Below, piece after piece: positions 1-36,686 of a DNA stretch of 36,686 nt. This stretch comes from Bacteroidales bacterium (GTDB lineage Bacteria; Bacteroidota; Bacteroidia; Bacteroidales; FEN-979). The stretch lies in NCBI GenBank assembly GCA_028706295.1, contig JAQWBQ010000033.1, positions 1 through 36,686 on the forward strand, in the 5' to 3' direction. Every line of letters begins with the position of its first letter. Position 1 is the first letter of the stretch. The position numbers and the translations under genes are program-made. The notes under the pieces are model-generated. The model did not search any database. It was not told where the DNA came from and saw only the letters and a list, made by a program, of their open reading frames with translations.

Positions 1-205
1 TCATTCACGGGCTTATAGCACCAAAGAAACTGTGGGCATTTTTGCAAAGAACTTGTTATCAAAGCGAAGCTACCTGTTTCTTTCGATTATTGTAAAAGTA
101 TTTTGTATAAACTCATTCACTCAATCAGTCATTCAGTCATTCAGTCATTCAGTCATTCAATCAATCATTCAGTCAATTTAAATCTCCTCTCCATCATCAC
201 CGGGT
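1..205. other. Left-edge spacer upstream of gmk
   Basis: No gene is recognised here. One plus-strand frame is open from base 2 to a TAA at 179-181 and could be the tail of an upstream gene, but its last third is the octamer repeat and the rest shows no recognisable family. In many bacteria a yicC-type gene precedes gmk, but nothing here resembles its C-terminus. A near-match to the -7 box (tattttg) lies at about 98-104. Confidence 0.4.
113..176. repeat. Octameric tandem repeat, unit tcattcag
   Basis: Eight-base units related to tcattcag follow each other (tcattcac, tcaatcag, then three exact tcattcag, tcattcaa, a 4-base slip, tcattcag). The array ends about 30 bases before gmk, so it lies in the gmk leader or promoter region. 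The period of 8 differs from the 7-base repeats elsewhere in the window. No dyad symmetry is evident. Confidence 0.85.
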
Positions 206-796
206 ATGGATCCCATAAACAGAAAAGCCATCATTGTTTCAGCCCCGTCGGGCGCCGGCAAGACAACCATCGTTCAGCGCCTCCTGCAAGCATTGCCGTA
301 TCTTGATTTTTCGATTTCGGCATGCAGTCGTCCGAAGCGCGACACAGAGCTTCATGGAAAGGATTATTATTTCCTTGATATCGAAGATTTCAGGCAGCGG
401 ATTGCGCATGACGAATTTGTTGAGTGGCAGGAGGTCTATCCGGGCAATTTCTATGGAACCCTCAAATCGGAGCTGGATCGGATCTGGTCGTACGGGAAGA
501 TTCCGGTTTTCGATGTTGACGTACAGGGAGGCCTGAACCTGAAAAAATATTTCGGCGACCGGGCACTTTCGATCTTTATTCAGCCACCCAGCCTTGAAGC
601 TATGTTTAAACGATTGCAGAACCGGGGAACAGAAACGGAGGAAAGTCTGAAAAAAAGGACCGGGAAGGCTGCTTTTGAGATGACCTTCCGTGATAAGTTC
701 GATCGCATCATCGTGAATGATGATCTGGAGCTGGCGTTTGACCAGACGTTGGAGGCTGTAACGGGTTTCCTGGCCAGGGGCCCGGCAGGAACCTGA
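206..796 (+). CDS. gmk: Guanylate kinase
   Basis: Phosphorylates GMP to GDP with ATP in the cytosol, a step in guanine nucleotide synthesis and salvage. The 196 residues match the usual family length. The P-loop SAPSGAGKTT is at residues 12-21. It is followed by the GMP-binding stretch SRPKRDTELHGKDYYF (residues 41-56) and the EFVEWQEVYPGNFYGT segment, which carries typical GMP-contacting Glu and Tyr residues. The ATG at 206 places the P-loop at the normal distance from the N-terminus. nadD follows 31 bases downstream on the same strand, so the two are probably co-transcribed. The octamer repeat directly upstream may sit in its 5' leader. Confidence 0.96.
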   Translation: MDPINRKAIIVSAPSGAGKTTIVQRLLQALPYLDFSISACSRPKRDTELHGKDYYFLDIEDFRQRIAHDEFVEWQEVYPGNFYGTLKSELDRIWSYGKIPVFDVDVQGGLNLKKYFGDRALSIFIQPPSLEAMFKRLQNRGTETEESLKKRTGKAAFEMTFRDKFDRIIVNDDLELAFDQTLEAVTGFLARGPAGT

Positions 797-827
797 ATAT
801 TCATGATCCGAATCTCATTGTGATAGC

Positions 828-1421
828 ATGGTAGAAGTAACCAGACAGATCAAAACCGGACTTTTTTTCGGTTCCTTTAACCCGATCCACATCGGGCATC
901 TGATGATCGCGGCATATATGGCCGATTACACCGATCTCAGGGAGGTATGGTTCGTGGTTTCGCCCCAGAATCCGCTTAAGGAACGGTCGACCCTTCTTGC
1001 CGACCACCACCGGATGGCGCTCGTCAACCTGGCCATTGAGGACGACCGGCGGTTCAAGGCATCGAACATCGAGTTCAAACTCCCACGACCCTCCTATACC
1101 ATCGATACCCTCACCTACCTTCAGGAAAGGCATCCCGACCGGGAGTTGGTCCCCATTATCGGATCGGATAATCTTTCATCTTTTCATAAATGGAAAAATC
1201 AGGAAGTGCTAACCGACCTTTATCAATTCTATGTTTATCCCAGGCCTGGTTCTGAAAAAAGCCAGTTCGACGAACATCCCTCCTTCCGGTTTATCGATGC
1301 TCCTCTTATCACCCTGTCCTCTTCGTTCATCCGGCAGGGAATCAAGGAGGGAAAAGATATGCGGTACTATCTTCCCGAAAAAGTATGTAACTATGTTCAG
1401 GAGATGAACTTTTACCGTTGA
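828..1421 (+). CDS. nadD: Nicotinate-nucleotide adenylyltransferase
   Basis: Transfers AMP from ATP to nicotinate mononucleotide, forming deamido-NAD+ on the route to NAD. The protein has 197 residues. The nucleotidyltransferase signature GSFNPIHIGH is at residues 15-24, with the HxGH motif that binds ATP. The C-terminal SSSFIRQGIKEGKDMRYYLP corresponds to the family's second signature (I/S-S-S-x-x-I-R). Pairing gmk with nadD is common in Bacteroidota. The next gene is convergent, and the 55-base gap contains only a weak 5-bp dyad (1454-1458 with 1465-1469) that I would not call a terminator. Confidence 0.95.
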   Translation: MVEVTRQIKTGLFFGSFNPIHIGHLMIAAYMADYTDLREVWFVVSPQNPLKERSTLLADHHRMALVNLAIEDDRRFKASNIEFKLPRPSYTIDTLTYLQERHPDRELVPIIGSDNLSSFHKWKNQEVLTDLYQFYVYPRPGSEKSQFDEHPSFRFIDAPLITLSSSFIRQGIKEGKDMRYYLPEKVCNYVQEMNFYR

Positions 1422-1476
1422 CCGAAGGATTACATTTTCAGGGAGAAAGGATAAACTGCAAGGACAGTTCTACCAA

Positions 1477-2268
1477 TTAAAGATAGCTTTTGGCAAAATT
1501 ATACAAAGCCCTGAAAGTCGCATCAGGTGCCTCGATATAGCCCATGTGGCCGCAGTCGCGGAGCAGCAAAATTTCTGACCGAACCGGCAGGGAGAACATC
1601 TCGAGCAGTCGCGACAGCGGGGCTTTAGCATCCCTGAGCCCGACAATAAAAAGTACGGGAATTCCTGTGTTCTTAAGAAGCTCCGACTGGTCCTGCCGGT
1701 TTTTCATTCCTTCGAGGGCAGCGATGACGCCTTCCTTATGCATTTTGGAGGCCTGATGGATCAGTTTTTCAATTTTTCCGGCATAGGTCTTATGCACCTC
1801 AACCGGGAACAATCCCGGTATGAACTGGGCAAGAAAACTCAATTTGTCCTTTCCCACAATATCGATGGTGCGGTTACGGTTTTCTTTTTCCTCGGGCGAA
1901 TCAGCGTAAGAGTGTGAATGAAACAGGCATAATCCGCGTAATTTCGAAGGATACTTCCCGGCAAATGCAAGTGTCACGTAGCCTCCCATCGAATGGCCTG
2001 CCATGATCACTTTTCCGGTCTTCAGTTGGTTCATGACAGTCATTACGACTTCAGCCATGAGTTCCATGGTGTGAATGGTATCGATGCACTGGCTCTTGCC
2101 GTGACCCGGCAGGTCAATGCAGATCACGCGGAATTTTTCGGAGAGTTTGGAGGCAAAGCCGGTCCAGATTTTTGACGACTCGGTAAAGCCGTGCAGCAGT
2201 ATTACCGTTTTCCCTTTACCTTCATCTGTAAAGAAGATATTCTTCTTTCTAAATTTAATGTAGGCCAT
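1477..2268 (-). CDS. Alpha/beta-fold hydrolase
   Basis: A 263-residue cytosolic hydrolase of the alpha/beta superfamily; the substrate cannot be told from sequence. The oxyanion motif HGF is at residues 26-28. The nucleophile elbow is GHSMGG with Ser93. Asp213 (GLRDAKAP) and His241 (CGHMGYIEAP) complete a plausible triad. No signal peptide or lipobox is visible. The family includes esterases, lactonases and C-C hydrolases, and none of these is favoured. The gene lies 115 bases downstream of the aminopeptidase gene on the same strand, with a 7-bp-phased repeat between them. Confidence 0.88.
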   Translation of the reverse strand: MAYIKFRKKNIFFTDEGKGKTVILLHGFTESSKIWTGFASKLSEKFRVICIDLPGHGKSQCIDTIHTMELMAEVVMTVMNQLKTGKVIMAGHSMGGYVTLAFAGKYPSKLRGLCLFHSHSYADSPEEKENRNRTIDIVGKDKLSFLAQFIPGLFPVEVHKTYAGKIEKLIHQASKMHKEGVIAALEGMKNRQDQSELLKNTGIPVLFIVGLRDAKAPLSRLLEMFSLPVRSEILLLRDCGHMGYIEAPDATFRALYNFAKSYL

Positions 2269-2309
2269 AATTTTAATTCTAAATGCAAATGTTAAAATTC
2301 AAAATCAAG

Positions 2310-2400
2310 TTTAGGGATTAGCGATTAGGGATTAGCGAATAGACATTTCTCGTTTTCCATTGTCAATTGTCCATTGTCAATTGTCAAATATTCATTGTTT
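2310..2400. repeat. Phased heptad repeat, ATTAGSG and ATTGTCM units
   Basis: Reading from 2310 in sevens gives attagcg, attaggg, attagcg, aatagac, two diverged units, then attgtca, attgtcc, attgtca, attgtca, aatattc and attgttt. Two different unit types thus share one unbroken 7-base phase over about 13 units, nearly all starting with ATT or AAT. The array overlaps the last codons and TGA stop (2384-2386) of the minus-strand aminopeptidase gene and fills the gap to the hydrolase gene. Confidence 0.85.
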
Positions 2401-3772
2401 TCTCCACTTCTGCAATGGTTTTCGGGATCGGCTTACCCAGTACGCGATGTCCGTTGGCCGTGACGAGTACATCATCTTCGATGCGGATTCCCCCGAAATC
2501 GCGGTAGGAGTCAACCACATCATAGTTGATGAACTCAGCCAGCTTGTTTTCCTTTTCCCAGATATCGATCAGATCGGGGATAAAATAGATACCGGGTTCG
2601 ATGGTCATAACAAATCCTTCCTGAAGCTTACGTCCGAACCGCAGATAAGCAAATCCAAATTCCTTACTGCGTATTGTCTCTTCATCATATCCGACAAGGT
2701 TTTCGCCCATGCCTTCGAGGTCGTGAACATCGAGGCCCATGGGGTGCCCGAGGCCATGCGGGAAGAAGAGGGTGTGAGCCCCTTTCCGGGCAGCTTCTTC
2801 GGGATTGCCTTTCATAATGCCTAAGGCAGTCAGTCCTTTTGCAATTTCAATTGCGGCCAGCAGGTGGATATCCCGGAACGGAATGCCGGGTCCGACCGCT
2901 TCGATGGCTTTCAGGTTGGCATTCAGTACCACTTCATAGATCCCTCTCTGGCGGTCGTTGAATTTACCGCCCACCGGGACGGTGCGGGTAATGTCGCTCG
3001 AGTAATGCAAAGCGGTTTCACATCCGGCATCGACCACCATCATGCGACCCTCGGTAAGGACATTGCCATGAAGGTGGTTATGAAGTATCTGTCCGTTGAT
3101 GGAGAGGATCACCGGGAAGGAGACCGGTCCGCAGTGGGTGAGGGCAATCCCCTCAATAACTCCGGCTATTTCGCTCTCGACCCTGCCCGGGTTAGCCATT
3201 TTCATTGCGGTTGTATGCATCAGCCAGGCGGTTTCGATCGCTTTTTCAATTTCTTCAATCTCAACCTGTTCCTTTTTCATCCGTAATTTCACGATGGCTT
3301 TGATCAGGGATTCGGAGGTATGTTTGGGCAGTTCGAGGTGCGGGATTTTTAACAGGTCGCTCAGCCAGAGGATGGTTTCGCCGCGGTAGGCAGGCGCAAA
3401 ATGGATCTCACGGCCGGACTCGAGAGCACGGTCGATCATCTCATTCAGGCTTTTGAGTGGTGCGGTGTGTTCAATCCCGACGCAGGCGGCCTGTTCCTTC
3501 ATGGTAGGTTGCTTTCCCATCCAGATAATATCGTCAATATCCACATCATTGCCGAAAAGGTAGTCGCGTCCTTCATCCAGATCAATGATTCCGGCAAGTG
3601 CAGGATGATCCAATCCGAAGAAATAAGAAAAATTACTGTCCTGACGAAAGGAATAGGTGTTGGCAGGATAGTTGAACGGAACTTCCTGATTGCCTAAAAA
3701 GAGCACCAATCCCCGGGTCAATTCAGCCCGCAGGTTTTTACGGCGGTTCTGGTAAACGGTTGAAGAAAACAT
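2384..3772 (-). CDS. Xaa-Pro aminopeptidase, M24B family
   Basis: A dimetal peptidase that removes an N-terminal residue preceding proline; 462 residues, the usual length for aminopeptidase P. The N-terminal creatinase-type domain covers about residues 1-165 and the pita-bread catalytic domain about 170-450. All five metal ligands are visible: Asp248 (VVDAG), Asp260 (SSDITRT), His343 (GLGHPMGLDVHD), Glu392 (TIEPGIYF) and Glu432 (GIRIEDD). No signal peptide is seen, so it is probably cytosolic. The ATG at 3770-3772 faces sdhC across a 105-base divergent spacer that carries promoter-like boxes for both directions. Its 3' end lies inside a heptad repeat. Confidence 0.94.
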   Translation of the reverse strand: MFSSTVYQNRRKNLRAELTRGLVLFLGNQEVPFNYPANTYSFRQDSNFSYFFGLDHPALAGIIDLDEGRDYLFGNDVDIDDIIWMGKQPTMKEQAACVGIEHTAPLKSLNEMIDRALESGREIHFAPAYRGETILWLSDLLKIPHLELPKHTSESLIKAIVKLRMKKEQVEIEEIEKAIETAWLMHTTAMKMANPGRVESEIAGVIEGIALTHCGPVSFPVILSINGQILHNHLHGNVLTEGRMMVVDAGCETALHYSSDITRTVPVGGKFNDRQRGIYEVVLNANLKAIEAVGPGIPFRDIHLLAAIEIAKGLTALGIMKGNPEEAARKGAHTLFFPHGLGHPMGLDVHDLEGMGENLVGYDEETIRSKEFGFAYLRFGRKLQEGFVMTIEPGIYFIPDLIDIWEKENKLAEFINYDVVDSYRDFGGIRIEDDVLVTANGHRVLGKPIPKTIAEVEKTMNI

Positions 3773-3838
3773 AATTTAGACTGGATTAGAATTGTGAATA
3801 TTTTTGGTAGATTTATTTTTTCTCCGAACTTTTCCTTC

Positions 3839-3846
3839 TATTTTTG
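3839..3846 (+). promoter_or_regulatory. Putative -7 box for sdhC-sdhA-sdhB
   Basis: TATTTTTG matches the Bacteroidota -7 consensus TAnnTTTG, 31 bases before the sdhC ATG. The upstream sequence is T-rich but lacks a convincing -33 TTTG. Its predicted start site falls between the two facing boxes, so divergent transcription would overlap. Confidence 0.45.
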
Positions 3847-3856
3847 AAACAGCGAA

Positions 3857-3864
3857 CAAATTTA
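3857..3864 (-). promoter_or_regulatory. Putative -7 box for the aminopeptidase gene
   Basis: The minus strand reads TAAATTTG, an exact match to the Bacteroidota -7 consensus TAnnTTTG, 84 bases before the start codon at 3772. No clear TTTG -33 element was seen at the usual distance. It faces the plus-strand box at 3839-3846. Confidence 0.4.
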
Positions 3865-3877
3865 TTAAAAGCTTGTT

Positions 3878-4546
3878 ATGAATACATCTTTTTTACGCTT
3901 TTCTTCGATCACAAAAAAAATCTGGATGGCCCTTCTGGGAATTTTTCTGATGATCTTTCTGGTGATACACCTGGGTATAAACCTGTGTCTCCTGCGAAGC
4001 GACGGGGGTGAATGGTTCAATGCCGCAGCCCATTTCATGGGAACGAATTATATCGTAAAGGTATTTGAGGTGGTCTTATTCGGAGGATTTATCCTTCACA
4101 TCCTGATCGGTATCCTCCTTCAGATCCAGAACTGGCTGTCGCGGCCTGTCCGCTATAAAGTGAAAAACAGGTCATACACCCCTTTTCTTTCTAAGTATAT
4201 GATTTACACCGGGGCGATTGTGCTGATTTTTCTGATCCTCCATTTCATGAATTTTTATTTCATCAAATTGGGATGGGTCAGCAATCCGCATATTACCGAA
4301 GGAGAACCCGATTTTTACCTTATAGCCCGTGATCTGTTCCTGCAGCCGTTGTATTCGTTCCTGTACATCGTTCTGATCATCATTCTCGGGTTCCACCTGA
4401 ATCATGCCTTTCAGGCTGCCTGGCAAACGCTCGGCGTCAATCATCCCCGTTACAACAATTTCATTTCCTGGTTTGGGACCATTTATGCAATTCTGATTCC
4501 GATCGGTTTTATAATCATTCCCGTTTACTTTTTATTTATCCGATAA
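3878..4546 (+). CDS. sdhC: Succinate dehydrogenase/fumarate reductase cytochrome b subunit
   Basis: Membrane anchor and quinone-reactive subunit of complex II. It has 222 residues with five predicted membrane segments (about 15-35, 62-82, 106-126, 155-175 and 198-220). This fits the single-polypeptide, probably di-heme cytochrome b558 type found with menaquinone. Candidate axial histidines lie in membrane segments: His31, His74, His122 and His173/His176. It is the first gene of the sdhC-sdhA-sdhB order typical of Bacteroidota, and sdhA starts 4 bases after its stop codon. The complex could work as succinate dehydrogenase or fumarate reductase, and sequence alone does not decide. Confidence 0.93.
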
Positions 4547-4550
4547 TCTC

Positions 4551-6483
<1,933 letters not shown>

Positions 6484-6488
<5 letters not shown>

Positions 6489-6521
6489 GGATTAGCGATT
6501 AGGGATTAGCGATTAGGGAAT
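6484..6521 (+). repeat. Heptad repeat, left inverted arm of the insertion
   Basis: In sevens from 6484: aataggg, attagcg, attaggg, attagcg, attaggg, aatttag. The ATG of the next gene (6526) falls in the same 7-base phase. Bases 6504-6521 form an exact 18-bp inverted repeat with 6920-6937, on the other side of the four-helix-bundle gene. Confidence 0.88.
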
Positions 6522-6525
6522 TTAG

Positions 6526-6903
6526 ATGAGTGATTCGGTAAAGTCATACAAAGATCTGGTGGTCTGGAAAAGGAGTATGATCCTTGTGAAAGATCTTTAT
6601 CGGATAACTTCAGGTTTTCCTTCATATGAACTCTATTCGCTTACCAGTCAAATCCGAAGGTCTGCTATTTCGATTCCGGTTAACATTGCAGAGGGCTGGG
6701 GGCGCGAATCACCAAAGAATTATTTGCAGTTTCTACGGAACTCAAGGGGATCCCTGTTTGAACTTGAAACTTTGATATTGATTTCGGATGATATGAAATA
6801 TATTGAATCTGAGAAGAGTAATAATCTCCACAGCGAAATTGACGAGATTGGAAAAATGTTAAACAGCCTGATTAAAAGAATTAACAATAAGGTTATTGAA
6901 TAG
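6526..6903 (+). CDS. Four-helix-bundle protein, 23S rRNA IVP/S23 family
   Basis: A 125-residue all-helical protein of the family named after ORFs in 23S rRNA intervening sequences (annotated S23 or four helix bundle protein; distantly related to Avd of diversity-generating retroelements). Family hallmarks are SYKDLVVWKRSM near the N-terminus, LTSQIRRSAISIPVNIAEG in the middle, and NYLQFLRNSRGSLFELET in helix 3. Its biochemical role is not known; a nucleic-acid-binding role is suspected from relatives. It sits between sdhA and sdhB, starting 37 bases after sdhA and ending 44 bases before sdhB. Heptad repeats flank it in inverted orientation. It is more A+T-rich than its neighbours by eye, consistent with later insertion. 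Confidence 0.9.
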   Translation: MSDSVKSYKDLVVWKRSMILVKDLYRITSGFPSYELYSLTSQIRRSAISIPVNIAEGWGRESPKNYLQFLRNSRGSLFELETLILISDDMKYIESEKSNNLHSEIDEIGKMLNSLIKRINNKVIE

Positions 6904-6937
6904 TTGATCACTAATGGCTATTCCCTAATCGCTAATC
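6895..6937 (-). repeat. Heptad repeat, right inverted arm of the insertion
   Basis: Read on the minus strand from 6936 downward: attagcg, attaggg, aatagcc, attagtg, atcaact, attcaat. These are six units in strict 7-base phase, and the last two overlap the stop and final codons of the four-helix-bundle gene. Bases 6920-6937 are the exact reverse complement of 6504-6521. Confidence 0.85.
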
Positions 6938-6947
6938 ACTTAACTCC

Positions 6948-7688
6948 ATGAACCTAACCCTCAAAATCTGGCGTCAGAAGGACGCAAAATCCTCGGGAAA
7001 ATTTGTGACTTATTCGTTGCGTGACATTTCCCCGAACTGTTCTTTTCTTGAAATGTTAGATATTTTGAATGAACAGTTGATTCAGAAGAATGAAGAACCG
7101 GTGGTATTCGACCATGATTGCCGGGAGGGAATTTGCGGTATGTGCAGCCTGTATATCAATGGCAGGCCTCATGGGCCGGATGATGCGGTTACGGCCTGTC
7201 AGCTTCATATGCGGAAGTTCAAAGACGGCGATACCATCGTAATTGAACCCTGGCGTGCAAAGCCCTTCCCGGTGATCAAAGATTTGATGGTTGACCGGTC
7301 GGCTTTTGACAAGATCATCCAGGAGGGCGGTTATATTTCGGTCAATACCGGCGGAGCAGCCGAAGCCAACAACATCCTGGTCAGCAAGAAAAATGCAGAC
7401 CTGTCGATGGATGCGGCAGCCTGTATCGGTTGCGGCGCCTGTGTGGCCGCATGCAAGAATGCCTCGGCCATGTTGTTCGTTTCGGCCAAGGTTTCGCAGT
7501 TCGCCCTCCTTCCCCAGGGCAGGATCGAAGCTAAGGAACGTGTAACACGAATGGTGAAGAAAATGGATGAACTGGGCTTCGGCAACTGTACCAACACCTA
7601 CGCCTGTGAGGCGGAATGTCCCAAACTGATCTCCCGTTCCAACATTGCCCGGATGAACCGGGAATTTTACTGTGCCAAAGCGGTCTGA
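6948..7688 (+). CDS. sdhB: Succinate dehydrogenase/fumarate reductase iron-sulfur subunit
   Basis: Electron-transfer subunit linking the flavoprotein to the membrane cytochrome. The protein has 246 residues. The N-terminal 2Fe-2S domain has Cys58, Cys63, Cys66 (CREGICGMC) and Cys84. The C-terminal domain carries [11 protein letters not shown] (Cys159, Cys162, Cys165, Cys169) and Cys214, Cys220 and Cys224, which ligate the 4Fe-4S and 3Fe-4S centres. All ligands are intact. It should be co-transcribed with sdhC and sdhA, but the transcript must pass through the inserted four-helix-bundle gene and its inverted repeats, which could form a stem-loop. Confidence 0.96.
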
Positions 7689-7815
7689 TACCCTCCGAAA
7701 AAAAAGTTATTAACAAACCCATTACCTTTTCCGTTCCGGTGAATTAAGCATCAACCGGATGGGATTACATTTCCCGTCAGGCCCCCATCGATTGCTACAT
7801 TTAAAACACCGGAAT

Positions 7816-10800
7816 ATGAAAAGGATTTGTTCATTGTTGTTCCTCACCTTCGCGGGAGGTTCACCGGCTTTCAGCCAAAACACAGTAACGGAAGGATCAC
7901 CTGTTCCTGTATGGGAACAGCGGGTTGGTTCTCCCGATCAACCCTTAACCAACCCGATTGCGGCCTGGGATTTTTATGGTATTCCTTCAGCTTCTCCCCC
8001 CGCGACCTGCACTGCGACCATCTTCGCGGCAAATCTTAACACTTCGAACCTGATCACACGGGGAGCAGGCGCTCCTGCATCGGGGGCAGCCAATTCGTTC
8101 CGGACCACGGGATTTCAGAACAACGGTATTGCAACCACCAACACCGATTATTATGAGGTCACCCTGGGCGCTTCTCCCGGATATACGTTATCCCTGTCGA
8201 CTCTTGATGCACGGTTCGGGGGAACCGGTTCATTCTATGCATCGCCGGGTGTTACTTCCCAATATGCCTACAGCCTCGACGGAATCAATTTCACCCTGAT
8301 CGGGTCGCCGGTAACGACAACCTCACTGACGCCGGCACAAACAGACCTTACTACGATCGCTGCATTACAGAATGTTGCATCGGGCACTGTCATTGCGATC
8401 CGGTATTACGCGAGCGGGCAGACAACAACCGGGGGATGGGGTTTTTATTCATCAGCCGCCGGCAATTACGGACTTGCCATCGGTGGATCCGTCAATTCCC
8501 TCGCCTCAACAGGGATTTTTACCTGGAATCAAACCGGAACGGGTAACTGGAATGAACCGTCAAACTGGACACCTCAACGAATTAATCCAATGAGCACGGA
8601 CAACCTTATCTTTGACAACGGTGGTTCCTGCACCATTACCGGAGTCCCGGCACAGTCGGTCGGGAGTTTGAAGATAACCGGAAATACCTCCATTGTCTTG
8701 CAAAGCGAAGGAGCAATTGTACTGACGGTAGCAGGCAGCGCCGGAACGGATCTGGAAGTTGGTTCAGGTTCAACGCTCAGCCTGGGCGGCGTCAACAGCA
8801 TCCATTTGACCCTGGGTACCGGAACCACCGCATCGGTTCATGGGACCATCACATTTGCAAGCGGCATTACGGCGGCGAACCGTTTTACCGCCAATGATCC
8901 GGGATCAATCCTGTTTCATAATGGCAGTGTATTTAATTCCGGTCCGAATCAATCGGGTAGTCCTTTCGGAACTTCTGCGACAACCACCGTCATTTTTGAA
9001 AGTGGTTCGACTTTTCTCCATCAATCTGGAAGCAATCCATTTGGGGCGTCGCAACCCGGAAGCGCCATCCAGTTTCAGGCAGGAAGTCTGTACAAAGTAA
9101 CCGGAAACGTCGCACTCTCTTTTTCGGGAAGGACCTATGCAAATTTCGAGCTTGATGTTCCCGGTGTAACCCTTACTGCCACCGGATCGGGTGCGGTGTC
9201 ATTAGACCATTTAACCCTTACGAACGGAACGCTGAATTTTAATGTTACCGGGAACCCGGGGCACTCCATTAAGGGGAATATCCATGCGGCCCCCGGAACC
9301 TCGTTGGTTTTCAATCCGGCTTCATCAGGAACAGTCAGGCTTTCGGGCACTGTAAATCAGGTAATTTCGGGATCAGGTACCATCACTTCTGGAACCCATT
9401 CCATACTGGAAATCGCAAACGGCAACGGCATCACCCTGAGTACTTCGCTCACGCTGGATGGAGGCTTGAAGCTTACCCAGGGCACGATGGTTCTGGGATC
9501 CGGGGATTTGATCCTTGGCGTTCTTTCACAGGTATCGGGTAATCCTTCTGCAGCATCGATGGTCGCTTTTTCCGGGACTGGGCGGTTCAAAAAGCGGTTT
9601 TCGGTGGCATCTGCCTTTCTGTTTCCGGTAGGAGATATGACTGGAACTCCTGAATATTCGCCGGCTACGATCACGCTTGGCGAAAGCGCTTTCGGACCGG
9701 AATCCTGGATCGGGATCGGCGTAGTGAACGCTAAATATCCGGAAGATCCGAATACAGCGAACTTCCTGAACAGGTACTGGGACCTCACTGCTTCAGGTAT
9801 CACTCCCATTCTCATTTCGGCGCAGTTCCAGTACCTCCCGGCAGATGTAACGGGCATCGAATCGCAACTATCGTGCGTCAGGGTCGCCCCCACTCCTTAT
9901 TCCTTGTATGCCCCGGCCGACACGCTGCAACACCAGCTTAACGCTGCCGGTGTAACTTCTGCCGGAATTTTTACCGGAACCATGGTCTCCCCTTCCGTTT
10001 TTCAGGTCGGTGGATCGGGTATCTATTGTGAAGGTGGAAGCGGGCTGCCTGTGACTTTATCCGGATCACAGCTTTTTATCACTTACCGGTTAAAGAAAAA
10101 CGGTATGGATTCAGGGCTTCCCGTTGAGGGCACAGGGTCCGCGCTGACCTGGCCTGACCAGACAACGGGGATCTATACTGTGACGGCCACTAATTCCTCG
10201 GGATCGGTACAGATGAATGGGTCGGCAATCATTGATTTGAGCGTCGCTGTGACTCCCATGGTGGTTATCGAATCATCGGCCAGCCAGGTTTGTGCCGGCA
10301 TGCCGGTGACGTTCACCGCCCTCCCGACCAACGGCGGAATAAATCCCGTGTATCAATGGTTCCTGAATAACAGTCCGACTGGTCAAAACAGTCCCGGTTA
10401 TACTTACCTTCCCGGCGATAACGATCATATTTCGTGTACCATGACTTCGAATGCAGGATGCGTCAGTGAAAACCCTGCTTATTCGGATACCCTTACCATT
10501 ACCGTCGATTCACTCTTGTCGGCCGCCGTTTCCATTACTGCTTCCGACACCATGGTCTGTGCCGGCAATCCCGTGACGTTAACAGCCACTCCTGTAAACG
10601 GAGGACCCGACCCGGCCTTTCAATGGGTGGTCAACAACCTGAACACAGGAACCGGAGGATCGGCTTATACCTATTACCCGGGTGACCACGACCTGGTTTA
10701 TTGTGTTATGACTTCATCGCTGGCTTGTGTTACCTGCAATCCGGCCCAATCAAACCCGGTTCTGCTCCATGTCAACCCGCTCATTCCGGTGAACACTGTC

Positions 10801-12648
10801 ATAACTGCTTCCGAAACCGGTGTCTGTGCGGGTACTCCTGTTACTTTCACAGCAACGCCGACCAACGGAGGATCGCAGCCACAGTATCAATGGCGTGTGA
10901 ACGGAATGACTGTCGGACCGAATGACCCGCAGTTTACCTATATCCCGTTAAATGGCGATCAGATCACCTGCGAACTGACTTCCAACCTTAATTGTGTCTC
11001 CGGCAATCCTGCCCTTTCAAATACCATCACAATGGCAGTGAATCCGGTTTTGCAAGCCGGGATTACAATCCAGTCGTCAGCCACTGCGGTATGTGAAGGC
11101 TCCTATGTGGAATTTACAGCGATACCAACAAACGGCGGAACACAGCCGATCTATCAATGGCAGGTCAATGGTTTAAATGCGGGAACCAATGCCCCGGTGT
11201 TTAGCTGCCTGCCGGCCAATGGCGATGTAGTTTCATGCAACCTCACCTCGAACCTGGCTTGTACGACGGGCAGCCCGGCAACTTCCAATGCAGTCGTGTT
11301 GACCGTAAATCCTTTCATTCCGGTCGGGGTTTCCATTTCCGGGTCTGCCAACAGCATCTGCCAGGGTAGTCAGGTGACCTTTACAGCAGAACCTCTGAAC
11401 GGGGGGAATGTACCGGTGTATCAATGGAAAGTCAATGGGATTAATTCAGGCAGTAACAACGCGGTGTTTATCTACGTTCCTTCAAACGGGGAGGTTATCA
11501 CCTGCGATATGATCCCGGATGCAGTTTGTCCGTCGAGCAACCCGGCCCAATCCAATGCCCTTGCAATGGCCGTCCAGCAACCGGTACCGGTAAATGTTTC
11601 GATTTCGGCATTACAAACGAACTTGTGTCCGGGATCTGAAGCCGTGTTCCATGCAACAGCCAGTAACGGTGGATCACAGCCTGCATTCCAATGGTTGGTG
11701 AATGGTGTCCCATCGGGCAGCAACAATCCGGATTTCAGCTACTTCCCCTCTGATAATGATTTGGTTTCCTGCATCCTGACATCCGGTCTGCCGTGTACCA
11801 GCGGAAATCCCTCAACTTCAAACCAGATAACCCTCCAGGTCAGCCCTGCAGCCACCGTAAGTGTGTCGATCGCGGCATCAGTCAACCCGGTACTCTCGGG
11901 AACCCAGGTCATTTTTACCGCGATCCCGGAGCATGGAGGATCATCTCCTGTTTTTCAGTGGAAGGTAAACGGCGTCAATGCCGGGATCAATCAACCGGTC
12001 TTTGCCTATGTACCCGTCAACAACGATGTAATCACCTGTACCCTTTTCTCTGATGAGCCCTGTGTTGCCGGAAACCCCGCCATTTCAAATGAGGTGGTCA
12101 TGATGGTAAACTGTGCCATTCCGATGTCGTTAAATATCTCGGGGGTGATCGGAGCCGGGATTGATTCCATTTACCGGGCTTCACAATGGATAACCGTAGC
12201 CGGAGACCAGAATCCCCTGATCGTTCAGAACGGAGGGCAGGTTACGATGCTTACCGGAAGGACCATTCTTTACCGGCCGGGAACAAGGGTGGAAACGGGC
12301 GGATACCTGCATGGCGACATCATCCCGGCTATGATCCTGTGCGGAGCGCAACAACCCGCATTGATGTCCTCGGTTAACCCGGAGCAGGAACAAACAACGC
12401 GGAACGGAAATTTCAAAGTCTATCCCAATCCCACCGGGTCGGGTTTCACCCTGGAGATCACCGGCAAACGGCCCGAAGGCAGAATCCTTTCGGAGATTCG
12501 CAGGCTGGATGGCTCCGGTTGTCTGAAGGCTGATCTGACGGAAGCGGTCAGCCATGAATATGATCTGACAGGCCTGACACCCGGATTGTACCTCTTGAAG
12601 GTCATTTCGGAAAAATCGACCGAGACCATTAAAATCATTAAATACTAA
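7816..12648 (+). CDS. T9SS-secreted adhesin-like protein with Ig-like repeats
   Basis: A very large secreted or surface protein, about 1610 residues. I start it at the ATG at 7816 because MKRICSLLFLTFAGG through AFSQ is a good signal peptide; an in-frame ATG at 7759 would add 19 residues without signal character. The N-terminal part is rich in Gly, Thr and Ser, with strand-rich segments resembling autotransporter-like or parallel-beta passenger modules (TWNQTGTGNWNEPSNW near residue 236). Seven Ig-like repeats follow, then a linker and a C-terminal T9SS sorting domain beginning FKVYPNPTGSG and ending in a basic IKIIKY tail. No enzyme domain is recognised. Adhesion or surface structure is an inference. 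It is a solitary gene, 127 bases after sdhB. Confidence 0.88.
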   Translation: MKRICSLLFLTFAGGSPAFSQNTVTEGSPVPVWEQRVGSPDQPLTNPIAAWDFYGIPSASPPATCTATIFAANLNTSNLITRGAGAPASGAANSFRTTGFQNNGIATTNTDYYEVTLGASPGYTLSLSTLDARFGGTGSFYASPGVTSQYAYSLDGINFTLIGSPVTTTSLTPAQTDLTTIAALQNVASGTVIAIRYYASGQTTTGGWGFYSSAAGNYGLAIGGSVNSLASTGIFTWNQTGTGNWNEPSNWTPQRINPMSTDNLIFDNGGSCTITGVPAQSVGSLKITGNTSIVLQSEGAIVLTVAGSAGTDLEVGSGSTLSLGGVNSIHLTLGTGTTASVHGTITFASGITAANRFTANDPGSILFHNGSVFNSGPNQSGSPFGTSATTTVIFESGSTFLHQSGSNPFGASQPGSAIQFQAGSLYKVTGNVALSFSGRTYANFELDVPGVTLTATGSGAVSLDHLTLTNGTLNFNVTGNPGHSIKGNIHAAPGTSLVFNPASSGTVRLSGTVNQVISGSGTITSGTHSILEIANGNGITLSTSLTLDGGLKLTQGTMVLGSGDLILGVLSQVSGNPSAASMVAFSGTGRFKKRFSVASAFLFPVGDMTGTPEYSPATITLGESAFGPESWIGIGVVNAKYPEDPNTANFLNRYWDLTASGITPILISAQFQYLPADVTGIESQLSCVRVAPTPYSLYAPADTLQHQLNAAGVTSAGIFTGTMVSPSVFQVGGSGIYCEGGSGLPVTLSGSQLFITYRLKKNGMDSGLPVEGTGSALTWPDQTTGIYTVTATNSSGSVQMNGSAIIDLSVAVTPMVVIESSASQVCAGMPVTFTALPTNGGINPVYQWFLNNSPTGQNSPGYTYLPGDNDHISCTMTSNAGCVSENPAYSDTLTITVDSLLSAAVSITASDTMVCAGNPVTLTATPVNGGPDPAFQWVVNNLNTGTGGSAYTYYPGDHDLVYCVMTSSLACVTCNPAQSNPVLLHVNPLIPVNTVITASETGVCAGTPVTFTATPTNGGSQPQYQWRVNGMTVGPNDPQFTYIPLNGDQITCELTSNLNCVSGNPALSNTITMAVNPVLQAGITIQSSATAVCEGSYVEFTAIPTNGGTQPIYQWQVNGLNAGTNAPVFSCLPANGDVVSCNLTSNLACTTGSPATSNAVVLTVNPFIPVGVSISGSANSICQGSQVTFTAEPLNGGNVPVYQWKVNGINSGSNNAVFIYVPSNGEVITCDMIPDAVCPSSNPAQSNALAMAVQQPVPVNVSISALQTNLCPGSEAVFHATASNGGSQPAFQWLVNGVPSGSNNPDFSYFPSDNDLVSCILTSGLPCTSGNPSTSNQITLQVSPAATVSVSIAASVNPVLSGTQVIFTAIPEHGGSSPVFQWKVNGVNAGINQPVFAYVPVNNDVITCTLFSDEPCVAGNPAISNEVVMMVNCAIPMSLNISGVIGAGIDSIYRASQWITVAGDQNPLIVQNGGQVTMLTGRTILYRPGTRVETGGYLHGDIIPAMILCGAQQPALMSSVNPEQEQTTRNGNFKVYPNPTGSGFTLEITGKRPEGRILSEIRRLDGSGCLKADLTEAVSHEYDLTGLTPGLYLLKVISEKSTETIKIIKY
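10243..12114 (+). repeat. Seven tandem Ig-like coding repeats of about 89 residues
   Basis: Each unit has the pattern VSI-x-AS-x(4)-C-x-G-x-x-V-TFTA-x-P-x-NGG, then a (Y/F)QW-x-VNG core, then YxPxNGDxxxC and a closing CxxxNPAxSN segment. The fourth unit shows the type: ITIQSSATAVCEGSYVEF onward. Units 1-6 each have the same set of three to four cysteines; unit 7 lacks the first (VLSG replaces VCAG). The units are diverged at DNA level rather than identical. Confidence 0.85.
12403..12645 (+). other. T9SS type A C-terminal sorting domain
   Basis: The last 80 or so residues carry the type A hallmarks: (F/L)-x-VYPNPTGSG, a central strand pair with GSGCLKADL, then YDLTGLTPGLYLLKV and a lysine-bearing end. 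This domain directs export across the outer membrane through the type IX system and is normally cleaved. It agrees with the presence of gldH in the same window. Confidence 0.88.
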
Positions 12649-12834
12649 GAGTCCGGTCAAGTCTGTATTTCAGGAGAAAAACCTTTCTATTTACGATTGA
12701 GCATGATTTACGATTTACGATTTTACTTTCGATTGCTGATTTCCATGACACTATAAAATCGCCCGGTGTCCGGATCTCGTTAAAGTGACTTTTCATACCT
12801 ATCTGAATATTCATGATCTGAAAATCTGGAAACT
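12649..12834. other. Spacer with atttacg repeats
   Basis: No gene is recognised. The 7-base unit atttacg occurs three times (12689-12695, 12706-12712, 12713-12719), with related ATT-starting units around it, so it resembles the other intergenic heptads, though the phase slips by three bases once. No clear terminator was found after the large T9SS gene. Together with the doubtful small ORF that follows, the stretch 12649-13004 holds no confident gene. Confidence 0.55.
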
Positions 12835-13005
12835 ATGGCTGCGCTTATAAAATTCAAAGTCGTGGAGATCGATTCAAGGATATCATTCAAGGGATTAAAG
12901 AAAATTGTTCTGAAGTATCCGGTGCGTTCCATTGCTTTGGTTCCGGAACCCAACCGGTCACTTGCGATGCGGTCAGATCTGAGGGTACCTGAAATTTTCT
13001 GGTAA
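12835..13005 (+). CDS. Possible small hypothetical protein
   Basis: An ATG at 12835 opens a 56-codon frame ending in TAA at 13003-13005 (begins MAALIKFKVVEID, ends RVPEIFW). The stop overlaps the ATG of the next gene (TAATG), as in translationally coupled pairs. No family is recognised and the frame could be chance. It is not in the same frame as the following Y1-like gene, so it is not a simple N-terminal extension of it. Confidence 0.28.
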   Translation: MAALIKFKVVEIDSRISFKGLKKIVLKYPVRSIALVPEPNRSLAMRSDLRVPEIFW

Positions 13006-13562
13006 TGTGCCGGCTTCAAACAGCGGAATCAATGGGGAATTTTTCCTCCGGAAGTCAGGATCGCTGCCTGGTCTTCGGGCATGTCACCCTGCGGGCCCCG
13101 AACGGGAAGGAATGTTTTGGCACAATTTGCCTTCAGAACATGACTTTATCCCTTGTCGGACAGATCATCCAGTTTGCCCTGACCCATAGATCCGATCCGG
13201 CATCTGACGCCGGGATCTGCATTGATGAGTGGATGATCATGCCCAATCATGTTCATCTGTTGTTGTTAATCCCATTTCACTGTCAGAAGTTCCGTTATTC
13301 TGCCGTTTCACAGACCTCTTGCAGTTTCCTCGATCAGATGACATGCAACCACCGGATAAAATGCAGTTCCGGCCCGGTCCTGAAAAGGTTCAAAAGAAAT
13401 GTCAAGCGGTGGACCGATTTGTACGGGCTCGATTTTCACTGGGGTCCCGGAATTACCCTTCAGCTTATCGGGGATGAAAATGATCTGACCCGGATTCGTT
13501 GGCATATGAGGAGAAATCCTGAGATCTGGGAATCCGACATCCTGAATCGAAAAAACCGCTAA
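13005..13562 (+). CDS. Diverged Y1/REP-associated transposase-like protein
   Basis: A 185-residue protein related to the TnpA_REP/Y1 transposase (RAYT) superfamily of HUH single-strand nucleases. The HUH motif region IDEWMIMPNHVHLLLLI (residues 73-89) is well kept, with His82 and His84. The C-terminal segment GDENDLTRIRWHMRRNPEIW matches the family's closing helix. Canonical Bacteroidota members have a W-x-x-x-YY-x-H-I-I-R segment just before that helix with the nucleophilic Tyr; here it reads WGPGITLQLIGDEND, with no Tyr. The N-terminus is also poorly conserved. It is either a degraded transposase or a repurposed DNA-binding relative. An internal ATG at 13032 is an alternative start. Confidence 0.7.
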   Translation: MCRLQTAESMGNFSSGSQDRCLVFGHVTLRAPNGKECFGTICLQNMTLSLVGQIIQFALTHRSDPASDAGICIDEWMIMPNHVHLLLLIPFHCQKFRYSAVSQTSCSFLDQMTCNHRIKCSSGPVLKRFKRNVKRWTDLYGLDFHWGPGITLQLIGDENDLTRIRWHMRRNPEIWESDILNRKNR

Positions 13563-13567
13563 CTTTG
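13560..13567 (+). promoter_or_regulatory. Putative -7 box for holB
   Basis: TAACTTTG matches TAnnTTTG exactly, and its first bases are the TAA stop of the upstream Y1-like gene. It lies 53 bases before the holB ATG. No clear -33 element was identified. Confidence 0.5.
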
Positions 13568-13620
13568 CGCGACAGCCGGTAGCTGCCATAATAACGGGGC
13601 GCCACTGAACCTGAGTATCC

Positions 13621-14664
13621 ATGCTTTTTTCAGAAATAAAAGGGAATGAAAGGATCAAACAACGGCTGATCCGGACGGTCCGTGATCAGCGGGTGAGCCA
13701 TGCACAGCTTTTTTGCGGGCCGGCAGGAAATGACAAACTGGCTCTGGCCATCGCCTATGCTCAATTTATCAACTGCGTAAACCTTAACCAATCAGATGAT
13801 TCCTGCGGTACCTGTCCCTCGTGTGTCAAATATCAAAAGCTTATCCATCCCGATCTGCATTTTATTTTTCCTGTATCCACTACGAAAAAAGTTCCTTCCA
13901 AGCCAAGAAGCAAATACTTTTTGTCTGAGTGGCGTGAATTCCTGTTGTCGCATCATTTCAGGGTTGATCTGACCGGCTGGTATGAGGCCATTGGCATTGA
14001 GAACAAACAGGGGATCATCAATGCGGAGGATTGTAACGAGATCATAACAACTTTAGGATATAAGAGTTATGAGTCGGAATATAAAGTCATGATCATCTTC
14101 ATGGCCGAGAAGATCTTTTATACTGCAGCCCCGAAGATTTTAAAAATCATGGAGGAGCCTCCCGACAAAACGCTGTTCATTCTGGTTTCGGAAGATCCCG
14201 GTCAGATATTGCCGACCATTCTTTCGAGGACGCTGATGGTGAAAATTCCGGAAAGGTACCTGACTTCTGATTCTGAGGAGGAACATATCCATTTCGGAAC
14301 CTTCCGGCAATGGATGCGGGACTGTTTTGCAGGAAAGGTTATTGATTTGATCGCTTTCAGTACAGAGATGGGGCGATCGGGGAGAGAAAAACAAAAGAGT
14401 TTTCTGTCTTATGGATTGAATATCATGGGATTATGTTCTGAAATCAATGTTATGCGGCGGCAACCGACGGGTTTGGATGCAGAAGAGATCAAGTTTCTCG
14501 AGGGATTTGCTCCCTTTATTACAGCCGGTAACATACTTCATTTCAATACTTTATTCAATGACGCCCTCTATCATGTTGAGCGTAACGGGCATGCTCCGAC
14601 CCTGTTTCTCGACCTCTCGCTGAAAATCGTTCGTCAGTTTAAACCGAAATTGTTACCTTTGTAA
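13621..14664 (+). CDS. holB: DNA polymerase III delta' subunit (clamp loader)
   Basis: Stator subunit of the clamp loader that places the sliding clamp on DNA. The protein has 347 residues with an AAA+ domain opening MLFSEIKGNERIKQRL. The P-loop position reads GPAGNDK (residues 33-39), a degenerate Walker A as is usual for delta'. The zinc module has Cys52 and C-x-x-C-x-x-C (Cys62, Cys65, Cys68). HPDLHFIFPV, EEPPDKTLFIL and the sensor segment LPTILSRT follow. It heads the cluster holB, ricT, gldH, PBP1A, an arrangement I recall as common in Bacteroidota. Confidence 0.93.
   Translation: MLFSEIKGNERIKQRLIRTVRDQRVSHAQLFCGPAGNDKLALAIAYAQFINCVNLNQSDDSCGTCPSCVKYQKLIHPDLHFIFPVSTTKKVPSKPRSKYFLSEWREFLLSHHFRVDLTGWYEAIGIENKQGIINAEDCNEIITTLGYKSYESEYKVMIIFMAEKIFYTAAPKILKIMEEPPDKTLFILVSEDPGQILPTILSRTLMVKIPERYLTSDSEEEHIHFGTFRQWMRDCFAGKVIDLIAFSTEMGRSGREKQKSFLSYGLNIMGLCSEINVMRRQPTGLDAEEIKFLEGFAPFITAGNILHFNTLFNDALYHVERNGHAPTLFLDLSLKIVRQFKPKLLPL
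14654..14661 (+). promoter_or_regulatory. Putative -7 box for ricT
   Basis: TACCTTTG matches TAnnTTTG exactly and overlaps the last codons of holB. A transcript would start near 14668, only about a dozen bases before the ATG at 14680, which supports that ATG over the TTG at 14671 as start of ricT. Confidence 0.5.
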
Positions 14665-14679
14665 GGATTTTTGAAGGAC

Positions 14680-15870
14680 ATGGAGATAAAAGAAGGCGTG
14701 CCTGTGCCGGTAAACGGACCCCCCTCGCAGGAGGTTGAAATAGAAGATTCGACCAGTCTGTTTCCCAGGGTATCCAATCAAAGCAACAATACTTTTTTAA
14801 GTCGCGGGTGTTGTCAGGCCCCCAGGGTTTACCACAAAAATGAGATGGTCTTTCAACATCGATGCAGTAAGTTTGATTCCCACGACTGGTTAAAATCCAT
14901 TCCGGTTCCCGAATCGGCTAAGGTGATTGATATTGCAGAGGTCCGCTTCAAAAACAGTCGTAAAGATTATTTCCGGATTCCGGCCGATCTGGAGTTGGTT
15001 GTCGGTGACATTGTTGCGGTTGAGGCCTCACCCGGTCATGACATCGGCATTGTAAGCATGGTCGGTGAAATGGTCCGGTTACAATTGCGTAAAAAGAACC
15101 TGGTTTCGGTCCCTGATGAAATCAAAAAAATATATCGGAAAGCCCGGTTGACCGACATTGAGAAGTGGATTTCGGCTGTGGAGCAGGAATCGGCCACGAT
15201 GTATCGTTCGCGGGAGATCGCCGACAAACTCGGACTTCAGATGAAGATCAACGATGTTGAAATTCAGGGAGATAACACAAAAGCTATTTTTTATTACACC
15301 GCGGAAGACCGGGTTGATTTCCGGGAGCTTATCAAGCTGATGGCAGAAGAGTTCAAAACCCGGATTGAGATGCGGCAAATCGGCGCCCGCCAGGAAGCGA
15401 GTCGATTGGGAGGTATCGGTTCCTGTGGAAGGGAATTATGCTGCGCCACCTGGATGTGTGATTTCAGATCCGTTACGACCAATGCGGCCAGGGTTCAACA
15501 GCTTTCGCTTAACCCGCAAAAGCTTGCCGGACAGTGCGGTAAGCTGAAATGCTGTTTGAATTATGAATACGATACCTATGTCGATGCCATGAAAGGCATG
15601 CCCAACACCGACATCCGGCTCAAGACAAAACGCGGGGAGGCAACCCATCAGAAGACCGATATTTTTCAGAAATTGCTTTGGTACTCTTACGTGAATGATC
15701 CGGGCAATATGATGGCTATTCCGGTTGATAACGTATTTGCCGTGATGGAGGAGAATAAAAAAGGGAACCTGCCTGAAAGACTCGAAGATTTTTCGCAGGT
15801 TACCGAGAACAAATCGGATCTGGAAGGCCCCACCGGAGAGGATGATCTTACCCGGTTCGACAATCAATAG
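14680..15870 (+). CDS. ricT: RicT/YaaT-like PSP1-domain Fe-S regulator
   Basis: A 396-residue PSP1-domain protein related to Bacillus RicT (YaaT), part of the Fe-S-containing RicAFT complex that affects RNA processing and development. The core domain shows FRIPADLELVVGDIVAVE, RMQIGAR-type sequence (RQIGARQEASRLGGIG) and the cysteine clusters SCGRELCCATWMC (Cys249, 254, 255, 260) and GQCGKLKCC (Cys286, 291, 292). These are likely Fe-S ligands. The N-terminal 70 residues contain a further Cys-rich stretch (RGCCQAPRVYHKNEM) and are less conserved. I choose the ATG at 14680; a TTG three codons earlier is the alternative. The role in Bacteroidota is not established. Confidence 0.88.
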   Translation: MEIKEGVPVPVNGPPSQEVEIEDSTSLFPRVSNQSNNTFLSRGCCQAPRVYHKNEMVFQHRCSKFDSHDWLKSIPVPESAKVIDIAEVRFKNSRKDYFRIPADLELVVGDIVAVEASPGHDIGIVSMVGEMVRLQLRKKNLVSVPDEIKKIYRKARLTDIEKWISAVEQESATMYRSREIADKLGLQMKINDVEIQGDNTKAIFYYTAEDRVDFRELIKLMAEEFKTRIEMRQIGARQEASRLGGIGSCGRELCCATWMCDFRSVTTNAARVQQLSLNPQKLAGQCGKLKCCLNYEYDTYVDAMKGMPNTDIRLKTKRGEATHQKTDIFQKLLWYSYVNDPGNMMAIPVDNVFAVMEENKKGNLPERLEDFSQVTENKSDLEGPTGEDDLTRFDNQ

Positions 15871-15894
15871 CCACTTTCACCGAATACCTTTCCG

Positions 15895-16365
15895 ATGAAC
15901 CACGGAAAATGGATTTCAGTCGTCCTACTCATCCTTGCGGTTTTTCTCTTTGCATGTGACCGGAACAGGATCTTTGAGGAAAATGCAGTTATTGAAAACG
16001 GGATCTGGAATGTCAGAAATAAAGTAGTGTTTTCAGTGCCGGTCGGTGACCCGCTCGCCCGTTACCGGGTGATGATCCAGGTTCGTAATGCCCCCGAATA
16101 TTCTTACAGCAATCTGTACCTATTCATGAACACCTGTTTCCCCGATGGGAAGGTTGCACGTGATACCATCGAATTGACCCTGGCCGATTACGATGGCCGG
16201 TGGTTGGGATCGGGAATGGGCAGTGTGAAATTCAACAGATTTCTCCTTCAAAGCGGAGTCCGGTTTCCTGAAAAAGGGATCTATCGCTTTGAATTTGAAC
16301 AAGCCATGCGGGTCGGCGAACTAAAGGGAATTCGTGATTTTGGTTTACGAATAGAAAAGCAATGA
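15895..16365 (+). CDS. gldH: Gliding motility lipoprotein GldH
   Basis: A 156-residue lipoprotein of the GldH family, required for gliding in Flavobacterium johnsoniae and widespread also in non-gliding Bacteroidota. The signal peptide ends in a lipobox LFAC with Cys21. The mature part begins DRNRIFEENAVIENGIW and contains VMIQVRNAPEYSYSNLYLF and the strand-rich C-terminus GIRDFGLRIEKQ. It should be anchored in the envelope. Its stop overlaps the start of the PBP1A gene by four bases (ATGA), which implies translational coupling of a T9SS/gliding-linked lipoprotein with a peptidoglycan synthase. Confidence 0.93.
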   Translation: MNHGKWISVVLLILAVFLFACDRNRIFEENAVIENGIWNVRNKVVFSVPVGDPLARYRVMIQVRNAPEYSYSNLYLFMNTCFPDGKVARDTIELTLADYDGRWLGSGMGSVKFNRFLLQSGVRFPEKGIYRFEFEQAMRVGELKGIRDFGLRIEKQ

Positions 16366-18677
16366 ATGATCCGCAGTATCATATTCCCATGCTGAATAAC
16401 AGGCCCAAACCGCCTTCCCGCGATGAACTGATCAAAAAATACATCAAAGGATTCTGGATTACCTTTGTAGTATTGGTGATCTTCACGATACTCTTTTTCA
16501 TCGGAGTCGCGAATGGATTGCTCGGACCCATGCCGACTTTCGAGGAGCTTGAAAATCCCAAGAGCAGCCTGGCTTCTGAAGTGATCTCATCCGACAACAA
16601 ATTGCTGGGTAAATATTACATTGAGAATCGTTCCAATACCCATTTCCAGGAATTATCGCCCAACGTGATCAATGCCCTGATCGCCACGGAGGATGCGCGT
16701 TTTGATAAACATTCGGGAATTGATGCGATCGCCATTTTCAGGGTCATGTGGGGGATGGCTACCGGTTCTTCCAAAGGAGGAGGCTCCACGATTACGCAAC
16801 AACTTGCAAAAAACCTGTTTCCGCGAAAGCAAAACCGGACCTTTTGGGAGACGGTGATGATCAAATTCAAAGAGTGGATCACAGCCGTCAAACTGGAGCG
16901 CAATTATTCGAAGGACGAGATCCTGGCCATGTATCTCAACACGGTTGATTTCGGCAGTCAGTCATACGGCATCAAATCGGCCGCCAAGACCTATTTCAAT
17001 AAAGATCCGGAATCGCTCAGCATTGAAGAATCAGCGGTGCTGATCGGGATTCTAAAAGCTCCGACCTGGTTCAGTCCGGTCAGAAATCCGGCCCGTGCAT
17101 TCGAACGCCGGAACACTGTGATGCATCAGATGATGAAGTACGATTACATCACGGAGCAGGAGTATGATTCACTCCGGCTGGTACCCATCGACATGTCGAA
17201 TTTCCGGTTACAGGATCACACTGCCGGTATTGCCACCTATTTCAGGGAGTACCTCAGGATGGTACTGTCGGAATGGTGTTCACAGCATACCAAAGACGAC
17301 GGCAATCCTTACAATTTATACCGTGACGGGCTGAAGATCTATACCACGATCAATTACAAGATGCAGGAGTACGCCGAACAGGCGGTACATGAATACCTGG
17401 GGAAAGAGCTTCAACCATCTTTTTTCGCTCACTGGAAAGGAGTTCCCAATGCGCCGTTTGTGTTTGAAAGCGATGTAGCCCGCCAGGAAACAGACAACCT
17501 GATGCTGTCGGCCATGCGTCGCACCGACCGGTATTACCGGCTGAAGACGGAAGGCTACAGTGATGCCCAGATCCTCCAGGATTTTAAGACACCGGCAAGG
17601 ATGAAGGTTTTTTCCTACCAGGGTGAGATCGATACCGTGATGACCCCGATGGATTCCATCCGTTACTACAAGTTCTTTTTACAGGCCGGACTCATGTCGA
17701 TGGATCCCCATAACGGCCAGGTCCGGGCCTATGTCGGGGGTATTGATTACCGGTTTTTTCAGTATGACCACGTCAAACTCAGCAAACGCCAGGTCGGATC
17801 TACTTTCAAACCATTTCTCTATACACTCGCCATGCAGGAAGGCGAATCGCCCTGTGCACGCTATCCCAATGTGCAGCCGGTTATCGATCTCGGAAACGGT
17901 CAGGTATGGGCTCCCGAAAATGCCAGCGACGAAAGGCTTGGCCAACAGGTGACGCTAAAGTGGGCCCTGGCTAACTCCAATAACTGGGTGTCGGGTCAGC
18001 TTATCCGTAAATATTCGCCCAAAGCCGTGGTTTCAATGGCTCACAAAATGGGTGTCACAAGCGACATCCCGGCAGTGTACTCCATCGCCCTGGGATCCTG
18101 CGACCTGAGCCTGTACGAAATGGTTGGCGCCATGAGCGTTTTTGCCAACAAAGGGGTCTATATCGAACCCGTTTTCCTTACCCGGATCGAAGATAAAAAC
18201 GGCAATGTGCTGGAAACGTTTACTCCAAAAAGCCAGGAATCGATCAGTGAAGAGACTGCCTGGCTTATGATCCAGCTAATGAAAGGGGTCGTTGAAAGCG
18301 GTACCAGTATCAGGCTGCGGTACAAATACGGCTTTGATAATCCGATCGCGGGCAAAACGGGAACAACGCAGAATCAGAGCGATGGCTGGTTCATGGGAAT
18401 CGCGCCAGACCTTGTGACCGGTGTGTGGGTCGGTTGTGAAGACCGGGCCGCCCATTTCCGGTCGATCACACTGGGACAGGGAGCCAATATGGCACTGCCG
18501 GTTTGGGCATTGTACATGCAACGCATTTACGGCGATCTGAGCCTGCGTATCACCAAACGTGATTTCGATGCACCTTCGAAACCTGTTGAAGTCGACCTCG
18601 ACTGCAGTGAGGATGGCCCACCCGCCCCCGGTAAGAACAAGAAGAAAAAACAGGTGATCGATACCGATGAGTTCTGA
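16362..18677 (+). CDS. Bifunctional penicillin-binding protein 1A
   Basis: Class A PBP that polymerises and cross-links peptidoglycan in the periplasm; 771 residues. One N-terminal membrane anchor lies at about residues 31-54. The GT51 glycosyltransferase domain has the catalytic Glu110 in ATEDARFDKHSGID and GGGSTITQQLAKNLF at 139-153. The transpeptidase domain has Ser480-Thr-Phe-Lys483 (SxxK), Ser539-Asn-Asn541 (SxN) and Lys665-Thr-Gly667 (KTG), so both activities look intact. The C-terminus ends in a short lysine-rich tail. It is coupled to gldH by an ATGA overlap. Its stop is 2 bases from the stop of the convergent lipoprotein gene, leaving almost no room for a terminator. Confidence 0.95.
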   Translation: MNDPQYHIPMLNNRPKPPSRDELIKKYIKGFWITFVVLVIFTILFFIGVANGLLGPMPTFEELENPKSSLASEVISSDNKLLGKYYIENRSNTHFQELSPNVINALIATEDARFDKHSGIDAIAIFRVMWGMATGSSKGGGSTITQQLAKNLFPRKQNRTFWETVMIKFKEWITAVKLERNYSKDEILAMYLNTVDFGSQSYGIKSAAKTYFNKDPESLSIEESAVLIGILKAPTWFSPVRNPARAFERRNTVMHQMMKYDYITEQEYDSLRLVPIDMSNFRLQDHTAGIATYFREYLRMVLSEWCSQHTKDDGNPYNLYRDGLKIYTTINYKMQEYAEQAVHEYLGKELQPSFFAHWKGVPNAPFVFESDVARQETDNLMLSAMRRTDRYYRLKTEGYSDAQILQDFKTPARMKVFSYQGEIDTVMTPMDSIRYYKFFLQAGLMSMDPHNGQVRAYVGGIDYRFFQYDHVKLSKRQVGSTFKPFLYTLAMQEGESPCARYPNVQPVIDLGNGQVWAPENASDERLGQQVTLKWALANSNNWVSGQLIRKYSPKAVVSMAHKMGVTSDIPAVYSIALGSCDLSLYEMVGAMSVFANKGVYIEPVFLTRIEDKNGNVLETFTPKSQESISEETAWLMIQLMKGVVESGTSIRLRYKYGFDNPIAGKTGTTQNQSDGWFMGIAPDLVTGVWVGCEDRAAHFRSITLGQGANMALPVWALYMQRIYGDLSLRITKRDFDAPSKPVEVDLDCSEDGPPAPGKNKKKKQVIDTDEF

Positions 18678-18679
18678 CC

Positions 18680-20569
18680 CTATTTATCGTAAAAGAAAAC
18701 ATACGACTTCAACGGAGTGTAACCGTTGTTGGTAATCCCCGCGATCCGGGTACCATCGCTGTTCGGCGATATGATCCCCTTCTCCCCTCTTTGTCTGAAT
18801 GGCAGCTTTTTGATGATTGTAAAGTTTACTGCGTCATTTACATAAATATAGTCATCGTAATAATCGCCATTAACACCATAAAGAATGGCGCCATCGGGGC
18901 TGAATGTCACATAATTGACCCAGATGCCAAAATCCCATTCTCCCTGAACGTGGTTGATGTCTGCCGCATCATAGGAAAAAACCCGGTAACTGATCCGTGT
19001 GTTAAAGTTTGAAGTGGGAACGACGACCGTGGTACCGGCAGGGTTGGTGACAACCTGACTGGCACTGTATCCTACCTGTTTGGATTGTTGAAGAACCGGC
19101 TGCGCTGTCTCAATGGAGAACTTGTACAGGGTCACATAATTCCCGGAGGTTTTCTCGGTGAAAAGCATATGACTGGAATCGTGAACCGATAAATGATCGG
19201 CGTTGAATGAAGGCACACTCAACTCTTCCGGGCCGGCCGGCAAACTGATAACATGTAGTGTACCATCACTTGTCAGGACAAACAGCCTTTGATTCACATC
19301 GTCGGCCTCGAGGTCAGTAACTCCGACATTTCCGGAACAGGAGATCTGCGATAACTGAAAATTCACCGGGTCGTAAACCGTGATTTTGGGTTCAAATTTA
19401 TAACCGATGTACAATTTGTTGTTTCCAGGTGCAAAATCGCATGCAAGCGGACTGCTGAAGGGCAGCGTTACCTGCCCGGCGATTGAGGCGGTTACCGGAT
19501 TGAGCAACATCAGTTTCTTCGTATCGGTATTGAGGGCAAACATCAGATCGGGATCATTTCCGGATGCGATATCCGTAATCAAGCCATCAGTCTGAAATCC
19601 TTCAAGGATAGTCAGATTCAGAATTTCTGAAGTACCGGTGAGGCCCTGCCGGTCGGTTGCTTTTGCGACTAATTCGTACTGGCCGGGTACCATGTTTTTC
19701 CATGAGAATTCGAAAAATCCCGAGACAGGTTGCCCCGAAAAAGACTTGATAAGTATGTTATTGGCAAATACTTCGACTTTCTTTAGGTGATATTCGGGAT
19801 CGTCGGCATTGAGCATAAAGCGGACACTGTCCCATGGGGCATACCAGGAGTTATCGGAAGGAGAAAAAAACGAAATTGTCGGAGGCTGATTTTCATTTAC
19901 GGTAAGCGTAAAAGAGGAGGAGGTGATCTCATGCGCATGGTCATCCCGGGCGGTAGCCTGGATGACCCAGCTTCCTCTTACCGTGGGGTCCCAGGTGAAA
20001 TAACAGGTGTCGCTGTAACCTTCGCCAAACAAGGCAGAATTTAGAAAAAGTTTAGCATGGGAAATGTTCCCAAACGGCGATCCCGCGGTCACCCGGAATA
20101 CGATCGAATCGCCCTCCGACAGGTTATAATAGTGCTCCGGCGAATAGGTAACATTGATCCAGGGTTTTTCGGCCGGGAGTACATAAACGGTTGCGTGCAT
20201 AATGCTAGAATAATCTCCCCGGTCGTCAACGGCCATGACTGAAACAGGGTGTTGCCCCTCGGGGAGATTTTTCATTAAACAGGTGTAGGGCGGCTTCGTG
20301 ACCGAGGTGACAAGCTTGTTATCGAAGTAAAAAAAGACAGCTGTAATGCTGCCATCGTCATCATGGGCATCGGCTATTATGGTCAATGAGTCTGACTGGC
20401 TGATGGTTACGGTGCCGGTCGGGGAAATCAACATGACGGTAGGTTTCTTATTTTCTGCCAGGGGGTCGTCCTTCTTCTTACAGGCATGAAACAATGGAAG
20501 CAGGAGGATTGCGGTAGCGATCAGTACAAAAGAAACGCTCTTTTTACAGATCAAAGAAGTAGATAACAT
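18680..20569 (-). CDS. Ig-domain/beta-propeller lipoprotein, paralogue A
   Basis: A lipoprotein of about 629 residues. I start it at the ATG at 20569 because it gives a compact signal peptide (MLSTSLICKKSVSF onward) ending in lipobox LFHAC; an ATG at 20590 would add seven residues. Three consecutive Ig-like (cadherin/PKD-like) domains follow, each with a DDDGS- or DPEY-type turn (for example PTVMLISPTGTVTI and ADAHDDDGSI). The C-terminal half is a probable beta-propeller with repeated value/position motifs (LFVLTSDGTLHVISL, VTFSPDGAILYGV). The function is unknown; surface binding is an inference. Its first codons overlap the 3' end of the upstream paralogue, so the two are expected on one transcript. 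Confidence 0.82.
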   Translation of the reverse strand: MLSTSLICKKSVSFVLIATAILLLPLFHACKKKDDPLAENKKPTVMLISPTGTVTISQSDSLTIIADAHDDDGSITAVFFYFDNKLVTSVTKPPYTCLMKNLPEGQHPVSVMAVDDRGDYSSIMHATVYVLPAEKPWINVTYSPEHYYNLSEGDSIVFRVTAGSPFGNISHAKLFLNSALFGEGYSDTCYFTWDPTVRGSWVIQATARDDHAHEITSSSFTLTVNENQPPTISFFSPSDNSWYAPWDSVRFMLNADDPEYHLKKVEVFANNILIKSFSGQPVSGFFEFSWKNMVPGQYELVAKATDRQGLTGTSEILNLTILEGFQTDGLITDIASGNDPDLMFALNTDTKKLMLLNPVTASIAGQVTLPFSSPLACDFAPGNNKLYIGYKFEPKITVYDPVNFQLSQISCSGNVGVTDLEADDVNQRLFVLTSDGTLHVISLPAGPEELSVPSFNADHLSVHDSSHMLFTEKTSGNYVTLYKFSIETAQPVLQQSKQVGYSASQVVTNPAGTTVVVPTSNFNTRISYRVFSYDAADINHVQGEWDFGIWVNYVTFSPDGAILYGVNGDYYDDYIYVNDAVNFTIIKKLPFRQRGEKGIISPNSDGTRIAGITNNGYTPLKSYVFFYDK

Positions 20570-22403
20570 ATCTCTGGTTATACATTTCATCGTAAGAAAA
20601 CCCGGTCAGGTGTGTCGCCGAATGGTTGGGAATGATCAGCGAATGATGACCGCTTGCCAACGGAAAATCGATCAATTGTTCGGTTGAGAAGTTTGAAACA
20701 CTTTCCATATAGATCTTATCCTCATCACCATTGAGGCAGAAGAGATGCCGGCCGTCGTTACTGAATGCAGCAAAGGAAGGCCATGTTCCGACGTTCCATT
20801 TTCCTTTGATATTGTTCAGATCGGAGGCATCGAAAGCATACAGTTCATAGCCACCGCTCGGGTTATTACCTCCCCCGCAAGGCAAAACAACCGTAGTGCC
20901 CTGTCGATTGATGGTGATTTTCCGCTGATTTTCGCCTCCGTATTTCGTTTGTAATTGCTGTAAAACATCATTGGCAATGCTGTATTTTTTAATATTCGAG
21001 TAGTAATCTTGTGCAGTAAAAAGCCAGCGGTTTACCGGATCAAGGGCCATTGATTCCCCGTCGATTGTCAGTCCCGACTGAATTACGGTTCCGTCATCCT
21101 GGTTAATGATGAACAGCTTACTTCCCTTGGTCAGGACGTAAATACGGCGGTTAATATCGTCATTCACGACATCGAGCCCTTTTTCAGAGGCGGAATAGAC
21201 AATATCAGCCATTTGATGGGTTAACCGGTCGTATCGGGTAAGGATTCCCGAAAATTCATATACCATGAAGAGTGTGTGGTCCTGTTCCGAGTACCAGATG
21301 GCAATCGGGGCCGGATGGTTGAGTTCGATGGAATCCGTGATGAAATGACTCACGGGATCGAGCACCAACAGCCGTTTATTGGCCACGTCGGCAGCAAAAA
21401 CCGTGTGATCGTCTTCCGTGGCAGTGATATCGGAGATAACGCCATTACGCACCAGACCCGGACTTACGACCACATCGATGGCGTTAGACCAGCCGTATGC
21501 ACCCTGGGTATCGATGGCTTTGGCCTGGATCCGCCAGTTCCCGGAAGGGACCAAGGACCAGACATAATCGTAAAAACTGGTTCCTGAAACCGTTGCCAGA
21601 AGCTTGTTATTGATATAATATTCCACTTTCTGCATCCGGTACTCGGGATCTTCAGCATCACATTCAATGGAAATGGTACTTCCGGGAAAGAAATGGGTCT
21701 GCGAAGGGATGGGAATCAGCGAGATGGATATGACAGGCGGACGATTCTGCATAATCGAATATTCCAGGATTTTCGACATACCCTCATGGCCCTTTTCGTC
21801 AGCCGCAGAAGCATACACCTTATGGCTTCCCAGGGGAAGGTAGTTCCATGAAAAAGCGAAAGGTAGTGTTACCGAAGATCCCCTGAGGGTATCATCGATA
21901 TAAATAAAGGCTTTGCGGATATTTCCTTCGGTTGAAACAGCATTAATGGTGAAAAGGACAGTATCGCCGACCAGCAAGTTCTGGGGCCACGGTATAGCGG
22001 TCAGGTTTACAGAGACCTTCGGGTTGGAGATGACACTGACCGACAGACCGGCCGGTGTTGAGGCAGCCTCTTTATCATCGTAAGCAATAACACTAAGATT
22101 GTGGTAACCAAATCCGATGTTTTTCAATTTGTACCGGAACGGCGCCTCAGTTCCCGTAAATACTAGCTTGTTGTCGATATAAAATCTGAGAAATGAAATC
22201 GAACCGTCCGCATCCGTGGCTGAAACAGTCACAAGGATACTATCTTCTTTGTACATGGTGACCTGCTGAATGGGGTCAATGATCGTACAGACAGGTTTGC
22301 TGTTGAGCGCTTCACTCACCTTTTTACATGATGAGATAATAATAATCAGGGAGAGACCAGTAAAAATAATGATCCCGCCAATACCTGTTTTCAGGTGAAC
22401 CAT
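20544..22403 (-). CDS. Ig-domain/beta-propeller lipoprotein, paralogue B
   Basis: A 619-residue lipoprotein with signal peptide MVHLKTGIGGIIIF onward and lipobox IISSC followed by KK. Its architecture matches the downstream gene: three Ig-like domains (about residues 35-120, 125-215, 220-320) and a C-terminal propeller-like half with TVFAADVANKRLLVLDP, RRIYVLTKGSKLFII and FAAFSNDGRHLFCLNG. The two proteins align along their whole length by eye, including the ends (RYVIYFFDL here, SYVFFYDK there), so they are tandem duplicates that have diverged. It is the upstream gene of the pair and overlaps the next by 26 bases. The ligand is unknown. Confidence 0.82.
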   Translation of the reverse strand: MVHLKTGIGGIIIFTGLSLIIIISSCKKVSEALNSKPVCTIIDPIQQVTMYKEDSILVTVSATDADGSISFLRFYIDNKLVFTGTEAPFRYKLKNIGFGYHNLSVIAYDDKEAASTPAGLSVSVISNPKVSVNLTAIPWPQNLLVGDTVLFTINAVSTEGNIRKAFIYIDDTLRGSSVTLPFAFSWNYLPLGSHKVYASAADEKGHEGMSKILEYSIMQNRPPVISISLIPIPSQTHFFPGSTISIECDAEDPEYRMQKVEYYINNKLLATVSGTSFYDYVWSLVPSGNWRIQAKAIDTQGAYGWSNAIDVVVSPGLVRNGVISDITATEDDHTVFAADVANKRLLVLDPVSHFITDSIELNHPAPIAIWYSEQDHTLFMVYEFSGILTRYDRLTHQMADIVYSASEKGLDVVNDDINRRIYVLTKGSKLFIINQDDGTVIQSGLTIDGESMALDPVNRWLFTAQDYYSNIKKYSIANDVLQQLQTKYGGENQRKITINRQGTTVVLPCGGGNNPSGGYELYAFDASDLNNIKGKWNVGTWPSFAAFSNDGRHLFCLNGDEDKIYMESVSNFSTEQLIDFPLASGHHSLIIPNHSATHLTGFSYDEMYNQRYVIYFFDL

Positions 22404-22483
22404 ATCCCGGTATTATACTGTTTAACTAACATTACGGTGCGGAACGATTTCAGGTTGAATTCTCTGAAGAATATCCGGCAGAA

Positions 22484-23656
22484 TCAAATGTACGTTGTTT
22501 TCTGATGATATTGAACATTCTTTTCCCCGAGACCTTTTAACAGGTAATCGACACACCCGGGCTGTTGTCCGACAAACTCGGGAACTGAAATTCCCTTACG
22601 CGTATAGATCCCATCTGCAATCATCCGGACTGCCGTCGTCGCTGTATAACCTGTTGTACGTGCCATCGAATGGATTCCGGTCGGTTCATCATACCGGTCG
22701 ATCAGATCCCAGGAATAACGTATCCTCCTCCCCTCCTTCGTTCCTTCAACGACCACCTTCATGACCGTAATGTCGGCTTCGCCCTCGTTCAGTTTCCATT
22801 TCGGGAAGAGCAACCGGGCTGTCAGGTCCATCGGCCGGATCATGGCCCCCTTGATTTCGACCTCTTCCAGGCTGAAAAAACCGGTCTCCCGTAACATTCT
22901 CATTTTCTCAATATGTCCGGGGTACCGCAGGGTTTTTTCCTTCATATTCCGGCATTTCACGGTATGGGCCAGTGAACGGAGTCCGTCGGTATTAAAAGCC
23001 TCAAGCGTTCCGATTCCAGGGAAATCAAGCAATTCGGGATCGGAAAGGGCCGGTTTCACGACCATTTTTCCGTTCTCGATAAACCGGGCAGGCCGGGTAT
23101 ACTCCTCGATCACATCAACCGGTGAAAAAACTGCCTTGTATTCATAAGGCCATTCGCGGACCACAGGTAATCCGCCCACCATGTATAAAACCTCATCGGT
23201 TTCATCCAGCAGGGAGTGAGCGTACCCGATCAGCACATTGCACATCCCGGGTGCAACGCCCATATCCATAATGGCAGTGACTCCCTTACGCTTTGCCAGA
23301 TCGTCGAGCCCGAACGGATCTTCGATGAAAAAAGCGATGTCTACAGCATTTTTACCGGCTTCCAGGATGGCGTTCAGCGTCCGGAATCCCATAAAACCCG
23401 GGACTGCATTGACGGCCATATCGAAATCCGAGACCAGCTTTGTCACCTGGGCGGGATCGCTCAGGTCCTGCCGGATTGTCTGCAAGGGTTTTCCGGTCTG
23501 GAACCCCTTAACGGATAGGGATTTCCACCTTTGTTCAACCGCAAGAAGGTTAGCCGGATTGATGTCGGCTATTGCGACATCGAATTTTGAATCTTTTGCC
23601 AGATCCAGGGCCATGGGACCTCCGACGAGTCCGGCTCCGAGTACAATGATCTTCAT
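22484..23656 (-). CDS. Saccharopine dehydrogenase-like oxidoreductase
   Basis: A 390-residue NAD(P)-dependent enzyme of the saccharopine dehydrogenase/lysine 6-dehydrogenase superfamily. The Rossmann fold opens MKIIVLGAGLVGGPMALDLA with GxGxxG at residues 7-12. The catalytic domain shows DMGVAPGMCNVL, as in Lys6DH-like and saccharopine reductase-like members. Possible reactions include lysine delta-oxidation, saccharopine cleavage or carboxynorspermidine-type condensation; the sequence does not choose among them. No signal peptide is seen, so it is cytosolic. It starts 11 bases after the sulfatase-fold gene, which suggests co-transcription, though no shared pathway is obvious. Confidence 0.85.
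   Translation of the reverse strand: MKIIVLGAGLVGGPMALDLAKDSKFDVAIADINPANLLAVEQRWKSLSVKGFQTGKPLQTIRQDLSDPAQVTKLVSDFDMAVNAVPGFMGFRTLNAILEAGKNAVDIAFFIEDPFGLDDLAKRKGVTAIMDMGVAPGMCNVLIGYAHSLLDETDEVLYMVGGLPVVREWPYEYKAVFSPVDVIEEYTRPARFIENGKMVVKPALSDPELLDFPGIGTLEAFNTDGLRSLAHTVKCRNMKEKTLRYPGHIEKMRMLRETGFFSLEEVEIKGAMIRPMDLTARLLFPKWKLNEGEADITVMKVVVEGTKEGRRIRYSWDLIDRYDEPTGIHSMARTTGYTATTAVRMIADGIYTRKGISVPEFVGQQPGCVDYLLKGLGEKNVQYHQKTTYI
22485..22492 (-). promoter_or_regulatory. Putative -7 box for the lipoprotein pair
   Basis: The minus strand reads TACATTTG, an exact TAnnTTTG match, 82 bases before the ATG at 22403. It overlaps the last codons of the saccharopine-dehydrogenase-like gene, so the lipoprotein pair may have its own promoter. 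No -33 element is clear. Confidence 0.4.
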
Positions 23657-23667
23657 ATTAAGGGTCT

Positions 23668-26097
23668 TTAATAATATCCTGTAAGTGTCACAACTGCCCT
23701 GTTAAACCGTACTTTACACAAGGTCTTGTTCCAGATATAGGATTTCAACAGGCATTTTGAATCACGATGCAGATAGCTCACATCAATCCTATCGTGGATC
23801 CTCAGGGATTTCCACGATTGTGGCTCCTTGCTGGAACCCTGCTCCCTGCACGGGAGTTTGGTAGCATGCCAGAGAAGCTGCTTTCCATCGGGATTGCAGA
23901 GGTCGGTCACAACCAACGGCGCCTTGTCAGGGTCAGTTTCCGATGTTGCCAGCTCAAGGGTCATATCAAGCTCGATCATTTTGATATCTGGATCAACTTT
24001 TAGATCCTGATACAATTGGCGAAACTCTCCCAGGGTGTCGCCGGGATTAAACCTTACCGAATCCTGATTCTTGAGGAATAGTCCAGAAATCTTTTGCTGG
24101 AAAAACAACTCCTGCGGAATCAGCCGGTTCTGTTTGGTCACATAAGTATTTAAAATTTTAAAATCTGCCAGGTTCTTCATCATTTTTTGACAGATGACGG
24201 GAACGTTCGTATCCCGGTTCCAGAACTCGGGCCTGAGCCTGAACAACCGTTGCTGGTACAAAAAGTAATCTCCTTCAAGATATTCCAGTATCTCTTTGTT
24301 GTTAAGAATAAAAGGCACGGAATGGGTATTTCGGAAATTAACGGCTGTGTCGATACCCGTACCGATCCAGGCCGAATAAGGCCGGGTTTTCAGGTGGTAC
24401 CGCGAAGCCAGCAGGGAGAGAAAAGTGGGGGTAATATCGAGGTGTGAGGAGACAGACCTGAAAAATTCCGGTTTTTTCAGCATGGGTGAATAGATCAGGA
24501 GCGGGACGTTGTAATGCGCCATTCCTGAAAACCTGAACAGGTTCAGTTCAGGAAGTCCGTGATCGCCCGTAATGATGAAGATGGTATTTTGATAATCGCT
24601 TCGTTTGCGGTACCTGTTGAAGAATTTCCTGAGCGCATCGTCGGTATACAGAACGGTTGAAAAAATATTTCTGTATTTCACGAGGTCGCGGCGATTCCAG
24701 AAGTCGGGGGGAATATGACGCAAGCGTTCCTCAACGCGGGCGAGGTAATATTCGCTCCGGGGAGGGATGAATGGGCTGTGCAGCGAAAGGGTGAGGTAAA
24801 TGTCGAGCCTCGGCGACCGGTTGGCCGAATCTATAGCCTCAAGGGAGCGCGAAAAGAGATCTTCGTCGGAGTATCCCCAACTGTAGCCGTCGTTGATCAT
24901 GTTCTCCTTCTTATAGCGGGGCCCGAAATACTTCAGAATATAGTGTGTCCCCTGCCTTTTGATGAACTCCTCCATAAAGTTAAACGCCGGATCGCCCCCG
25001 TAATAAAACCCCGTGAAATAACCATTTTCGCGCAACAACTGGATCAGGGTAAGATGCGACGGCATCCGGGAGGCTTCGCCAATAAAGGTCGGATCGCCCG
25101 GGGGCAGAGAGCCGAACATGGCTGGTAAAACATTGAAGGTACGGTCGGAGGTTGCCAGAAAATTGTTCCAGAACAGGCTTTTCCCTGCAAGGGAATCCAG
25201 AAATGGGGTAAAACTGCCGTAAATCGGGTTATTCCCCATAAAACAGGGTGAGAGTGATTCAACGATGATGAATACCAGGTTGGGAGGTTCTTTCTGAAGA
25301 TTGAAAAACGGTCCGAGCACATCCCTTGTCTTCTCCGTGTGGAGAAAGGGATAGCCGGTACCTGTGTATTCGAATTCGGGATGGCTCTGCTGCCAGCTCA
25401 TCGCAGCAGCCTCCGTTTTCCGTAAGTCAGTGTCCGCTTTTGATTTAAATTTATACTTAAGGGTATGATCCAGAAACCAGTAACTTTTATTGAGGGTAAC
25501 ATGGTACTCAAAACGGTTGGTAAACCCGGATTCCTTCAGCTCAAACTTGTACCCCAACGGAATGGCGATCATCGCGACGACATAGAACAATACCACGATG
25601 AACGGGGGGATCTTAATTTTCACGGTCAGGGCGATGGTACAGGCCCAGAGTGCGACCATAACCAGCAGCGGGAACCAGGTACTGAAACTAATCCCGGCCG
25701 AACTTCGGACGATCAGGATCATTTCATTCCAGGAATAGGAAAAGATCACCTGGTCAAGGGGTACAAGTGTAATGATGAAATGCTGGAACAGCACCCATTC
25801 CGCCGCAACATAGATCAGAAAGGAGAGGGCAAGAAAGGTCAACCCGATCCATCTCCGCAGGTAGGCTAATATCAGAAAAGGTATTAGTAAAAGGAAACCC
25901 ACTATTAACCAGACCCATGCATCCTGCACGAATCCCTGAAGTTCGAGGATCTTTGCATGTGCCGGAAGAGTGTGTGCGGCGCCCAGGTAAAAGTACTGCA
26001 ATACTCTGCCTGACAGCAGAATGATCACGGCAAACAGGTTGAAACCGGCAAAATCCGACAGCAGGTGCGATATTTTAGATGCCTGATTTTTTCTCAT
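23668..26097 (-). CDS. LtaS-type membrane sulfatase-fold phosphotransferase
   Basis: An 809-residue inner-membrane enzyme with five predicted membrane segments in the first 185 residues and a periplasmic alkaline-phosphatase-fold domain. Metal and active-site residues can be placed by family comparison: Glu280 (IIVESLSP), nucleophile Thr320 (TSDRTFNVLPAMFGSLPP), His440 (LSLHSPF) and Asp512-His513 (ITGDHGLPE). Relatives include lipoteichoic acid synthase, OpgB phosphoglycerol transferase and lipid A phosphoethanolamine transferases. In a Gram-negative, transfer of a phosphoglycerol or phosphoethanolamine group to an envelope glycan or lipid is most likely. After the enzyme domain there is a C-terminal extension of about 200 residues, probably strand-rich, without a recognised family. 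Confidence 0.86.
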   Translation of the reverse strand: MRKNQASKISHLLSDFAGFNLFAVIILLSGRVLQYFYLGAAHTLPAHAKILELQGFVQDAWVWLIVGFLLLIPFLILAYLRRWIGLTFLALSFLIYVAAEWVLFQHFIITLVPLDQVIFSYSWNEMILIVRSSAGISFSTWFPLLVMVALWACTIALTVKIKIPPFIVVLFYVVAMIAIPLGYKFELKESGFTNRFEYHVTLNKSYWFLDHTLKYKFKSKADTDLRKTEAAAMSWQQSHPEFEYTGTGYPFLHTEKTRDVLGPFFNLQKEPPNLVFIIVESLSPCFMGNNPIYGSFTPFLDSLAGKSLFWNNFLATSDRTFNVLPAMFGSLPPGDPTFIGEASRMPSHLTLIQLLRENGYFTGFYYGGDPAFNFMEEFIKRQGTHYILKYFGPRYKKENMINDGYSWGYSDEDLFSRSLEAIDSANRSPRLDIYLTLSLHSPFIPPRSEYYLARVEERLRHIPPDFWNRRDLVKYRNIFSTVLYTDDALRKFFNRYRKRSDYQNTIFIITGDHGLPELNLFRFSGMAHYNVPLLIYSPMLKKPEFFRSVSSHLDITPTFLSLLASRYHLKTRPYSAWIGTGIDTAVNFRNTHSVPFILNNKEILEYLEGDYFLYQQRLFRLRPEFWNRDTNVPVICQKMMKNLADFKILNTYVTKQNRLIPQELFFQQKISGLFLKNQDSVRFNPGDTLGEFRQLYQDLKVDPDIKMIELDMTLELATSETDPDKAPLVVTDLCNPDGKQLLWHATKLPCREQGSSKEPQSWKSLRIHDRIDVSYLHRDSKCLLKSYIWNKTLCKVRFNRAVVTLTGYY

Positions 26098-26182
26098 CGA
26101 TGATCGACGTGGACTGCCTGCCTGGTCTCAGGGGATTCCGTAATCTTTACCCGATCCATTTGGCCGGATAAAGTTATAAATT

Positions 26183-26554
26183 TTACATCTTTCTTTGCAA
26201 ATATTCAGCCTTTTTAATCCGTTCGGACATTTCGACAGGCTCAATGTCCGAATCCGCAATTCCCGGAAACTGTGAGTAATTCTTTGAAAGGTCGCTGAGC
26301 CTGTCGAAGCGACCATTTACCAGTGCTCTTTTTTTCTTCCTACTCCATCCTTGTACTTGTTTTTCACGATAAAAAGCATCTTCTATTCTTTGAAATTCCT
26401 CAAAATAGACCAATTTTACAGGTAAATGTCTTTTTGTATAGTACGAACCTTCACCATTTTGGTGTTGGGCTATCCTATTTTCCAAATTGATTGTACTGCC
26501 TGTATAATAGGTGCAATTGGAACATTCCAGAATATACATATATCCTTTCATCAA
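26183..26554 (-). CDS. GIY-YIG nuclease with palindrome-encoded tail
   Basis: A small single-domain GIY-YIG protein of the UvrC/URI-like group common in Bacteroidota; 123 residues. The nuclease core is residues 4-80: YMYILEC (the GIY equivalent), YYTGS (the YIG equivalent), Arg27 in NLENRIAQH, Glu64 in DAFYREKQVQGWSRKKK, and Asn80. All expected catalytic residues are present. Typical homologues end soon after the RKKKxALVN helix. Here residues 82-123 are encoded largely by two DNA hairpins (26222-26252 and 26290-26314), giving RFDRLSD and DIEPVEMSE in the protein. The gene is 56 bases downstream of the GH16-like gene on the same strand. Its cellular role is unknown; see findings. Confidence 0.88.
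   Translation of the reverse strand: MMKGYMYILECSNCTYYTGSTINLENRIAQHQNGEGSYYTKRHLPVKLVYFEEFQRIEDAFYREKQVQGWSRKKKRALVNGRFDRLSDLSKNYSQFPGIADSDIEPVEMSERIKKAEYLQRKM
26222..26252. repeat. REP-like hairpin 1, 10-bp arms, core tcgacaggctc
   Basis: Arms ttcggacatt (26222-26231) and aatgtccgaa (26243-26252) are exact reverse complements around the 11-base loop tcgacaggctc (26232-26242). With the closing T-A pair the shared core is 13 bases. It lies inside the 3' coding end of the GIY-YIG gene. Confidence 0.9.
26290..26314. repeat. REP-like hairpin 2, 7-bp arms, same core inverted
   Basis: Arms ggtcgct (26290-26296) and agcgacc (26308-26314) are exact reverse complements. The loop gagcctgtcga (26297-26307) is the reverse complement of the loop of hairpin 1, so the element is in the opposite orientation. 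The closing T-A pair of the core is also conserved. The arms differ from those of hairpin 1 but pair perfectly. Confidence 0.9.
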
Positions 26555-26610
26555 TTAGTATTTGTTTTGGTTTCTTTTGGTTTGTGATTGTCTTCGGCAA
26601 ACTCAGCTGG

Positions 26611-28560
26611 CTACTCAATCGTGACCTCAAAGATCTCTCCTACGTAGTCGGTTCCCGGGAAAGGAATATTATCCTGCGAATAGGCGGAACCGATCCACCA
26701 TTTCGTATTATGGAATTCCTGCGTAATGATCAGCAACATCTGGTTATTCGGGATGGAAGTTATCGATTCATCCATGTACCCTACCACACGCAATTTTTCC
26801 TTTTCCGGTCCGATGCGCCAGATGATCTTATCGGGCTGCCAGTCGATCTGGAAATAATAGTACGGTGCGGCAAAGAGTTCATCGTCGGGTTCCGGGGTTT
26901 TCTGGGTCAATGCGCGGTAATTCTTATCCCAGCGGTGTGCCCAATAGGTCATGCTATCATAACGAACGGGATAACAACCATCGCTGAAGTGGGCGGGTTG
27001 CCAGCAGGCCATATCCCAATTGGTACACGAAACCATGATTCTGCCGTCGTCGGCTGTCACCTCCTCTGGAAAGGGCACATTCCAGTTCTGAACGTTATTC
27101 TGATCATCAATTCCATGGTTATAAACCGGGGGAAGCACCCAGGATGGACAATAGGGAACGGTTTTCAGAATCTCGAAATCGATCTCCGAATATCCCACAT
27201 TCTTCACCCGCTGGTCTTGCTGTCCTCCATAGTAGTTGGCCATATAACCGCCGTTGCTGCAGTCGCGGCGCAGGTTCCAATCGGCCTGCGACTGGGTGAT
27301 CAGCCAGATGGCATTGGTCAGCCCGTTCCACATCCCATGCTTGTTGAGTAACTCGGTCAACTTACATTTTACGGTCCATTTACCAAAAGTCATCCCATGC
27401 CTGGTGATCACACCTACATTTTGTTTTTGCCACTTCCCGAATTCGGATTTCGGATTCCGGATGATGATCTTATGGTTCACGGGATCAGAAACAACCGTCT
27501 GACAAGGTATTTCAGCAACCAGCGCCGTGGTGGCAATGAGTTCTTCTTTTCGGTAAAACCTGCGGTTCCAGTTATAATCCATCCGTGTGTAAGGATCATT
27601 CATGATATCGGTAATGACCGGAATGTTGTTGAGTTTTGTCGACGGATCCACATAATGAACAAATTGTTCGAAAGCTGCATTGCGGTACCAGGATGAATCC
27701 TGACCGCAACATGGGGTTTTCCCCTTTTCGGCCTCCTCTTTTGAATAGGCTGATGGATTGACATAGATCCCGGCTCCGGGGTCGGGGTTTGCCACCACTT
27801 TTAAAGTCTGTGGAAATTTCTGGATAATGGTGTTTGGCAGGGAGGCTCCCGGTCCATACAGAAAATAAAAATAGGGATTGACAAAGCCCTCGGGTGAAGG
27901 TGTGCCAATCTGCTGAACGGTTATCGGGATGATCTTATTTTGCACATTTTCGGGAATGGTAACCACCAACATAAAGCTGTACGCTCCCACCCTCAGGTTA
28001 CGCTTGAACCGGTCGTTATGGCCATCGGCAAAGTAACGCGGTTCATTCCGGGGGTTGCCCACGATTCTGAATTTTGAGGTCACCTGGTGAAAATCACCGT
28101 CGGCCGGGATCATCTCTGTTTCAGCAAAGGTCGCGTCCTGTTCTTCCCAGCTCCCGTAAAAGTTTTCCCAGGCCTGGGGATGCTGGCGCAAGCTGTCGGC
28201 CGGATCGCGCTCGGGGAATTTATACGATTCGTTCTGGTAAAATATTTTGTACATGAATTTTCGCGGTGCGGTCCCGGTATTCCTGATGCTGAATTCCAGC
28301 CTGAAATATCCCTCTTCTGTCTGGTTCGGCGTAGGAACCACGAACCCGCCGGAGATGGCCCCGGAATAGTCGAGCGACAGGGTTGCGCCGGATTTCCAGT
28401 TGGTAATGGGATTGAAATTTTTTACGACGAACTGTTCGCTTGCAACCTCCGGTGACTTTGCACCCTGACCACAGGATAACAGGAACCATGGGAAAAACAG
28501 GAAGGCCAGGAAAACGATTAAATTGTAATTTTTTATAGATCTGTTTCTTTTTTCAGGCAT
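26611..28560 (-). CDS. GH16-like glycan-active lipoprotein
   Basis: A 649-residue lipoprotein with signal peptide and lipobox FLLSC (Cys30). The N-terminal half (about 40-240) is strand-rich and Ig/jelly-roll-like. The C-terminal part resembles glycoside hydrolase family 16: GKWTVKCKLTELLNKHGMWNGLTNAIWLI is the familiar substrate-cleft strand pair, and YSEIDFEIL at 458-465 supplies the EIDxE catalytic triad (Glu459 nucleophile, Asp461, Glu463 acid/base by analogy). YYFQIDWQPDKIIWRIG and the C-terminal strands also fit. The substrate could be a beta-glucan, galactan or the cell's own surface polymer; no SusC/SusD pair is present, so it is not a classical utilisation locus. It is 39 bases downstream of the FG-GAP-like gene, probably in the same operon. 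Confidence 0.72.
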   Translation of the reverse strand: MPEKRNRSIKNYNLIVFLAFLFFPWFLLSCGQGAKSPEVASEQFVVKNFNPITNWKSGATLSLDYSGAISGGFVVPTPNQTEEGYFRLEFSIRNTGTAPRKFMYKIFYQNESYKFPERDPADSLRQHPQAWENFYGSWEEQDATFAETEMIPADGDFHQVTSKFRIVGNPRNEPRYFADGHNDRFKRNLRVGAYSFMLVVTIPENVQNKIIPITVQQIGTPSPEGFVNPYFYFLYGPGASLPNTIIQKFPQTLKVVANPDPGAGIYVNPSAYSKEEAEKGKTPCCGQDSSWYRNAAFEQFVHYVDPSTKLNNIPVITDIMNDPYTRMDYNWNRRFYRKEELIATTALVAEIPCQTVVSDPVNHKIIIRNPKSEFGKWQKQNVGVITRHGMTFGKWTVKCKLTELLNKHGMWNGLTNAIWLITQSQADWNLRRDCSNGGYMANYYGGQQDQRVKNVGYSEIDFEILKTVPYCPSWVLPPVYNHGIDDQNNVQNWNVPFPEEVTADDGRIMVSCTNWDMACWQPAHFSDGCYPVRYDSMTYWAHRWDKNYRALTQKTPEPDDELFAAPYYYFQIDWQPDKIIWRIGPEKEKLRVVGYMDESITSIPNNQMLLIITQEFHNTKWWIGSAYSQDNIPFPGTDYVGEIFEVTIE

Positions 28561-28599
28561 TGTGGTCAGGGATTATCAAAGTCTCAAAAACGCTTCTGC

Positions 28600-30384
28600 T
28601 CATCGCTTTTCATCCGGTTCTAACGAATACAAATGGATGAAATCGGGCAGGATGGATTCATAATGCCGTTCCCGGGCCACCGATCCGTTTACCAGGAATG
28701 CCGGATGGCCGGGATTGCCCGAATTCAGCGGGATCAAGTTTAGTTTCTCATAGAATTTCGGATTCATCCCTATATCGTATCCCCTGAAATCGAGCGATGA
28801 GATGATGGTAAAAGCGGTGTCGGAAAAACGGATCTCCTTCAGATCAAACCGCCAGTCGCGGTTATACCGTAACACCCTGTATCCGGATCCGGATTTCAGA
28901 ACGAAAAACCGGTCGTCGGGTTTCAGGGTATCAAGGCCCATGGTCAATCCGAAGCGCTCATGTTTCTGGGGACCTAATGAATTCCATCGTTGAGTCAGCG
29001 GATCAAAATCAAGGATCGAATAAACGGGAACGGAACCATTCAGGGGGCGGGAAACGGTAAGAACAACATCATGACCGATCCTTGGTAAAAACCTCCCGCC
29101 GGTCAGCGTGTAGCGGGCTTCAGCAGGGTCCCAGAGCTTGACCGGATTCTGTTGGGATTTGTTAACCGGTTTCCAGGTCATCACATTGCCGGGGCCTGTT
29201 ACAGCCGATAATAACTGCCACTCCCCTCCGGCCGAAACAGTCAGGATCTCCGGGTTATCACTGCCTGTAAAGTCGCCACATACCAGCGCGCTGACAGCCT
29301 GATCCGATTTTGAGAGAATAACCAGGCTGGTCTGCAAGGTTGTGTTTTGCTGGCAGGGTTGCCGGACCTGTTTCAGCTCACCCAGCAGCCACCCTTTCTC
29401 CGATTCAACAACGATCCGGTCGGGCTGGTTGTGTGCTGACTTCAGAATATGCAGTTTTTTGACCCTGCCGCAGGATGTGGTTGCCGTCGGGTTGGAAACC
29501 GGTACCTTGTTAAACGTCCGGGAATCGCGGCAATAGATAAAAGCAGCGACCTTACCGGCTGAACTGATGGAAAAAAGTCCGTCGTCACCGGTATTGAAGA
29601 GATCGCCCGCAATCGTCAGGTCAGCAGGGTTCAGATCGGCAGGGTTCAGTTTTATTTCAGGTTCTTCCTTTTTGAGGAAGGTCACGGGGAAGGGCGGGTG
29701 GTTGAATTGCGGTGTGAACCTTCCCCGGGTCAGATCCACGCGTGCCGAATCGCCTCTGCGTTCCGGGGCGCCTCCGAAAACGGCATAATAATCATCAACC
29801 AGAATGTCGGTACTGCTCGTATTCCAGAAATAGATCTGAACCTTGTAGCCCGGCTTAAAGGTGATCGATGTGAGATCGAATTGTCCCGAAACTTTGAACC
29901 ATGTTCCTTTTGGTACCTCGGGTTCACGGATCCCGATGCCCTGCCAGCAAACGTTGACGCCAAGTTCGTTCGATGCTGTAAAAACCAGGCTGCCTTTAAC
30001 CTCTTTCCGAGTCGGAAAAACGTATATCCATGCGCTGATGGCGACACTTTTCAGGTTTTCGATGCCGATTTCTTCTGCAGTTCGCTCCATCGCATTGCTG
30101 AAGCTGTTCTGTCCGAATGCCTTCACCGAATATTGACCCGAATGGGCCAGTCCCTTGTAAAAGCCACCCGGCACGGATTTCCCGGGAGCTACCTCAAAAT
30201 CGTAACTGTAAGCATTGGGGGGAAGAGTGCGTACTTTACCCTGGGCGGAATATTCCTGTTCCGGGGCGGAAGGCATTCTGACCACCTTTGTAAAGGGAAA
30301 AAACTTCAGTCCGACAGGAACCGCAATAGCTGTTAAGGCCAGCAATACGACAACGAGGGTGATCCTTCTGTTTTTTTTAGTCAT
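28600..30384 (-). CDS. Membrane-anchored protein with jelly-roll and FG-GAP-like repeats
   Basis: A 594-residue envelope protein of unknown function. A single hydrophobic segment at about residues 8-28 is a signal anchor or uncleaved signal peptide; no lipobox Cys is present. Residues 60-215 look like a carbohydrate-binding or LamG-like jelly roll (SVPGGFYKGLAHSGQYSVKAF, SAWIYVFP, WFKVSGQFDL). The C-terminal two-thirds contains propeller-type units such as GDLFNTGDDGLFSI, CGDFTGSDNPEILTVSAGGE and GGRFLPRIGHDVVLTVS, consistent with FG-GAP/VCBS repeats. A 15-base tandem duplication encodes NPADLNPADL near 29622-29651. It lies between the T9SS protease (10 bases upstream) and the GH16-like gene. 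Confidence 0.68.
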   Translation of the reverse strand: MTKKNRRITLVVVLLALTAIAVPVGLKFFPFTKVVRMPSAPEQEYSAQGKVRTLPPNAYSYDFEVAPGKSVPGGFYKGLAHSGQYSVKAFGQNSFSNAMERTAEEIGIENLKSVAISAWIYVFPTRKEVKGSLVFTASNELGVNVCWQGIGIREPEVPKGTWFKVSGQFDLTSITFKPGYKVQIYFWNTSSTDILVDDYYAVFGGAPERRGDSARVDLTRGRFTPQFNHPPFPVTFLKKEEPEIKLNPADLNPADLTIAGDLFNTGDDGLFSISSAGKVAAFIYCRDSRTFNKVPVSNPTATTSCGRVKKLHILKSAHNQPDRIVVESEKGWLLGELKQVRQPCQQNTTLQTSLVILSKSDQAVSALVCGDFTGSDNPEILTVSAGGEWQLLSAVTGPGNVMTWKPVNKSQQNPVKLWDPAEARYTLTGGRFLPRIGHDVVLTVSRPLNGSVPVYSILDFDPLTQRWNSLGPQKHERFGLTMGLDTLKPDDRFFVLKSGSGYRVLRYNRDWRFDLKEIRFSDTAFTIISSLDFRGYDIGMNPKFYEKLNLIPLNSGNPGHPAFLVNGSVARERHYESILPDFIHLYSLEPDEKR

Positions 30385-30394
30385 TAATCAGATA

Positions 30395-33300
30395 TTAACG
30401 GATCACGACCATCTTGATTGCTTCCTGCCGGTCGGCGGTCTTCATCAGACAAACATAAACGCCGGGTAAAACCCTGTTGCCGGCATCATTATTCCCATCC
30501 CAGACCAGGTAATTCTCACCGGTGGCGCTGTTTTGTACCGACCAGGAACGAAGGAGTGTTCCTTCCATCGACCGGATCTCGAAAAGGATCTCCTGCGGCT
30601 TGTCCGACAGATATCTGATCCGGGTTTCTCCAGAAAAAGGATTGGGTTGATTGCCCAGAAGCCTGGAATTCGCCGTCAGATCTTTACCATCGACGGATAC
30701 CGGGAAGGTGACATGCATCGTGACAGGCACCGTCACGCTGTTGTTGTATAAGTCGCGGGCAACGATCATGCAGTTGTATGAATGGTTTGGCGCCATTCCT
30801 GCCGCATTCATGGTCACCTCCACTTCATCGGTTTCGCTATGCAGCACGCTTCCTGCCACGGGATTGAGTGTAAGCCAATTATTTCCCAATCCCAGGTTTT
30901 CCACTTTAAAATGACCCGTTGCCGTGTGGGGTGCTCCGCCCATGCTGTCGCCCTGCAACTGGTACACAATAAATGCATCATTTTGGAATGAGGAACCGAT
31001 GACACCCGTCACGGTGGCGTATGCCGTCTCGCCCGGCTTCAGAACGCCTCTTCCTGAAGTGGTTTCCCCGTGCCAGTCCAGGGAGGTTCCGTTCCCGATG
31101 ATCCCCTGAAAGGTCAGCTCACCCAGCGAACCACCCGAAAAGTTGGTGGCGCCTGTGACCTCGATCCCGGGAGGAAAATCAAATCTGACATGGTTGATAT
31201 ACTCGTTATCAGCGCTCAGGTTCCTGACCGAGCAAATCCAGTTAAACGTCTGGCCGGGTGTGAAGTCCGGGTGGTCGCACCCTGCCCATGAGCCGGTAAG
31301 GTTGTCGGGAAGCATATTTTTCTTTACCGTACCTGTATCAAGAACGATCACCGAATAATGGATGATCCCGCCACCTGCGTTCGAAACGGAGAGGTTATCG
31401 GAAATGCTTTGGCCTGTGGCAACAGACTTTTCGAGGAAGGCAGGTTGAACCGCAATATGCGGGATCAGTCCTTCGATGACGGGAAGCTTTATAAAATCGA
31501 GCAGTGCACAGTCCCATCCCGCGGTTTGTGAATAATCTTTGTGATAGGTCCACGCAAAAGTATGTAATCCCGGTGAAACAGGATAACTTTCGAGGGTCCA
31601 GGGTTCGATTCCGTCCCACCTTCCCAGCTCATAACCATCGATGGTGAAGGTAAGGTAATCGTAATTCTTGTTCCCGCTGGGATCCTGTTCGCAGGAGATA
31701 TAGCGGTAAAAACTGATGGTTCCGGGAGCCAGGACCCGGGCGGTAAGGTTCAAAATGCTTTCAGCATTTTCGGTGATGTATCCCGACCGTGTACTGTACC
31801 ATCCCTCATATTTCACAGCGGGTTCCATGTACCAGGGCCATTGGCCGGTGCCAAACCAGGGAAACTTCAGAAGATCCCCGGTTTCAAAATCCTCTACGAT
31901 CGTTCCCGAGAAGAGATAGAGGGTGTCGTCAACACTAAAATTGTTGTTGGCTGTGAGGTGTGCGGCGATCGGGTAAAGATGTTCAAAAGAAGCCGTTGGT
32001 CCTGCTTTGAGGTGAAAGGTCAGTGTTCGGGAGGAATCCGGCTGAAGCAGGTCGATGGATCCCGTATTTATGGTCAGATTAAGGACGGTATCGACGGAGT
32101 TCAGGGTAACCGCGACATCCGAAACTTTTGCGCTCCCCGCATTTTTATAAGTTACCAGAAGGTCGGCGCTTTCGCCCGGATCGGGCATGCCATTATCTCC
32201 ATCCCTCAATTCGGTTGATGTGACCTGGAACACAGGGGCATGGGCTTTCATCGGAAGCGGACGTTGAAAGGTCTGTTCCAACGACTGCATCTTCATAAGG
32301 ATGCTGAATTCATGGTTATCGGGTATATCAGGGGCGACGGTAAAAGTGAAGGCATTGTTCAGCGTGATATTCTGTCCGCCGTTGATCTGCGGAATAGTCG
32401 CTGAACTGTCGGTGATGGTAATATAGGGATCGTTTTCACGGATGGTGAAGATGAGGTTGTTCATGGTGACGGTACCTATATTGTTTACAGTCAACGACAT
32501 CTTCGCGGTCTCTCCGAATTCAATCAGACTGTCGCCTCCGGAGGTAACCGATTGGGAGACCAGTAAACCGAAAGAGCTGAATATCATGGTTTTGGTTGAA
32601 GTGATATTGTTGTTATCCGTGACCATGAATTTGATAGGCAGGTTCTGATACGAATGGATGGGGGTTCCTGAGAAATGCCCGTCCTCTGAGATCGTCATTT
32701 CGGGCGGATAGCTGCAACTTGCAAATTTGTCGAGGGTGTTGGCCGTGACAGTCGGGGCCCCGTTCAGTGAAGAGAACTGATAATTTTTATTATCACCCGA
32801 CGACAAACCCCCGGTCCAGGTAGTGCCACCAGGAAAGTTCATGGTGCCGTAATAATACTCGATAACCCCGTTCGGATAAAGTTTAACTGCAAAGTTCAGA
32901 TCGGTGCTTCCCGGCATGTTATTGATGGAGGCTTTCCAACGAACGATGGCATAATTGGCATTGCCTTCGTACCAAACCCCCTGGCTGCTTGAGGGGTAAA
33001 TGGCCAGATCGGCCATAAAAGGGGCGAGGATCGGGGTTTGCCTGAAAAGCAGCATCTTGTCGATCAGATAAGGGTAGGTGTAGGGTTGGTCATCGAAGAC
33101 GATATAGCCATCGGCATAGATATACAGTTTTTGGACTGTTTTTTTGTAAAAGGGAAATGAAAAATCGAGGGCCTTGATGGCGTAGCCCGTGTTGTTGTTG
33201 GTGAGTGTAAGTTGTTGTGCGGTGGCAATGGGGAGTGTGGCTCCCTGGGTCGATTCGGGATAATCAAGCCTCGCATCCCATTTATAGGGAGGGGTGCCGT

Positions 33301-34813
33301 TGGCAGCCTGCAACGTGGTGCTGTAAGGCTGGTAAAGTTGTGCTGCAGGAAGTGATCCCGTGGTGATCACCGGCTTACTGATCACCAGGTTATAATTCAA
33401 AGCAAGGCGGGTAGTAGTATTGTTCTGGATCGCAATATTGTTTGTGGGGTAGTTGGTGATCACGGGAGTACCTCCGGTATAGTCGATCACCGACCAGTTG
33501 ACAATCTCTCCGGAAGCCACTCCCGAAGGATCTTTTTCCTGAACCTGGAGAAAGTAGCGGACGGGGACGGAACTGGTCACATATTGCAGCAATGGAGCCA
33601 AATCCAGCCCGAATTCAATGGTTTTATCGGCCTCTGTAGTTCCCCCCTGCATATACAGATCGCCTCCCTGGAAGGCGAATATCGGAAACTCCAGAATGTA
33701 TGCAGGCTGAGTGGCCGAAAGATCTGTGCTGATCCCGGCCGTCACCTTCAGTTTGTTCCGCGAGGTATGCTTGAGGGTGACCTTCATGGTAAGTTGCGGA
33801 TTGCAGGTGTATTTCACATCGAGAACATATGCCGAGTGATTCCATATTCCTCCATAGCCGATATTGTCGGCCAGGTTTTTGTACATGGTATAGCAGAAAC
33901 CCGAATTGCTCCAACCGGTTCCGGAATAGCCATTGGCAAACTTCAGTCCCCCTTTTTCCCAGTCCTTCATGTTGACTACCCCGTCGTTGTTGATGTCGAT
34001 GTTGTTGGTATACTGACCGTCGCCGTTGAAATCGTAACGTATCGAATCGTTGTACCCGCAAATGGTCCAGGCATGCGAAGGACTTCCACCCCAGTTGGTC
34101 TGAACGTATTTACCGGCCTCCGGCGTCCCTGCCGGCAATGTGGTCGAAGGCGTGCCGAAGAACTGACCGTAAAAATTGGCGACACCGCCCACCGCAGCGC
34201 CTTCGAGGTGCTCGACCAGCCAGTATTTCAGGGTTTGCAAACCTTCGGGCGAATCGACCCGGATCGACTTCACCGAGTTGATCCGGTTGGCCATCCCGTT
34301 GTAATACTTGTCATATCCCGAAATCCATCGGGTATATCCTCCGGTGTTCAGTCCGCCGCCATAATCCGTAACATTCATGTTTCCGCATGCCCTGACGATC
34401 TCCCAGGAGTCGAAAAAGCTGGCTCCCTGGTAGTTGTTGGCATTGTTCAGAAAATCCCAGGTAAAATGAGAGGGATATTGGTTGGCGCCGACGTTCGCCG
34501 GTATTCCGCGCAACCGGTCGATCTCATAGGTAAAGTTGAAACAGATCCCGGCCGATTGCCCGCATTCATAGCCCGATTGCTGTGTAATCGATCTGAAATA
34601 GGGCTGGGTCGAATTGTCGATGCTCACCGGCAACAGGGGGGCATCGGCGCCGAGGTATAATGCAGGAACCTCGAGTGGCGGCACATTTGAGAGTACGAAC
34701 AGCTCATCGGGCGTGAGTGAGGCAGGCTCAAGCCCTTTCTGATATGGCAGATCCTGTGCATACAGGAAGGCCGGTAGCAGCAAAGAGATCAACAGTGCAG
34801 AAAATCTGTTCAT
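30395..34813 (-). CDS. T9SS-secreted papain-like (C1A) protease, multidomain
   Basis: A 1472-residue secreted protein: signal peptide MNRFSALLISLLL to YAQ, C1A peptidase domain (about 65-335), a long strand-rich middle and a type A T9SS sorting domain. Catalytic residues by alignment are Gln79 (oxyanion), Cys91 in SAGICFNF, His247 in SHAWTICGY, and probably Asn294. Between His and Asn lies an EF-hand/dockerin-like insert (residues 261-285). The middle contains a putative-Ig domain (SLPAAQLYQPYSTTLQAANG), CARDB-like domains (SGGDSLIEFGETAKMSLTVNN, RDGDNGMPDPGESADLLVTYKN) and a cohesin-like segment (GVLKPGETAYATVTGV). The C-terminal signal starts NQPNPFSGETRIRYL. The target is unknown. It heads the three-gene minus-strand operon. 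Confidence 0.86.
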   Translation of the reverse strand: MNRFSALLISLLLPAFLYAQDLPYQKGLEPASLTPDELFVLSNVPPLEVPALYLGADAPLLPVSIDNSTQPYFRSITQQSGYECGQSAGICFNFTYEIDRLRGIPANVGANQYPSHFTWDFLNNANNYQGASFFDSWEIVRACGNMNVTDYGGGLNTGGYTRWISGYDKYYNGMANRINSVKSIRVDSPEGLQTLKYWLVEHLEGAAVGGVANFYGQFFGTPSTTLPAGTPEAGKYVQTNWGGSPSHAWTICGYNDSIRYDFNGDGQYTNNIDINNDGVVNMKDWEKGGLKFANGYSGTGWSNSGFCYTMYKNLADNIGYGGIWNHSAYVLDVKYTCNPQLTMKVTLKHTSRNKLKVTAGISTDLSATQPAYILEFPIFAFQGGDLYMQGGTTEADKTIEFGLDLAPLLQYVTSSVPVRYFLQVQEKDPSGVASGEIVNWSVIDYTGGTPVITNYPTNNIAIQNNTTTRLALNYNLVISKPVITTGSLPAAQLYQPYSTTLQAANGTPPYKWDARLDYPESTQGATLPIATAQQLTLTNNNTGYAIKALDFSFPFYKKTVQKLYIYADGYIVFDDQPYTYPYLIDKMLLFRQTPILAPFMADLAIYPSSSQGVWYEGNANYAIVRWKASINNMPGSTDLNFAVKLYPNGVIEYYYGTMNFPGGTTWTGGLSSGDNKNYQFSSLNGAPTVTANTLDKFASCSYPPEMTISEDGHFSGTPIHSYQNLPIKFMVTDNNNITSTKTMIFSSFGLLVSQSVTSGGDSLIEFGETAKMSLTVNNIGTVTMNNLIFTIRENDPYITITDSSATIPQINGGQNITLNNAFTFTVAPDIPDNHEFSILMKMQSLEQTFQRPLPMKAHAPVFQVTSTELRDGDNGMPDPGESADLLVTYKNAGSAKVSDVAVTLNSVDTVLNLTINTGSIDLLQPDSSRTLTFHLKAGPTASFEHLYPIAAHLTANNNFSVDDTLYLFSGTIVEDFETGDLLKFPWFGTGQWPWYMEPAVKYEGWYSTRSGYITENAESILNLTARVLAPGTISFYRYISCEQDPSGNKNYDYLTFTIDGYELGRWDGIEPWTLESYPVSPGLHTFAWTYHKDYSQTAGWDCALLDFIKLPVIEGLIPHIAVQPAFLEKSVATGQSISDNLSVSNAGGGIIHYSVIVLDTGTVKKNMLPDNLTGSWAGCDHPDFTPGQTFNWICSVRNLSADNEYINHVRFDFPPGIEVTGATNFSGGSLGELTFQGIIGNGTSLDWHGETTSGRGVLKPGETAYATVTGVIGSSFQNDAFIVYQLQGDSMGGAPHTATGHFKVENLGLGNNWLTLNPVAGSVLHSETDEVEVTMNAAGMAPNHSYNCMIVARDLYNNSVTVPVTMHVTFPVSVDGKDLTANSRLLGNQPNPFSGETRIRYLSDKPQEILFEIRSMEGTLLRSWSVQNSATGENYLVWDGNNDAGNRVLPGVYVCLMKTADRQEAIKMVVIR
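30398..30660 (-). other. T9SS type A C-terminal sorting domain of the protease
   Basis: The segment after LGNQPNPFSGETRIRYL contains the EILFEIRSMEGTLLRSW strand pair and GNRVLPGVYVCLMKT, ending IKMVVIR. The NPF-G-T-x-I-x-Y pattern followed by a (P)GVY motif is the type A sorting signature. Confidence 0.87.
33959..34033 (-). other. EF-hand/dockerin-like calcium loops inside the protease domain
   Basis: Residues 261-285 read DFNGDGQYTNNIDINNDG and then VVNMKDW, two D-x-N-x-D-G loops in tandem as in dockerin type I half-repeats. They sit between the catalytic His (codon 34073-34075) and the probable catalytic Asn (codon 33932-33934), so calcium could control folding or activity. Confidence 0.72.
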
Positions 34814-35227
34814 GAATGGATTTTATTAAAAAATTTTGAGGCAATGAATCCGGATCCCCGATTTACGCTGCCTTTTCATTAAAACGAAGTGTTGCCGAAA
34901 GAAACACCTTTCACTATTTTCAAACCCGTTTCGATTCGGTATAACAAAAGTAGTAAAATTCACTGTTGGTTCAGAGCATCTTCCTTGACAGGAAGGAGAT
35001 TTTTTGATTTTTGCGTTGTACCCTTTTGGCCGCCGATTCGATGTTCTCCGCTTTTAATACCGGATTTATACTTAATCCCGGTGATTTTGCCTTCGTAAAA
35101 TCACTTAGATCCAGATAGGCAAGGCGTATGAATTTGCGATTTTTCACCAACCCAATCAGCCGACGTATCACTGGTCCGGTTTTCCGAAAGCCTGCCCGGG
35201 ATCTGCGCGGATTGCTGACCGGCTGCG
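34814..35227. other. Intergenic region between the acetyltransferase and protease genes
   Basis: These 414 bases hold no recognised gene. A minus-strand frame of 66 codons from a GTG at 35171 to 34971 (includes NRKFIRLAYLDLSDF) has no family resemblance and no good start, so I do not annotate it. The candidate promoter at 34945-34952 is here. No tRNA-like cloverleaf was found. A riboswitch or small RNA cannot be excluded by eye. Confidence 0.5.
34945..34952 (-). promoter_or_regulatory. Putative -7 box for the T9SS protease operon
   Basis: The minus strand reads TACTTTTG, an exact TAnnTTTG match, 132 bases before the protease ATG at 34813. A long 5' leader would result. No clear -33 element was seen, so this is a candidate only. 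Confidence 0.38.
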
Positions 35228-36686
35228 TTATCTGGCCTTTTTCCAGGTATCATGGGTGTACCTGGCGTCGATCATCACCATAGAATCGACCGGGATATTA
35301 CGCTCCGCAGCCTTTTTCTTTACCGATTCGTACCAGTCGGCGCTGTTGGTAATCAATCCGGCAATCTGGTAAATGGAATCCTGGTAGCACCGGGACGGAA
35401 ATTTCGCGGGATCGCTGTTCACAACGTACCGGGCATCGCCATGGATCATCTCTTCGAGCGTTCGTTTTTCCAGGCGCGCCTTGTTGACCATAAACCGGAA
35501 CCATTCGCGTTCGTTGCGGATCATGTTTTCGGTCTGATAAACCCAGGAATCTTTAACTTCCGGGTGAAAGGCAAGGTACGCTTCGTCGGCGAAATTCCAG
35601 AAACCGCAGTGCAGGTTGATCTCCGAGACCATCAGCAGGATGACCTGATAACCGAGGAGTTTGCTGCGAAGTTCCGATTTATCGACATAAACCGGTGGAT
35701 TGTTGTTCTGGTAGGGGTATAGTTTATTGTTGTAGTACCAGTAATCCTGTTTCCTGAAGATCTTACTCCCGAATGTATCGACAATGTTGACATAATAACT
35801 GTCGGCAATGACCAGGGCATCCAATGACCTTCCGGAGGTGGTGTCGAATCGGATCACCGGGTAGACCTCTCCGCTCCTTTTCGGCTGACATACCAGGTTG
35901 AGCAGTTCGCCGATGTCGTTGTCGGTGCCAAGTGGCGTCGAAAGGGTTGAAGGATGGAAGGATGGTAAAGCCGAAGGGAGATGGGAGGTAAATCGGGGCA
36001 GGGTTTTTGAGGTGGTTTTTTCGATCGTTTTCACGAGGGTATCGACGGCCAGGGGGACGGCGTACAGGCTCCAGTGCATGCCATATTTCGGAAAGAGCGG
36101 ATAACGCGAAGTATCCTTCATCATCCTAAAATAGCGGTTCAGGTCGATAAAGGGCAAGCCCAGCGCGACTGACTTCCTGATGTAATAGTCGTAGTTGTTC
36201 TCCGACCGCTTTCCGGGGTGAAATCTCCGAGAAATGTACTCCGGGTAAAAGCTGGCTTTTCCGGGTTCATAGACCAGGATCAGCGGAATGTTGTAGGATC
36301 TCAGCGAATCCATTACATTTTTCAGACGGGCCAGTTTTTTGTCGATCGTTTGGTGGCCGATAAAGAAATCGCCGGTATATTCATGGATATAATCCTCTTC
36401 ATAGAGCATTCCATTTTTACCGGACACGAATCCCTGCGCATGGATCAGCGAAAACAACGAATAATCGTACTGGTTGGAAATCCTGATCAGGGAGTTGCGG
36501 AACCCGCAATGTTCATTGATCCGGGTGGCAAGGGTATCCTGGAAGGTTCCGTTGAACCAACCTTTCGGGGTAAAACTGCTCAGGGCAGGTTTTTCCGACT
36601 TTGAATAGAATCCTTTCAGCGGTTTCTCATCAAAGAGGTTAAAATGGCGTTGCAGGGCAGGAAGCACCAGCAGGAGGAGGATGAGG
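35228..36686 (-). CDS. AlgX/AlgJ-like SGNH acetyltransferase, 5'-truncated by the window
   Basis: Periplasmic SGNH-fold protein of the AlgX/AlgJ type, which transfers acetyl groups to exported polysaccharides, usually with an MBOAT membrane partner. The reading frame is open through the right edge: LILLLL precedes a GTG at 36667, so the N-terminal membrane segment is cut and the true start lies outside. Family features are GFVSGKNGMLYEEDYI, then PLILVYEPGKASFYPEYI, GMHWSLYA (His codon 36074-36076) and IADSYYVNI with the probable nucleophile Ser (codon 35798-35800). The Asp of the usual DxHW motif is Gly here (GMHW). A Ser/Pro-rich linker at 35938-35990 interrupts the domain. It runs toward the protease operon after a 414-base gap. 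Confidence 0.72.
   Translation of the reverse strand, partial: LILLLLVLPALQRHFNLFDEKPLKGFYSKSEKPALSSFTPKGWFNGTFQDTLATRINEHCGFRNSLIRISNQYDYSLFSLIHAQGFVSGKNGMLYEEDYIHEYTGDFFIGHQTIDKKLARLKNVMDSLRSYNIPLILVYEPGKASFYPEYISRRFHPGKRSENNYDYYIRKSVALGLPFIDLNRYFRMMKDTSRYPLFPKYGMHWSLYAVPLAVDTLVKTIEKTTSKTLPRFTSHLPSALPSFHPSTLSTPLGTDNDIGELLNLVCQPKRSGEVYPVIRFDTTSGRSLDALVIADSYYVNIVDTFGSKIFRKQDYWYYNNKLYPYQNNNPPVYVDKSELRSKLLGYQVILLMVSEINLHCGFWNFADEAYLAFHPEVKDSWVYQTENMIRNEREWFRFMVNKARLEKRTLEEMIHGDARYVVNSDPAKFPSRCYQDSIYQIAGLITNSADWYESVKKKAAERNIPVDSMVMIDARYTHDTWKKAR

Follow-up and report, generated by a model that had tools for sequence, protein, structure and literature searches.

Why would the gene of a small nuclease carry two opposed palindromes in its own 3' end? 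This question is raised by one locus in a window of 36,686 nucleotides (the whole stretch of DNA analysed here), which is contig C64 of a 4.0-Mb genome of 149 contigs. The features concerned are as follows, the loop classes being defined further below.

26183..26551, minus strand: single-domain GIY-YIG nuclease gene (PF01541), with its ATG at 26551
26306..26551, minus strand: nuclease core, residues 1-82, from the alignment with relatives
26290..26314, minus strand: class A hairpin of 7 bp, GGTCGC-TTCGACAGGCTCA-GCGACC, at the core/tail junction and in frame (GRFDRLSD)
26267..26284, minus strand: codons of residues 90-95 (KNYSQF), a C-terminal motif of class A type, between both hairpins
26222..26252, plus strand: class A hairpin of 10 bp counting the T-A pair, TTCGGACAT-TTCGACAGGCTCA-ATGTCCGAA, in the last codons of the frame

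The two hairpins share the core TTCGACAGGCTCA, have perfect stems and lie in opposite orientation, 37 bases apart; the coordinates, letters, stems, spacing and orientation given in the preliminary description all proved correct when the window was read again. The listed open reading frame (26183-26554, minus strand, 123 aa) starts with a TTG at 26554, one codon before the ATG. PF01541 places the 123-aa protein in the GIY-YIG superfamily (E 7e-17; 61.9 bits against a cut-off of 22.6), and the T5orf172 profile barely exceeds its cut-off (20.1 bits against 20). These were the only two Pfam matches at E <=1, with no match to the HUH tyrosine transposases, the kind of enzyme to which the RAYTs (TnpA-REP) belong, and the group I intron homing endonuclease model TIGR01453 scored 14.5 bits, below its cut-off of 56.05. 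Residues Y6, Y16, R26, H30 and E63 are invariant among 23 aligned relatives, and Y6, Y16, R26 and E63 presumably correspond to the usual catalytic Tyr, Tyr, Arg and Glu of GIY-YIG enzymes. An AlphaFold2 prediction from the window protein to residue 103 and 23 relatives had a mean pLDDT of 88 and a pTM of 0.75, with an average pLDDT of 84 over residues 81-90 and values below 50 from residue 95 onward; the motif at residues 90-95 is located at the end of the confidently predicted fold. The best Foldseek matches to this model were 1zg2 and 1ywl, then Slx1. On either side, the gene is flanked by a sulfatase-domain gene (23668-26097) and by a gene for a 649-aa protein (26611-28560) with no Pfam match at E <=0.001. 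A defence or phage protein was rejected, the nuclease having no PADLOC or PHROGs family at E <=0.1; a tblastn search with the nuclease found 40 plasmid and 23 phage records, every one below 60% identity.

In relatives without in-frame hairpins, the protein commonly stops near residue 96-105, and the last ~25 residues of the window protein, encoded through the hairpin at 26222-26252, exceed this usual end. The preliminary description had regarded about 42 residues as an extra tail; this holds for the last ~25 of them, but the remainder is normal protein that includes the motif at residues 90-95.

A lone 7-bp hairpin is unremarkable by chance (7-bp stems with an 11-nt loop number four in the window and zero to six across 20 mononucleotide shuffles), but the shared exact 13-mer is remarkable. 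The exact sequence TTCGACARGCTCA occurs 15 times in the window's own genome and its reversed control not once, and a chance origin was rejected for the shared core on these counts, the single 7-bp hairpin excepted. When the 106-nt segment was folded as single-stranded DNA, its z was -2.6, and 2 of 200 shuffles were equally good. All 15 own-genome cores are flanked by perfect complementary arms of 6-10 bp, counting the T-A pair. Two of the copies sit within the nuclease frame, and this in-gene pair, with the stems GGTCGC and TTCGGACAT, differs from the other 13, which have the stem GGGCAC (12 hairpins) or GGCAC (one). These 13 scattered hairpins (L001-L006 and L009-L015, on contigs C9, C20, C28, C81, C87 and C100) are accompanied by flanking heptamers of the GTTTCAG/CTGAAAC type, 3-10 per 300 bp, and three of them (L010, L011, L013) fall under long, mechanically called frames. 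The class C core has no copy in this genome; an A-type enzyme stands alongside 15 class A cores. Two own-genome frames match PF01541 above its cut-off, the window gene and a 632-aa frame that we take, from its length, to be UvrC; a third match lies below the cut-off.

The hairpins also occur far beyond this genome, contrary to one of the refuting outcomes named in the preliminary description: a class A core is present in 213 of 395 genomes of the phylum, and a match to the 82-aa nuclease core in 243. Among genomes with at least 10 class A cores, 32 of 33 by a tally made by eye have a nuclease match (Fisher p 2e-6, kinship ignored), and the number of class A cores reaches 210 per genome among relatives (G371). 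The exception, G128, combines 27 class A cores with the lack of any nuclease-core match at E <=0.001; a lost gene, an incomplete genome or another enzyme are possible explanations.

The surroundings of the nuclease genes were assessed in 80 loci, the best retained from named genomes, with a motif-free scan for hairpins that have a stem of 7 bp or longer and 9-13 nt in the loop. Such hairpins occur at 3.9 per kb within 0-100 bp of the nuclease core, 4.3 at 100-200 bp, 0.94 at 200-400 bp and 0.15-0.21 beyond 1 kb, a density ~20-fold greater within 200 bp than beyond 1 kb. Loops reading TCG..CTC or the complement make up 133 of 156 within 400 bp as against 2 of 67 beyond 1 kb, where no two of the 67 loops are identical. 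Motif hairpins lie within 400 bp of the nuclease in 73 of the 80 loci: on both sides in 45, only after the core in 23 and only before it in 5, so that 50 loci have them before the core. Within the same distance, 223 of 304 motif matches have stems that continue for 4 bp or more past the T-A pair, with 114 directed along the gene and 109 against it, and 115 of 176 adjacent hairpin pairs are in opposite orientation. These data support palindromes tied to a small GIY-YIG gene of this kind. The association with GIY-YIG genes expected by the preliminary description is thus borne out by the 73 loci and by the enrichment near the gene, but not by every genome, as some have cores with no nuclease match.

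The loops near these genes are 11 or 12 nt long, framed by TTCG...CTCA with a variable middle, and fall into three classes, A (TTCGACARGCTCA), B (TTCGAGARCCTCA) and C (TTCGRCTNCGCTCA), each with small variants. Their stems are free: among hairpins with stems of at least 5 bp, class A has 20 different inner stems in 36 hairpins, class B 19 in 58 and class C 39 in 96. A single loop class is found in 61 of 64 loci that have at least two stemmed hairpins, as against a mean of 10.1 and a maximum of 21 one-class loci in 2000 shuffles. Near-GIY-YIG hairpins at three further loci (L199, L213, L181) have loops outside the three classes; those of L199 and L213, of 12 and 13 nt, are of the TCG..CTC kind and hint at further classes.

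The hairpin at the core/tail junction allows the stem to be followed in orthologous position. An in-frame class A hairpin is present there in the window gene, L049, L050 and L053, and in these four sequences, a small sample picked for having the hairpin, substitutions in the three variable pairs affect both arms and 28 of 28 cells are paired. Such compensatory changes bear out the earlier suggestion that the structure, and not just the copy, is maintained; the stem variants keep complementarity, the opposite of another refuting outcome in the preliminary description. L064 has a class A junction hairpin with a 3-bp stem, the same junction codons of a B-type gene (L100) hold a class B hairpin, and in L092, a gene of C type, a class C hairpin lies within a longer junction. 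The junction hairpin need not be an insertion, because the length of the segment is unchanged (FDKLS against YNKLP in L101).

An alternative is RNA-level feedback, in which the enzyme would restrain its expression by binding hairpins of the mRNA that encodes it, other DNA copies being by-products. The class-matching hairpin at the same codons in the window gene, L049, L050, L053 and L064 (A) and L100 (B), and in the longer junction of L092 (C), agrees with this; however, hairpins precede the core in 50 of 80 loci and many lie elsewhere in the genome, and the balance of hairpin directions (114 to 109) favours DNA over RNA as the substrate. Furthermore, no Rfam family matches 25900-26800 at E <=1, by which a known RNA element was rejected. 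We consider RNA-level feedback highly improbable.

The loop class of a locus goes with the end of its protein. Shortly after the nuclease core, the C-terminal endings read ..LSKNYTQ with class A, ..LA.AYRD with class B and ..L.EC.NETH with class C. In a first set of 108 loci (two duplicates), scored by a fixed motif rule, 82 of 84 loci lay on the diagonal of motif against class (a/A 21, b/B 21, c/C 40), the two others being L028 and L027, in which hairpins of all three classes match (3 A, 3 B, 1 C); 8 had a motif and no hairpin and 16 were uncalled, 5 of these with hairpins. A second set of 80 loci gathered afterwards (78 after removal of 2 duplicates) gave 26 of 26 on the diagonal (a/A 7, b/B 10, c/C 9), the ten b/B loci being a weak independent check for class B because they come from one genus, that of Chryseobacterium mucoviscidosis. 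The rest of this set comprised 6 loci with an a or c motif and no hairpin, ten LAKK-type genes (9 without a hairpin) and 36 uncalled loci, of which 17 had hairpins; in four of the uncalled loci (L183, L193, L202, L206) an ending C.N.S fits the class by eye. With both sets merged, duplicates out and a wider motif rule (166 rows), 114 of 115 scorable loci were on the diagonal, L027 being the exception, where the 11 loci (7 + 4) with more than one class were assigned by majority. In the merged sets, LAKK endings have no hairpin in 22 of 24 cases, hairpins of the three classes are missing at 9 of 61 c-type genes, and 17 rows are uncalled; among distant relatives with an NP..DL-like ending, a hairpin is found in 0 of 14. 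Class B goes with more than one protein ending, as it also pairs with S(K/R)(K/R) endings (L028, L041, L194, L196). At six loci (L034, L161, L169, L175, L178, L180), nuclease frames that seem short or shifted, and are probably decaying copies, still have matching hairpins nearby.

Column by column (125 sequences, 16 listed columns), residues 86 and 90-101 lead in information on class, with 0.36-1.29 bits, and the other three listed columns carry at most 0.23 bits. Residue 91 is the most informative: it is N or S with class A, A with class B and C with class C. On the tree of the core, 39 changes are counted for the loop class and 38 for the motif, compared with a mean of 52 and a minimum of 42 in 200 shuffles. 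With the loop class scattered over this tree, the match between motif and loop is not easily put down to common ancestry of the cores; an independent-pairs test on supported branches of the weak 79-residue core tree had 2, 1 and 2 pairs only and no power. The match agrees with the earlier proposal that the nuclease recognises its own palindromes, and it is this covariation of protein end and loop that suggests recognition.

It also bears on whether another enzyme, such as an HUH/RAYT transposase, spreads the hairpins, with the GIY-YIG gene as a passenger or a hairpin resolver. RAYTs are reported to handle REP sequences elsewhere (PMC2817692, PMC3116915), and the 27 cores of G128 stand there with no nuclease match; a passenger role, however, does not account for the correspondence between the loop class and the GIY-YIG protein's own C-terminal motif, and we regard this explanation as improbable.

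We think it rather probable that the GIY-YIG enzyme and the hairpins form a nuclease-target pair, in which the enzyme recognises and probably cuts the loops of its own hairpins, in a REP/RAYT-like arrangement probably related to Ssn (see below). The core (residues 1-82) would be the cutting domain, and a motif of about six residues (KNYSQF in the window) would read the class-specific middle of the loop, presumably becoming ordered on DNA. The core would recognise the base pairing and the invariant loop ends, TTCG and CTCA, with the stem recognised structurally and many stem sequences tolerated. Hairpins would form in single-stranded DNA during replication, repair or uptake, and the enzyme would cut within or beside the loop. 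Repeated cutting, with repair or copying near the gene, could leave hairpins on both sides and in the 3' end, and might also allow the unit or single hairpins to reach further locations, much as in REP/RAYT systems. The computed results extend to the association, a single loop class per locus, the match of motif and class, covariation in the stem and the presence or absence of one unit; what we infer is the binding, where and on which strand the cut is made, and a spread of hairpins driven by the nuclease.

At one site, presence and absence of such a unit can be compared directly between related species. In Chryseobacterium mucoviscidosis, a unit of 1.04 kb (L126, 3823-4860) comprises a nuclease of C type together with seven exact copies of the class C core; its first hairpin starts within ~30 bp of the left edge, and its last, with a mutated core, ends at the right edge. 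At the orthologous site of G568, the neighbours of L126 match at 89% (left) and 76% (right) with 28 bp between them; the corresponding values in G507 are 83%, 71% and 107 bp, and the examined stretches of both genomes have no hairpin cores. The unit is absent from these two sites, which does not tell gain from loss. The preliminary description had envisaged a self-contained element with empty sites, and here nuclease and hairpins are indeed present or absent as a block. Elsewhere in the L126 genome (G441), a hairpin pair (L248) is shared with G469 and missing from the G488, G494 and G568 stretches, where the intergenic DNA around it is too diverged to show clean edges. Of the 19 class C cores listed on other contigs of this L126 genome, 14 are flanked by stems of 4 bp or more, among which 9 distinct inner stems occur. 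Class C arrays with a period of ~75-80 bp are seen in L126 (4321-4860) and, away from the nuclease, on contigs C52, C84, C118 and C233 of G441. Copying of whole loci was rejected, as most of the best 45 of 2833 DNA matches between the 80 loci stop near the end of the core, and among these 45 no recent locus copy with clear edges was found; L061 and L066, from the same MAG, share 90% identity across 323 bp.

The repeats might instead be the targets of Ssn-like housekeeping, meaning single-strand cutting at repeats in DNA uptake or at replication forks, and multiply by recombination and slippage rather than by mobility. This agrees with what is reported of the Ssn nucleases, with the L126 spacer arrays of ~75-80 bp, which resemble tandem duplication, and with the same stem in 13 of 15 own-genome copies. 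It is less readily squared with a whole hairpin-edged unit that is present or absent at an orthologous site, or with units in many backgrounds, both of which leave the direction of change undecided; we hold housekeeping to be unlikely, yet worth keeping in view. That the nuclease-target pair is in addition a minimal self-spreading element, made of a ~100-residue nuclease and its hairpins, with an exchangeable C-terminal loop code of at least three settings and motif and class switching together, seems to us possible but somewhat doubtful.

In 49 genomes, the copies outside the locus agreed with its class for B (p 0.003) and C (p 0.04) but not for A (p 0.30), and several nucleases per genome may blur this genome-wide agreement. 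Class C cores accompany C-type nucleases in a Spirochaetaceae MAG (86 cores) and a Thiotrichaceae MAG (95 cores). In a Deltaproteobacteria-titled MAG, 20 class A cores occur with a class A locus whose ending, LSKKV, fits no class motif, and 50 class C cores are found in the Kuenenia MAG G398, for which the examined locus is of class B. The Kuenenia case, G128, the class A result above, the c-type genes lacking a hairpin and the S(K/R)(K/R) endings of class B count against the nuclease-target pair. The distribution of cores and nucleases over MAGs of several phyla is consistent with cross-phylum transfer, MAG binning being doubtful.

If the self-spreading reading is true, the locus represents a REP-like mobile system built on GIY-YIG chemistry in Bacteroidota and in MAGs of several other phyla, and its nuclease is specific for the loops of single-stranded hairpins and reveals its target through the protein ending. 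The REP-like repeats of Bacteroidota gain a candidate enzyme, and three C-terminal motifs behind a single conserved core of 82 residues, paired with three loop classes, offer a directly testable protein-DNA code. Were cutting shown, this would be a family of very small hairpin-loop-specific nucleases whose specificity might be swapped through a few residues, and a route to learning how short palindromes spread through genomes.

Among known systems, the site-specific single-stranded nucleases (Ssn), reportedly described by Chenal, Veyrier and colleagues in Nat Commun in 2025, are said to be small GIY-YIG proteins with thousands of homologues, every one recognising a repeated target of its own. 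The window system likewise has a small GIY-YIG protein, and its gene-tied, motif-matched repeats are putative targets. To our knowledge, three loop classes, a match of motif and loop, a constant loop with a free stem, and in-gene hairpins at the motif junction do not belong to the Ssn account. The undescribed system of the preliminary description is doubtful given this family, but the motif-loop match, the constant-loop and free-stem rule and the in-gene hairpin seem to go beyond it. The UPF0213 GIY-YIG proteins (PDB 1zg2, 1ywl) are the closest solved sequences and folds, and we know of no hairpin partner for them. In the open-licence literature, no paper treating such hairpins together with GIY-YIG genes was found, which does not imply that none is published, and neither of two cores nor their complements was found in the text. 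The words "nuclease" and "RAYT" occur zero times in the main text of one REP paper (PMC12306157); a further paper on REP sequences is PMC3733652. With REP/RAYT pairs, REPINs and BIMEs the window system shares short palindromes that are tied to a nearby enzyme gene, are often inverted neighbours and are scattered over the genome; it differs from REP/RAYT in that its enzyme is a GIY-YIG protein, its loop is constant and its stem is free.
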